Under the pieces are notes generated by a model. That model was not told the origin of the DNA. It searched no databases and saw nothing but the letters and a program-made list of their open reading frames with translations. Shown here one piece after another: positions 1 through 44,999 of a stretch of DNA of 44,999 bases. The stretch is from positions 1-44,999 of the forward strand of contig JAAWQS010000016.1 of NCBI GenBank assembly GCA_022800665.1, written 5' to 3'. How positions within the stretch are numbered: position 1 is the stretch's first letter; every line of letters begins with the position of its first letter. The DNA comes from Oscillospiraceae bacterium (GTDB lineage: Bacteria; Bacillota; Clostridia; Oscillospirales; Oscillospiraceae). The translations under genes and the position numbers were made by a program.

Positions 1-114
1 ATGATAAACTTGACAAGTCCTTTCTTGCTTTTGTTTTTATTGCGGCTATTATGATTTGGCTACTTTGAACTACTCTCCTGATTTTTCAAACAAGGCCTAA
101 TTGTATTTACCCTT
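1..114. other. Left edge, no gene recognised
   Basis: AT-rich sequence with no convincing gene. A TTGACA at 10-15 has no good -10 partner at the usual distance. It contains the in-frame hydrophobic codons that seem to belong to the damaged lipoprotein signal peptide downstream (82-114). Confidence 0.5.
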
Positions 115-872
115 GTGTTCTGCGTATGCGCCGCACTGCTGAGCGGCTGCGCCGGCACGGAGGAAAACACCGATAACGGTAACTACACATACGAAATGAA
201 GATTCCATACGCCTGCGACCTGAGCGAGAGCGATGGGGCCGACAGCGTGGAGCGGGACGGCGATCACCAGGACAGTCCCTACTTTAGTCGACTGGACTTT
301 TACAACATGGAGTCCAGCGATACGTTGACAATTCTTACCCATTTCAAAACCCAGCAGCAGACCAGCGAATGGAGCTGCGGCGTCACCAGTGCGCTGATGG
401 CGCTGAACTGGTTTGACAGGCTTGGGGGGAGCGCTCGGAGGAGACTCTGGCCGCATACCGCAGCAATGGTCTGGAGCCGGGGGCTACCAGTCTGCGCCAG
501 CTCGTCGAGATTTTCGAGGGCGTGGGCGGCTTTGACCGCTATTCCCGTTTGGCCTGCGGGGACGATGAGGTGTATGAAATCTTCACCTTTGATTATATCC
601 GGGACACGCTTGCCGCCGGGACTCCGACCCTGGTGGGCTGGAATGACTGGGGCGGTCATTGGCAGGTTATTATCGGCTATGACACGATGGGAACGGAGAC
701 CACACAGGATGATGTAATCATTGTGGCCGACCCCTATGACACAACCGACCACAATCAGGACGGCTACGGCGCATATGGCGCGGAACGCTTCCTTTATAAT
801 TTCACCTTCTACTACTTCTTTGACAACGGGGAACCCAATGATATGTGTTTCCTGGTAACCAAACCGCAGTAA
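115..872 (+). pseudogene. Frameshifted C39-peptidase-like lipoprotein
   Basis: The first part (115-~430) encodes a lipoprotein signal with lipobox LLSGC followed by a segment QQTSEWSCGVTSALMALNWF, which resembles the catalytic-Cys region of C39-like papain-fold peptidases. The reading frame then shifts by -1 at a run of six G (424-429). In the new frame the protein continues with GWNDWGGHWQVIIGYD, the usual His region of the same fold, and VADPYD, to a stop at 872. The hydrophobic signal peptide also appears to start further upstream (FFKQGLIVFTLVF from about 82), but no ATG, GTG or TTG lies in frame before the stop at 79-81. Two defects together suggest a decayed gene; a sequencing error in the G run could explain only the frameshift. 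The protein would have been an extracytoplasmic Cys-His protein of roughly 250 residues, with peptidase activity inferred only from the fold. Confidence 0.7.
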
Positions 873-922
873 TCGCACCCCTCCGGCCTGGCGGTACGAT
901 TCCTCCGGCAGTTAGTAAAAAC

Positions 923-958
923 AGAGGTACTGGCAAAGCTTGTTTTGCCAGTACCTCT
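923..958. terminator. Bidirectional terminator
   Basis: A perfect 15-bp stem (AGAGGTACTGGCAAA at 923-937 with its complement at 944-958) and 6-nt loop lies between the convergent lipoprotein relic and the ABC permease. The minus side is followed by a T tract (complement of taaaaac at 916-922). Confidence 0.85.
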
Positions 959-963
959 TTCTG

Positions 964-3900
964 CTATTCAATGGATTTCAAGGACTCTGCCATATCAATC
1001 CTGTGCAGCTTAGGACGCATCCCGAAAGAAATGCTGACCGTGAAAACCAGGGTCATGCACAGCGAAATCACATAGCTGAGGAGGGTAATCCGTCCGGAAA
1101 AATACATGGCGTCAAGTTGAATCTGACTGACGACAAAAGCGTGGAGAGCCTTTCCCATCAGAAGCCCCGCCAGACTGCCCAGAACCGACAGAATATTGAT
1201 TTCCCGGAACACATAGGAAGCCGTTTCGTTCCGGTAGAACCCCAGGACCTTGATGGTAGCAATCTCCCGCACCCGCTCCGTAATATTGATATTGGTCAGG
1301 TTATAGAGCACGATAAACGCCAGCGCACCCGCGCAGGCCACCACGACCACCACAATATAATCCAGCCGGGACATCATGCTGTCCACCTGGTCCCTGGTGG
1401 CCTGATTGATAGCGACATTGCCCACCTCGCCGTCCTCCAGCAGCAGCGCGCCTTCCTCGTAGGGGTCCGCGCCCTCGTGTCCCCGGACGTACAGGGCGTT
1501 ATATTCGGGCTGCTCGTCAAACTGCTCCTGATAACATTCTGTAGATAAGTATACATAGTTTTGAACATAGTTATCAGCAATACCGCTTACCGCAGCTTCC
1601 AGCGTGCCGTATTCCTCGTCCCGCAGCTGGATGACATCCCCAATGGAGATGCCCAGATTTTCCGCCAGACCGGCATTGATTACCACCTCTCCCACTCCGG
1701 GATAGGGCAGGGGCTCGTCTCCGCTGTGGAGGGACACAAATCCGTCCAGACCGCCGCTGGCAGGAATCACAAGGTAAACCGCCTTGCTGGCGCCACCGGC
1801 CAGCACGTCAATACTGCCGCTGTGAATCAGCTTGCCGTCCTCCGCCGCCCATCCGGAACGGATCAGGTAATCCGCCGCTTCCGCTTCCGTCTGCGGCTCC
1901 TGGAAGGTCACTGCATAGTCGTAAATCTGAATCTCGTCAAACTGGAAGTCCGCTACATGCTGGATGGAATCCCGTATGCCGAAGCCAGTGACCAGCAGCG
2001 CCGTGCAGCCGCCGATGCCCAGAACCATCATAACCAGACGGCTCTGATAGCGCAGCACGTTGCGTACAGAAACTTTGTGCAGGAAGCTCAGCCGCCGCCA
2101 CAGGGGTGTGATATACTCCAGGAATACCCGCCGTCCAGCCCGCGGGGTCTTGGGACGCAGCAGCTCAGCCGCCTGCCGTTTCAGCTCCATGCGGCAGGCC
2201 AGGTACGTTGCCCCCATGGAGCACAGCAGAGCCGCGGCAAAGGATACTGCCAGCAGTCCCGGCAAAAACACATGGTGCAGCGGCGAAAAGCCGTAGATAA
2301 TGCCGTAAATTTCCCAGACCACCCACGGCAGGGCGTAGCCGCCAATGGCAAAGCCCACCGTGCTGCCAACCAGCGCGGCGCTGCCGGAGTAGAACAGGAA
2401 CTTGCTCATAATCTGTGCGTTACTGTAACCCAGAGCCTTCCAAACGCCGATCTGGGTGCGCTGCTCGTCTACCATCCGCGTCATGGTGGTCATGCAGACC
2501 AAAGCCGCCACCAGGAAGAAAAATACCGGAAATACGACTGAAATCGCCGCAATAATAGACGTATCGTTCTCAAAACAGGCGTAGCCAATATTCTCGCTTC
2601 TGGCGAGGGTGTACGTGGTGGCATGTTTCAAATCCCGCAGGTCCTCGTAGGCGTCCGCCAGCTTCTGCTCCGCGTCCGTCAGATCCTCCTCTGCGTCTGC
2701 AAACTCCTGGTCCGCCTCCGCACGTCCGTCGCTATACTCCCGCCAGCCGTCGTCCAGCTCCAGCCGGGCGTCCGCCAGCTCGCCGGGGGCGCGGGCCAGT
2801 TCGCCCTTTGCATCCGCCAGCTTCTTCCGGGCGTCCTCCAGTTCCTGCCATGCGTCCGCCAGCTCCTGACGGCCATCGGCCAATTCCTTCTGGCCGTCCT
2901 GAAACTCTTGGACGCCGTCCTCATACTTTTGCAGGCCGTCCATGTATTCCTGTTCGCCGTCCAGCAGCTCCCGATGGGCCTTTTCCAGCTCCTCACGGGC
3001 CTCCCGCTCGCCGTCGTAATACTCCTGCCAGCCGTCTGCAAGCTCCTGCTGGGCGTCGTCCAGTTTTTTCCGGGCGTCCTGGAGCTCCAGCCGGGCGTCC
3101 GCCAGCTCTTGCCGGCCCTGTTCCAACTCTGCTTTGCCGTCCTCCAGCTCCCGGCGGGCGTTGACGATCTGCGCCTCGCCCTCCTCGTACTCCCGCAGGC
3201 CCGCCAGATACTCCGCCCTGCCGCTGTTGTACTCCGCTGCCCCGGTCTCATACTCCGCTTTTCCCTGCTCTAATGCAGCCTTCAGTCCGGCAATGGTCTC
3301 CGCCGACAGCGGTGCGCCCAGCTGACTCTCCGCCGCCTGCCACCCCGCCGCCAGCTCTGCCGCGCTGCTGCCGCTGCCCTGGAGCGCAGCGTCCACAGCG
3401 GCATTCAGCTCTGGCATCGCGCCGGAAGCCAGATACTGGATGAGGGTACCGGCGTCCAGGCTGACCCCCATAGCGGACCCGATGCCCTGGGCCAGCTGCT
3501 CCGTGGAGGTGTACAGCTGCTGGACCTGGCTGAGAGATGCCTCTCCCTCCTCCAGCTGCTTTTTCGCTTCCTCCAGCTGGATTTCCGCCTCCTCCAGCTG
3601 CCGCTGCGCGTCCTGAATCTGCGCCCAGGCATCTGCCAGCTCCCGCTCGCCATCCGCTAGCTCCCGCTCGCCGTCCCGAATCTGCTGCTGTGCGTCCGCC
3701 AGCTCCCGCTCGCCGTCCTCCAGCTGCTGCAGGCCGTCGGCGTACTCCGCTTCGCCGCCCTGGTACGCCCGCTCGCCGTCTGTCAGCTTTTGTCGGGCAT
3801 CGTCCAGCTCCCTCTGTGCGTCCAGCTTGCCCTGCTCGTAGTCCGACCAGCCGTCGTCCAGCTCTTGCCGGCCATCCGCTAACTCCTGCCGGGCGTCCGC

Positions 3901-4944
3901 CAGCTCCCGCTCTGCATCGGCCAGCTCCTGTTCCGCATCCGCAATCTCCTGTTCCGCGTCCGCCGCCTTCTGCCGTCCGTCCGTATACTCCTTGACGCCG
4001 TCCGCATAGTCCGCCTTGCCCTGCTCATAGTCCTTGACGCCGTCCGCATACTCCTGCTCGCCATCCGACAGCTCCCGGTGGGCGTCGTCCAGCTCCTGCT
4101 CTGCGTCGGCCCGCTCGGTGCGGTACTCATTCCAGCCGTCCGCCAGTTCTGCCTCCGCGTCGCGGATTTCGCTCATGGCGTCATTATAGATGGTGTTGTA
4201 GCGCAGAGCGGCACGCGCCTCCAAAGCCCGTTCAACCTCTGGCTTGCGGGCGTCAATCTGGTCCGCATAGGAGTCGGAGTAGGCGTCTGCGGGGTTCTTC
4301 AGTGTCAGAAAAATCTCGTAATATGCCTCGAAATCAAAACCGTCCTCCGGAATATACACATATCCGGCGACGCTGCCGCTGCCGATGGAGCTTGTTCCCC
4401 GCTCATAGTTGAGATAGTAAGGGGACTGGACCAGCCCTACTACGGTATACGTCCCGCAGTGGAGCAGCTCTTGGGTGTCCTCGCTGTTGCTGCCGGACAC
4501 AGTCAGGGCGCGTCCCAAATCCTCCTCCCGAAAAAAGCGGAGGTCCCCCAGGCACTCGTCCGCCGCCTCCGGCATCCGGCCAGCACAGAGCTGGGGCAGG
4601 TTGATTCCATCTGTCAGGGAGTGGGCCTTGAGTACCACCTCCTCCCCCTCATCCACCTCGGAGAGAAAGTCCGCATACACCGCCCCGCGGGCCGTTTCAA
4701 CGCCCTCCAGCGCGGCAAAATAGTCCACGTCCTCCTCTGTAAAGCCCAGTGTGGACAGCAGCCGGAAATCAAACATCCGCTGCCGCCCCAGGTAATCAAT
4801 CCCTGTGGCGGCCATAGAGGGCTGACAGGTCCGCAGTCCGGCGAAGAAGCCGACCCCCAACGCCACGATAGCAAAAATCGCCAGATACCGTCCCAGGCTC
4901 TGTCGAATTTCCCGGACAGTGGTTTTCAGAAGCGTCCTTACCAT
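964..4944 (-). CDS. Large FtsX-family ABC transporter permease with heptad-repeat domain
   Basis: A 1326-residue membrane protein. One transmembrane segment lies near residues 18-40. A large extracytoplasmic part follows, of which about residues 255-790 are a long series of heptads of the type ELADGxx / ELADAxx (the X-X-X-Leu-X-X-Gly-like pattern also found in YhgE/Pip proteins). Then come two FtsX cores: about 800-950 (IGVWKALGYSNAQI) and about 1190-1326 (REIATIKVLGFYRNE), each with the usual cytoplasmic coupling motif. The ATPase gene upstream overlaps this start by 7 nt, so both form one transporter. FtsX/MacB-type systems use ATP to drive extracytoplasmic mechanical work or export of lipids, peptides or lipoproteins; the substrate is not visible here. 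The family is usually 800-1200 residues, so the coiled coil makes this one unusually long. Confidence 0.9.
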   Translation of the reverse strand: MVRTLLKTTVREIRQSLGRYLAIFAIVALGVGFFAGLRTCQPSMAATGIDYLGRQRMFDFRLLSTLGFTEEDVDYFAALEGVETARGAVYADFLSEVDEGEEVVLKAHSLTDGINLPQLCAGRMPEAADECLGDLRFFREEDLGRALTVSGSNSEDTQELLHCGTYTVVGLVQSPYYLNYERGTSSIGSGSVAGYVYIPEDGFDFEAYYEIFLTLKNPADAYSDSYADQIDARKPEVERALEARAALRYNTIYNDAMSEIRDAEAELADGWNEYRTERADAEQELDDAHRELSDGEQEYADGVKDYEQGKADYADGVKEYTDGRQKAADAEQEIADAEQELADAERELADARQELADGRQELDDGWSDYEQGKLDAQRELDDARQKLTDGERAYQGGEAEYADGLQQLEDGERELADAQQQIRDGERELADGERELADAWAQIQDAQRQLEEAEIQLEEAKKQLEEGEASLSQVQQLYTSTEQLAQGIGSAMGVSLDAGTLIQYLASGAMPELNAAVDAALQGSGSSAAELAAGWQAAESQLGAPLSAETIAGLKAALEQGKAEYETGAAEYNSGRAEYLAGLREYEEGEAQIVNARRELEDGKAELEQGRQELADARLELQDARKKLDDAQQELADGWQEYYDGEREAREELEKAHRELLDGEQEYMDGLQKYEDGVQEFQDGQKELADGRQELADAWQELEDARKKLADAKGELARAPGELADARLELDDGWREYSDGRAEADQEFADAEEDLTDAEQKLADAYEDLRDLKHATTYTLARSENIGYACFENDTSIIAAISVVFPVFFFLVAALVCMTTMTRMVDEQRTQIGVWKALGYSNAQIMSKFLFYSGSAALVGSTVGFAIGGYALPWVVWEIYGIIYGFSPLHHVFLPGLLAVSFAAALLCSMGATYLACRMELKRQAAELLRPKTPRAGRRVFLEYITPLWRRLSFLHKVSVRNVLRYQSRLVMMVLGIGGCTALLVTGFGIRDSIQHVADFQFDEIQIYDYAVTFQEPQTEAEAADYLIRSGWAAEDGKLIHSGSIDVLAGGASKAVYLVIPASGGLDGFVSLHSGDEPLPYPGVGEVVINAGLAENLGISIGDVIQLRDEEYGTLEAAVSGIADNYVQNYVYLSTECYQEQFDEQPEYNALYVRGHEGADPYEEGALLLEDGEVGNVAINQATRDQVDSMMSRLDYIVVVVVACAGALAFIVLYNLTNINITERVREIATIKVLGFYRNETASYVFREINILSVLGSLAGLLMGKALHAFVVSQIQLDAMYFSGRITLLSYVISLCMTLVFTVSISFGMRPKLHRIDMAESLKSIE

Positions 4945-5642
4945 TCAATCGCCTCCACCGGAACAGGCGCGGCGTTGATCTCCTCGCTGGTGACGGAGCC
5001 GTTTTTGACCTGAATCACCCGGTCCGCCATGGCGGTAAGGGCGCTGTTATGGGTGATGATGATGACCGTCATGCCCCGCTTGCGGCTCATGTCCTGGAGC
5101 AGCTGCAAAATTGCCTTGCCGGTGGTGTAGTCCAATGCGCCGGTAGGCTCGTCGCAAAGCAGCAGCTTCGGGTTCTTTGCCAGTGCGCGGGCAATGGCCA
5201 CCCGCTGCTGTTCGCCGCCGGAGAGCTGGGCCGGAAAGTTGGACATCCTGTGCTCCAGGCCCACCGAGCGCAGGACCTGGGCCGCGTCCAAGGGATCTTT
5301 GCAGATCTGCGCGGCCAACTCCACATTCTCCAGGGCGGTCAGATTCGGCACCAGGTTGTAAAACTGGAAGACAAAACCGATGTCGTGGCGGCGGTATGTA
5401 GTCAGCTGACGGGCGTTGTAAGCGGAGATTTCCTCGCCGCCCAAAAAGACTTTCCCTTCCGTCAGCGTGTCCATCCCTCCCAATATGTTGAGCAGCGTGG
5501 TCTTTCCTGCGCCGCTGGGTCCCACGATGACGCACAGCTCCCCGCGTTCCACCGAGAAGGTGGCGTCCCGGAGGGCCTGGATTTCCACTTCGCCCATGCG
5601 GTATGTTTTTTTCACTTGGTCAAACCGGACAAAAGCACCCAT
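4938..5642 (-). CDS. ABC transporter ATP-binding protein (LolD/MacB-like)
   Basis: A 234-residue ATPase. Walker A is GPSGAGKTT (41-49), the signature is [15 protein letters not shown], Walker B is [12 protein letters not shown], and the switch His is in IIITHN. The start at 5642 (MGAFVRF) is chosen because GAGGTG lies 6 nt upstream and the family normally begins there; the reading frame is open further upstream but crosses the promoter. The stop overlaps the start of the permease (ATGGTAA), so the two are translationally coupled. It powers the giant FtsX-type permease. ATPases of this class act as homodimers on the cytoplasmic face. Confidence 0.93.
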
Positions 5643-5670
5643 TTTTTCACCTCGCGCAGTTGTATAAGAC

Positions 5671-5699
5671 ATCCTATCATAACCCGACGCACATTGCAA
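5671..5699 (-). promoter_or_regulatory. Sigma-A promoter of the ABC transporter operon
   Basis: On the minus strand: TTGCAA (5699-5694), 17-bp spacer, TAGGAT (5676-5671), about 30 nt ahead of the ATPase start. Confidence 0.6.
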
Positions 5700-5740
5700 G
5701 TGGTGAAATACGGCTCCAAAACCGAATTCCCGCGCCGCCC

Positions 5741-5769
5741 TTGACAAACAGAAGAAAATGGGCTAGGAT
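5741..5769 (+). promoter_or_regulatory. Sigma-A promoter of mfd
   Basis: TTGACA (5741-5746), exactly 17 bp, TAGGAT (5764-5769). The ~90-nt leader has a possible hairpin (CACGCC/GGCGTG, about 5799-5821) followed by two T runs, which could act as an attenuator; this last point is weak. Confidence 0.75.
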
Positions 5770-5865
5770 ATTTTGGAAACAAAAGACGCTCCGGCGCACG
5801 CCCCCACTGGGTTTGGCGTGGGCTTTTTGCTGCTTTTTCTCTATTCTGCACCCCCGGAGGTTACT

Positions 5866-8800
5866 ATGGAACAGCTTCTGCAAACACTGCTGGCAATACC
5901 GGAGGCCGGTGCGCTGGCCGCCGCCGTGGAGGGCGGCCGGTGTCCCGCCGCCGTCACTGGTCTGGCCCCTGTCCACCGGGCACAGATTGCCGCCGCCCTG
6001 GCCGCGGAGACCGGGCGGCCTTTGGTCATGGTCTGCTCCGACGAGGGAGAGGCGGCCCGCCTGGCAGCCGATCTGGAGATTCTGCTGGGCCGCAGGAGCC
6101 TGCGGCTTTTTGCACGGGAGCTGTTCGTCCGGGCGGGGACCGTCATCTCCCGGCAGTGGGAGCACAACCGGATTGCGGCCCTCTACGCCCTGGGCCGGAA
6201 CAGCGGTGCGCCCATCGTGGTGTGTACGGCGGAGGGGCTGCTCCAGAAGACCAGCCCCCGGCTCCATGCCGCCGCTTTGACCCTGACGGCGGGGGAGCGG
6301 TACGACCTGGTCGATTTACCCCAGCGGCTGGTGGAGGCGGGCTACAGCCGTGCCGAACAGGTGGAGGGTGTGGGACAGTTCGCCCTGCGGGGCGGCATCC
6401 TGGACGTGTACTCCCCCATGATGGAGGAGCCGGTGCGCTGCGAGTTCTTTGACGACGAGATCGACTCCCTGGGCGCCTTCGACACCACCACCCAGCGGCG
6501 GACCAGGAATCTGGACGAAGCGTTGCTGCTGCCCGCCATGGAGCTGCTGCCGGGGACAAAGCCCGCCTCTGTTTTCCGGTACCTGCCTGCCAACGCCCTG
6601 CTGTGCATCAGCGAGACAGGCCGGGTGGGGGAGCGGGTGAAGAGCGTTCTGTGGCAGGCCCGTGAGGACACGGAATCCCTGCTGGCCGCAGGAGAGAGGG
6701 ACGGCAATCTGACGGCGTTGCTGCTGAGCCAGAGCGAGTGGACAGAGGAGCTGGAGCGGTTCCCCGTGTGTATGATGGAGGCCCTGCCCACCTCCCGCTA
6801 TCCCCTGCCCCCCAGGACTCTGCTGTCCATCACCGCCAAGCAGCTGAGCGCGTACGGCGGCAGCGTAGACACCGCCGCCGGGGACCTGCGGCGCTATCTG
6901 GACGGGGACTCCTCCGTGCTGCTGCTGTGCGGCAGTGCGGCTCGTGCCAAGAGTATGCAGCGGATGCTGCGGGACCGTGAGATTCCGGCAGCGTTGGATT
7001 TTGACTGCCGGTCTATGCCGCGGGGCGGCGAGATCCGCATAGCGGTGGGCGCGCTCTCCGCCGGGGCGGAGTACCCCCAGCTGAACCTGGCTATTCTGAC
7101 AGAGGGCCAGCTGACCGCCAAGCCGGCGGGCCGTCCGGGCCGGACGGTGAAGGGTGAGAAAAAGGACAACCGGCAGAAGCTCCTCAGCTACACCGACCTG
7201 ACCCCCGGCGACCTGGTGGTCCACGTCCACCACGGCATCGGACGGTTTGAGGGCATCCGGAAAATGCCGGTGGACGGCGTGGAAAAGGACTATATCAAGA
7301 TCGTCTACGCCGGCGGCGACAGCCTCTATGTCCCCGCCACCCAGCTGGACCTGGTGAGCAAATACATCGGCGGCGGCGGTCTGGGGGAGGACGGCGAGGT
7401 CCGTGCCGCGCGGCTGAACAAGCTGGGCGGCTCGGACTGGTCCAAGCAGCGCAGCAAGGCAAAGGCCGCGGTAAAGGATTTGGCCAAGGGCCTCATCGCC
7501 CTGTACGCCCAGCGTCAGCGCCAGCCCGGCTTCGCCTTCTCCCCGGACTCCCCCTGGCAGAGGGAGTTTGAGGAGTCCTTCGACTACGTGGAGACGGACG
7601 ACCAGCTGCGGTGTATCAGCGAGATTAAAAAGGACATGGAGCGGCCCATCCCCATGGACCGGCTGCTGTGCGGCGACGTGGGATACGGGAAAACGGAGGT
7701 GGCCCTGCGGGCGGTGATGAAATGCGTGCTGGACGGCAAGCAGGCCGCCATTCTGGTCCCTACCACCGTCCTGGCCCAGCAGCACTTTGCCACAGCCACC
7801 AGCCGGTTCCGGGGCTTCCCGGTGGAGATTCGGGTACTCAGCCGCTTCCAGACCCCAGGGCAGAGCCGGACCATCCTCTCGGAGCTGGCGGGCGGGAAAA
7901 TTGACGTGCTCATCGGCACCCACCGGCTGCTGCAGAAGGGGATCACCTTCAAGGACCTGGGGCTTCTGATCATCGACGAGGAGCAGCGGTTCGGGGTGAG
8001 CCACAAGGAGAAGCTGAAGGAGATGAGCAGGCAGGTGGACGTGCTCACCCTTACCGCCACCCCCATTCCCCGGACGCTGAACATGGCCCTGTCCGGCATC
8101 CGGGACATGTCCACACTGGAAGAGCCGCCCCAGAACCGCCAGCCGGTACAGACCTACGTGGTAGAGCACGACTGGGGGATGCTGGCCGACGCCATGCGCC
8201 GGGAGATTGACCGGGGGGGACAGGTGTACTACCTCCACAACCGGGTGGAGTCCATCGACTCCACCGCCGCCCGTGTCAAGGAGCTGACAGGGCCGGAGGC
8301 AAAGGTGGTGGTGGCCCACGGGCGGATGAACGAGAAGGAGCTCAGCTCAGTGATGCAGCAGATGGTGGAGGGGGAGGCCCAGGTGCTGGTCTGCACCACC
8401 ATCATTGAAACCGGCATTGACATCGCCAACGTGAACACGCTGATTATCGAGGATGCGGACCGGATGGGGTTGGCCCAGCTCCACCAGATTCGGGGACGTA
8501 TAGGCCGCAGCGCCCGCCGGGCCTACGCCTATATGACCTACCGTCCGGGGAAGATTCTCTCGGAGATTGCCTCCAAGCGGCTGACCGCCATACGGGAGTA
8601 TGTGGAGTTCGGGTCCGGGTTCAAAATTGCCATGCGGGACCTGGAAATCCGTGGCGCGGGGAATCTGCTGGGGGCGGAGCAGTCGGGGTATATGATGACG
8701 GTGGGGTACGATATGTACCTGCAATTGCTGGAGGACGCGGTGCTGGAGGAGCAGGGGAAAAAGAAAGCGGTGTCTACGGAGTGTTCCGCTGACCTGACCA

Positions 8801-9258
8801 TCTCCGCCAACATCCCGGACCGCTATGTATCCTCCAACGAGCAGCGGATGGACCTGTACCGCCGCATTGCCGCCATCCGCACGGAGGCGGACGCCGCAGA
8901 CCTGCTGGACGAGCTGCTGGACCGGTACGGCGAGCCGCCCAAGCCGGTATACGCCCTGCTGGACGTGGCGCTGCTGCGGGCCAACGCCGTGCGGGCGGGG
9001 GTGTCGGAGATTGTGCAGCGTGGGAACAGCCTGCGGATGGTGATTGCGGACTTTAAGCCGGAGGCCCTGGCGGCGATCTGCTCCAGCCCCAAGTATCGCC
9101 AGCGGCTGAAACTGGCGGCGGGGGATGTGCCTGCGCTGACGCTGGCCCTGACAGGGAAGGAGCCGGCGCTGGAGACTGCGCTGACGCTGGTGGAGGATCT
9201 GCGTTTGGCGTCAGAGGGCCGGGAGATGCCGGAGAAGGTGAAAAAGCAGATTACTTGA
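5866..9258 (+). CDS. mfd: Transcription-repair coupling factor Mfd
   Basis: An 1130-residue superfamily 2 translocase that removes RNA polymerase stalled at DNA lesions and recruits UvrA. Domains in order: UvrB-like N-terminal module (about 1-380); RNA-polymerase interaction domain (about 440-540, begins SYTDLTPGDLVVHVHHGIGR); helicase core with Walker A GDVGYGKTE (about 602-610), DEEQ box (about 704-707) and TATPIPRTLNMA; second RecA domain with the RGRIGRS motif; C-terminal TRCF domain. The ATG at 5866 is chosen because GGAGG lies just upstream and the protein then begins like the family; the frame stays open further up through a TTG at 5773, which lies only a few bases past the -10 box. 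In Bacillus mfd lies near glmU-prs-pth, which are about 5 kb away here. Confidence 0.97.
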   Translation: MEQLLQTLLAIPEAGALAAAVEGGRCPAAVTGLAPVHRAQIAAALAAETGRPLVMVCSDEGEAARLAADLEILLGRRSLRLFARELFVRAGTVISRQWEHNRIAALYALGRNSGAPIVVCTAEGLLQKTSPRLHAAALTLTAGERYDLVDLPQRLVEAGYSRAEQVEGVGQFALRGGILDVYSPMMEEPVRCEFFDDEIDSLGAFDTTTQRRTRNLDEALLLPAMELLPGTKPASVFRYLPANALLCISETGRVGERVKSVLWQAREDTESLLAAGERDGNLTALLLSQSEWTEELERFPVCMMEALPTSRYPLPPRTLLSITAKQLSAYGGSVDTAAGDLRRYLDGDSSVLLLCGSAARAKSMQRMLRDREIPAALDFDCRSMPRGGEIRIAVGALSAGAEYPQLNLAILTEGQLTAKPAGRPGRTVKGEKKDNRQKLLSYTDLTPGDLVVHVHHGIGRFEGIRKMPVDGVEKDYIKIVYAGGDSLYVPATQLDLVSKYIGGGGLGEDGEVRAARLNKLGGSDWSKQRSKAKAAVKDLAKGLIALYAQRQRQPGFAFSPDSPWQREFEESFDYVETDDQLRCISEIKKDMERPIPMDRLLCGDVGYGKTEVALRAVMKCVLDGKQAAILVPTTVLAQQHFATATSRFRGFPVEIRVLSRFQTPGQSRTILSELAGGKIDVLIGTHRLLQKGITFKDLGLLIIDEEQRFGVSHKEKLKEMSRQVDVLTLTATPIPRTLNMALSGIRDMSTLEEPPQNRQPVQTYVVEHDWGMLADAMRREIDRGGQVYYLHNRVESIDSTAARVKELTGPEAKVVVAHGRMNEKELSSVMQQMVEGEAQVLVCTTIIETGIDIANVNTLIIEDADRMGLAQLHQIRGRIGRSARRAYAYMTYRPGKILSEIASKRLTAIREYVEFGSGFKIAMRDLEIRGAGNLLGAEQSGYMMTVGYDMYLQLLEDAVLEEQGKKKAVSTECSADLTISANIPDRYVSSNEQRMDLYRRIAAIRTEADAADLLDELLDRYGEPPKPVYALLDVALLRANAVRAGVSEIVQRGNSLRMVIADFKPEALAAICSSPKYRQRLKLAAGDVPALTLALTGKEPALETALTLVEDLRLASEGREMPEKVKKQIT

Positions 9259-9260
9259 AA

Positions 9261-9303
9261 ACACCCCCGCAGCGGAGCACGAAAAACTCCGCTGCGGGGG
9301 TGT
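9261..9303. terminator. Strong terminator between convergent mfd and gpmI
   Basis: A perfect 17-bp GC-rich stem (9261-9277 with 9287-9303) and 9-nt loop. It begins 3 nt after the mfd stop. No long T tract follows on either side. Confidence 0.8.
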
Positions 9304-9312
9304 CTGTCTGCT

Positions 9313-10821
9313 TTAATCGATCAAGCTCTTTCCATCCATTTCCGGCGGGCATTCCAGCCCCATAATATCCAGAATCGTGGGGGAGATATCCGCCAGCCGT
9401 CCGGGGTGCAGCTTCGCGTCTGCGCCCACCAGGATAAACGGCACCAGATTCGTCGTGTGGGCGGTCATCGGGGAACCGTCCTCCTTGCGCATCTCCTCCG
9501 CGTTGCCGTGGTCCGCCGTGACCATGGCAATGCCGCCCATGGCCCGTGTGGCGTCCACCACGCGGCCCACGCAGGCGTCCACGGTCTCCACCGCCTTCAC
9601 GGCAGCGTCATAGATGCCGGTGTGGCCCACCATGTCGCAGTTGGCGAAGTTGAGGATAATGACGTCGTACGCGCCGGATTCAATCCGTTCCACGCACTGG
9701 TTCGTGACCTCTACCGCGCTCATCTCCGGCTGCAGGTCATAGGTAGCCACCTTCGGGGACGGCACCAGCACCCGGTCCTCGCCGGGGAACACAGCCTCCG
9801 AACCGCCGTTGAAGAAGAATGTCACATGGGCGTACTTCTCCGTCTCGGCAATCCGCAGCTGGGTCATGCCCATCTTGCTCAGATACTCGCCCAGGCCGTT
9901 CTCCACCAGGTTCCGGGGATAGGCCACCTGTACGTTGGGCATGGTGGCGTCGTACTCCGTGGTGCAGACATAGGTCAAGGGGAAGAATTCCCGCTTGAAG
10001 CCGTCGAAGTCCGGGTCCACAAAGACGCGGGTGATCTCTCTCGCCCGGTCGGGGCGGAAGTTGAAGAAAATGATGCTGTCATTGTCCGAGATGACGCCCT
10101 CGCTGTCGCAGACCACAGGCTCCACAAACTCGTCGGTCACGCCCCGCGCGTAGGACTTGGCCACCGCCTCCACAGGGTCCCGCTCCTGGTTGCCCTGGCC
10201 GTAGACCATGGCGTCATACGCCTGCTCCACCCGCTCCCAGCGTTTGTCGCGGTCCATGGCGTAATAGCGGCCCATGACGGTGGCAATCTTGCCGATGCCG
10301 ATCTCCCTGCACTTCTCCACGGTCTCCGCGACAAAGCCCTTGCCGCTGGTGGGGGACACGTCCCGGCCATCCAGAAATGCGTGGATATACACCCGCTCCA
10401 GCCCCCGCTCCTTGGCCATTTTCAGCAGGGCCCAGAGGTGGGTGTTGTGGGAGTGGACGCCGCCGTCGGAGAGCAGGCCGTACAGGTGCAGGCTGCTGCC
10501 ATTTGCCTTGCAGGCGTCCATGGCGGCGCAGTAGGCGGGGTTCTGGAAAAAGCTGCCGTCCTCAATGGAGCGGCTGATCCGGGGCAGGTCCTGGAAGACC
10601 ACCCGGCCTCCGCCGATGTTGGTGTGGCCCACCTCGCTGTTGCCCATCTGTCCGTCGGGGAGGCCCACGTCCAGGCCGGAGGCGGAGAGGGTGGTGTGGG
10701 CGCACTGGGCAAAGAGCTGATCCAGAACGGGCGTCTTGGCGTGAACCACGGCGTTGCCCTCGGTGCTGCTGCGGAGGCCAAAGCCGTCCATAATGATTAA
10801 AGTGGTTGGTGTTTTGTTCAT
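9313..10821 (-). CDS. gpmI: 2,3-bisphosphoglycerate-independent phosphoglycerate mutase
   Basis: A 502-residue, manganese-dependent enzyme of the alkaline-phosphatase superfamily that interconverts 3- and 2-phosphoglycerate. Visible are MDGFG near the N-terminus (first metal Asp, residue 12), the phospho-acceptor Ser62 in MGNSEVGHTN, HSHNTH, the DGRDVSPTSGKGF segment, the RPDRARE motif and the C-terminal TADHGNAEEM metal site. The length is normal for the family. The start has GAGG about 6 nt upstream. It is the last gene of the minus-strand trmL-pgk-tpiA-gpmI series, 90 bp after tpiA. Confidence 0.97.
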   Translation of the reverse strand: MNKTPTTLIIMDGFGLRSSTEGNAVVHAKTPVLDQLFAQCAHTTLSASGLDVGLPDGQMGNSEVGHTNIGGGRVVFQDLPRISRSIEDGSFFQNPAYCAAMDACKANGSSLHLYGLLSDGGVHSHNTHLWALLKMAKERGLERVYIHAFLDGRDVSPTSGKGFVAETVEKCREIGIGKIATVMGRYYAMDRDKRWERVEQAYDAMVYGQGNQERDPVEAVAKSYARGVTDEFVEPVVCDSEGVISDNDSIIFFNFRPDRAREITRVFVDPDFDGFKREFFPLTYVCTTEYDATMPNVQVAYPRNLVENGLGEYLSKMGMTQLRIAETEKYAHVTFFFNGGSEAVFPGEDRVLVPSPKVATYDLQPEMSAVEVTNQCVERIESGAYDVIILNFANCDMVGHTGIYDAAVKAVETVDACVGRVVDATRAMGGIAMVTADHGNAEEMRKEDGSPMTAHTTNLVPFILVGADAKLHPGRLADISPTILDIMGLECPPEMDGKSLID

Positions 10822-10867
10822 AGCTTACCTCGATTTCTGCTGAAGAGCAGAGTTTTCTTCTTCAAAG

Positions 10868-10896
10868 CACAGTACCCGCCGGTCGCGGGTACTGTG
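10868..10896 (-). other. Intergenic hairpin between tpiA and gpmI
   Basis: A perfect 12-bp stem (CACAGTACCCGC at 10868-10879 with 10885-10896) and 5-nt loop. No T tract follows on the minus strand, so it may be a processing or mRNA-stabilising element rather than a full terminator. Confidence 0.5.
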
Positions 10897-10911
10897 CCAG
10901 AACGGAGCGGA

Positions 10912-11685
10912 TTACTCCTGATTGGCGGCGTTGATGATATCTACAAATTGATCCGGCTTCAGGGCGGCGCCGCCGATGAGGCCGCCGTCCACGTCCGGCT
11001 GGGCCAGCAGCTCAGCGGCGTTCTTGGGGTTCATGGACCCGCCGTACTGGATGGTGACGGAGCGGGCCACCCGTGCGCCGTACAGGTTGCGGATGGAGGC
11101 GCGGATAGCCGTGCAGACCTCCGCCGCCTGTTCCGCCGTAGCGGTGCGGCCTGTGCCGATGGCCCAGATGGGCTCGTAGGCGATGATGCACTTGCGGACC
11201 TTCTCCGCGGGGACGTTGGACAGGGCGGAGCGGACCTGCAGGGCAATCAGCTCCATGGTCACGCCCATCTCCCGCTGCTCCAGGCTCTCGCCCACGCAGA
11301 TGATGGGATGGAGGCCCGCCTCCAGGGCGGCGTGGACCTTCTTATTGACGGTGATATCGGTCTCGCCGAAATACTGGCGGCGTTCGCTGTGGCCGATGAT
11401 GACATATTTCACGCCCAGGTCCTTCAGCATGTCGGCGGACACCTCTCCTGTATAGGCTCCGCTGGGCTCAAAATACAGGTTCTCCGCGCCCACGGCTACG
11501 CGCATATCCTTGAACGCCTTCAGTGCGGCGGGGATGTTCACAAAAGGTACGCAGACCACGACCTCGCACCACTTGGCCTTTGGCAGAATCGCCTTCAGAT
11601 CCTCAGCGAACTTTTTGGTCTCGGTGGCGGTCTTGTTCATCTTCCAGTTTCCAGCAATGATTGTCTTACGATATCTACGGTTCAT
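10912..11685 (-). CDS. tpiA: Triosephosphate isomerase
   Basis: A 257-residue TIM-barrel enzyme interconverting dihydroxyacetone phosphate and glyceraldehyde 3-phosphate. It shows the active-site NWKMN with Lys15, the His of IGHSERR, the catalytic Glu in AYEPIWAIGTG, and the phosphate-binding YGGSMNPKN and GGLIGGAAL loops. The start MNRRYRKTIIAGNWKMN is typical for the family. It lies between pgk and gpmI on the same strand. Intergenic gaps of about 90 bp each contain a hairpin, so the genes could be differentially processed from a shared transcript. Confidence 0.97.
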   Translation of the reverse strand: MNRRYRKTIIAGNWKMNKTATETKKFAEDLKAILPKAKWCEVVVCVPFVNIPAALKAFKDMRVAVGAENLYFEPSGAYTGEVSADMLKDLGVKYVIIGHSERRQYFGETDITVNKKVHAALEAGLHPIICVGESLEQREMGVTMELIALQVRSALSNVPAEKVRKCIIAYEPIWAIGTGRTATAEQAAEVCTAIRASIRNLYGARVARSVTIQYGGSMNPKNAAELLAQPDVDGGLIGGAALKPDQFVDIINAANQE

Positions 11686-11727
11686 AACGGTTTTCTCCTG
11701 TTTTTAATAAATTATTTAAGTAAGGGG

Positions 11728-11750
11728 TCCGGCGGGGGACGCCCGCCGGA
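11728..11750 (-). other. Intergenic hairpin between pgk and tpiA
   Basis: TCCGGCGGG (11728-11736) pairs with CCCGCCGGA (11742-11750) around a 5-nt loop. No T tract follows on the minus strand. Like the tpiA-gpmI hairpin it may partly terminate or protect the mRNA. Confidence 0.45.
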
Positions 11751-11779
11751 ACGGCCCTAAACAGCTTAATTTATTCAGT

Positions 11780-12976
11780 TCATTGATCCAGCAGGCAGGC
11801 TACGCCGGGCAGCTCCTTCCCCTCCAGGAACTCCAGAGAAGCGCCGCCGCCGGTGGAGATATGGGTCATCTTGCCGGCAAAACCCATCTGGGCCACAGCC
11901 GCCGCGCTGTCGCCGCCGCCGATGATGGTGATCGCGCCGGTATCCGCCAGGGCCTTGGCAATGGCGCGGGTACCCTCGGCGAACTTGGCAAATTCGAACA
12001 CGCCCATGGGGCCGTTCCAGATCACGGTGCCTGCGTCCTTCACCGCCGCGGTGTACTCCTCCACGGTCTTCGGGCCGATGTCCATGCCCATCATGCCGTC
12101 GGGGATGCTCATGGTGTCATGGAGCTCAGGCTCCGCATCGGCGGAGAACTCCTTGGCGCACAGGGTATCCACAGGCAGAAGCAGCTTCACGCCCTTCTCC
12201 TTGGCCTTGGCGATCATGTCGTTGCAGTAGTCCAGCCAGTCGCTCTCCAGCAGGCTGGTACCCACGCTGCCGCCCTGGGCCTTGGCAAAGGTGTAGGCCA
12301 TGCCGCCGCCGATGATGATGACGTTGGCGATGTCCAGCAGGTGGTTGATGACGCCGATCTTGGAGGAAACCTTGCTGCCGCCCAGAATCGCCACCAGGGG
12401 GCGTTTGGGGTTGGCCAGCGCGCCGCCCATGATCTCCAGCTCCTTCTCAATGAGGAAGCCGGACACGGCGGGCAGATAGGCGGCCACGCCTGCGGTGGAC
12501 GCATGGGCGCGGTGGACTGCGCCGAAGGCGTCGGACACATAGACCTCCGCCATGGAGGCCATGGCCTTGGCCAGCTCCGGGTCGTTTTTCGTCTCACCCT
12601 TCTCAAAGCGGGTGTTTTCCAGCAGCAGAATCTGGCCGGGCTGGAGGGCGGCGGCCTTGGCCTTGGCGTCCTCGCCCACCACATCGGCGGCCATGACCAC
12701 CTCTTTGCCGTCCAGCAGCTCGCTCAGACGCTTCGCCACAGGGGCCAGGCTGAACTTCTCTTCGGGGCCGTTCTTGGGCTTGCCCAGGTGGGAGCAGGCA
12801 ATCACTGCCGCGCCCTGCTCCAGCAGATACTGGATGGTGGGCAGGGCGGCGCGGATGCGCTTGTCGTCGGTGATCGCGCCTGTCGCCTTGTCCTGGGGCA
12901 CGTTGAAGTCGCAGCGGAGCAGGACCTTCTTTCCCTTCACATCAATGTCTTTGACAGTCTTCTTGTTGTAGTTCAT
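11780..12976 (-). CDS. pgk: Phosphoglycerate kinase
   Basis: A 398-residue cytoplasmic enzyme that transfers phosphate from 1,3-bisphosphoglycerate to ADP. Visible are the N-terminal signature [13 protein letters not shown], the Arg/His-rich substrate pocket ([16 protein letters not shown]), the hinge and nucleotide segment [13 protein letters not shown], the GPMGVFEF loop and the C-terminal [10 protein letters not shown] phosphate-binding turn. AAAGGAG precedes the ATG by about 14 nt. A TATAAT is present at 13028-13023 but lacks a clear -35, so transcription may also come from trmL 75 bp upstream. No glyceraldehyde-3-phosphate dehydrogenase gene is next to it, unlike the usual gap-pgk-tpi order. 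Confidence 0.97.
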
Positions 12977-13050
12977 GTTCTTCTAAAAAACTCCTTTCAA
13001 AATGATTTGAATTGGATACTTAATTATAATGTAAGCACAATGCCGTCCGG

Positions 13051-13548
13051 TTATACCCCGCCGCCCCGCATTTCCCCGGTTCCCAGCAGACCTGGGAATC
13101 CGTTTTGCCGCAGGGCCTCGTAGATCAGGACGGCGGCGCTGTTGGCAAGGTTGAGGCTGCGGGCCTGACTGACCATGGGAAGGCGGATGCACCGGTCCCG
13201 GAACCGCTCCCGGAAATCCAGGGGCAGGCCCTTTGTCTCCTTGCCGAAAAACAGCCAGCTGTCGGGGGAAAACCGCGCCTGGCTGTAGTCCATGGGGGCT
13301 TTGGTGGTGGCCAGCCACAGTTCCCCCGCTGCCTCCGGCCTGCGCCGGAACAGATCGTCCAGGCTGGAATAGACGGCCACCTCCACCAGATGCCAGTAAT
13401 CCAGCCCGGCCCGTTTGACGGCTTTGTCGGACACGTCGAAGCCCAGCGGCTCCACCAGATGCAGCCTGCTGCCGGTGGCGGCGCAGGTCCTGGCGATATT
13501 GCCGCAGTTGGGCGGGATCTCCGGTTCCACAAGCACAACGTTCAACAT
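13051..13548 (-). CDS. trmL: tRNA (cytidine/uridine-34 2'-O)-methyltransferase TrmL
   Basis: A SPOUT-fold methyltransferase of 165 residues that modifies the wobble base of tRNA-Leu using S-adenosylmethionine. The start MLNVVLVEPEIPPNCGNIARTCAATG is the family hallmark. LFFGKETKGLP is the motif 2-like loop and the C-terminal knot has IRLPM...SLNLANSAAVLIYEALRQ. I chose ATG 13548; an in-frame GTG at 13563 would add five residues but lies directly on the GGAGG sequence. It precedes pgk by 75 bp on the same strand. Confidence 0.93.
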   Translation of the reverse strand: MLNVVLVEPEIPPNCGNIARTCAATGSRLHLVEPLGFDVSDKAVKRAGLDYWHLVEVAVYSSLDDLFRRRPEAAGELWLATTKAPMDYSQARFSPDSWLFFGKETKGLPLDFRERFRDRCIRLPMVSQARSLNLANSAAVLIYEALRQNGFPGLLGTGEMRGGGV

Positions 13549-13563
13549 AGCCTTTTCTCTCAC

Positions 13564-13830
13564 ACCTCCGCATTTGGCCCGGCGGGCCGGTTTGATAAAA
13601 CTATAGCAGTAATATTGTAAAACAAAACTCTGGTAAATTCAAGCATAATCGCATAATTTCTTCCAATATTTTTGTAAATTTTCCGTTCTGACCCCTTCTT
13701 ACGGCCCTGTCAGCCCGCTGTTCTTCCATTGGAGTACAAAATGCGCTCAAATAACTCCCCTGCAAAGACACCCCCAAAACCCATCCTGCGAAAAAAGCGG
13801 GAGAAAGCGACGTTTTTTGAAAAATTCCCC
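13564..13830. other. Divergent intergenic region of trmL and the glmU-like gene
   Basis: About 270 bases without a gene. The left half is AT-rich and must hold the trmL promoter, but no clear -35/-10 pair was found. The right half leads to a good plus-strand promoter at 13831-13858. Confidence 0.5.
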
Positions 13831-13858
13831 TTGCATAAACCGCCGCTTCTGTTATAAT
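13831..13858 (+). promoter_or_regulatory. Sigma-A promoter of the glmU-like gene
   Basis: TTGCAT (13831-13836), 16-bp spacer, TATAAT (13853-13858), about 37 nt before the TTG start. Confidence 0.7.
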
Positions 13859-13894
13859 GGAGGGGAATTCAGACAGGAAGGGGGAGACAGTTTG

Positions 13895-14923
13895 TTGGAT
13901 AAGAAGTGTATCGTGGTGTTTCTGACCGAGGATTCCGCTGTGACCTACAACGGAAAGCCGCTGATGCTGCAGGATGCGTTATTTTGCCCGGTATTGGAAT
14001 GGTGTATGCGGGCATGGACGGAAAAGGGCATCAAGCGGTTTTATGTTGTCTGCGATCCGGAGTACCACGACGAGGCGGCGGCCTGCTTCCCGGAGGACGC
14101 GGCCTGCGCGGTGGGAACGGAGGACGCCTACCGGCGGGATGTGGGCGAGTTTGCCAAGGGCTGCTGGATCGAGGAGGTCCATGAGGCAATGCTGCCGGTG
14201 GGCAGCATGATGCTCTCGTTCCGCACGGTGCCGGAGCTGATCCGGCTGCAGCAGGCGGTGAAGGAGGACATTGCCGCCTACCATCAGAACACAGGGGTCA
14301 ATGTCCTGGACCCCGACAGTACCTATATAGACCCGCGTGTGACCATCGGGGCCGGGACCATGATTCTGCCGGGGACCATCCTGCGGGGCCATACGGTGAT
14401 TGGAGACGGATGCGAGATCGGCCCCAACGCCATGCTCATCGACACCGTGGTGGGGGACGGCAGCGTGGTCAACGCCTCCCAGGTGTACCAGAGCGTGCTG
14501 GGGAAGGATGTCCACGTGGGGCCGTACGCCCATATCCGGCCCCAGTGCCAGGTTTCCGACGGCTGCAAGGTGGGGGCGTACGTGGAGATCAAAAACGCCT
14601 CTTTCGGTCCGGGTACGAAGATGAGCCATCTGACATACGTGGGGGACGCGGATATCGGCGCAGGCGTCAACTTCGGCTGCGGCACCATTACGTCCAACTA
14701 CGACGGCTTCCGCAAGCACCGCACGGTGGTGGGGGACAACGTGTTCATCGGCTGCAACACCAACCTGATCCCGCCGGTGCGCGTGGGCGGCGGCGCCTAT
14801 ATCGCCGCCGGGACCACCGTGACAGGGGACGTGGAGCCGGACGCCCTGGCCATTGGCCGGGTGCGGCAGGAGAACAAGCCCGGATGGGCGAAAAAGCGCA
14901 GGGACATGCAGAAAAAGAAATAA
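13895..14923 (+). CDS. GlmU-like acetyltransferase with reduced N-terminal domain
   Basis: 342 residues, against about 450 for complete GlmU. Residues about 143-335 form a left-handed beta-helix with the GlmU acetyltransferase hallmarks: MSHLTYVGDADIG (His245 matches the catalytic base), NFGCGTITSNYDG and IPPVRVGGGAYIAAGTTVT, ending in a basic tail. This part should make N-acetylglucosamine 1-phosphate from glucosamine 1-phosphate and acetyl-CoA. The N-terminal ~135 residues look like a shrunken nucleotidyltransferase: NGKPLMLQDAL and the VVCD strand remain, but the GxGTRM nucleotide loop and about 90 residues are missing, so uridylyl transfer is unlikely. The TTG start at 13895 is supported by GGGGGAG 8-9 nt upstream and a promoter before it. 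It precedes prs, as in Bacillus. Confidence 0.85.
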   Translation: MDKKCIVVFLTEDSAVTYNGKPLMLQDALFCPVLEWCMRAWTEKGIKRFYVVCDPEYHDEAAACFPEDAACAVGTEDAYRRDVGEFAKGCWIEEVHEAMLPVGSMMLSFRTVPELIRLQQAVKEDIAAYHQNTGVNVLDPDSTYIDPRVTIGAGTMILPGTILRGHTVIGDGCEIGPNAMLIDTVVGDGSVVNASQVYQSVLGKDVHVGPYAHIRPQCQVSDGCKVGAYVEIKNASFGPGTKMSHLTYVGDADIGAGVNFGCGTITSNYDGFRKHRTVVGDNVFIGCNTNLIPPVRVGGGAYIAAGTTVTGDVEPDALAIGRVRQENKPGWAKKRRDMQKKK

Positions 14924-15023
14924 AAAGCAGGGTGCCATCTTTTCCCTCCGCAATGCGGGACGGCGGACGCGCCGTCCAACAGAACGAAACATTCATTATT
15001 ACAACGAAAAGAGGGTGTTGGAA

Positions 15024-15983
15024 ATGATATCTCACGGAAAAGACATGAAGGTGTTCAGCGGCAACGCCAACGTGGGTCTGGCCAAGAGCATCTGCAAGCT
15101 CATCGGCATTCAGCTGGGAAGCGCGGAGATTGGCCATTTTGCCGACGGCGAAGTGTGCGCCTCCATTTATGAGTCCGTACGGGGATCGGACGTGTTTCTG
15201 GTGCAGTCCACCAGCCGTCCGGTCAACGACAACCTGATGGAACTGCTGGTGATGATCGACGCCATGAAGCGGGCGTCGGCGGGCCGGGTGACGGCGGTGG
15301 TCCCCTATTTCGGCTACGCGCGGCAGGACCGCAAGGCCAAAGCCAGAGACCCTATCTCCGCCAAGCTGGTGGCCAACATGCTGGTGGCCGCCGGTGCGGA
15401 CCGGGTGCTGACCCTGGACCTCCATGCGGCGCAGATTCAGGGCTTTTTTGACATTCCGGTGGATAATCTCTATGGCAATCCTGTTTTTGTGGACTATTAT
15501 GCCAAGAAGTTTGGGGAAAAATGCGAGGATATGATGGTGGTCTCCCCGGACGTGGGCAGCGTATCGCGGGCGCGGTCCTTTGCCCAGAAGCTGCATATGA
15601 ATATGGCGATTGTGGACAAGCGGCGGCAGAAGGCCAACCAGTGCGAGGTCATGAACATCATCGGCGACGTGGAGGGCAAGGACTGCATCCTCTTTGACGA
15701 CATGGTGGACACTGCCGGAAGTCTGTGCAACGCGGCGAAGGCCATTGTGGAGGTGGGCGGCGCAAAGAGCGTGTATGCCTGCGCGTCCCACGGCGTCCTG
15801 TCCGGCCCGGCCATTGAACGGATCAACGCCAGCCCCATTACAGAGCTGGCCTTCCTGGACACCATCGCCCCCATCGACCCCGCGCTGAGCGAAAAAATCC
15901 GGTATCTCACCGTGGCGCCTATGTTTGCGGAGGCCATTGAACGGATTTACCAGGAAATTTCCGTATCAAAGCTCTGGATTTAA
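15024..15983 (+). CDS. prs: Ribose-phosphate pyrophosphokinase
   Basis: A 319-residue PRPP synthetase that makes phosphoribosyl pyrophosphate from ribose 5-phosphate and ATP for nucleotide, His, Trp and NAD synthesis. The ATP region contains YFGYARQDRKAKARDPISAK, the metal-binding DLHAAQIQGFF follows, and the PRPP loop is ILFDDMVDTAGS. The ATG at 15024 has GAGGGTG about 7 nt upstream; an upstream extension of the frame has no family resemblance. It follows the glmU-like gene by 100 bp on the same strand and is closed by a strong terminator. Confidence 0.96.
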   Translation: MISHGKDMKVFSGNANVGLAKSICKLIGIQLGSAEIGHFADGEVCASIYESVRGSDVFLVQSTSRPVNDNLMELLVMIDAMKRASAGRVTAVVPYFGYARQDRKAKARDPISAKLVANMLVAAGADRVLTLDLHAAQIQGFFDIPVDNLYGNPVFVDYYAKKFGEKCEDMMVVSPDVGSVSRARSFAQKLHMNMAIVDKRRQKANQCEVMNIIGDVEGKDCILFDDMVDTAGSLCNAAKAIVEVGGAKSVYACASHGVLSGPAIERINASPITELAFLDTIAPIDPALSEKIRYLTVAPMFAEAIERIYQEISVSKLWI

Positions 15984-15986
15984 CGC

Positions 15987-16018
15987 TTAAAAAAGTACCC
16001 AACCGGGTACTTTTTTAA
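15987..16018 (+). terminator. Terminator after prs
   Basis: TTAAAAAAGTACCC (15987-16000) and GGGTACTTTTTTAA (16005-16018) form a perfect 14-bp stem with a 4-nt loop; the 3' arm supplies the T tract. It lies only 24 bp before pth, so pth needs read-through or a promoter I could not place. Confidence 0.9.
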
Positions 16019-16042
16019 TGAAGAAATGGAGGCGGTAGCAAA

Positions 16043-16597
16043 ATGGACTGGCTGCTGGCCTGCCTGGGAAATCCGGGCAGGGAATACGAGGGAACGCGGC
16101 ATAATATCGGCTTTATGGCGGCGGACGAGCTGGCCCGGCGGGAGGGTGTGAAGATCAACAAGCTCCGTTACCGCGCCCTGGCCGGAGAGATCCGCACAGG
16201 CGGACAGCGGGTGCTGGTCATCAAGCCGCAGACGTATATGAATCTGAGCGGCGAGGCGGTGAAGCTGGCGGGAGGGTTCTATAAAATCCCCCAGGACCGC
16301 GTACTGGTGATCTCCGACGACGTGGCGCTGCCCCTGGGGAAGCTGCGCATCCGTTCCGGGGGGAGCGCCGGGGGCCACAACGGTCTGAAAAACATCATTG
16401 CCCACCTGGGGACAGATCAGTTCCCCAGAATCCGCGTGGGGGTGGGCGCGCCGGAGCATGATATGATCGACTGGGTGATCGGGAAATTTTCCCCATCGGA
16501 GCAGAAAGTGGTGGACGAGGCCGTGGGCCGGGCTGTGGACGCGGCCCTCTGTCTCATTGCCCGCGGGGTGCAGGAGGCCCAAAACCGGTATAATTAG
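16043..16597 (+). CDS. pth: Peptidyl-tRNA hydrolase
   Basis: A 184-residue esterase that releases peptides from peptidyl-tRNA that has dropped off the ribosome. The N-terminus WLLACLGNPGREYEGTRHNIGF carries Asn10 and the catalytic His20; the conserved Asp is in VISDDVALPLGKLRIR and the tRNA-binding loop is SGGSAGGHNGLKNI. The C-terminal helix is complete. The SD GGAGG lies about 9-10 nt before the ATG. The glmU-prs-pth order matches the Bacillus gcaD-prs-ctc-spoVC locus, without ctc. Confidence 0.96.
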   Translation: MDWLLACLGNPGREYEGTRHNIGFMAADELARREGVKINKLRYRALAGEIRTGGQRVLVIKPQTYMNLSGEAVKLAGGFYKIPQDRVLVISDDVALPLGKLRIRSGGSAGGHNGLKNIIAHLGTDQFPRIRVGVGAPEHDMIDWVIGKFSPSEQKVVDEAVGRAVDAALCLIARGVQEAQNRYN

Positions 16598-16672
16598 CCG
16601 CAAAATGTGGAATGCGACATAATTTTATAGAAATTGGACACTGGGAGCACATGCCAAAAGCGCCAATTTTTG

Positions 16673-16694
16673 GTAAAGTAGAAGGATACTTTAC
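16673..16694. repeat. Inverted repeat before the serine recombinase
   Basis: GTAAAGTA (16673-16680) and TACTTTAC (16687-16694) form a perfect 8-bp inverted repeat with a 6-bp centre directly before the recombinase SD. It may be an operator or a recombinase binding site; function is not shown by the sequence. Confidence 0.55.
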
Positions 16695-16712
16695 TATAAG
16701 GAGGGCCAAGGC

Positions 16713-17333
16713 ATGACAGGCAATATGTACGGCTACGCACGGGTATCCACCCATGTGCAGAACGAGGCGCGGCAGCTGACCGCTTTGCGGGAGTTCGGCG
16801 TGTTGGAGGAAAACATCATTGTGGAAAAGCAATCCGGCAAGGATTTCGACAGACCCCTCTATCTGGGGCTTGTGGAAGCTCTGCAGCCGGAGGATGTGCT
16901 GGTGGTACAGAGCATCGACCGGCTGGGACGGAACTATGCGGATATTTTGGAACAGTGGCGGCATATTACCAAAGAGCTGGAGGCGGCGATTGTCGTGCTG
17001 GATATGCCGCTGCTGGACACCCGTGCGGGCCGGGACCTGACGGGCATCCTGATTGCGGACATTGTGCTGCAAATCCTCAGCTATGTGGCCCAGAAGGAGC
17101 GGGAGAGCATCCGGCAGCGGCAGGCGGAGGGCATCGCCGCGGCCTTGGCGCGGGGCGTGCGCTTTGGCCGCAGACGGGTGGACTTGCCGGAGGATTTCGC
17201 CTATATGGCAGAGCTGTGGGCGGAAGGGTTTATTTCCGCCACGGTGGCCGCACGGGACCTGGGCATGTCCAGGGACACATTCCTGCGCCGGGCGCGGGAG
17301 GCGTACGCGGCGTGCGCCGGGGAGGTCTGCTGA
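16713..17333 (+). CDS. Small serine recombinase (resolvase/invertase family)
   Basis: A 206-residue site-specific recombinase. The N-terminal catalytic domain begins MYGYARVST, with nucleophile Ser12, and has the conserved LVVQSIDRLGRNYADI and the long E-helix with AQKERESIRQRQAEGI. A short C-terminal helix-turn-helix (about 170-200, ISATVAARDLGMSRDTFLRRA) binds DNA. The length fits the resolvase/invertase class, not the large integrases. SD GGAGGG precedes the ATG. No neighbouring transposase, invertible segment or attachment site is apparent, so it may be an orphan or act elsewhere in the chromosome. Confidence 0.9.
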   Translation: MTGNMYGYARVSTHVQNEARQLTALREFGVLEENIIVEKQSGKDFDRPLYLGLVEALQPEDVLVVQSIDRLGRNYADILEQWRHITKELEAAIVVLDMPLLDTRAGRDLTGILIADIVLQILSYVAQKERESIRQRQAEGIAAALARGVRFGRRRVDLPEDFAYMAELWAEGFISATVAARDLGMSRDTFLRRAREAYAACAGEVC

Positions 17334-17345
17334 CCGGGCCAAAAC

Positions 17346-17380
17346 AAAACGGACGGCGCCCTTGCGGCTCCGTCCGTTTT
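17346..17380. terminator. Bidirectional terminator
   Basis: AAAACGGACGG (17346-17356) pairs with CCGTCCGTTTT (17370-17380), with an inner GCC/GGC pairing. It separates the convergent recombinase and ECF transporter genes and has A/T tracts on both sides. Confidence 0.88.
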
Positions 17381-17404
17381 ACTATTTGATTCGTTGTATG
17401 CGGG

Positions 17405-18037
17405 TTACGCGGGCTGCCGCTTAAACAGGACGGGACTCTTCTCCACAGCCTTGCAGACTGCGCCCACCACGATGCAGGAGACGATGGCTTCCGGGATGCC
17501 GGCGGCATAGGCCGTCCCCATCACCAGCGCGCCCACGCCGCTCAAATCGACGCCGTAGAAGGAGGAGATGACCTCTGCGCACAGGCCCCAGAGCATCCCC
17601 AGATAGAAGACCGTGTTCAGGGCGGAACCGACAAAACCGGCGATACCGTAGCCAGCGATACTGCCCCTGCCGTTCAGCACGGGGAGTTTCTTCAAGCCGC
17701 TGGCCAGCAGACCGGTCAATGCGCCCATTGCAATCCGCGCTCCCATACAGACGGTAAGGTAAGCCAGGGGGGAGTGGGTCATGGCAAGGGAGGCAAAGGC
17801 GTCCGCGCCGGGCATGGTCAGCACCTTGACCACGGCGCTCAGGCCGAAGAAAAAGCCCAGAACCGCGCCGCTGGCGGGACCCATCAGGACTGCGCCCACG
17901 ATGACCGGCATCTGGATGGTCGTCGCCGCAATGGGTCCGATCGCCAGATAGCCCAGGGGGGTAAAGGCCAGGAGGAAGATGATTGCCACCAGTATCGCCA
18001 GACGTGTGATCTGGTGGACTTTCGCGCTGTTGTTCAT
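17405..18037 (-). CDS. ECF transporter S component, probably for pantothenate
   Basis: A 210-residue integral membrane protein with about six hydrophobic helices, as in substrate-binding (S) subunits of energy-coupling-factor vitamin importers. The start MNNSAKVHQITRLAILVAI resembles the usual short cytoplasmic lead; AGGAG lies about 9 nt upstream of this ATG. The central GFFFGLSAVVKVLTMPG region is a typical helix 3-4 segment. The substrate is inferred from context: it lies about 100 bp after coaX on the same strand, as PanT-type S components often do next to pantothenate genes. The shared EcfAA'T energising module is not in this window. A different vitamin substrate remains possible. Confidence 0.75.
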   Translation of the reverse strand: MNNSAKVHQITRLAILVAIIFLLAFTPLGYLAIGPIAATTIQMPVIVGAVLMGPASGAVLGFFFGLSAVVKVLTMPGADAFASLAMTHSPLAYLTVCMGARIAMGALTGLLASGLKKLPVLNGRGSIAGYGIAGFVGSALNTVFYLGMLWGLCAEVISSFYGVDLSGVGALVMGTAYAAGIPEAIVSCIVVGAVCKAVEKSPVLFKRQPA

Positions 18038-18141
18038 AACTCTGTTCTCCTTTGGGGATTTTTCACCCCGTGCTGCCGTCTCCGGCGGAGTACGGCGCAC
18101 AAAATAATGTATATAACAACGGCCTGCGCCGTTATTACCTG

Positions 18142-18924
18142 TTACTGATTTCTTGCGCAGCTGCTCTCGTACAGGTACCGCAGTCCTTTTAAGGTGAGGT
18201 CCGGGTCCTGCCGGATGGCGTGGCGGCAGTGGGCCGTGACCAGCTGGGCTGAGCCGCCGGTGGCAATGCATTTCGCTCCCGCCATACCGGGAAGGGCTTG
18301 GTACCGCTCAATAAAGCCGTCCACCATCATGGCGCTGCCCAGCAGCAGGCCGTAGCGCATGGCGTCGGCGCTGTTGCGGCCCAGGCAGGCGTTCTCCTGT
18401 CCGGCCAGGTCAATGGGCGGCAGGAGGGCGGCAGTCTCCTGGAGGAGTCCCGCGCTGCGCCGCAGTCCGGGGAGGATGCAGCCGCCCAGGTAGGTGCGCT
18501 GGCTGTCGATGGCCGCAATGGTGGTGACGGTGCCGGCGTCGATGAGGACGGCGGGGGGGCCGTATTCGGCGAGCACAGCCAGGGTGTCGGCCACCAGGTC
18601 CCCGCCCAGCTGGGAGGGATCGTCAATACGGATACGGAAGCCTGTCCGGATGCCGGGGCCGACCCGCAGAATGGGGACGGCAGCTACCGTCCGGGCCGCT
18701 GTCTCCACCAGGCCCGTGAGGGTGGGGACCACGGAGGAGAGGATACAGGCAGTAATGCTCCGCTGCGCAATCCCGTGGAGGCGGAGGAGGTCATATAGGA
18801 GGGCGGCGTATTCGTCCGCGCTGCGCTCCGTCTGGGCGGAAATTTTGGCCTTGAACGCCAGGGCGTCCTGTTCAAAGACGCCGATGGAGATGTTGGAATT
18901 GCCAATGTCAATTGCCAAGAGCAT
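18142..18924 (-). CDS. coaX: Type III pantothenate kinase
   Basis: 260 residues of the ASKHA fold; it phosphorylates pantothenate in the first committed step of coenzyme A synthesis. The ATP-binding start MLLAIDIGNSNISIGVF, the substrate and dimer region QLGGDLVADTLA, the phosphate loop DAGTVTTI and the GGCILPGLRRSAGLL segment are all present. The ATG at 18924 has AGGAGG 8 nt upstream. It is the first gene of a two-gene unit with the S component downstream. Type III enzymes are not feedback-inhibited by CoA, so control probably lies elsewhere. Confidence 0.95.
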   Translation of the reverse strand: MLLAIDIGNSNISIGVFEQDALAFKAKISAQTERSADEYAALLYDLLRLHGIAQRSITACILSSVVPTLTGLVETAARTVAAVPILRVGPGIRTGFRIRIDDPSQLGGDLVADTLAVLAEYGPPAVLIDAGTVTTIAAIDSQRTYLGGCILPGLRRSAGLLQETAALLPPIDLAGQENACLGRNSADAMRYGLLLGSAMMVDGFIERYQALPGMAGAKCIATGGSAQLVTAHCRHAIRQDPDLTLKGLRYLYESSCARNQ

Positions 18925-18957
18925 GGGAAGACCTCCTGCCTGTTGATACAACAGAGT

Positions 18958-18985
18958 ATTATATCAAATATTTTGCTGAACGCAA
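18958..18985 (-). promoter_or_regulatory. Sigma-A promoter of coaX
   Basis: On the minus strand TTGCGT (18985-18980), 16 bp, TATAAT (18963-18958), about 34 nt before the coaX start. Confidence 0.7.
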
Positions 18986-19028
18986 GCATTATTTTCTGGA
19001 TATACGGGGCCGCGGCTGAAAAACCTGC

Positions 19029-19057
19029 TTGACAAGGAGGAATTCCTATAGTAAGAT
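19029..19057 (+). promoter_or_regulatory. Promoter of iscR
   Basis: TTGACA (19029-19034), 17 bp, TAAGAT (19052-19057). The -10 box lies inside the Rrf2-type palindrome at 19041-19064, so binding there should block RNA polymerase. Confidence 0.8.
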
Positions 19058-19064
19058 AGGAATT
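19041..19064. promoter_or_regulatory. IscR/Rrf2 operator 1 (autoregulatory)
   Basis: AATTCCTAT (19041-19049), 6 nt, ATAGGAATT (19056-19064): a perfect 9-bp inverted repeat overlapping the iscR -10 box. The same TCCTAT-N6-ATAGG core recurs before nifS, so it is probably bound by the Rrf2 protein encoded between the two sites. Confidence 0.78.
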
Positions 19065-19083
19065 AAAGACCGGGGGTGGAAGA

Positions 19084-19542
19084 ATGAAAATCTCAGCAAA
19101 GAGCCGCTACGCCCTGCGCCTGATGCTGGCTCTGGCCCTGGAGGAACCGGGCAGCAATCTGTCCGTGAAGGCTGTGGCGGAGGACCAGGATATCAGCGAG
19201 AAGTATCTGGAGCAGATCATTCCCGTGCTGGTGCGCAGCGGCCTGGTGTGCAGCGTGCGGGGCGCAAAGGGCGGGTACCACCTGACCAGGGACCCGGAGG
19301 ATTACACGGTGGGGCTGATTCTGCGGACTGTAGAGGGCAGTATCGCGCCGGTGTCCTGTCTGGACGACGCGGTGAACCAGTGCGCCCGGTGCAAGGAGTG
19401 CGTGACGCTGAGCCTGTGGGCCCAGGTGGACCAGGCCATCAGCAACGTGGTGGACCACGTGACCCTGGCGGACCTGGTGGATAAACAGCGGCGGATTGAC
19501 GCCCGGCATTCGGAACAGATAAAAAAACGGGGTTCCTGCTGA
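19084..19542 (+). CDS. iscR: Rrf2-family iron-sulfur regulator, IscR-like
   Basis: A 152-residue winged-helix repressor. The N-terminal domain (KISAKSRYALRLMLALALEE... YLEQIIPVLVRSGLV.SVRGAKGGYHL) is the Rrf2 signature. Cysteines 92, 100, 103 and 106 in the C-terminal loop can hold a [2Fe-2S] cluster, although spacing differs slightly from E. coli IscR (Cys92, 98, 104). It is expected to sense Fe-S status and repress the nifS-nifU genes downstream and itself, as two near-identical palindromes at both promoters suggest. The ATG follows GGGGGTGG. Confidence 0.9.
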   Translation: MKISAKSRYALRLMLALALEEPGSNLSVKAVAEDQDISEKYLEQIIPVLVRSGLVCSVRGAKGGYHLTRDPEDYTVGLILRTVEGSIAPVSCLDDAVNQCARCKECVTLSLWAQVDQAISNVVDHVTLADLVDKQRRIDARHSEQIKKRGSC

Positions 19543-19549
19543 AAAACTA

Positions 19550-19578
19550 TTGACATTTTTCTCAGTCTGCCGTATGAT
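19550..19578 (+). promoter_or_regulatory. Promoter of nifS-nifU
   Basis: TTGACA (19550-19555), 17 bp, TATGAT (19573-19578), just after the iscR stop, giving nifS its own start about 80 nt upstream of the ATG. Confidence 0.8.
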
Positions 19579-19592
19579 AACGGCACAACGGT

Positions 19593-19617
19593 AAATCCTA
19601 TTTTACTATAGGGAATT
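19593..19617. promoter_or_regulatory. IscR/Rrf2 operator 2 before nifS
   Basis: The core TCCTAT (19596-19601), 6 nt, ATAGGG (19608-19613) followed by AATT closely matches operator 1. It lies just downstream of the expected nifS transcription start, so a bound repressor would act as a roadblock. Confidence 0.72.
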
Positions 19618-19663
19618 CAGAAAACACCGCCGGGCTATACCCGGCTCAGAAAGAAGGTTTCAA

Positions 19664-20851
19664 ATGTTCGTCTATGCTGACAACGCGGCAACTACCGCTA
19701 TGAGCAAGGCTGCTGCCGGCACCATGCTCCCCGCTATGCAGGAGCTGTACGGCAACCCCAGCAGCCTCCACCAGAAGGGCCGGGAAGCCAATATGGCCCT
19801 CATTGGAGCGCGGGAGACGGTGGCCCGCTGCCTGAACGCCAGTCCAAAGGAAATCTACTTCACCGGCTGCGGCACCGAGGCCGACAACTGGGCAATCCTG
19901 GAGGGCGCCCGCATGGGGGCTGAGGCGGGAAAAAAGCACATCATCTCCGACGCCATTGAGCACCACGCCGTCCTCCATACCCTGGCCAAGCTGGAGAAGC
20001 AGGGGTTCGACGTCACCTATCTGCCGGTTCACGAAAACGGCCTTGTGCGCCTGGAGGAGCTGGCCGCGGCTATCCGTCCGGACACCTGCCTGGTGACGGT
20101 TATGTTCTGCAACAATGAGATCGGCACCCTCCAGCCGGTGCGGGAAATCGGCGCGCTGTGCCGGGAGAAGGGCATTCTGTTCCATACCGACGCGGTGCAG
20201 GCTGTGGGCCACGTGCCGGTGGACGTGGAGGCGGACAACATTGACATGCTGTCCCTCTCCGGCCATAAGTTCCACGCGCCCAAGGGCGTGGGCGCACTGT
20301 ACTGCAAGAAGTCCATCAAGCTGAAAAACTTCATTGAGGGCGGCGCACAGGAGCGGGGCCGCCGGGGCGGTACGGAGGCGATCCCCAGCATTCTGGCCAT
20401 GGCCGCCGCCCTGGAGGAGAGCTGCGCCCATCTCCAGGAGAACATGGAGAAAGTCACCGCCATGCGGGACCGGCTGATTGCGGGTCTGAGCCAGATCCCC
20501 TACTCCCGCTGCAACGGCGACCCGGACCGCAAGGCTCCAGGTATTGTCAGCTTCTGCTTTGAGGGCATCGAGGGGGAGAGCCTGCTGCTGCGGCTGGATT
20601 TGGCGGGCATCTGCGCCAGCTCCGGCAGCGCCTGCACCAGCGGCTCCCTGGACCCCAGCCATGTGCTGCTGGCCCTGGGGATGCCCCACGAGGTGGCCCA
20701 CGGCTCCCTGCGCCTGAGCCTGTGCGAGTATAATACCATGGAGGAGGTGGACTATATCCTGGAGCAGGTCCCGGAAGTGGTCCGCACCCTGCGGCAGATG
20801 AGTCCTGTGTGGATGCATATGCTGGAGCATATGGACGATCCATATCAATAA
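19664..20851 (+). CDS. nifS: Cysteine desulfurase (NifS/IscS)
   Basis: A 395-residue class V aminotransferase-fold enzyme that takes sulfur from L-cysteine for Fe-S cluster assembly. The N-terminus YADNAATTAM, the cofactor lysine Lys202 in SLSGHKFHAPKG, the PLP-stacking His in IEHHAVLH and the catalytic Cys324 in SSGSACTSGSLDPSHVL are visible. The long flexible Cys loop marks a group I (NifS/IscS) enzyme. It is followed 34 bp later by the scaffold gene. IscS versus NifS naming is by family only. Expression is probably controlled by the IscR-like repressor. Confidence 0.95.
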   Translation: MFVYADNAATTAMSKAAAGTMLPAMQELYGNPSSLHQKGREANMALIGARETVARCLNASPKEIYFTGCGTEADNWAILEGARMGAEAGKKHIISDAIEHHAVLHTLAKLEKQGFDVTYLPVHENGLVRLEELAAAIRPDTCLVTVMFCNNEIGTLQPVREIGALCREKGILFHTDAVQAVGHVPVDVEADNIDMLSLSGHKFHAPKGVGALYCKKSIKLKNFIEGGAQERGRRGGTEAIPSILAMAAALEESCAHLQENMEKVTAMRDRLIAGLSQIPYSRCNGDPDRKAPGIVSFCFEGIEGESLLLRLDLAGICASSGSACTSGSLDPSHVLLALGMPHEVAHGSLRLSLCEYNTMEEVDYILEQVPEVVRTLRQMSPVWMHMLEHMDDPYQ

Positions 20852-20885
20852 AAAATAAGATTCTAAGGAAGGAAGTCGTTCAATT

Positions 20886-21329
20886 ATGGCAATGGAATAC
20901 AGCGAAAAAGTGATGGAGCATTTCGCCCATCCCCACAACGTGGGTACCCTTGAGGACGCCGACGGCATCGGCGAGGTGGGCAACGCCAAGTGCGGCGATA
21001 TCATGCGGATGTATCTGAAAATCAGCGAGGACGAGATTATTGAGGACGTCAAGTTCCAGACCTTCGGCTGCGCCTCCGCCATCGCCACCAGCTCTATCGC
21101 TACGGATATGATTAAAGGCAAGCCTGTTGCCGAGGCGTTGACCCTGACCAACAAGGCGGTTGTAGAGGCCCTGGACGGCCTGCCGGCGGTCAAAATCCAC
21201 TGCTCCGTCCTGGCGGAACAGGCTGTGAAGGCTGCGCTGGCGGATTACTACAAGCGCAAGGGCGTACCGTGCGACCAGTGCGAGTCCTGCGGCTGCATCC
21301 ACGAGCATGACCACGGAGAAGAGGAATAA
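20886..21329 (+). CDS. nifU: Iron-sulfur cluster scaffold (NifU N-terminal/IscU)
   Basis: A 147-residue scaffold that receives sulfur from the desulfurase encoded just upstream. The three cluster ligands Cys36 (NAKCGD), Cys62 (FGCASAIATSS) and Cys106 (KIHCSVLAEQA) and the conserved Asp38 are in place. After the normal fold ends (about residue 125) there is an extra tail with CDQCESCGC and a His/Glu-rich end (Cys129, 132, 135, 137 and several His), which looks able to bind metal. Full NifU C-terminal domains are absent, so this is IscU-like in size. Confidence 0.94.
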   Translation: MAMEYSEKVMEHFAHPHNVGTLEDADGIGEVGNAKCGDIMRMYLKISEDEIIEDVKFQTFGCASAIATSSIATDMIKGKPVAEALTLTNKAVVEALDGLPAVKIHCSVLAEQAVKAALADYYKRKGVPCDQCESCGCIHEHDHGEEE

Positions 21330-21352
21330 CCTGGAAATACCGGGGCAACGTT

Positions 21353-21856
21353 ATGAATGCAATTGCAGCTGTCAGCAATTCCTGGGGGATCGGTTATCAA
21401 AATCAACTGCTTTTCCATATTTCGCCTGATTTAGAGCGGTTTCGGACGCTGACTGCCGGCGGCGTCCTGGTTATGGGCCGAAAAACGTTTGCGTCCCTGC
21501 CCGGAGGAAAACCGCTCCCAGGCAGGCGGCATATAGTTCTTTCCCGCAGTCCCGATTTTGTCCGGGAGTGTGTAGAAACGGCTCGTTCCATAGAGGATGC
21601 GTTTGCTTTGACGGCGGATGTGGACACTGAAAATATCTGGATTTGCGGGGGCGGCGAAATTTATGCGGCGTTTCTGCCCTATTGCAGCCGCTGCTATCTT
21701 ACTTTTGTGGATGCGGACCCGCCCTATGACGCCTGTTTTCCACCAATCGCAGGCGATCCGGAGTGGATGGTCGCGGATGCCGGAAAGTTGGAGACAGACG
21801 GCGTGTTCCGCTACCGGTTTGTAAATTACGAAAACAAAAGACCTGTCAATGCTTAA
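21353..21856 (+). CDS. folA: Dihydrofolate reductase
   Basis: A 167-residue enzyme reducing dihydrofolate to tetrahydrofolate with NADPH. Typical motifs are AAVSNSWGIGYQNQLLFHISPDLERFR (the active-site acid is Asp26 or nearby), VMGRKTFASLP (NADPH loop) and WICGGGEIYAAFLP. It starts only 24 bp after nifU on the same strand but converges with the other folate genes. It is the last step of the pathway encoded by folE, folP and folBK on the opposite strand. No own promoter was seen, so it may be read with nifSU. Confidence 0.92.
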   Translation: MNAIAAVSNSWGIGYQNQLLFHISPDLERFRTLTAGGVLVMGRKTFASLPGGKPLPGRRHIVLSRSPDFVRECVETARSIEDAFALTADVDTENIWICGGGEIYAAFLPYCSRCYLTFVDADPPYDACFPPIAGDPEWMVADAGKLETDGVFRYRFVNYENKRPVNA

Positions 21857-21870
21857 ATTCCTATAATATA

Positions 21871-21914
21871 AGGCCCTTTGGACTCTCTGGATTCCAGATT
21901 GTCCAAAGGGCTTT
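21871..21914. terminator. Bidirectional terminator between folA and folBK
   Basis: AGGCCCTTTGGAC (21871-21883) pairs with GTCCAAAGGGCTT (21901-21913) with one G-T pair; flanking A/T stretches on both sides fit termination of both convergent units. Confidence 0.78.
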
Positions 21915-21933
21915 ATCAGTCTGCCGCGCACCT

Positions 21934-22755
21934 TCAGCGCAGCCGTTTCAATTCCTCCAAAAGCTCCAACGCCGTACGGTTCCAAACCGGGTGCCGCACA
22001 TAGGGGGCAATCTGGCACAGCGGTTCCAGCACGAATTCCCGTTTGTACATCTCGATATGGGGGATATGCAGCCGCTCATCATCCAGAATCCAGTCGTCAT
22101 ACAGCAAAATATCCAGATCCAGCGTCCGGGGACCCCAGCGCACGATGCGCTCCCGATTTGCCGTCTGCTCGATTTCATTCAAGCGGTCCAGCAATTCGTG
22201 GGGCGTCAGCAGCGTCCGGATTTTCATTGCGCCATTGAGAAACTTGTCCTGTTCCACCAGACCGTAGGGTTCTGTCACCAGGAAGTCCGAAACTGCTTCT
22301 ACCCGGCACCCTCGCGTATGGCGCAGACCCTCCACGCCCATTTCCAGATACCCTTTTTTGTCCCCCATATTGGACCCCAGCGCAATATAGGCCGTATGCC
22401 ACCCCCGCTCAATCTCCACAGAAACTGCTTCCAGGTGCAGTCCAATGGGCGCCCAGGGCTTTTGCAGCTGCAAACGCACCCGCTCCAGACGCTCTGTCTG
22501 CAACAGCAGCTCTTCTGCCAGACGTTCCGCCGCCGTTTCCAACAGCTGGTAGGTGTGCTCCTCAAGAAACCGTTTGATCCAATGGCTGATTTCTCCATAG
22601 TGGATAGATTTTGTCAAATCATCTGTCTTTCCGGCCTCTCTGGTTGCGGTATACAGCGCGGCTGAGATGACGAATTTCTGTCCCAGTACATTTTCTTCCG
22701 GAAATACGCCGTGTTTTGCAAATACTTCCAGATTTTTAATCTGTATTTGATCCAT
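21934..22755 (-). CDS. folBK: Bifunctional dihydroneopterin aldolase / HPPK (FolB-FolK fusion)
   Basis: 273 residues joining two consecutive steps of folate synthesis. The N-terminal ~117 residues are dihydroneopterin aldolase (IKNLEVFAKHGVFPEENVLGQKF, a catalytic Lys near KPWAPIGLHLE). From about residue 119 (HTAYIALGSNMGDKKGYL) follows 6-hydroxymethyl-7,8-dihydropterin pyrophosphokinase with the hallmark RWGPRTLDLDILLYDD and the IPHIEMYKREFVLEPL segment. The ATG at 22755 is preferred over a TTG at 22764, as AGAGG lies 9 nt before it. It is the last gene of the folE operon, 13 bp after folP. Confidence 0.94.
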   Translation of the reverse strand: MDQIQIKNLEVFAKHGVFPEENVLGQKFVISAALYTATREAGKTDDLTKSIHYGEISHWIKRFLEEHTYQLLETAAERLAEELLLQTERLERVRLQLQKPWAPIGLHLEAVSVEIERGWHTAYIALGSNMGDKKGYLEMGVEGLRHTRGCRVEAVSDFLVTEPYGLVEQDKFLNGAMKIRTLLTPHELLDRLNEIEQTANRERIVRWGPRTLDLDILLYDDWILDDERLHIPHIEMYKREFVLEPLCQIAPYVRHPVWNRTALELLEELKRLR

Positions 22756-22768
22756 AGCGTCCAACCTC

Positions 22769-23590
22769 TTATTTTTTCTCTGTTCCGGCGGACAGAATGG
22801 CCTCTGCCATCTGAATGGCCCGCCGGTTGGCCTTTACGTCGTGAACGCGCACAAACGAGAATCCCTTCATAACCGCCATCACCGTGGTAACAAGCGTCCC
22901 CTCCTCCCGCTGGTCCGCCGGAAGGTCAAGCGCCATGCCAATCACAGATTTCCTGGAGGTACCCAAAAGGAGCGGGTAGTGGAGCTGTTGAAATCTCTCC
23001 ATAAAGCGCATCGTCTCCAGATTCATTTCATACGTTTTTCCAAACCCGATTCCAGGGTCCAGAATAATTTTATCACGTGCAATTCCAGCCGCCTCCGCCA
23101 ATTTCACGCACTCCGCCGTCTCGCGCAGCATATCCTCGTAAAAATTCGTATACTCCGCCTTGGCTTTGTTGTGCATCAGACAGCACGCCGTCTGTGTGCG
23201 GGCAATCAGCCCCGCCATCCCGGCGTCGTACTTCAGGCCCCAGATATCGTTGACCAAATCCGCGCCGGCCTGTATAGCCGCCGCCGCAACGTTTGCCTTG
23301 TATGTATCGACTGAAACAGGCAGTCCGGTCTCCCTTTTTACCAGCTCGATGACCGGCGCAATCCGTTCCATTTCCTCCTGCTCCGAAATCTGCCGGTGGC
23401 CTGGTCTGGTAGACTCTCCGCCGATATCCAGGATGTCCGCCCCATCCTCGGCCATCTCCAGCGCGTGGGACAGCGCGGCGTCCTTTGTGTTCCATCTGCC
23501 GCCGTCTGAAAAAGAATCGGGCGTCACATTCAGGATGCCCATAATATAAGTGTGGCGGGCCGTATCAAATTCCCGGTTCCCAATTTTCAT
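22769..23590 (-). CDS. folP: Dihydropteroate synthase
   Basis: A 273-residue TIM-barrel enzyme that joins p-aminobenzoate to dihydropterin pyrophosphate; it is the target of sulfonamides. Signatures are MGILNVTPDSFSDGG, DILDIGGESTRPG, SVDTYKANVA, VNDIWGLKYD, ILDPGIGFGKT and LLGTSRKSVIG. The C-terminal VRVHDVKANRRAIQMAEAI is complete. It lies between the HD-domain gene and folBK with gaps of 20 and 13 bp, as expected for one operon. Confidence 0.96.
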   Translation of the reverse strand: MKIGNREFDTARHTYIMGILNVTPDSFSDGGRWNTKDAALSHALEMAEDGADILDIGGESTRPGHRQISEQEEMERIAPVIELVKRETGLPVSVDTYKANVAAAAIQAGADLVNDIWGLKYDAGMAGLIARTQTACCLMHNKAKAEYTNFYEDMLRETAECVKLAEAAGIARDKIILDPGIGFGKTYEMNLETMRFMERFQQLHYPLLLGTSRKSVIGMALDLPADQREEGTLVTTVMAVMKGFSFVRVHDVKANRRAIQMAEAILSAGTEKK

Positions 23591-23610
23591 AATATATCCT
23601 TTCCTGTGCC

Positions 23611-24102
23611 TTAACAGGTAATTTCACGGTTTTTCTTTTCTTCCGGCCAATTGCACTCGTCCTGTACCGGACAGGAAAAACAATTTCTGGACAGCTTGTC
23701 CGCCTGGTAAAACAGCGCGGACAGAGTTGTCTTCTCCCCGTCCTCCGGCTTTGTTCGGTGGCCGAGGATCAGCCGCAGTATACTGGAGCGCTCCTGTCCG
23801 TCAAAGCCGCAGTCTCTGAGAATTTCCTCCGCGATGGCCGCGCCCGCCTGTTCGTGGGGGATTTTTTGCCGATATTGCAGGTGGCGGCCAATATCGTGCA
23901 GAAGTCCCGCCGCATAGATTTGCTCCCGGTCCGCCTGCACGCCCTGTTCCAATGCCAGCAGGCAGGTGATTCGCGCCACATCTAAAAAATGCTCCGGCGT
24001 GTGGCGGCAGAACTTCCGCTCCGCCTCCAAGCGGCGGATTTCCGCCAGACAAGCCTGGTAGTCCGGATGCCGCCAGATTCGATTGACCCGCTCCATTCTC
24101 AC
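23611..24102 (-). CDS. HD-domain phosphohydrolase in the folate operon
   Basis: 163 residues with an HD-superfamily metal site: His34/His38 in HTPEHFL, His69-Asp70 in [12 protein letters not shown], His83, His115 and a last Asp135 in QADKLSR. It resembles the YqeK-type HD hydrolases. The C-terminus adds Cys141, Cys144, Cys150 and Cys163, a possible metal or Fe-S site. The GTG start at 24102 overlaps the folE stop (GTGA), with ATG 24096 as an alternative. Its place between folE and folP, and the lack of a Nudix gene for removing pyrophosphate from dihydroneopterin triphosphate, suggest that it may do this step; that function is inferred, not shown. Confidence 0.8.
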
Positions 24103-24653
24103 TTTACCATAGCCAGAAAGCGGTCCTGCAGGTCCATCTGCTCCTGAAAGACGCCCAACGCCGTCAGCGTCACGGTTTTGCTCCCCGGCTTTTTGATTCC
24201 CCGCATTGTCATGCAGGTATGCTCCGCCTCCACCATCACAATCACGCCCTTGGGCTTCAAATGTTCCGTCAACGCCTGGGCAATCTGCGCCGTCATGTTC
24301 TCCTGAATCTGCGGCCTTCTGGCAAATACGTCCACCGTTCTGGCAAGCTTGCTCAGGCCCGCCACGCGGCCATCCGGTATATAGCCGATATGCGCTTTCC
24401 CATAAAATGGAAGCAAATGGTGCTCGCAGGTGGAATAGAATGTGATATCCGTCTCAACCACCATGCCGTCATTCGCCGCAGTAAACTGTTTTTGCAAATG
24501 CTTCGCCGGGTCTTCATACAGCCCCCCGTAAATTTCCCCGCACATTCTGGCAATCCGGTCCGGCGTCTCCAGCAGTCCCTCTCTCTTCACATCTTCGCCG
24601 ATGCCCTCCAGGATCAGCCGCACGCCGGCTTTTATCTTGTCGTAGTCCATCAT
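24099..24653 (-). CDS. folE: GTP cyclohydrolase I
   Basis: A 184-residue, zinc-dependent enzyme that forms dihydroneopterin triphosphate from GTP, the first step of folate synthesis. The zinc and active-site residues are in [20 protein letters not shown] (Cys and His) and [17 protein letters not shown] (second Cys). The N-terminus is short, and either of two ATG codons (24653 or 24650) may start; AAGGAG lies about 11 nt before the first. It heads the folE-HD-folP-folBK operon and has a ~225-nt leader with possible riboswitch structure. Confidence 0.95.
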
Positions 24654-24764
24654 GCTCCAGCAGTCTCCTTTTCCCGTTCATAAAAAATGCACCTCCATAA
24701 TGTGACAGAACATATGACGAAACAGCCCTTCACAATACGAGATGCAATCTTATATTGCTGCAAC

Positions 24765-24848
24765 GGGTGCGGTAATCATATCGTAAGACTGAGCTTTTCG
24801 TTTCGGCAGCAACTCCCCATCTGCCAAACACTTGACGCATGAACACCT
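24765..24848 (-). ncRNA. Possible tetrahydrofolate riboswitch in the folE leader
   Basis: On the minus strand, between the promoter and folE, the RNA contains GCGTCAAGTG (24838-24829) followed at once by a hairpin TTTGGCAG/CTGCCGAA (24828-24802) whose loop has ATGGGGAG, then CGAAACG and later GATTACCGCACCC. From memory this resembles the order in the THF riboswitch (GCGUUAAGUG, a hairpin with loop AUGGGAUG, CGAAG, GCAUCC). GGTG/CACC (24847-24844, 24769-24766) and TCAT/ATGA can form outer pairings. The pairing between loop and 3' segment is only partly restored (GGG/CCC). The class assignment is tentative; a structured regulatory leader is more certain. Confidence 0.45.
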
Positions 24849-24883
24849 ATTTTGCATATTATTCTATTTTAGGAGGCATACGC

Positions 24884-24912
24884 ATTATACCATACCCGCC
24901 GGGAAAGGTCTA
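24884..24912 (-). promoter_or_regulatory. Promoter of the folE operon
   Basis: On the minus strand TAGACC (24912-24907), 17 bp, TATAAT (24889-24884) with an upstream TATGG resembling an extended -10. It implies a 5' leader of about 225 nt. Confidence 0.65.
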
Positions 24913-25036
24913 TAGGTTTATTCAAATATTTGATAACTTTTTCCGTCCCCGCGCTCTGTAATTTCTTTCCCAGGGAATCACATTTTTTCCTCCGCCGACA
25001 TATACTGGAAGGACAAAGCAAAAAGGAGGGTACGGC
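24913..25036. other. Intergenic region before the small-gene cluster
   Basis: AT-rich at the left (TTTGATAACTTTTT), then a CATATACT box at about 25000 preceding the AAAAGGAGGG Shine-Dalgarno site. The box vaguely resembles a sporulation sigma-factor -10 element, but I cannot assign a promoter class. Confidence 0.3.
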
Positions 25037-25294
25037 ATGAAGGCCAATAACGGAAAGCTCCAGCAGCTGCTCAGCGACAAAAAGACGTTGGAGCAGGTAG
25101 CAAAGTCTCCTGACGCCCAGGCCTTAGCGGGGATTATCACCCAGGGACGGGATCAGGCGTCGCTGAAGAAGATTGCAGAGGACGCGGCCAAAGGGGACAC
25201 ATCCCAGCTCAACCAGCTGATTCAAAATATAGTCCGCAGTCCCGGCGGGGCAGAGCTGCTCAAGCGGCTGAGCGGGACGATTGAGAAAAAATAG
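25037..25294 (+). CDS. Small helical protein of unknown function
   Basis: 85 residues, soluble, predicted helical, with charged and Gln-rich helices (GKLQQLLSDKKTLEQVAKSPDAQ) and no signal peptide or membrane segment. A very strong SD (AAAAGGAGGG) precedes the ATG. It is followed by two other small genes on the same strand (gaps 34 bp and an 8-bp overlap). The N-terminal pattern (LSDKKTLEQVAKSPDAQAL) resembles the start of the next protein (LSNPDALAQVANLAQSL), so the two may be distant paralogues. I do not recognise a family function. Confidence 0.75.
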   Translation: MKANNGKLQQLLSDKKTLEQVAKSPDAQALAGIITQGRDQASLKKIAEDAAKGDTSQLNQLIQNIVRSPGGAELLKRLSGTIEKK

Positions 25295-25328
25295 GTGACA
25301 TCCCACCCGGCAGGGGAAAGGGCAGATC

Positions 25329-25724
25329 ATGGGAGAATTTGAAGAAAAACTGAATGCCATCCTATCCAATCCGGACGCTCTGGCCCAAGTAGCGAATCTG
25401 GCGCAGTCCCTGAATCTGGGCGGCGGTTCGGAGAACGGGGACGGCGCTGCGGCGGAGGGCGGGGCGGAGCCTGATCTGGGCGGTCTGTCGGGCCTGGGGG
25501 ACCTGCTGGGCCAGATTGACCCCGGCCTGCTGGGAAAGCTCCTGCCCCTGGTGGGGGAGCTGACAGGGAACGGCGGCAGCGACGAGCGGCTGCAGCTGCT
25601 CTATGCCCTCCGTCCTTTTCTCAAACCGGAGCGGCGGGATAAGGTAGAGCGGGCGGTAAAGACGGCGCGGCTGATCCATGTGGGGAAAAAATTGCTCAAG
25701 GACTTGGGGGAGTCGTATGTATAA
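25329..25724 (+). CDS. Small Gly/Leu-rich protein of unknown function
   Basis: 131 residues. The N-terminal helix (EFEEKLNAILSNPDALAQVANLAQSL) is followed by a flexible Gly/Ala/Glu segment (about 35-55), a Leu/Gly-rich stretch and a basic helical C-terminus (LLYALRPFLKPERRDKVERAVKTARLI). It has no transmembrane segment. Similar small proteins occur in spore-forming Clostridia, from general memory, but no function can be given. Its end overlaps the next gene's start, implying translational coupling. Confidence 0.75.
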   Translation: MGEFEEKLNAILSNPDALAQVANLAQSLNLGGGSENGDGAAAEGGAEPDLGGLSGLGDLLGQIDPGLLGKLLPLVGELTGNGGSDERLQLLYALRPFLKPERRDKVERAVKTARLIHVGKKLLKDLGESYV

Positions 25725-26166
25725 CCGCTATATCCGCGGCAGCGGCGGCCAGTACCGCCGCGTTCCGGTCCCCGACCCGCCCCAGTCCGGTCCGCCGCCG
25801 CCCGGCCCGCCGCCTGGTCCGCCGCCGCCTGGTCCGCCGCCGCCCGGTCCGCCGCCGCCCGGTCCGCCGCCGCCCGGTCCGCCGCCGCCCGGTCCGCCGC
25901 CGCCCGGTCCGCCGCCGGAAGGGGGCGGCTATCAGCCGTTTTCCCATGGCGGCGGCGGACCGCGCTATGGGTACAGCCCTGGCGGCGGGCCGCAGGAGGG
26001 ACCCCCGCCCAAGGGAGGGGGGTTCCTGTCAGGGATTCTCCGGCGGCTGAATCTGGAAAATATTGACACTGGGGATTTGCTGCTGATCCTGATCCTGATC
26101 CTTCTGTTCAAGGACGGCGAAGACGAGGAAATGCTCATCGCCCTGGGCCTTATGCTGATTCTATAA
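25717..26166 (+). CDS. Pro-rich repeat protein with hydrophobic C-terminus
   Basis: 149 residues. A short basic N-terminus leads into a repeat of GPPPP units (about residues 25-68), then a Gly-rich stretch, and a C-terminal LLLILILILLFKDG...LIALGLMLIL, two short hydrophobic segments split by an acidic turn. The ATG overlaps the previous stop by 8 nt, and GGGGGAG lies 5 nt upstream. The layout suggests a surface or spore-layer structural protein anchored by its tail; this is an inference from composition only. The repeat DNA is prone to copy-number change. Confidence 0.75.
   Translation: MYNRYIRGSGGQYRRVPVPDPPQSGPPPPGPPPGPPPPGPPPPGPPPPGPPPPGPPPPGPPPPGPPPEGGGYQPFSHGGGGPRYGYSPGGGPQEGPPPKGGGFLSGILRRLNLENIDTGDLLLILILILLFKDGEDEEMLIALGLMLIL
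25789..25920 (+). repeat. Tandem 15-bp repeat coding for GPPPP
   Basis: Units of GGTCCGCCGCCGCCC. One GPPPP unit, one 12-bp GPPP unit, then six GPPPP units and a final GPPPE. The last five full 15-bp units (25831-25905) are identical, showing recent expansion by slippage or recombination. Confidence 0.95.
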
Positions 26167-26289
26167 CGCCGGACGGAGGAGAAAATGCCGTGGACTGAAA
26201 AAGACAGTTCGCGGCGTTTTTGCGGCGCAGTCTGCCCTTCTGCCGGAACATCCGCCCCTAAAACCTGAATTTTTTATTCTTTCCTGCCG

Positions 26290-26318
26290 TTGACATCGCG
26301 GCCGCTTTCCAGTATAAT
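26290..26318 (+). promoter_or_regulatory. Consensus sigma-A promoter of the FIST gene
   Basis: TTGACA (26290-26295), 17 bp, TATAAT (26313-26318): a perfect consensus, 38 nt before the start codon. Confidence 0.88.
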
Positions 26319-26355
26319 GGTAAAATTGCAAGTATTGTTGAAGGGAGGCGGCAAA

Positions 26356-27411
26356 TTGAAACAATTTTATGGTATGAGCCAGCGGGGAAATCTGGAGGAG
26401 GCCCTTCAGGGCCTCTATCAGCCACAGTTTATTATGCTGCTGTCAAATGAATCACAGTTCGAGGAGCATGTCAAGGAGTTAGAGAGACGCTACCCCGGCG
26501 TCCCCAGCATCGGCTGCATCGGAATGTGCTATCAAGCTTCGGTCGTGGAGCACGGCGTGGGCGTGATCGCCTTTACCGACGGCGTGGACGCGGCGGCCAA
26601 TGTCTTGGAAAAGGTGTCCGCTACGCCGGTGAAATACATACGCCGTTTAGAGCAGGACATGCACCGGGTCAAGGGGTCCAGCCGGGACACCGTGTGTATT
26701 GACTTCTGCACGGGAAACGACGCCTGCGTGCTGACCACTATGTATACGGCCCTCCGGCAGCGGGGCATCTCCCTGGTGGGCGGTACCGGCGGCGAGGGCA
26801 GGGTCTCCGCCAACGGCAAGGTCTATCAGGATGCGGTGGCGTACGGCCTTGTGCGCAACGAAAATGGCCGCGTGAAGACCTATAAGGAGAATATTTACCA
26901 CCAGCTGGGCAATTACAGCTTTATCGCCTCGGACACTGACCGGGCCAACTATATCCTCGGCTCCCTCAACGGCAAGCCTGCCAAGCAGGTCTATAAGAGC
27001 ATCCTCCATGTGTCGGATGAGGAAATTCTCACCCGCACCTTCCAGAACCCCTTTGGAAAGCTCAACGGAGATGATACCTGCATCATCTCTATCAAAGATG
27101 TCCACGGCAACGCCCTGGCCTGCTACCGCCAGGTCAACGACTCGGACGTCCTCATCCTCCTGGAGCTGGGGGACTTCAAAGCCGTTACCAGAGACACCAT
27201 CCAGCAGATCTGCCGGGATTTCCCCCGCCGTTCCGCTATTTTTTCCGTCAACTGCCTGTTCCGCTACAAGCTCTTTTCCCAGCATAGCTATATGCAGAAC
27301 TACCTGCGGGATATGATGGCCCTTGGCAGCCACGCCGGGTTCGTGGGCTATGGCGAGCACTACAACAACCGCTTCGTCAACCAGTCCATGACGTGCGCGG
27401 TATTTGAGTAA
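26356..27411 (+). CDS. FIST-domain sensory protein
   Basis: A 351-residue soluble protein with FIST N- and C-terminal domains, which in other bacteria act as ligand sensors (possibly for amino acids) and are often fused to or next to chemotaxis transducers or histidine kinases. Seen here are GVPSIGCIGMCYQ, GISLVGGTGGEG...VYQDAVAYGLV and the C-terminal AIFSVNCLFRYKLF...GFVGYGEHYNNRFVNQSMTCAVF. The TTG at 26356 is chosen because GGGAGG is 7 nt before it and the promoter ends upstream. The transducer gene follows 15 bp later, so both probably form one signalling unit. Confidence 0.88.
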   Translation: MKQFYGMSQRGNLEEALQGLYQPQFIMLLSNESQFEEHVKELERRYPGVPSIGCIGMCYQASVVEHGVGVIAFTDGVDAAANVLEKVSATPVKYIRRLEQDMHRVKGSSRDTVCIDFCTGNDACVLTTMYTALRQRGISLVGGTGGEGRVSANGKVYQDAVAYGLVRNENGRVKTYKENIYHQLGNYSFIASDTDRANYILGSLNGKPAKQVYKSILHVSDEEILTRTFQNPFGKLNGDDTCIISIKDVHGNALACYRQVNDSDVLILLELGDFKAVTRDTIQQICRDFPRRSAIFSVNCLFRYKLFSQHSYMQNYLRDMMALGSHAGFVGYGEHYNNRFVNQSMTCAVFE

Positions 27412-27426
27412 AAGGAGGACGACGGT

Positions 27427-28371
27427 ATGCTGTTTCCAGGAAAAAAGCAGAAAACCCGGCAGGCCCAGGAGGAAAAGAGCCTCTATCCGGTCCTCCATGT
27501 GGCGGAGAGCCTGAAGGAGTACCAGAAGGCGTTGGTGCAAAAGGAAGTGGCGTCCCTGTGGGAGCTGCGGCAGGTGGGCGGCTCCTTTTCCGCCGTGATG
27601 GAGGAGGCGGACCGCTTTCAGGACAAATTGCGGGACCTGGACGCATCCTTTGCCAATATCAGCGAGACGACGGAGCAGTTCCTCTGCGTCAAGTCCGATA
27701 TTTCCGACTCGGTCTCCGAGGCCCAGAACGCTATGGAGGCCCTGGGGCAGACCTCCGTACAGGTGCAGAGCTCCTATGACGCTATGGCGGAGACCTTTGC
27801 CCAGCTGCAGTCCGCTATCAAGGAGATTCAGCAGTGCATGGGCAAGATCGTGGCTATTGCGGACCAGACCAATATTCTGGCCATCAACGCCTCCATTGAG
27901 GCGGCGCGGGCCGGCGCAGCCGGACGGGGCTTCTCCGTGGTGGCCGACCAGGTGAAGCGGCTGGCAAAGGAGATCAAGGTGCTGGCCGGGGAGGTCAACT
28001 CCGGCGTCAACGACGTGGAGGGCAGCGCCGGGCAGCTCAACGAGCGCATCCTGCTGTCCCAGGAGACGCTGGGCCAGGGCGTGGGCATCGTCAGCCAGAC
28101 CGACGAGAGCTTCCGCAAAATCACGGAGGCCGCCGAAGGCGCAGTAGCCGTGCAGTCGGAGATTTCCGGTGTGATTGCCGTTTCCCAGCAGGAGCTCCAG
28201 GATATCCGCCAGTTCTTCAGCCATATCAAGGATCAATACCAGGAGGTCGTCCAGCACATTGATTCCGCCAGCCGCCTGGGTACCACAAAGAGCGCCATGT
28301 TTGAGGACATAGACAATATGGTCTCCCAGATTCCGCCGCTGGTCCGGGACCTGGAGGCGGACGGGACCTGA
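27427..28371 (+). CDS. Soluble methyl-accepting chemotaxis-type transducer
   Basis: 314 residues without transmembrane segments. The C-terminal half has the four-helix signalling domain with the hallmark hairpin tip [37 protein letters not shown]. The N-terminal part is coiled coil rather than a known sensor domain, and lacks a HAMP. It should bind CheA/CheW and probably takes its input from the FIST protein encoded just upstream. The downstream coiled coil ([21 protein letters not shown]) is complete. Methylation sites cannot be assigned with confidence. Confidence 0.9.
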
Positions 28372-28407
28372 TAGCGCGGGGGACCGGCAGAAAGAAGGCG
28401 AACAGCC

Positions 28408-29229
28408 ATAGAGGACAGCATTTTTTACCACTACACCGATTTTCAGGCCCTGGACGGCATCCTGCGCTGCGCCCAGCTGCGGGTCAACAATGTCCTGCGG
28501 ATGAACGATTCCGCGGAAATGCGGCACTTTATGCTCCGGCTCTCCAGCGCCATCGAGCGGCGGCTGGACGGCGACAGCGCCCATGCCCAGGCTGTGAACG
28601 CCTTTTTCCAGCAGGAGCTGCGCAAGGAGTATTCCGCCTTTGCCGCCTGCTTCTCCTTCCGCCGGGACGACGCCGCCCAGTGGGAGCGGTACGGCAACCG
28701 GGGCCGCGGGGTGTGCATCGCCTTCCGCGGGGAGCTGCTGCGGAAAATGGCGGTGGGACCGCTGTCCCTGCACACGGTCTTCTATGAGGACGACGTGACC
28801 GGCCACCCCATGGTGGACCGGTTCTGCCGGTTGGTCCAGAGCAAGGAGACGCTGTCGGAGGCGGACCCGGAGATCCGGCAGGCGCTGCGGGAGGCCTGGG
28901 CCTGTTCCGTGGCCTTCAAGCACCCCTCCTTCTCCTCGGAGGACGAGGTGCGGCTGGTGGTGTCCCCCTTTGGGCAGGAGGCGTTCGGCATCCAGCCTTG
29001 CTACCATATCTCCAGGGAGCGGATCAAGAAATACTATCCCCTGGACCTGCGGGAGATGTGCCGCCGGGTGGGGACGGCTCTGGAGGAGCTGATCTCTGAA
29101 ATTATCATAGGGCCGGAGTCCACCCAATCCTGTATGATTTTGCAGGACTACCTGGCGGACCAGGGCCTGGGCGCCCTTGCGCCCCGTGTTTTTCTGTCCG
29201 ACTGCCCGCTGCGGGGAATGCCCAAGTAG
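28408..29229 (+). CDS. DUF2971-like protein with a non-standard start
   Basis: About 273 residues. The N-terminus IFYHYTDFQALDGILRCAQLRVNNVLRMNDSAEM matches the DUF2971 pattern (HYT...IL...L...N..NDP.E), and PVYEDD-like FYEDDVTG, AFKHPSFSSEDEVRLVV and IIIGPES follow, as in that family. The conserved part begins well before the first ATG (28501). In frame upstream only ATA (28408) or ATT (28420) could serve as start, after the stop at 28372; AGAAGG lies 9 nt before the ATA. Either a rare ATA start is used or an ATG has been lost. Function of the family is unknown. Confidence 0.7.
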   Translation: MEDSIFYHYTDFQALDGILRCAQLRVNNVLRMNDSAEMRHFMLRLSSAIERRLDGDSAHAQAVNAFFQQELRKEYSAFAACFSFRRDDAAQWERYGNRGRGVCIAFRGELLRKMAVGPLSLHTVFYEDDVTGHPMVDRFCRLVQSKETLSEADPEIRQALREAWACSVAFKHPSFSSEDEVRLVVSPFGQEAFGIQPCYHISRERIKKYYPLDLREMCRRVGTALEELISEIIIGPESTQSCMILQDYLADQGLGALAPRVFLSDCPLRGMPK

Positions 29230-29252
29230 GCGGCGGGACCGTCTGCCCTATT

Positions 29253-29281
29253 GCCTCCGTGGACCCACGGGGGCCGTTTTT
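29253..29281 (+). terminator. Terminator after the DUF2971-like gene
   Basis: GCCTCCGTG (29253-29261) pairs with CACGGGGGC (29266-29274) around GACC and is followed by CGTTTTTA. Confidence 0.75.
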
Positions 29282-29316
29282 ATGCTGTATAACTGAAGAG
29301 GGAGGAACCATTTTCC

Positions 29317-30954
29317 ATGGTTATCACAGATTTTCTGGAGCGCAACGCCCGGCTCTTCGGCGCGGAAACGGCGTTGGTGGAGCTGAGTCCGTCGGAGGAG
29401 CGGGACAGCGCCGTCACCTGGCGGGAGGCCAGCCTTATCGAGAATGCCAGGCCAGACGCCCCCTACCGCCGCGCCCTGACCTGGCAGGAGTTTGACCGGC
29501 GGGCCAACCGCTTCGCCAACCTTCTCCTCAGCCGGAACGCCCGGCGGGGGACCAAGGTTGCTATTCTCATGATGAACTGTCTGGAGTGGCTGCCGGTGTA
29601 TTTCGGAATCCTCAAGGCGGGGTGCGTCGCCGTACCCATGAATTTCCGGTACGCCAGCGACGAGATCCAATACTGCCTGGAGCTGGCGGACGTGGAGGCT
29701 CTGGTATTCGGGCCGGAATTTGTCAGCCGCATGGACGCTATTGCCGGGCAGCTGCCCCAGGTGCGGATGATGTTCTTTGTGGGCCGGGACAAGCCGGACT
29801 ATGCGGAGGACTGCGGGAAGCTGATGGGCTTCTGTTCCTCCGGTCCGCCGCCGGTTGCGCTGGAGGAATCGGATTTTGCGGCCATCTACTTCTCCTCCGG
29901 CACCACCGGCTTTCCCAAAGCCATCCTCCACAACCATCTGGCCCTGCTCAGCTCCTGCGAGACAGAGCAGCGGCACCACGGCCAGACTAGGGACGACGTC
30001 TTCCTCTGCATCCCGCCGCTGTACCACACCGGGGCCAAGATGCACTGGTTCGGGAGCCTCATCTCCGGAAGCCGGGCGGTGCTGCTGCGGGGGGTGAGGC
30101 CGGAGTGGATTCTGCGGGCGGTGACGGAGGAGAAGTGCACCATTGTGTGGCTGCTGGTCCCCTGGTGCCAGGACCTGCTGGACGCCATTGAGTCCGGCAA
30201 GGTGGATTTGGACGGCTGCCTGCTGGACCAGTGGCGTCTGATGCACATTGGCGCACAGCCTGTCCCGCCCAGCCTGATCCACCGCTGGAAGCGGGTGTTT
30301 CCCCACCACCAGTACGACACCAACTACGGCCTGAGCGAGTCCATCGGTCCCGGCTGCGTCCACCTGGGGGTGGAGAACATCCACAAGGTGGGGGCCATCG
30401 GCGTCCCCGGCTACCGCTGGGAGGCGAAGATCGTGGACGAGCAGGGAAACCAGGTCCCCCAGGGAGAGGTGGGCGAGCTGGCGGTCAAGGGACGGGGCGT
30501 GATGCTCTGCTACTATAAGAACCCGGAGGCCACGGCGGAAATTCTCAAAGACGGCTGGCTCTGCACCGGCGACATGGCCCGGATGGATGCGGACGGCTTT
30601 ATCTACCTGGTGGACCGGAAAAAGGACGTGGTCATCTCCGGCGGAGAGAATCTGTATCCGGTACAGATTGAGGACTTTCTGCGGCGGTATGAGAAGATTA
30701 AGGACGCGGCGGTCATCGGCCTGCCGGACCAGCGGCTGGGGGAGATTGCCGCCGCTATTATCGAGGTCAAGGAGGGCGCGTCCTGTACGGAGGCGGAGAT
30801 TCAGGCGTTCTGCCGGGAGCTGCCCCGGTATAAGCGGCCTCGGAAAATCATCTTCGCCCCCGTGCCGCGAAATCCCACGGGTAAAATCGAAAAACCCGCC
30901 CTGCGTGAAAAATACTGCCACGGGCGTCTGGTAGAGGCGCAGATCAGAAATTAG
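29317..30954 (+). CDS. AMP-forming acyl-CoA ligase
   Basis: A 545-residue adenylate-forming enzyme that activates a carboxylic acid with ATP and joins it to coenzyme A. Motifs: P-loop YFSSGTTGFPKAILH, nucleotide-binding NYGLSES, GWLCTGDMARMDADGFIYLVDRKKDVVISGGENLYPVQIE, and the C-terminal catalytic Lys in NPTGKIEK. Length and motifs fit fatty-acyl or aryl-CoA ligases. The substrate cannot be read from the sequence. An indolepyruvate:ferredoxin oxidoreductase lies 1.5 kb downstream; its product is an aryl-acetyl-CoA, so an aryl-acid substrate is possible. A SD (GGGAGG) lies 11 nt before the ATG. Confidence 0.88.
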   Translation: MVITDFLERNARLFGAETALVELSPSEERDSAVTWREASLIENARPDAPYRRALTWQEFDRRANRFANLLLSRNARRGTKVAILMMNCLEWLPVYFGILKAGCVAVPMNFRYASDEIQYCLELADVEALVFGPEFVSRMDAIAGQLPQVRMMFFVGRDKPDYAEDCGKLMGFCSSGPPPVALEESDFAAIYFSSGTTGFPKAILHNHLALLSSCETEQRHHGQTRDDVFLCIPPLYHTGAKMHWFGSLISGSRAVLLRGVRPEWILRAVTEEKCTIVWLLVPWCQDLLDAIESGKVDLDGCLLDQWRLMHIGAQPVPPSLIHRWKRVFPHHQYDTNYGLSESIGPGCVHLGVENIHKVGAIGVPGYRWEAKIVDEQGNQVPQGEVGELAVKGRGVMLCYYKNPEATAEILKDGWLCTGDMARMDADGFIYLVDRKKDVVISGGENLYPVQIEDFLRRYEKIKDAAVIGLPDQRLGEIAAAIIEVKEGASCTEAEIQAFCRELPRYKRPRKIIFAPVPRNPTGKIEKPALREKYCHGRLVEAQIRN

Positions 30955-30962
30955 AAAAACGC

Positions 30963-30986
30963 GGCGTCTGGCAGTGTCCAGACGCC
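30963..30986 (-). terminator. Terminator for the minus-strand pair
   Basis: GGCGTCTGG (30963-30971) pairs with CCAGACGCC (30978-30986). On the minus strand a GTTTTTC tract follows, so it ends the transcript of the secreted-protein pair; it also lies 9 bp after the ligase stop. Confidence 0.78.
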
Positions 30987-31010
30987 GTGCAGTTATCAAA
31001 ATACCGGTCC

Positions 31011-31451
31011 TTACTTCGGATCAAAGCCGTGGCAGTCCTTTGTCCCATCTTTGGCGATGAGGTCAGTCCCATAGCAATAGTGGGTGCATTCTACTTCTTC
31101 CATATCTTCGAAAGCTGCTCCCAGGTTACAGCCATGGCACTCTGTTTTCGTTCTTGTTACTAGAATAACATCTCCCCTCTTGCATGTGGAGCATTGCCAA
31201 TTCTGCCACCCCCTATCTTCAAACACAAGATCAGTTCCATTTGTATAGTGGGTACATTTGGTTTCCATTATGACCGACCATTCATTAACCCATCTGGACC
31301 CTATACTCACTATAGAACCGCCGCAATCCAAACACGGCGCATAATCTGGTAAGACGTCGGAGTCATCGCTTTCGGCTGATACAGGCACGGTAAACACCAG
31401 TAATGCTGCGGCTATGACCACAAACAGCGCGATTGCTTTTTTAGCGTTCAT
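31011..31451 (-). CDS. Secreted Cys-rich protein of unknown function
   Basis: 146 residues with a clear Sec signal peptide (AKKAIALFVVIAAALLVFTVPVSA, cleavage likely after Ala26 or so). The mature part carries three CxxC-type pairs (CLDC, CSTC, CHGC) and repeated CTHY motifs (KCTHYTNGTDL, ECTHYCYGTDL), suggesting a small disulfide- or metal-bound domain present twice. Base composition is more AT-rich than most neighbours. SD GGAGGG precedes the ATG, 4 bp after the DUF1835-like gene, so they are co-transcribed. I do not recognise the family. Confidence 0.75.
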   Translation of the reverse strand: MNAKKAIALFVVIAAALLVFTVPVSAESDDSDVLPDYAPCLDCGGSIVSIGSRWVNEWSVIMETKCTHYTNGTDLVFEDRGWQNWQCSTCKRGDVILVTRTKTECHGCNLGAAFEDMEEVECTHYCYGTDLIAKDGTKDCHGFDPK

Positions 31452-31455
31452 AAAT

Positions 31456-32178
31456 CTATCCCTCCATTAACCTCTCCATACGCCCTGCAATCCACTGATC
31501 GCCTATTCCAAGCTGATACCGGACCAATACATTACAGAGTATTTCAATTTTTTTGGATGTGTCTCCAACCCGGCGTATTTCTTGCTGGATAAAGCTGTCA
31601 TACAGGGTTTCAGGAACACTGACCAGGCATCCGTTTATCACGGCGCGCAATGGCGCGTTCTCCTGTTTGAGATTTTTCCAGTGGTCTGCACAAAATTTCA
31701 TAAATTGGGGGGATACAGGACGCTCCAACGGCAGATAGTCCGGCAATTGGGAAGAATAAACCATTCCCCATGTCCCCAGAAGCGTGCCGTCCTTATCAAA
31801 TGCATCTTTCGGCAGCTGAATCATAGAAACCGGGCCGCAGTTTTCTTTCAGCCGGCTCAGATGCTCCATCAGCCAATAAAATCCGCACACTTCATCTGGC
31901 CGGTTGCTGGACCAGACGCGGACAGGCCCTCCTGCAGCTGCGTGCGTGAGAATTGTATCTAACTTTTTTGCCGTTTTCGCTGTGTATTGCTGCATTTCTT
32001 CCGGATCAACCAACTGGCGCAGCGCACGGCAAAGGAAGGGATAGCGAATCGGGCCGGGAATATCTTCCGATATATCGCCTTCGCTGAAATTGCAAGAAAA
32101 ATGAATGACCGGGTCAAACGTCCACCCTGTGTCGTTGAGCCTGCTGTCATCAAAGACAACCTCGATAATCCCTGTCAT
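31456..32178 (-). CDS. DUF1835/DUF3658-like protein
   Basis: About 240 residues. The N-terminal half (GIIEVVFDDS..., VRVWSSNRPDEVCGFYWLMEHLSRL) resembles DUF1835, and the C-terminal half (NAPLRAVINGCLVSVPETLYDSFIQQEI) resembles DUF3658; the two are commonly fused. No enzymatic motif is known to me. MTGIIEVVF at 32178 is preferred as the start because an upstream ATG (32229) adds a charged stretch not seen in the family and sits almost on the promoter. AT-rich relative to the flanks; it forms an operon with the secreted Cys-rich gene. Confidence 0.72.
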   Translation of the reverse strand: MTGIIEVVFDDSRLNDTGWTFDPVIHFSCNFSEGDISEDIPGPIRYPFLCRALRQLVDPEEMQQYTAKTAKKLDTILTHAAAGGPVRVWSSNRPDEVCGFYWLMEHLSRLKENCGPVSMIQLPKDAFDKDGTLLGTWGMVYSSQLPDYLPLERPVSPQFMKFCADHWKNLKQENAPLRAVINGCLVSVPETLYDSFIQQEIRRVGDTSKKIEILCNVLVRYQLGIGDQWIAGRMERLMEG

Positions 32179-32219
32179 ACGACCAGCACACTCCCTCTTA
32201 TCTTTTCTTCTATAATTCA

Positions 32220-32248
32220 ATAATATCATATTAGTAGATATTTGTCAA
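32220..32248 (-). promoter_or_regulatory. Promoter of the DUF1835-like operon
   Basis: On the minus strand TTGACA (32248-32243), 17 bp, TATTAT (32225-32220). Confidence 0.75.
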
Positions 32249-32349
32249 TGCTATGATTTCGAGTTTTTTGAGTATAAGACTTGACAGCACGCTCCAGACC
32301 ATGTACCATCTATAGGAAACGGCAAAATTCTTGACAAAATGCCGTGTAA

Positions 32350-32449
32350 GCCCTCTCAGTCAGCCTGCGGCTGACAGCTCCCCCTAAAGGGGGAGCCAAG
32401 AACGACTGCCAAGGGGTTCTGGAAGTGCAGCAGCCGTGACGGAGAGGGC
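32350..32449. mobile_element. MITE-like palindromic repeat element
   Basis: About 100 bp bounded by GCCCTCTC (32350-32357) and GAGAGGGC (32442-32449), flanked by TA (32348-32349 or close, and 32451-32452), which fits TA target duplication. Inside are two strong hairpins, GTCAGCC/GGCTGAC and GCTCCCCC/GGGGGAGC. Such elements are, from general knowledge, common intergenic repeats in Faecalibacterium-type and related Clostridia. It has no coding capacity. Confidence 0.7.
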
Positions 32450-32514
32450 GTATGACCGGTAATTTTGAGGATTGGTATAAAATCGAAAAACCGAAAACAG
32501 GAGGAACAAAGCCT

Positions 32515-34257
32515 ATGAAAACCCTGATGCTGGGCAACGAGGCTGCCGCACGGGGGCTGTACGAGGCTGGGTGCGCCTTTGTCTCCAGCTATCCCGGCAC
32601 CCCCAGTACGGAGATTACCGAGTTCGCCGCTCAATATCCGGAAATCTACGCCGAGTGGGCGCCTAATGAGAAGGTGGCTATGGAGGCCGCTTTCGGCGCG
32701 GCCCTGGCGGGGAAGCGGAGCTTCTGCGGCATGAAGCACGTGGGATTGAACGTAGCCGCAGACCCGCTGTTTACCATTGCCTACACCGGCGTGAACGCGG
32801 GTATGGTGATTGCCGTGGCGGACGACGCGGGGATGCACTCATCCCAGAACGAGCAGGACTCCCGCCACTACGCAAAGGCGGCCAAGCTGCCCATGCTGGA
32901 GCCGTCGGATTCTGCGGAGGCCCTGGCCTTTTCCAAGCTGGCCTACCAGCTGTCGGAGGAGTTCGACACGCCGGTACTGCTGAAGATGTGTACCCGTGTG
33001 GCCCACTCCCAGAGCGTTGTGGAGCCGGGGGCGCGGCAGGAGCCGGTCCCAAAGCCCTATGAAAAGAACGGGGCCAAGTACATTATGATGCCCGGCAACG
33101 CCAAACGCCGCCACCCTGTTGTGGAGGAGCGGCTGCAGAAGCTGGCCCAGTGGGCGGAGACAGCGGAGATCAACCGTCTGGAGCCGGGCAGCAGCCAGAA
33201 AATGGGGATTATCACGTCCTCAACCAGCTATCAGTATGTGAAGGAAGCCTGCGGCGATACTTACCCGGTGCTGAAACTGGGGATGGTCTGGCCTCTGCCG
33301 GAGAAAAAAATCCTGGAGTTTGCCAAGAGCGTCAGCCTGCTGGTAGTGGTGGAGGAGCTGGACGGCTTTATTGAGGACCACTGCCGGAATCTGGGCCTTG
33401 CGGTGACAGGCAAGTCCAACTTCCCCGCCATTGGCGAGCTGAGCCAGAACATGGTGGCGGAGCAGCTGGCGGAAGTACGCTGCGCAGGGGTTAAGCTGGA
33501 CGCGGAGCTGCCTCCCCGCCCGCCGGTGATGTGCGCGGGCTGTCCCCACCGGGGCCTGTTCTACACCCTGGCGAAAAACAAGCTCACCGTCATGGGCGAC
33601 ATCGGCTGCTATACCCTGGGCGCGGCGGCGCCGCTGGGGGCCATTGATACTACCATCTGTATGGGCGCGTCCATCTCCAGCCTCCACGGGTTCAACAAGG
33701 CGGGAGGCGGTCAGGGCGAGGGAAAAACCGTGGCTGTGATCGGGGACTCCACCTTTATGCACTCCGGCGTCACGGGCCTGGTCAACGCGGCTTACAACGG
33801 GTCCAATTCCACCGTGATTATTCTGGACAACTCCATCACCGGCATGACCGGCCACCAGCAGAATCCCACCACCGGCTATAATCTCAAGGGCGATCCCTGT
33901 ACGAAAATCGACCTGGAGAGCCTGTGCCGGGCCGTGGGCATCCGGCGCGTACGGGTCGTGGACCCCTACGACCTGGCGGCCTGCAGCCAGGCGGTGCAGG
34001 AGGAGCTGGCGGCGGCGGAGCCGTCGGTAATCATCTCCCGCCGTCCCTGCGCGTTGCTGAAGTATGTCCAGCGCCCCGGCCCCATTGCCGCGGATGCGGA
34101 CAAGTGCGCGGGGTGCAAAGCCTGCATGAAAATCGGCTGTCCGGCTATCAGCATGACGGACGGCAGGGTCAGAATCGACAGCACCCTCTGCACAGGCTGC
34201 GGCGTGTGCGGACAGCTGTGCAAATTCGGCGCACTGAGCGGCGGAAAGGAGGCGTGA
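32515..34257 (+). CDS. iorA: Indolepyruvate:ferredoxin oxidoreductase, alpha subunit
   Basis: 580 residues. This subunit oxidatively decarboxylates aryl-pyruvates from Trp, Phe and Tyr to aryl-acetyl-CoA with ferredoxin reduction, using thiamine diphosphate. The N-terminal part (GNEAAARGLYEAGCAFVSSYPGTPSTEI) is the pyrimidine-binding domain; the TPP site lies around MGDIGCYTLG and VIGDSTFMHSGVTGL. The C-terminal ferredoxin-like domain has CAGCKACMKIGCP and CTGCGVCGQLC, for two clusters. The ATG at 32515 has GGAGG about 10 nt upstream; an upstream extension would run into the MITE. It is followed 3 bp later by iorB. Confidence 0.95.
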   Translation: MKTLMLGNEAAARGLYEAGCAFVSSYPGTPSTEITEFAAQYPEIYAEWAPNEKVAMEAAFGAALAGKRSFCGMKHVGLNVAADPLFTIAYTGVNAGMVIAVADDAGMHSSQNEQDSRHYAKAAKLPMLEPSDSAEALAFSKLAYQLSEEFDTPVLLKMCTRVAHSQSVVEPGARQEPVPKPYEKNGAKYIMMPGNAKRRHPVVEERLQKLAQWAETAEINRLEPGSSQKMGIITSSTSYQYVKEACGDTYPVLKLGMVWPLPEKKILEFAKSVSLLVVVEELDGFIEDHCRNLGLAVTGKSNFPAIGELSQNMVAEQLAEVRCAGVKLDAELPPRPPVMCAGCPHRGLFYTLAKNKLTVMGDIGCYTLGAAAPLGAIDTTICMGASISSLHGFNKAGGGQGEGKTVAVIGDSTFMHSGVTGLVNAAYNGSNSTVIILDNSITGMTGHQQNPTTGYNLKGDPCTKIDLESLCRAVGIRRVRVVDPYDLAACSQAVQEELAAAEPSVIISRRPCALLKYVQRPGPIAADADKCAGCKACMKIGCPAISMTDGRVRIDSTLCTGCGVCGQLCKFGALSGGKEA

Positions 34258-34260
34258 GCG

Positions 34261-34833
34261 GTGGAGACAAAGAATATTATGATCGTAGGCGTGGGCGGTC
34301 AGGGAACGCTGCTGGCCAGCAAGCTGCTGGGCCGGATGCTGCTCAGCCGGGGCTATGACGTGAAGGTCAGCGAGGTCCACGGTATGAGCCAGCGGGGCGG
34401 CAGTGTGGTGACATATGTGCGCTGCGGGGAGAAGGTCCGCTCCCCTATCATCGACAAGGGGCAGGCGGATGTGCTGCTCTCCTTTGAGCTGCTGGAGGCG
34501 GCCCGGTGGACAGAGTACCTGAAGCCCGGCGGTAAGGTCATCACCAACACCCAGCAGATCAACCCCATGCCCGTCATTACCGGCGCGGCGGCGTATCCCC
34601 AGAATCTGGAGGAAAGCATCCGGGGGCTGGGCATTGACCTGGATGCCTTTGACGCGCTGGCGTTGGCGGAGGAGGCCGGCAGCAGCAAGGCGGTGAATAT
34701 CGTGCTGATGGGCAGAATCTCCCGGCAGTTTGATTTTTCCGAGGCGGAGTGGCTGGAGGCCATTGAACAGAGCGTGCCGCCGAAATTCCTGGAGCTGAAC
34801 AAGAAAGCGTTTGCGCTGGGCCGGAATGCGTAG
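34261..34833 (+). CDS. iorB: Indolepyruvate:ferredoxin oxidoreductase, beta subunit
   Basis: 190 residues. The gamma-type domain begins KNIMIVGVGGQGTLLASKLLGR and has the SEVHGMSQRGGSVVTYVR motif. It completes the IorAB complex with the upstream subunit. The GTG start has GGAGG 8 nt before it. The stop lies 2 nt from the end of the convergent small gene, so no separate terminator is present between them. Confidence 0.95.
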   Translation: METKNIMIVGVGGQGTLLASKLLGRMLLSRGYDVKVSEVHGMSQRGGSVVTYVRCGEKVRSPIIDKGQADVLLSFELLEAARWTEYLKPGGKVITNTQQINPMPVITGAAAYPQNLEESIRGLGIDLDAFDALALAEEAGSSKAVNIVLMGRISRQFDFSEAEWLEAIEQSVPPKFLELNKKAFALGRNA

Positions 34834-34835
34834 GT

Positions 34836-35024
34836 CTATTCCAGCGTGTCCGCAATGGCGTCGATTTTTCCGCGCAGGCGTTCCAGCGTCTTTTGCAGAG
34901 CGGCCCTGTCCGTGTCGAGATTGCTGGCGGACAGCTCTGCCAGCATGAGCATCTGGTGGAGGCTGCGGTCGATTTCGTCCAGCGCGTTTTCCACATGCTG
35001 GAGCAGGTCTTCATTTTCAGGCAT
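34836..35024 (-). CDS. Small coiled-coil protein
   Basis: 62 residues, acidic and helical throughout (ENEDLLQHVENALDEIDRSLHQMLML...LQKTLERLRGKIDAIADTLE), probably a dimeric coiled coil. GGAGG lies 8 nt before the ATG, supporting a real gene despite its size. It converges tightly on iorB. Function is unknown. Confidence 0.65.
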   Translation of the reverse strand: MPENEDLLQHVENALDEIDRSLHQMLMLAELSASNLDTDRAALQKTLERLRGKIDAIADTLE

Positions 35025-35087
35025 GGTACATGCCTCCTTTCCTGAGATATGGAGGGAGTATACTACAAATTTACTGAAAAAGCAACT

Positions 35088-35122
35088 GAAACGCCGCAGC
35101 GCAAACAGCGCTGCGGCGTTTC
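35088..35122 (-). terminator. Terminator after the stalk-domain protein gene
   Basis: A perfect 15-bp stem (35088-35102 with 35108-35122) and AAACA loop. On the minus strand it is followed by a CTTTTTC tract after 6 nt. Confidence 0.82.
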
Positions 35123-35139
35123 GGCGTCCCGGCGGAGCA

Positions 35140-36291
35140 TCAGGCGGAGGGGGTCATGGTCAGGACGCAGTTCTCGGAGGCAAAGGACAGGGAGATAATA
35201 TTCCTGGAACTGGGATTGTACGTGACGGTCAGCCGGTAGGAGGAGAAATCCTTGTAGGGACAGTCCACAGGGACGGTCACACTGGCGGACTCCGGCCCGG
35301 AAGCGTCAAAGACCGCCTGGCTGCTCCGGAGCATATTGGCCCGCTGGCCGGAAAACTGGCAGGTCAAAAAGCAATAGGCCAGATACACCCCCTCGCCGTC
35401 TTCCGCATGGGGGTCCCGATAGGGGCCTGTATAGGGGCCATCGGGTCCCTGGGAGGGCAGAGGGCCGGTGGGGATGCCGGAAATCACCAGCTGGGGTTCC
35501 AGGACTGTCAGGTCGCGGTTCCGATAACCGGCCTGGAGACCGTTCAGCTGGCTGTGAAAGACAAAGGGCTGGGCGGTCAGGCCAACCTGGAAGAAGTCCA
35601 GACTGTCGCTGACGGCAGTTTCCGCGGTAAACGCCTCCGCGCTGCCGGTGCGCTTGTCCAGCAGCGTCCCGGCGTAGCTGTGGCCCTCCCTGTAAAAGCT
35701 GTCCAGCAGCTCCAGAACGCTGTCCAGTTCTCCGTTTCCCGTGTCCACCGCGGTGTCGGGCAGGGGCTTGGACGCGCTGCTGTCAATGCGCAGGCCCTTT
35801 TCGCCGTCCCACTGGTAGTCCCAGCCGAAGGCCCGGACAGCGTAGTCAAAGGTCAGGGGGAAGTAGGTCACGCCCCCATAGTTGAACAGGGGATAATCGG
35901 CCTCGCTGTTGTCAATGGATACGCCGTTGACCTTCACCGGGTAGTCCACCCGGGTCACGGATACCCGCCCGCTGTGGCCGGTATGGCCGGTGTCGGGGAC
36001 ATAGGGACCCCGCTCTCCGGTCTGGGTGATGGAGAGGGTCCGGGTATCGCTGTCCCAGTCTGTGGCGAGGCCCAGAAAACGGCAGAGGTGGTAGGTCATG
36101 GGGAAATAGGTGATATTGCTGTAGAGCAGCAGGGGGTACTGGGCTGTACGGTTCTCCACAGCACAGCCGTTGAGCGTCACCGGGCCGGAGGCGGCGGAGG
36201 CGGTCAGCCGTTCCGCGGCAGCGGCGGCAGGGGACAGTCCCGCCAGCAGGACGCAGCAGAGGAGGGCGCAGAGGACGCTTCTGATTTTCAT
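35140..36291 (-). CDS. Secreted protein with two copper-amine-oxidase-N-like (stalk) repeats
   Basis: 383 residues with a signal peptide (RSVLCALLCCVLLAGLSPAAAAA). Two copies of a stalk-type repeat follow: VTLNGCAVENRTAQYPLLLYSNITYFPM... (about 38-90) and VKVNGVSIDNSEADYPLFNYGGVTYFPLTF (about 116-170). Such copper amine oxidase N-terminal-like domains in Firmicutes are found in many wall-associated proteins and are not enzymes. The C-terminal ~200 residues are a beta-rich region I do not recognise. A TATAAT at 36330-36325 (minus) is a likely -10 box about 35 nt upstream of the start, without a good -35. Confidence 0.8.
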   Translation of the reverse strand: MKIRSVLCALLCCVLLAGLSPAAAAAERLTASAASGPVTLNGCAVENRTAQYPLLLYSNITYFPMTYHLCRFLGLATDWDSDTRTLSITQTGERGPYVPDTGHTGHSGRVSVTRVDYPVKVNGVSIDNSEADYPLFNYGGVTYFPLTFDYAVRAFGWDYQWDGEKGLRIDSSASKPLPDTAVDTGNGELDSVLELLDSFYREGHSYAGTLLDKRTGSAEAFTAETAVSDSLDFFQVGLTAQPFVFHSQLNGLQAGYRNRDLTVLEPQLVISGIPTGPLPSQGPDGPYTGPYRDPHAEDGEGVYLAYCFLTCQFSGQRANMLRSSQAVFDASGPESASVTVPVDCPYKDFSSYRLTVTYNPSSRNIISLSFASENCVLTMTPSA

Positions 36292-36416
36292 GGCGGGCAG
36301 TTTCCTTTCCTGTAATCTGCCTTTATTATAGCAGAGGGACCGGAAAAAGGAAAGAGGATAGGTTTACAAATATAGGCCAAATTCTTTGTATATATTCACA
36401 ACTTGGAATACAAAAA

Positions 36417-36441
36417 GCAGCCGCACCAACGGCGCGGCTGC
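36417..36441 (-). terminator. Terminator after the zinc-ribbon protein gene
   Basis: GCAGCCGC (36417-36424) pairs with GCGGCTGC (36434-36441). On the minus strand TTTTTG follows. Confidence 0.8.
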
Positions 36442-36459
36442 ATACGGCAGAAAAACAGG

Positions 36460-36930
36460 TTATTCTTCCTCGCTGGCGGCCTGGGATTCCGCCTCCTGCT
36501 GGGCGGCGATCTCCTCCTTGGACGCCTGGTGCGCTTCCACCAGAGGCGCACCGCAGTGGGGACAGAATCTGGCGTCGCTGATTTTCCCGCACACAGGGCA
36601 GACCTTGCCCTCCTCTGCGGCAATGGCCTCCTCTGTCTCGGCTTTCTCTCGCTCGGCCTGCAGCGCGGCAATCTTCTCCTGGGAGTCCCGCACGGCCTTC
36701 ATCACGTCGGCAATGGCCTCCGGAAAATCCTCCTGGGCGTACTCGTTGGCGTACCACTGGCCAATCTCGCGATACCGCTTATCCAACTCCCGTTTTTCCG
36801 CCATAATAGCAGCGGAAATCTTGGCGGAATCGGCGACCTCCTTTGCCTTTTCCGAGGCTTCCTTTGCTTTTTCCGAAACATTACCGGCAACTGTCTTTGC
36901 CTTTTGGGTCAGCTCGTCAAAAAAACTCAT
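36460..36930 (-). CDS. Coiled-coil protein with C-terminal zinc ribbon
   Basis: 156 residues. The N-terminal half is a highly charged helix rich in Lys, Glu and Ala (SEKAKEASEKAKEVADSAK), a probable coiled coil. A zinc ribbon (CPVCGKISDARFCPHCGAPL, about 110-129) follows, then an acidic tail. Similar zinc-ribbon helper proteins are frequent in Clostridia, with no known function. It has its own promoter and terminator and so is a single-gene unit. Confidence 0.78.
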   Translation of the reverse strand: MSFFDELTQKAKTVAGNVSEKAKEASEKAKEVADSAKISAAIMAEKRELDKRYREIGQWYANEYAQEDFPEAIADVMKAVRDSQEKIAALQAEREKAETEEAIAAEEGKVCPVCGKISDARFCPHCGAPLVEAHQASKEEIAAQQEAESQAASEEE

Positions 36931-36996
36931 TGCGTTCTCCTTTCAAATGGGATGGCGGGGGCCATCTCGTTCTGCGCTGCCGTTGTGCATGACTGT

Positions 36997-37025
36997 ATTA
37001 TAGCCCTACTTTCCAATTTCTGCAA
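36997..37025 (-). promoter_or_regulatory. Promoter of the zinc-ribbon protein gene
   Basis: On the minus strand TTGCAG (37025-37020), 17 bp, TATAAT (37002-36997). Confidence 0.72.
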
Positions 37026-37109
37026 GAGATATTTTCTTTTTTCCGCCGGCGCGTATCCGGAATCATTTTACTCCGCAGTTCCCATATAAATAAATCTGGG
37101 GGTGTGGAT

Positions 37110-38603
37110 GTGAAAAAAGGAAATCCAATCTTCTACCGTACGATGCTTCTGACCGGAGCCAACTTTCTCCTGCGTCTGGCCGGTATGGGCTTTCAGGTCT
37201 TCCTCTCCCGCCGGACCGGCGCGGAGGGCGTCGGCCTGCTGCATCTGGTTATGTCTGTCTCCGCGCTGTCCTTTACCGTCGGCTCGGCAGGCGTGCGCAC
37301 CTGCGCGACGTACCTGTCCGCCGGGGAGCTGGGCCGGGGACGCCCTGACCGGGTTGGCAGTGTGCTCTCCGGCTGCTGCCAGTACAGCCTCCTCTTCAGC
37401 AGCGCGGCTGCCGCCGCGCTCTGGTGCGCCGCGCCGTGGCTGTGCCGGGTCTGGATCGGGAGCCGGGCGGCGTTGGCTGCGCTGCGCCTGTCCGCGCTGT
37501 TTCTTCCCGTCCGGTGTCTCCAGGGAGTCCTGACCGGATACTTCACCGCCGCGGAACGAACCGGCGTCCTGGTGGCGGCGGCATTTCTGGAACAGGGCTG
37601 CGCAATGGCGGTTACCTTCCTACTGCTGTCGCGGTGGGCGGGTCTGGATGCCGGACAGGCCGCTTTTGCTGTGACGGCAGGCGGGGGCTGCGCGGACGCA
37701 CTGGGCCTTCTGCTCCTCCTGTTAGCCCGGCGGGGACTGCGGCGGAGAGGTCCGGTCCCCTACGGCTCTATTCTCCGCACAGCCCTCCCCCTGGCCCTGG
37801 CCGACACCCTGCGTTCCGGACTGAATACCATTGAGGATTTGATTATCCCCCGGCGGCTGGCCCTTTTTGCCGGTACTGTAAACGCAATGGCGGATTACGG
37901 TATGCTGCGGGGCATGGTATTTCCGGTGTTGATGTTCCCGGCGGCGGCGCTGTTCTCCCTGGCTGAGCTGCTGACGCCGGAGTTCTCCCGCTGCGCCGCC
38001 AGGGGCAGCAGAAACCGCGTGCGCTATCTGGCACGGCGGGGACTGCGGGCGGCTATGCTGTCCGGCCTGTGCGCCGGGGGCCTGCTCTTTACGCTGGCCG
38101 GACCTTTGGGCACACTGCTCTACGGAAACGGGGAGGTGGGCCGGCTGCTGCGGCTCTATGCCCCCTTTGTCCCCCTGCTCTACGCCGACGCCCTTGTGGA
38201 CGCCATGTGCAAGGGTCTGGGCCAGCAGAACGCCAACGCCCGGTACAATACCCTGACCTCCTTCCTGGATGCCGCATTGCTGTGGCTCCTGCTGCCCCGC
38301 CTGGGGCTGGGCGGGTATTACTTCAGCTTTGCCGCCTCCCATCTCCTCAACTTTGCCCTCAGCCTGCGGCGGCTGACGCTGGCGGCGGACATCCGGCCAG
38401 AGCCGGGAAAACCGGCGTTGGCCGCAGTGTGTACAGCGGCTGCCGCTGCCGCCGCGTCCCTGACAGCGGGGGGCGGGGGCCTGCTTGCGCCGGGCGGATG
38501 CTACCTGCTGCTGCTGGGAACGCTCTGGACCATCTTCCGGGTGGCCGGAAAAGAGGACGTACAGTGGCTGATGAGCCTGGTTACAGGCCGCTGCCGGTCC
38601 TGA
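37110..38603 (+). CDS. SpoVB-like lipid flippase / polysaccharide biosynthesis protein
   Basis: About 497 residues with a dozen or more hydrophobic segments, as in the MOP/MurJ-type flippase superfamily. The start KKGNPIFYRTMLLTGANFLLRLAGMGFQVFLSRRTGAEGVGLLHL is the SpoVB/polysaccharide export pattern. In Bacillus, SpoVB is needed for spore cortex synthesis; here a spore role is probable but not shown. GTG at 37110 is preferred over GTG 37104 because a GGGGGTG stretch ends 6-7 nt before it. The gene is GC-rich and stands alone. Confidence 0.82.
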   Translation: MKKGNPIFYRTMLLTGANFLLRLAGMGFQVFLSRRTGAEGVGLLHLVMSVSALSFTVGSAGVRTCATYLSAGELGRGRPDRVGSVLSGCCQYSLLFSSAAAAALWCAAPWLCRVWIGSRAALAALRLSALFLPVRCLQGVLTGYFTAAERTGVLVAAAFLEQGCAMAVTFLLLSRWAGLDAGQAAFAVTAGGGCADALGLLLLLLARRGLRRRGPVPYGSILRTALPLALADTLRSGLNTIEDLIIPRRLALFAGTVNAMADYGMLRGMVFPVLMFPAAALFSLAELLTPEFSRCAARGSRNRVRYLARRGLRAAMLSGLCAGGLLFTLAGPLGTLLYGNGEVGRLLRLYAPFVPLLYADALVDAMCKGLGQQNANARYNTLTSFLDAALLWLLLPRLGLGGYYFSFAASHLLNFALSLRRLTLAADIRPEPGKPALAAVCTAAAAAAASLTAGGGGLLAPGGCYLLLLGTLWTIFRVAGKEDVQWLMSLVTGRCRS

Positions 38604-38669
38604 AACCAGACGGAGAGCCCGCACCGCGCCGCTATTCTTACATTTGTTATATTCGAGCGAAATATAGTC

Positions 38670-38698
38670 TTGATTTTTCCTCTGTTTTCATTTAAAAT
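38670..38698 (+). promoter_or_regulatory. Promoter of the two-component pair
   Basis: TTGATT (38670-38675), 17 bp, TAAAAT (38693-38698). A hairpin (GGGCAT/ATGCCC, 38709-38725) lies in the leader. Confidence 0.65.
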
Positions 38699-38750
38699 GT
38701 GCTGGGTAGGGCATTGGAAATGCCCAGCAACAAAACAGGGAGGCAATGAC

Positions 38751-39113
38751 ATGAAAAGGAAGATTTTGGTCGTTGATGACGATAACATGAATTTGGTGCG
38801 GACAAAGATGTTTTTAGGGCAGGAATACGAGGTGCTTTTGGCGGAATCCGGGATGGAAGCTCTGGGAAAGCTGAAGGATGAGAAGGTGGATATGGTTCTG
38901 CTGGACATCGACATGCCTGGGATGAACGGCATTGAGACCTTTGAGCGTATGAAAGAATTTGCCGCGGATATACCGGTGATTTTTTTAACGGCATCGGGTG
39001 CGGAGGACGATGTGGTCAGCGCCATCCGGCTGGGCGCAGTGAACTATCTGAAAAAGCCCTTCCGTATGCAGGAGCTGATGAAGCGGGTGGCCCAGGAGTT
39101 TGACGCCAAATGA
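38751..39113 (+). CDS. Single-domain response regulator
   Basis: 120 residues, a lone receiver domain without an output domain. It shows acidic residues 9-11 (VVDDD), the phospho-acceptor Asp52 in VLLDIDMPGMNG, the switch Thr/Ser in FLTASG and the Lys of YLKKPF. SD GGGAGG is 7 nt upstream. The stop overlaps the kinase start by 4 nt (ATGA), so both were translationally coupled. With the kinase destroyed, it has lost its obvious partner. Confidence 0.92.
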   Translation: MKRKILVVDDDNMNLVRTKMFLGQEYEVLLAESGMEALGKLKDEKVDMVLLDIDMPGMNGIETFERMKEFAADIPVIFLTASGAEDDVVSAIRLGAVNYLKKPFRMQELMKRVAQEFDAK

Positions 39114-40046
39114 GAGCGGAGGAGCAGACTGGCCGGCACCTGCTGCTGGCTGTTGTTACAATGCTGTTCAGCGGATTGCTGAGCGTGGTCACAGCGGTAC
39201 TGGGCTGGGAATTCTGGATGATTATACTGATGGCCGTGGGCTGCTGCAGCGTATGGGTCCTGCATATTGCCCGGATTGGCTCGGATTCCTTTTATGAGAA
39301 TCTGTCTGCCGGACTGCTCCTGACCGAATTCTTTTATTTCAGCGTGCATGAAACCAGCCTGTTTGACATCCCCGCTGTGGCCTGCATCCTGATTCTCGCG
39401 CTGTTTATGCTGAACAAAAAATGGATTCTCCATATGATTCTGTCCCTCTATGCGCTGGGACTGCTGTATCATACGCTGATCCTTCATACCATCTCCCGCC
39501 AGATGCAGCTCCAGGAGGTTTTTCACCTGGGGCTCGGCCTTGTTGTGACCATCAGCGGGGCTGCGCTTGCAAGATACTGGATCAACCGGCGGAATGTGCA
39601 GCGGAAATGGTATGAACGTATATTCAATGAACTAGAGACGGCGGGAAAGCAGAACGCCGTCTTTTTGTCGAACGTGTCCCATGAGCTCCGCACGCCCATC
39701 AATATGGTCATCGGCATCAGCGAGGTGGCTCTCGGAAGGGATCTCCCGCCGGAGATCCGGACGGATATGGCGTCCATCAAACTGGCGGGAAAGCGGCTGT
39801 CCACCCAGATCAATAACATGCTGGATTACACGGAGATCGTGGAGGGTACGCTGACCCCGGCCAAGAAGGAGTATATGATCACCTCGGTGCTCAACGACGT
39901 GATTACAATGACCGCCCTGCAGAGCAACCGGCAGCATCTGGAGCTGGTGTTTGACATTGACCCGAAGGTGCCGGCCCAGCTGATCGGGGACGCGGAGAAA
40001 ATTTCCCATGTTTTCAAAATCCTGCTGGAAAATTCCATTAAATTTA
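39110..40046 (+). pseudogene. Histidine kinase, 5' part (interrupted)
   Basis: Residues 1-312 of a membrane histidine kinase. About six hydrophobic segments fill residues 10-155. The HisKA box follows with His191 in FLSNVSHELRTPIN, then the start of the ATPase domain with the N-box ILLENSIKF. The next codons lie in the transposon: the frame goes on for 33 foreign codons to a stop at 40147. The host frame resumes at 44736 with TEEGGVNVRIGYR, so the gene was intact before insertion. The truncated protein keeps the His but has no ATP-binding lid and cannot phosphorylate itself. Confidence 0.93.
40039..40046. repeat. Target-site duplication, left copy
   Basis: TAAATTTA, repeated at 44728-44735. 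ATT-AAA-TTT here codes for the Ile-Lys-Phe of the kinase N-box. Confidence 0.88.
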
Positions 40047-40073
40047 GTCCCAATTCGACTTCGTGTTCCCGGT
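40047..40073 (+). repeat. Left terminal inverted repeat
   Basis: Starts GTCCCAATTCG and ends TTCGTGTTCCCGGT. It matches the complement of 44701-44727 in 24 of 27 positions. Confidence 0.88.
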
Positions 40074-40124
40074 TGAATCTATTGGATAAATATGTATCAC
40101 AGTTCAATAATCATACACTCGAAC

Positions 40125-40165
40125 AAAAAAGAGATTGCTCACCATAGGTGGACAGTCTCTTTTTT
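40125..40165 (+). terminator. Terminator inside the left end of the transposon
   Basis: AAAAAAGAGATTG (40125-40137) pairs with CAGTCTCTTTTTT (40153-40165) with one mismatch or G-U. It should stop transcription entering from the host kinase operon. Confidence 0.75.
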
Positions 40166-40375
40166 GTTTTTGGCAAAACAGATAATTAGATAATCCGATT
40201 TTTAGTCATTATTCCGAATTTCAAGAAATGAATTTAAGAAGGCAGAAAAGACCATCTAATCATGTTCTTATAAATTGACAATCATTGATCTTTTCAGATG
40301 GGCGGTCAAAAAATCTAACATATCATTGGTTGATTGAAGTACTCAACGTGGTATAGATACTCCTCCTATGTGGTG
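40166..40375. other. Transposon leader region without a gene
   Basis: About 210 bases of AT-rich sequence between the terminator and the nuclease gene. No clear open frame or promoter pair was found; it must hold the promoter for the nuclease gene. Confidence 0.45.
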
Positions 40376-40399
40376 TTGAACTTAAAAATACAAGTTCAA
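40376..40399. promoter_or_regulatory. Palindrome before the nuclease gene, possible operator
   Basis: TTGAACTT (40376-40383) and AAGTTCAA (40392-40399) form a perfect 8-bp inverted repeat with an 8-bp spacer, 23 nt before the ATG of the nuclease. Confidence 0.5.
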
Positions 40400-40422
40400 T
40401 ACATACTGTGGAGGCATACATC

Positions 40423-41100
40423 ATGTCAGAGAATATCATCAAAGAGGACATTATATTTAACAACTGTTATACAGGAACAGACTTCGAGAATAAAACACTT
40501 GACCTTCTTAGACTGGCGGGTTTCACCGCTAAAAAGATTGGTGGTGCCAATGATGGCGGCATTGACATCATAGCGAGCATGAATATTCAAGGAATTAAAT
40601 ATTCATATTGCATTCAATGCAAGTATCACAACAAGACATTAGCTAAGGCACCAGTTCAAGAGGCTTATACTGGAGCAGCGTTTTATGACAGTATTGGAAA
40701 GCCAGTTGTCATTACCAACAATAGTGTAACATTTAATGCTAGGTTATATGCCAAAAAGGTAGGTGTAGAAATTATTGCAGATTCTGAGTGGAATGAAATC
40801 AAGAAGGCTTGTATCTCCAAGAAAGCCCTAAAACAGCATACTGGTTTAATGGGAATAATCATTTCGAGCGCAATCAAGAATCCGGAATATGCCCGACACG
40901 CTATAGCAACAGAACAAGAGCATATTCCACCAGAATTAAGTGAAAAGGAAAAGTGCAGGCTACAACTTCAATCTGATTTTGACATGGCAGAGGAATATCT
41001 AAAGGAGGCAGAGCGTTTACAGCAAAAAGCCATGAAGAATCAAAGAATGGCATTTGAAAGACAGAAGAAAGCTATTTTAGCCAATCTTGACTATGGTTGA
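40423..41100 (+). CDS. Mrr-like PD-(D/E)XK restriction endonuclease
   Basis: 225 residues. The N-terminal ~115 residues have the Mrr-type nuclease pattern: Glu22 in TDFENKTLDLLRLAGF, then GGANDGGIDIIA (Asp48 of the active site) and YCIQCKYH (Gln65-x-Lys67), the D...QxK form seen in type IV enzymes that cut modified DNA. The C-terminus (EEYLKEAERLQQKAMKNQRMAFERQKKAIL) is a charged coiled coil, and residues about 150-165 look like a separate linker. No methyltransferase is encoded nearby. It could be a host- or phage-DNA defence gene or help the element itself; I cannot tell. SD GGAGG lies 8 nt before the ATG. Confidence 0.82.
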   Translation: MSENIIKEDIIFNNCYTGTDFENKTLDLLRLAGFTAKKIGGANDGGIDIIASMNIQGIKYSYCIQCKYHNKTLAKAPVQEAYTGAAFYDSIGKPVVITNNSVTFNARLYAKKVGVEIIADSEWNEIKKACISKKALKQHTGLMGIIISSAIKNPEYARHAIATEQEHIPPELSEKEKCRLQLQSDFDMAEEYLKEAERLQQKAMKNQRMAFERQKKAILANLDYG

Positions 41101-41154
41101 AGGGAACGCACCATAGATAGTGCAAACAATTTAATAAAGTTAGGAGGTTTTACC

Positions 41155-42345
41155 ATGTCCGACTTCTTCAACGAAGCGTTGAAGGGTGGCCTTGATAGTT
41201 TGACAGCTGACCAACTGGATGAACTAATAATCATGGCCCATGCAAAAAGGTCGGAAATTAGAGGAAAAAAGGAAATTAAAACATCAGATAGTTGTCCATT
41301 TTGTGGAAGTATCAGGATCAAAAAACATGGGAAATCAAGAAAAGGGACTCCAAGAAAAATTTGCAAGGATTGTGGAAAGACATTTTCTTTCGGAATTGAC
41401 ACTCTGGAACAAAACACACGCCTATCAGATACAAAACTTGCGGCTCTGTACGTAGGAATTGTAGAGAATCAAACGATTGCGAATCTTGCCCAAAAGATGA
41501 AAGTTAGCAGATCAACAGCGGCACAGCACAAATTAAAAATCATGGACATTCTTTATCAGAGAATGATGGCACAGCTAAGAGGAATAGACGATGATGGAAA
41601 CCCCATCTTCAAATTTGAGGGAGAGATACAATGTGATGAATGGTTCTGCACTGTATCATTCAAAGGAAAACGGGATCCAGAGTTTTTCATTTTTACATTG
41701 AAAAGGTTCCCACGACATAATTGCTCCTCGGAAGATCAAGATAAATATTTGAAAAAACACGATTTATGGAATAGGGTAATAGCCATTCCTGGCTATTTAG
41801 AGGAACTACGGGAAAACACTAAAAGATACAAACGGGGAATCAGCAATGAGCAAGCCTGCATTGTTGTAGCTGTAGATGATGAAAAGAACTTAATCGCAAA
41901 ACCTGTTTCTGTTGGCAGGTTAGAAACAGCTGATGCAAAGAAATTATTATCAGGACACTTTGACAATGGTAGTACACTCATTACGGATAGTCATTCAGCT
42001 TATCCAGTCTTAGCCAAGAGTGAAAAAATCAATCATGTCCAAATAAAAGCTGACAAGCACACCGAGGGCCGATATAATCTTGCATCTGTCAATGGAATTC
42101 ATTCGCAGATAGAAAAATTTATGCCAGAATCAGCAGAACGCATTCCAGCAACAAAGTATCTGAATCAATACATGGCCTTGTTTATATGGCAATGGTTACA
42201 TAAAGGTTTAACACTGGACGAGAAAGTTATTATGTTAAAACGCACCCTCGCAGACAGTTGGGATGATTACAAAGAATCCTATGAAAGCATTAAATCTCGT
42301 CCACTGGACATTAACACCAAGGGCCAATTCCCTAATGTAGTATAA
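41155..42345 (+). CDS. IS1595-family transposase
   Basis: 396 residues. The N-terminal zinc ribbon (Cys47, Cys50, Cys70, Cys73; SCPFCGS...KICKDCGKTF) and a helix-turn-helix (TIANLAQKMKVSRSTAAQHKL) are followed by the ISXO2-like DDE catalytic core: EIQCDEWF, LITDSHSAYPVL and NGIHSQIEKF. This order is typical for IS1595 proteins, which are 250-400 residues, so it is complete and probably active. The SD GGAGG lies 7 nt before the ATG. It ends with its own terminator at 42362-42391. Confidence 0.92.
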   Translation: MSDFFNEALKGGLDSLTADQLDELIIMAHAKRSEIRGKKEIKTSDSCPFCGSIRIKKHGKSRKGTPRKICKDCGKTFSFGIDTLEQNTRLSDTKLAALYVGIVENQTIANLAQKMKVSRSTAAQHKLKIMDILYQRMMAQLRGIDDDGNPIFKFEGEIQCDEWFCTVSFKGKRDPEFFIFTLKRFPRHNCSSEDQDKYLKKHDLWNRVIAIPGYLEELRENTKRYKRGISNEQACIVVAVDDEKNLIAKPVSVGRLETADAKKLLSGHFDNGSTLITDSHSAYPVLAKSEKINHVQIKADKHTEGRYNLASVNGIHSQIEKFMPESAERIPATKYLNQYMALFIWQWLHKGLTLDEKVIMLKRTLADSWDDYKESYESIKSRPLDINTKGQFPNVV

Positions 42346-42361
42346 TAACAATGATTTTGAA

Positions 42362-42391
42362 ATGGGTCAGACACTGTCCTGGCCCATTTTT
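42362..42391 (+). terminator. Terminator after the transposase
   Basis: ATGGGTCAG (42362-42370) pairs with CTGGCCCAT (42379-42387), followed by TTTTAA. It separates transposase and sigma-factor transcription. Confidence 0.78.
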
Positions 42392-42412
42392 AATGCTATC
42401 GTGTAGGCAGTA

Positions 42413-42421
42413 TGATATAAT
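42413..42421 (+). promoter_or_regulatory. Possible extended -10 promoter of the sigma/anti-sigma pair
   Basis: TGATATAAT (42413-42421), an extended -10 without a clear -35. An autoregulated promoter may also lie in the next 70 nt (TGTCAG...GTGTATAT), but I could not define one. Confidence 0.4.
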
Positions 42422-42495
42422 AAGAAAAAAATTTTTCAAAATAAGTGTCAGATTTTTGCTTAGAAATTGTGTATATAGGTGAAAGGAGGATTTGT

Positions 42496-43056
42496 ATGGA
42501 TGATAATGGCATAATCCAGCTCTATTGGGATAGGGATGATCAAGCCATAACAATAACATCCGATAAATACGGTCATTACTGCAAAGCCATAGCAAGGAAC
42601 ATATTGAATAGTGAAGAAGATGCAGAGGAATGTGTCAATGATACCTATCTAAACGCCTGGAAATCCATGCCAACCCATTGGCCTGAACAATTAGCAACAT
42701 TCCTCGGTAAAATCACACGGAACCTAGCTTTTAACAGGTACAAGCATAATCATACCGAAAAACGCGGCGGGGGCGAAATAGCACTTGTTTTAGATGAATT
42801 GACCGACTGTATATCGGATGTTGATGATGTAGAGCAAATCATTAACCGCCAAGAACTGATAAAGGCTATCAATTCATTTGTCAGAAGTCTTTCAGTAAAC
42901 AAGCGGAATTTGTTTGTACGACGCTATTGGTATGCAGATTCAATTTCAGCCATTGCAAATGACACTGGAATGTTGCAGGGAACCGTATCAAAGACATTAG
43001 GGCGGACAAGAAAAGAACTAAAAGCATATTTGACAGAAAGGGGCTTTGAGATATGA
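42496..43056 (+). CDS. Sigma-70-family (ECF-type) RNA polymerase sigma factor
   Basis: 186 residues with regions 2 and 4 only. Region 2 is at about 22-80 (HYCKAIARNILNSEEDAEECVNDTYLNAWKSMP), region 4 at about 130-180 (LFVRRYWYADSISAIANDTGMLQGTVSKTLGRTRKELK, a helix-turn-helix). SD GGAGG lies 6 nt before the ATG. It overlaps the next gene by 4 nt (ATGA), a typical sigma/anti-sigma arrangement. It should direct RNA polymerase to a small set of promoters, possibly its own and other cargo. Genes of this type are known in Clostridia; in a transposon they are unusual. Confidence 0.88.
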   Translation: MDDNGIIQLYWDRDDQAITITSDKYGHYCKAIARNILNSEEDAEECVNDTYLNAWKSMPTHWPEQLATFLGKITRNLAFNRYKHNHTEKRGGGEIALVLDELTDCISDVDDVEQIINRQELIKAINSFVRSLSVNKRNLFVRRYWYADSISAIANDTGMLQGTVSKTLGRTRKELKAYLTERGFEI

Positions 43057-44492
43057 GAAAAGAAGATTTCTTTGAAGTCCTTGGTGAACTTGACGACGAC
43101 ATCGTGAAAGGGGCTAAAACAACTATGAAGAAAGATAAGGACAAAAAGCCCATTTGGGCTAAGTGGGGAGCATTGGCTGCCTGTTTGGCTCTGATTGTAA
43201 GTCTGGCTGGCGGTACACTCATTGCCGAGGCCAAGGCATACAGTACAGCGGTAAAGTTTTTCGAGGTCAACGGCTTGTCCATGGAGGGCCTGAACCGATC
43301 AGACGTGAAAGCGGTCTACCGAGACATTACGACCAAGAGCTTTACAAATGATAAGACGGCCCAAGTGATGGAACGTTCGGTGCCGGGGATGGAGATTTCC
43401 CAGCGGGAGCCCACCCCGGAGGAACTGGCGGCACTGTGGGATTGGAATATGTGGCGCAACGCCCAGTCAAGGGCTGGGATCAGCTACCGCATCGATATTC
43501 AAGAAAAGATGGACGAGACACTGGGATTCGATGTGATGGACAAAAGCACCCTGGAATGCTATCGGGATGGAGAATTGCTCTGGACGGCGGAAATCCACGA
43601 TTTCCTTGCAGAAGGCAGCGTATTTACCGCTGACGGGACAGCAGTCTGGGGTCGCAATGACACCTGGTCCAGCGAACAGCCCACCTGTGCTTGGCTTGCT
43701 AGGATAGATATGAGCGGGGGCATTTTATGGCGGCAACAGATGGATCATGGCTTCAAGCACGAATATATATCCCATGTATTGGACAACAGGGATGGAACCT
43801 GGGCGGTTATCAGCCGGGGGGATTTGAGATACCTTTGTCTGAGCCAATACGACACCGACGGCAATGAGTTGTCCTTCCATAAAACCGAGGTGGGCAACCT
43901 GGGCATCTGGAACGCTGCCCGGTTGGGGGACGGCTACCTGGCCCAACTGGGGAACATCACGGACGGCGAGACTGACCGGCTGGTCAAACTGGACCGGGAG
44001 GGGAATCTGCTGGACAGCTTCCTCTACGAAGGGGAAGACTGCGACTACACCATCACCAACATGATCGAGTTTGGGGGCCGGGTGTACCTGTCGGCTTACG
44101 CCGTGCCCAAGCAGACAGACGGGGGCGGGCGGCATGAGATTGCCAATATCTTGGCCTACCTGTTTGACAACAACATTTGGGAGATTTCCAGCGAGGAATT
44201 GACCCCCATGGTGCGGGATAACTACACGGCGGTGCTACTTCTGTGCGACCCAGAAGGGGGAACACCAGAGATATTCTATTCTGTCAAAGGCTCTCTGGGC
44301 GGAAGATTGACCGTAAACGACACTGGAGAATTGGGGTGGGATGTGGAGAGCGTGGTGAGCACATTTTTTTCCCCAGCTACCAACTCCTTTACCATCGGCG
44401 GCACCTGTCAGGTATTCTGTTATACCTTTGATAATGCCGGAACTCTGCTTCGCCAAGAGGATACAGGCGAAACAGTACCATATCATAGATAG
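43053..44492 (+). CDS. Membrane-anchored anti-sigma / sensor protein
   Basis: 479 residues. The N-terminus (about 1-35, RKEDFFEVLGELDDDIVKGAK) is the cytoplasmic part likely to hold the sigma factor; one transmembrane helix lies at about 37-57 (KWGALAACLALIVSLAGGTLIAEA). The remaining ~420 residues are predicted extracellular, with blade-like repeats (LWTAEIHDFLAEGSVFTADGTAVW..., ILWRQQ..., RLVKLDREGNLLDSF) suggesting a beta-propeller. DNA composition changes abruptly at about 43220: the cytoplasmic and TM part is AT-rich like the sigma factor, the sensor part is GC-rich like the host. It looks assembled from two sources. Confidence 0.78.
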   Translation: MRKEDFFEVLGELDDDIVKGAKTTMKKDKDKKPIWAKWGALAACLALIVSLAGGTLIAEAKAYSTAVKFFEVNGLSMEGLNRSDVKAVYRDITTKSFTNDKTAQVMERSVPGMEISQREPTPEELAALWDWNMWRNAQSRAGISYRIDIQEKMDETLGFDVMDKSTLECYRDGELLWTAEIHDFLAEGSVFTADGTAVWGRNDTWSSEQPTCAWLARIDMSGGILWRQQMDHGFKHEYISHVLDNRDGTWAVISRGDLRYLCLSQYDTDGNELSFHKTEVGNLGIWNAARLGDGYLAQLGNITDGETDRLVKLDREGNLLDSFLYEGEDCDYTITNMIEFGGRVYLSAYAVPKQTDGGGRHEIANILAYLFDNNIWEISSEELTPMVRDNYTAVLLLCDPEGGTPEIFYSVKGSLGGRLTVNDTGELGWDVESVVSTFFSPATNSFTIGGTCQVFCYTFDNAGTLLRQEDTGETVPYHR

Positions 44493-44509
44493 CCCTAAGC
44501 CAATACTTT

Positions 44510-44544
44510 ATAGGGGCAGTCAAACTTGATTCGACTGCCCCTAT
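44510..44544 (+). terminator. Terminator after the anti-sigma gene
   Basis: ATAGGGGCAGTC (44510-44521) pairs with GACTGCCCCTAT (44533-44544), a perfect 12-bp stem with an 11-nt loop, followed by TTCT. Confidence 0.75.
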
Positions 44545-44700
44545 TTCTATGCCGACAGGCAGATGTAGATGAATTATGGTTTACGATGCTGACGTTTTTA
44601 TATGAGAATAATATAAGAATTGCACGCCCTACAGAAACAATCTAAAATTAGGTAGAATCGGCTAATTCAATGATTATACAGCAAAAATTTAGATTATATC
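44545..44700. other. Right non-coding end of the transposon
   Basis: About 155 bases of AT-rich sequence between the terminator and the right inverted repeat. No gene or further signal was found. Confidence 0.55.
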
Positions 44701-44727
44701 ACCGGGAACACGAAAGCGAATTGGGAT
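44701..44727 (-). repeat. Right terminal inverted repeat
   Basis: Complement starts ATCCCAATTCG and ends TTCGTGTTCCCGGT; see the left repeat at 40047-40073. Confidence 0.88.
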
Positions 44728-44735
44728 TAAATTTA
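44728..44735. repeat. Target-site duplication, right copy
   Basis: TAAATTTA, identical to 40039-40046. The match extends two bases further (ATTAAATTTA), so the true duplication is 8-10 bp. Confidence 0.88.
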
Positions 44736-44899
44736 CAGAAGAAGGGGGCGTAAACGTCCGGATCGGATACCGGTGGGAGAGCTACGGCATCAATCTGATT
44801 GTAGATATCTGCGATACCGGCATTGGCATGACGGACTCCCAGCTGGCGCAGATGTACGACGTCTTTTACCAGGCGGATTCCGGAAGCAGCCGCATTGCC
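44736..44899 (+). pseudogene. Histidine kinase, 3' fragment (interrupted)
   Basis: Continues the kinase read at 39110-40046 in the same frame: TEEGGVNVRIGYRWESYGINLIVDICDTGIGMTD, which has the G1 box of the ATPase domain (DTGIGM), followed by LAQMYDVFYQADSGSSRIAG (F box). The normal next motif, the Gly-rich G2 box (GGTGLGL), is missing: the sequence turns abruptly at about 44900, where a second insertion seems to begin. Confidence 0.85.
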
Positions 44900-44999
44900 G
44901 GGGCCCTCCGTAAAATCTTGTGTAAGCGAGATTCGACAAAGTCAAGTATGGTGCAGAGAAAACAGTACAGAATGTGGGCTGGAGCCCTTGCTGACACAT
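44900..44999. mobile_element. Left end of a second insertion, probably IS256-family
   Basis: Kinase coding similarity ends at GCCGGG, and the sequence continues GGGCCCTCCGTAAAATC TTGTGTAAGCGAG in the style of IS256-family end repeats (a GG-start followed by TCCGTAAAAT and GTGTAAG). The rest runs off the window, with no transposase seen. A different element type cannot be excluded. Confidence 0.5.

Follow-up and report, generated by a model that had tools for sequence, protein, structure and literature searches.

The stretch of DNA analysed here (the window, 44,999 nucleotides of an Oscillospiraceae contig) contains, at positions 40047-44727, what we could confirm to be an intact transposon of the IS1595 family, lying inside a sensor histidine kinase gene and carrying genes for an Mrr-type nuclease, a DDE transposase, an ECF sigma factor and a candidate membrane-bound anti-sigma factor (Table 1). 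Its 27-nt terminal inverted repeats (TIRs) agree at 24 of 27 positions and are flanked by an identical 8-bp target duplication, TAAATTTA, the inverted-repeat arms thus spanning 40039-40073 and 44701-44735. When the flanks are joined minus one repeat, the kinase frame is restored (ENSIKFTEEGG), and among nine orthologues examined from the same genus the gene is uninterrupted in eight, one of which reads ENSTKF; the ninth (L123) gave no match. The exact empty sites envisaged in the original prediction are therefore found in relatives of the genus. A degenerate pattern of the element's ends, scanned over the 3.33-Mb genome with up to two mismatches tolerated and with no match in the control, occurs at three places, all without mismatch, two of which belong to the window element. 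There are also two hairpins, neither included in the list from the terminator scan: one inside the left end, which might block transcription running into the element, and a terminator-like one behind the anti-sigma gene.

Table 1. Coordinates of the transposon's features and of the interrupted target gene within the window
Feature	Position	Strand	Basis or remark
Sensor histidine kinase gene, interrupted, 5' part	39110..40046	+	remainder starts again at 44736
Left target duplication TAAATTTA	40039..40046	.	repeat comparison
Left TIR	40047..40073	+	24/27 to right one
Hairpin inside left end	40122..40168	.	core common to L014, L016, L017, L018
Mrr_cat nuclease, 225 aa	40423..41100	+	PF04471 56.6 bits, cut-off 21
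IS1595-family DDE transposase, 396 aa, Zn-ribbon	41155..42345	+	profile matches
Predicted ECF-type self-promoter TGTCAGATTTT-N11-TGTGTATATAG	42446..42478	+	sequence alone
ECF sigma factor, 186 aa	42496..43056	+	profile matches
Anti-sigma N-terminal segment common to other copies	43053..43133	+	DNA similarity stops at 43133
Transmembrane (TM) segment and exchanged ectodomain of candidate anti-sigma	43134..44492	+	GC step, protein comparison
Terminator-like hairpin behind anti-sigma gene	44510..44544	.	repeat search
Right TIR	44701..44727	-	24/27 to left one
Right target duplication TAAATTTA	44728..44735	.	repeat comparison

Membership of the IS1595 family is indicated by the TIRs and the 8-bp duplication and by the transposase, which exceeds the cut-offs of NF033547 (86.2; cut-off 75), PF12762 (34.1; 27) and the zinc domain NF050000 (39; 28), bearing out the complete, passenger-carrying IS1595-type transposon that had been predicted. 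D161, D278 and the HSQIEK stretch, which may correspond to the catalytic triad of the family, are invariant in all four rows of the transposase alignment. Since genes without a role in transposition sit between the TIRs and move together with them, the element is a transporter-type IS (tIS). The four-gene set was recovered, whole or in part, from six relatives (L014-L019, in six named genome records), all six of which have the sigma gene and the start of the anti-sigma gene, together with complete or partial Mrr and transposase genes. Aligned pieces of L015-L018 match L014 at 98.0-99.85% identity, the copies L014-L018 occur in several different genera and occupy three sites or more, and L019 is a degraded copy cut by a contig end. 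Related elements elsewhere possess their own 8-bp target duplications (TTTTAGAA, ATAATAAA and TTTTTCAA), and the element has been mobile in the past. Its Mrr, transposase and sigma genes have been under purifying selection, with dN/dS of 0.064-0.124 between the window and other copies (0.097, 0.065 and 0.124, respectively, against L014). Other copies with the same cargo, which the original prediction had suggested looking for, thus exist and make up all six of these loci. Neither of the situations named beforehand as counting against the prediction (the ends lacking this cargo in every other copy, or the cargo fixed at this site in strains free of terminal repeats) is therefore what was observed, but the association does not extend to L101 and L140, more distant elements which have the same ends and are without the sigma pair. 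Among plasmid IS1595 transposases (33 records) every one was below 60% identity, and pattern searches of viral contigs gave three matches for the transposase and five for that of another element, L141, none of which was confirmed.

Mrr lies directly 5' of the transposase gene in the window and in L014-L019 (whole or partial), and likewise in L101, L107, L140 (as an N-terminal remnant) and L143, of other families, while the cargo behind the transposase differs, being DUF3781 in L101 and an XRE regulator in L140. In 394 genomes of the order, the best four of 11 Mrr matches adjoin an IS1595 transposase, whereas no such transposase lies within the 1.5-kb flanks of the other seven, which score lower. 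Mrr and the transposase hence look like an older core, with an exchangeable cargo slot behind the transposase. One reading of this, possible but on balance doubtful, is that the nuclease is not cargo but a partner of the DDE transposase, cutting strands or processing ends in the manner of TnsA. Besides the constant pairing, the invariance of GID...QCK in all seven rows of alignment A3 (four of them near-identical) and the low dN/dS of Mrr would agree with such a role, as would the lack of a DNA-recognition domain among the three Pfam matches of the nuclease (E up to 1), from which Mrr_N, the N-terminal recognition domain of the Mrr-type IV restriction enzyme, is absent. TnsA, however, is absent from the same three matches, and IS1595 elements with TIRs and target duplications but without Mrr exist (L141, L142 and L103), so that Mrr is dispensable for the family at large. 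Moreover, the Mrr-less L141 has a transposase with which those of L107 and L143 score better than they do with the window transposase, so that gain or loss of the pairing may have happened repeatedly. The one-frame fusion of Mrr and transposase in L107 was rejected as functional evidence: it belongs to a decayed copy, frame-broken downstream, at which no TIR of the window-element type was found, and is best read as a deletion.

It is unlikely that the nuclease is instead a restriction gene that benefits the host or acts against competitors, in defence against phages or plasmids. Its Mrr_cat domain and PADLOC matches to ZorD (5e-11), type IV mREase (7e-9), PDC-S02 and LmuA models would point that way, but these matches cover only the nuclease-domain part of larger proteins, a recognition domain is not among the matches, and the nuclease goes with the transposase. 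No Mrr relatives were detected when 50,697 records of phages and 72,556 of plasmids were searched (E 1e-5), which speaks neither for nor against this reading, and none of 57 pattern matches for the Mrr alignment in viral contigs was confirmed. Profile comparison with solved structures returned only 1y88 (E 7e-4), and the predicted structure is poor (pLDDT 52.8). Neither the Mrr-transposase core and its exchangeable slot nor the chimeric nature of the anti-sigma gene had been noticed in the original prediction.

The sigma factor scores 65.9 with TIGR02937 (cut-off 42.9) and above cut-off with Sigma70_r2, and falls below it with Sigma70_r4_2 (14.3 of 25.7); it has regions 2 and 4 only, as ECF factors do, and related ECF sigma factors were found in 53 of 61 genomes searched from the same bacterial family. 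A matrix built from five chromosomal promoter sites, excluding the element's own, identified a single strong site in the element, a conserved motif 5' of the sigma gene, at 29.5 bits (next best 11.1; best of 50 shuffles 16.9), the matrix sites having been chosen by eye (four of 29 chromosomal rows plus L089) from rows most of which do not show the motif plainly. No site above the level of the shuffles precedes Mrr or the transposase, and a general sigma-70 scan yielded 12 sites against 10.4 expected. Genome-wide, the only site without mismatch was that of the sigma gene itself, one site had two mismatches (C176:23352), and three had three mismatches, which equals the three matches in the control. 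The switch may thus have little effect, since no output gene was found in this search.

The gene that follows (43053-44492) overlaps the sigma gene by ATGA and encodes one hydrophobic stretch (residues 33-60); its assignment as an anti-sigma is based on this position, the single TM segment and the conserved N-terminus, and no family model reaches its cut-off. Judged from sequence comparison, the gene is chimeric, the sigma-side end travelling with the element's sigma and the outer domain being of a chromosomal type. Between the window and L014, the sigma factors agree at 169 of 186 positions and anti-sigma residues 1-32 at 27 of 32, whereas the ectodomains give no BLAST match. The reverse holds for the chromosomal operon L084, in which the sigma agrees at 86 of 184 positions (47%) and residues 1-32 at only four of 32, but the ectodomain at 75% over 413 aa. 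The exchanged part has a GC content of 0.54 (GC3 0.66), as opposed to 0.38-0.40 (GC3 0.36-0.38) in the other genes of the element. L019 begins a further outer sequence, similarity to both other types ending by about residue 60; full ectodomains of only two types were seen in elements with a window-type sigma, and the search for a close donor gave a best DNA match of 76%. Variable ectodomains look usual for this anti-sigma family, because 37 of the 44 matches listed from 200 genomes of the bacterial family span the N-terminal part only. The predicted fold was unusable (pLDDT 42.7), and the best profile match to a solved structure had an E of only 0.22.

Taken together, we consider it probable that the element is a tIS with an Mrr-transposase core, whose slot here holds an ECF sigma/anti-sigma switch that regulates itself and has an ectodomain swapped by recombination. 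By analogy with what is known of such families, the anti-sigma would sit in the membrane and hold the sigma factor through its short cytoplasmic N-terminus, until the ectodomain meets a signal and sets the sigma free to fire its own promoter, whereupon both proteins would rise. In this reading, recombination has left the sigma gene joined to the sigma-side segment while replacing the ectodomain by one of chromosomal type, and the element thereby carries and re-tunes a sensing module between Clostridia, presumably to the benefit of its hosts. It is quite improbable that the pair is a selfish, addiction-like maintenance module, loss of which would leave free sigma harming the cell: a self-promoter without another clear target, and the presence of a sigma pair in a second IS1595 element (L141), could be read in this way, but the idea is purely inferential and the exchange of the ectodomain fits sensing better. 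Least probable of all is that the pair governs transposition or the nuclease, as originally predicted, for although it lies on the same strand of the same element and stress-coupled transposition is a known idea, the sigma gene is downstream of Mrr and the transposase and control of movement is unsupported because no site of the self-promoter type precedes either gene, so that, as far as promoters show, transposition is outside the control of the element's sigma. The sensor/switch reading would imply that a known kind of transposon trades and spreads bacterial sensing parts, as it seems to do because the outer half of the sensor has been exchanged between copies. A bolder generalization, about which we have considerable doubt, is that Mrr arose, independently of TnsA, as a partner of the DDE transposase and that the slot shuffles sigma/anti-sigma cassettes at the membrane boundary, by which IS1595 transposons of Clostridia would assemble and spread new extracellular-sensing specificities.

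In Tn7, a restriction-endonuclease-type nuclease, TnsA, is paired with the DDE transposase TnsB, and this is the analogy for the core. The window element differs in having no match to a TnsA domain, a transposase of another family and relatives without the nuclease, and the regular occurrence of Mrr beside the transposase prompts the question of whether a DDE transposase has teamed up with a nuclease beyond Tn7 and its relatives as well. Large IS1595 elements with passengers, like the one described here, make up the ISNha5 group. That group is named in the excerpt of one source (PMC8101967). MTnSag1 (tISSag10) and tISCpe8 resemble the window element, according to the portion of a second source consulted, in their IS1595 DDE transposase, 8-bp direct repeats, 25-bp TIRs, AT-rich targets and passenger gene, but they have a single lincosamide-resistance gene and measure 1.7-2.0 kb (PMC5704250), whereas the window element has a nuclease ahead of the transposase and a two-gene switch behind it, in 4.7 kb. 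In the same portion, which covers IS1595 and passengers, a sigma-70 gene appears only in the table row of another element (PMC5704250), and in the excerpt of a third source IS1595 and Mrr are both mentioned, apart from each other (PMC4537262). Among the literature matches listed, from which most subscription journals are absent, neither a sigma passenger nor a linked Mrr is described for IS1595. A close parallel in arrangement is L141 (G655:C91), in which an IS1595 transposase is followed by an ECF sigma and a one-TM protein between TIRs with a target duplication, TTTAACTA; it has no Mrr, its sigma and transposase are only 29% (over 83 aa) and 31.5% (over 365 aa) identical to those of the window, and a search for further elements of its type in six genomes of the family returned one, L141 itself. 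Chromosomal ECF operons of the same bacterial family (L084, L087, L088 and L089) likewise have a sigma gene followed by an overlapping or adjacent gene for a one-TM protein with a variable ectodomain, and in L087-L089 the promoter type, and partly the N-terminus too, agrees with that of the window pair, but none of the four has TIRs or a window-type transposase in the 8.5-9 kb fetched. How a bacterial family diversifies such repertoires, in which the proteins beside the sigma factors keep their inner end but vary in their outer domains, is the question to which the transposon-borne pair speaks: with its outer domain swapped and its sigma and adjoining segment kept, it supplies a tangible vehicle for this and a route that can be tested.

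The element is an intact transposon, as the original prediction had claimed: its 27-nt ends match each other at 24 of 27 positions, the 8-bp repeat TAAATTTA lies on both sides, and the IS1595 transposase and three further genes are found inside. The insertion broke a histidine-kinase gene at ...ENSIKF, and when the flanks are joined minus one repeat the kinase frame continues as TEEGG. The kinase query was matched in 25 of 25 genomes of the genus, in 15 via distant paralogues only. Exact empty sites, which had been suggested as a check, do exist, since eight of the nine orthologous kinase loci fetched from the genus read uninterrupted through the insertion point as ENS(I/T)KFTEEGG; the ninth (L123) gave no match. 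Further along, past SSRIAG, the kinase frame no longer follows that of its orthologues, and the contig then stops. The kinase gene probably carries a second insertion there, in a stretch which, we presume, resembles an IS256-type end.

Features of the element, its copies and related loci
Feature	Locus	Coordinates	Strand	Content
Intact transposon	window	40047-44727
Mrr_cat nuclease	window		+	225 aa; first gene
IS1595 transposase	window		+	396 aa; second gene
ECF sigma	window		+	186 aa; third gene
One-TM protein (anti-sigma candidate)	window		+	479 aa; start overlaps sigma stop
Predicted sigma promoter	window	42446
Kinase divergence	window	44909-44999
Related copy	L014			Oscillibacter sp. 1-3
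Related copy	L016			Flintibacter muris
Related copies	L015, L017			records titled Clostridia bacterium
Related copy	L018			Lachnospiraceae bacterium
Related copy	L019			Peptococcaceae MAG
Solitary right end	L002, L091	C181:18696-18828		own genome
Deleted relic	L092	404-1238		G117
Hairpin recurrence	L088 (also L021)	3784-3824		G027
Mrr-less element	L103			transposase; 90-aa frame, opposite strand
Mrr-less element	L142			transposase; 209-aa protein
Mrr-less element, complete	L141	2081-4948		transposase; own ECF sigma; one-TM protein
Resistance-type neighbor	L108	4683-6244		transposase; nucleotidyltransferase

Comparisons with L014 and with L084, a chromosomal sigma/anti-sigma operon of the same bacterial family, a step in GC content and the prevalence of N-terminal-only matches together show that the inner end of the anti-sigma keeps company with its sigma and that it is the outer part that gets exchanged. 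Relative to L014, the sigma is identical at 169 of 186 residues and anti-sigma residues 1-32 at 27 of 32, and the ectodomains gave no BLAST match; relative to L084, the corresponding values are 86/184 and 4/32, and the ectodomain matches at 75% over 413 aa. The L014 ectodomain matches another chromosomal protein, L089 (60% over 159 aa), and in L019 a further outer sequence begins before the contig ends. GC is 0.54 and GC3 0.66 in the window ectodomain region, against 0.38-0.40 and 0.36-0.38 in Mrr, transposase and sigma. A search of 200 family genomes with the window anti-sigma listed 44 matches, of which 37 are confined to the N-terminal part, five, counting the window's own, extend to the C-terminus and two fall elsewhere. 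When the window is compared with L014, Mrr has a dN/dS of 0.097, the transposase 0.065 and sigma 0.124; since dS is 1.43, 1.00 and 0.35, respectively, the right part of the element seems to have a more recent common history with L014 than the left part. DNA identity, taken in 200-base segments, ranges over 67-88% to the left of 42047 and 87-93% across 42047-43046, and similarity disappears beyond 43133.

One scan of genome contigs yielded 22 pattern matches, six of them relatives of the element (L014-L019), several with record names that presumably point to mouse-gut collections. All six hold Mrr, transposase, sigma and the anti-sigma gene start, whole or partial, so that other copies with the same sigma and anti-sigma start do exist. 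L015 lacks its left end, where the contig begins, the transposase of L017 is shortened, an internal deletion in L018 spans Mrr and transposase, and L019 is degraded; L015-L018 are 98.0-99.85% identical to L014 over aligned pieces. L014 and L016 (TSD TTTTAGAA) represent one common insertion site, because the two loci match at 98.2% across 8.4 kb that take in the element; the TSDs of L017 and L018 are ATAATAAA and TTTTTCAA. In L018 (3484-4709), a MobA/VirD2-type relaxase gene follows ~26 bp after the element copy stops, so this copy may ride on a mobilizable element. In the element's own genome, a solitary right end (114 bp at 90%) is the relic of a second similar copy.

The element is rare in the sampled genomes: transposase matches, the window's own counted, were found in 7/150 family (E 0.001), 8/394 order (1e-20) and 4/391 class genomes (1e-25), and the sole full-length close match in these samples is the window's own. 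L092, in G117, is a deleted relic: the left end and the final 24 codons of the transposase remain, and an acetyltransferase-like gene comes next. In G020, of the same genus as G117, a gene similar by eye to this last one precedes a sigma that has 77% identity to that of the element.

The motif TGTCAGATTTT-N11-TGTGTATATAG stands directly 5′ of the sigma ribosome site in the element copies (that of L019 is incomplete in the listed sequence). Close variants occur in the chromosomal relatives L021, L022, L023 and L036 and, by scan, L089; in most of 29 chromosomal rows the motif is not plainly visible. A matrix of five chromosomal sites, chosen by eye, scored 29.5 bits at 42446, the sole perfect site genome-wide, with 11.1 bits for the second-best independent site within the element and 16.9 bits for the best of 50 shuffles. 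From these scans, a sigma self-promoter is well supported at the sequence level and sigma control of transposition is not, and the genome-wide search gave no output gene for the sigma. The proposed switch, turning on movement of the element or its Mrr cargo, was not borne out, no comparable site being present 5′ of either transposase or Mrr in the scanned element. A hairpin found just inside the left end recurs (22/23 core) ~40 bp 5′ of a chromosomal sigma promoter, without TIRs.

Two more distant elements have the same ends. L101 (same order, other family; TSD AAAATGAA) encodes an Mrr at 44%, a frame-broken transposase at 64% over the larger piece and, in the cargo slot behind it, DUF3781; in L140 (same class; TSD AAATATAA) an Mrr remnant adjoins a shortened transposase, with an XRE-type regulator and a 77-aa protein as cargo. 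The Mrr-less L103, L142 and L141 have inverted repeats and 8-bp duplications, and the repeats of L105 enclose a transposase and a hydrolase-like gene; L102 and L104 lie at contig ends and are uninformative here. The nucleotidyltransferase that follows the IS1595 transposase in L108 is of the aminoglycoside/lincosamide-resistance type. L141 is a second case of the sigma/one-TM cargo kind. Two separate captures are the likelier origin, because L101, L140, L142 and L103 are without a sigma pair; one old capture followed by losses, the less likely course, would fit the L141 transposase (31.5% to the window's) being about as distant as its sigma (29% over 83 aa).

It is possible, though doubtful, that the Mrr nuclease is a partner of the transposase. 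Its position relative to the transposase is constant, its motif is intact, the gene is under purifying selection, it has no recognition-domain match, and the best 4 of 11 Mrr matches in 394 order genomes adjoin an IS1595 transposase. However, IS1595 relatives without Mrr have moved, and the nuclease has no TnsA match. The Mrr-transposase fusion in L107 resembles decay, and the transposases of L107 and L143, two loci where Mrr lies in decayed form directly 5′ of the transposase, score higher against Mrr-less L141 than against the window's.

Seven IS1595 groups are recognized in PMC8101967. Passenger-carrying members (tIS) are already established, as PMC5704250 describes: MTnSag1/tISSag10 and tISCpe8 carry lincosamide-resistance genes, their TIRs are 25 bp and their repeats 8 bp long, and their targets are AT-rich. 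A circular intermediate was shown for MTnSag1 in E. coli. Neither a sigma passenger nor a linked Mrr in IS1595 was found in the literature searched, the scope of which took in few subscription journals. The kind of element is thus known, and the sigma passenger with linked Mrr is a new variation within the IS1595 tIS.
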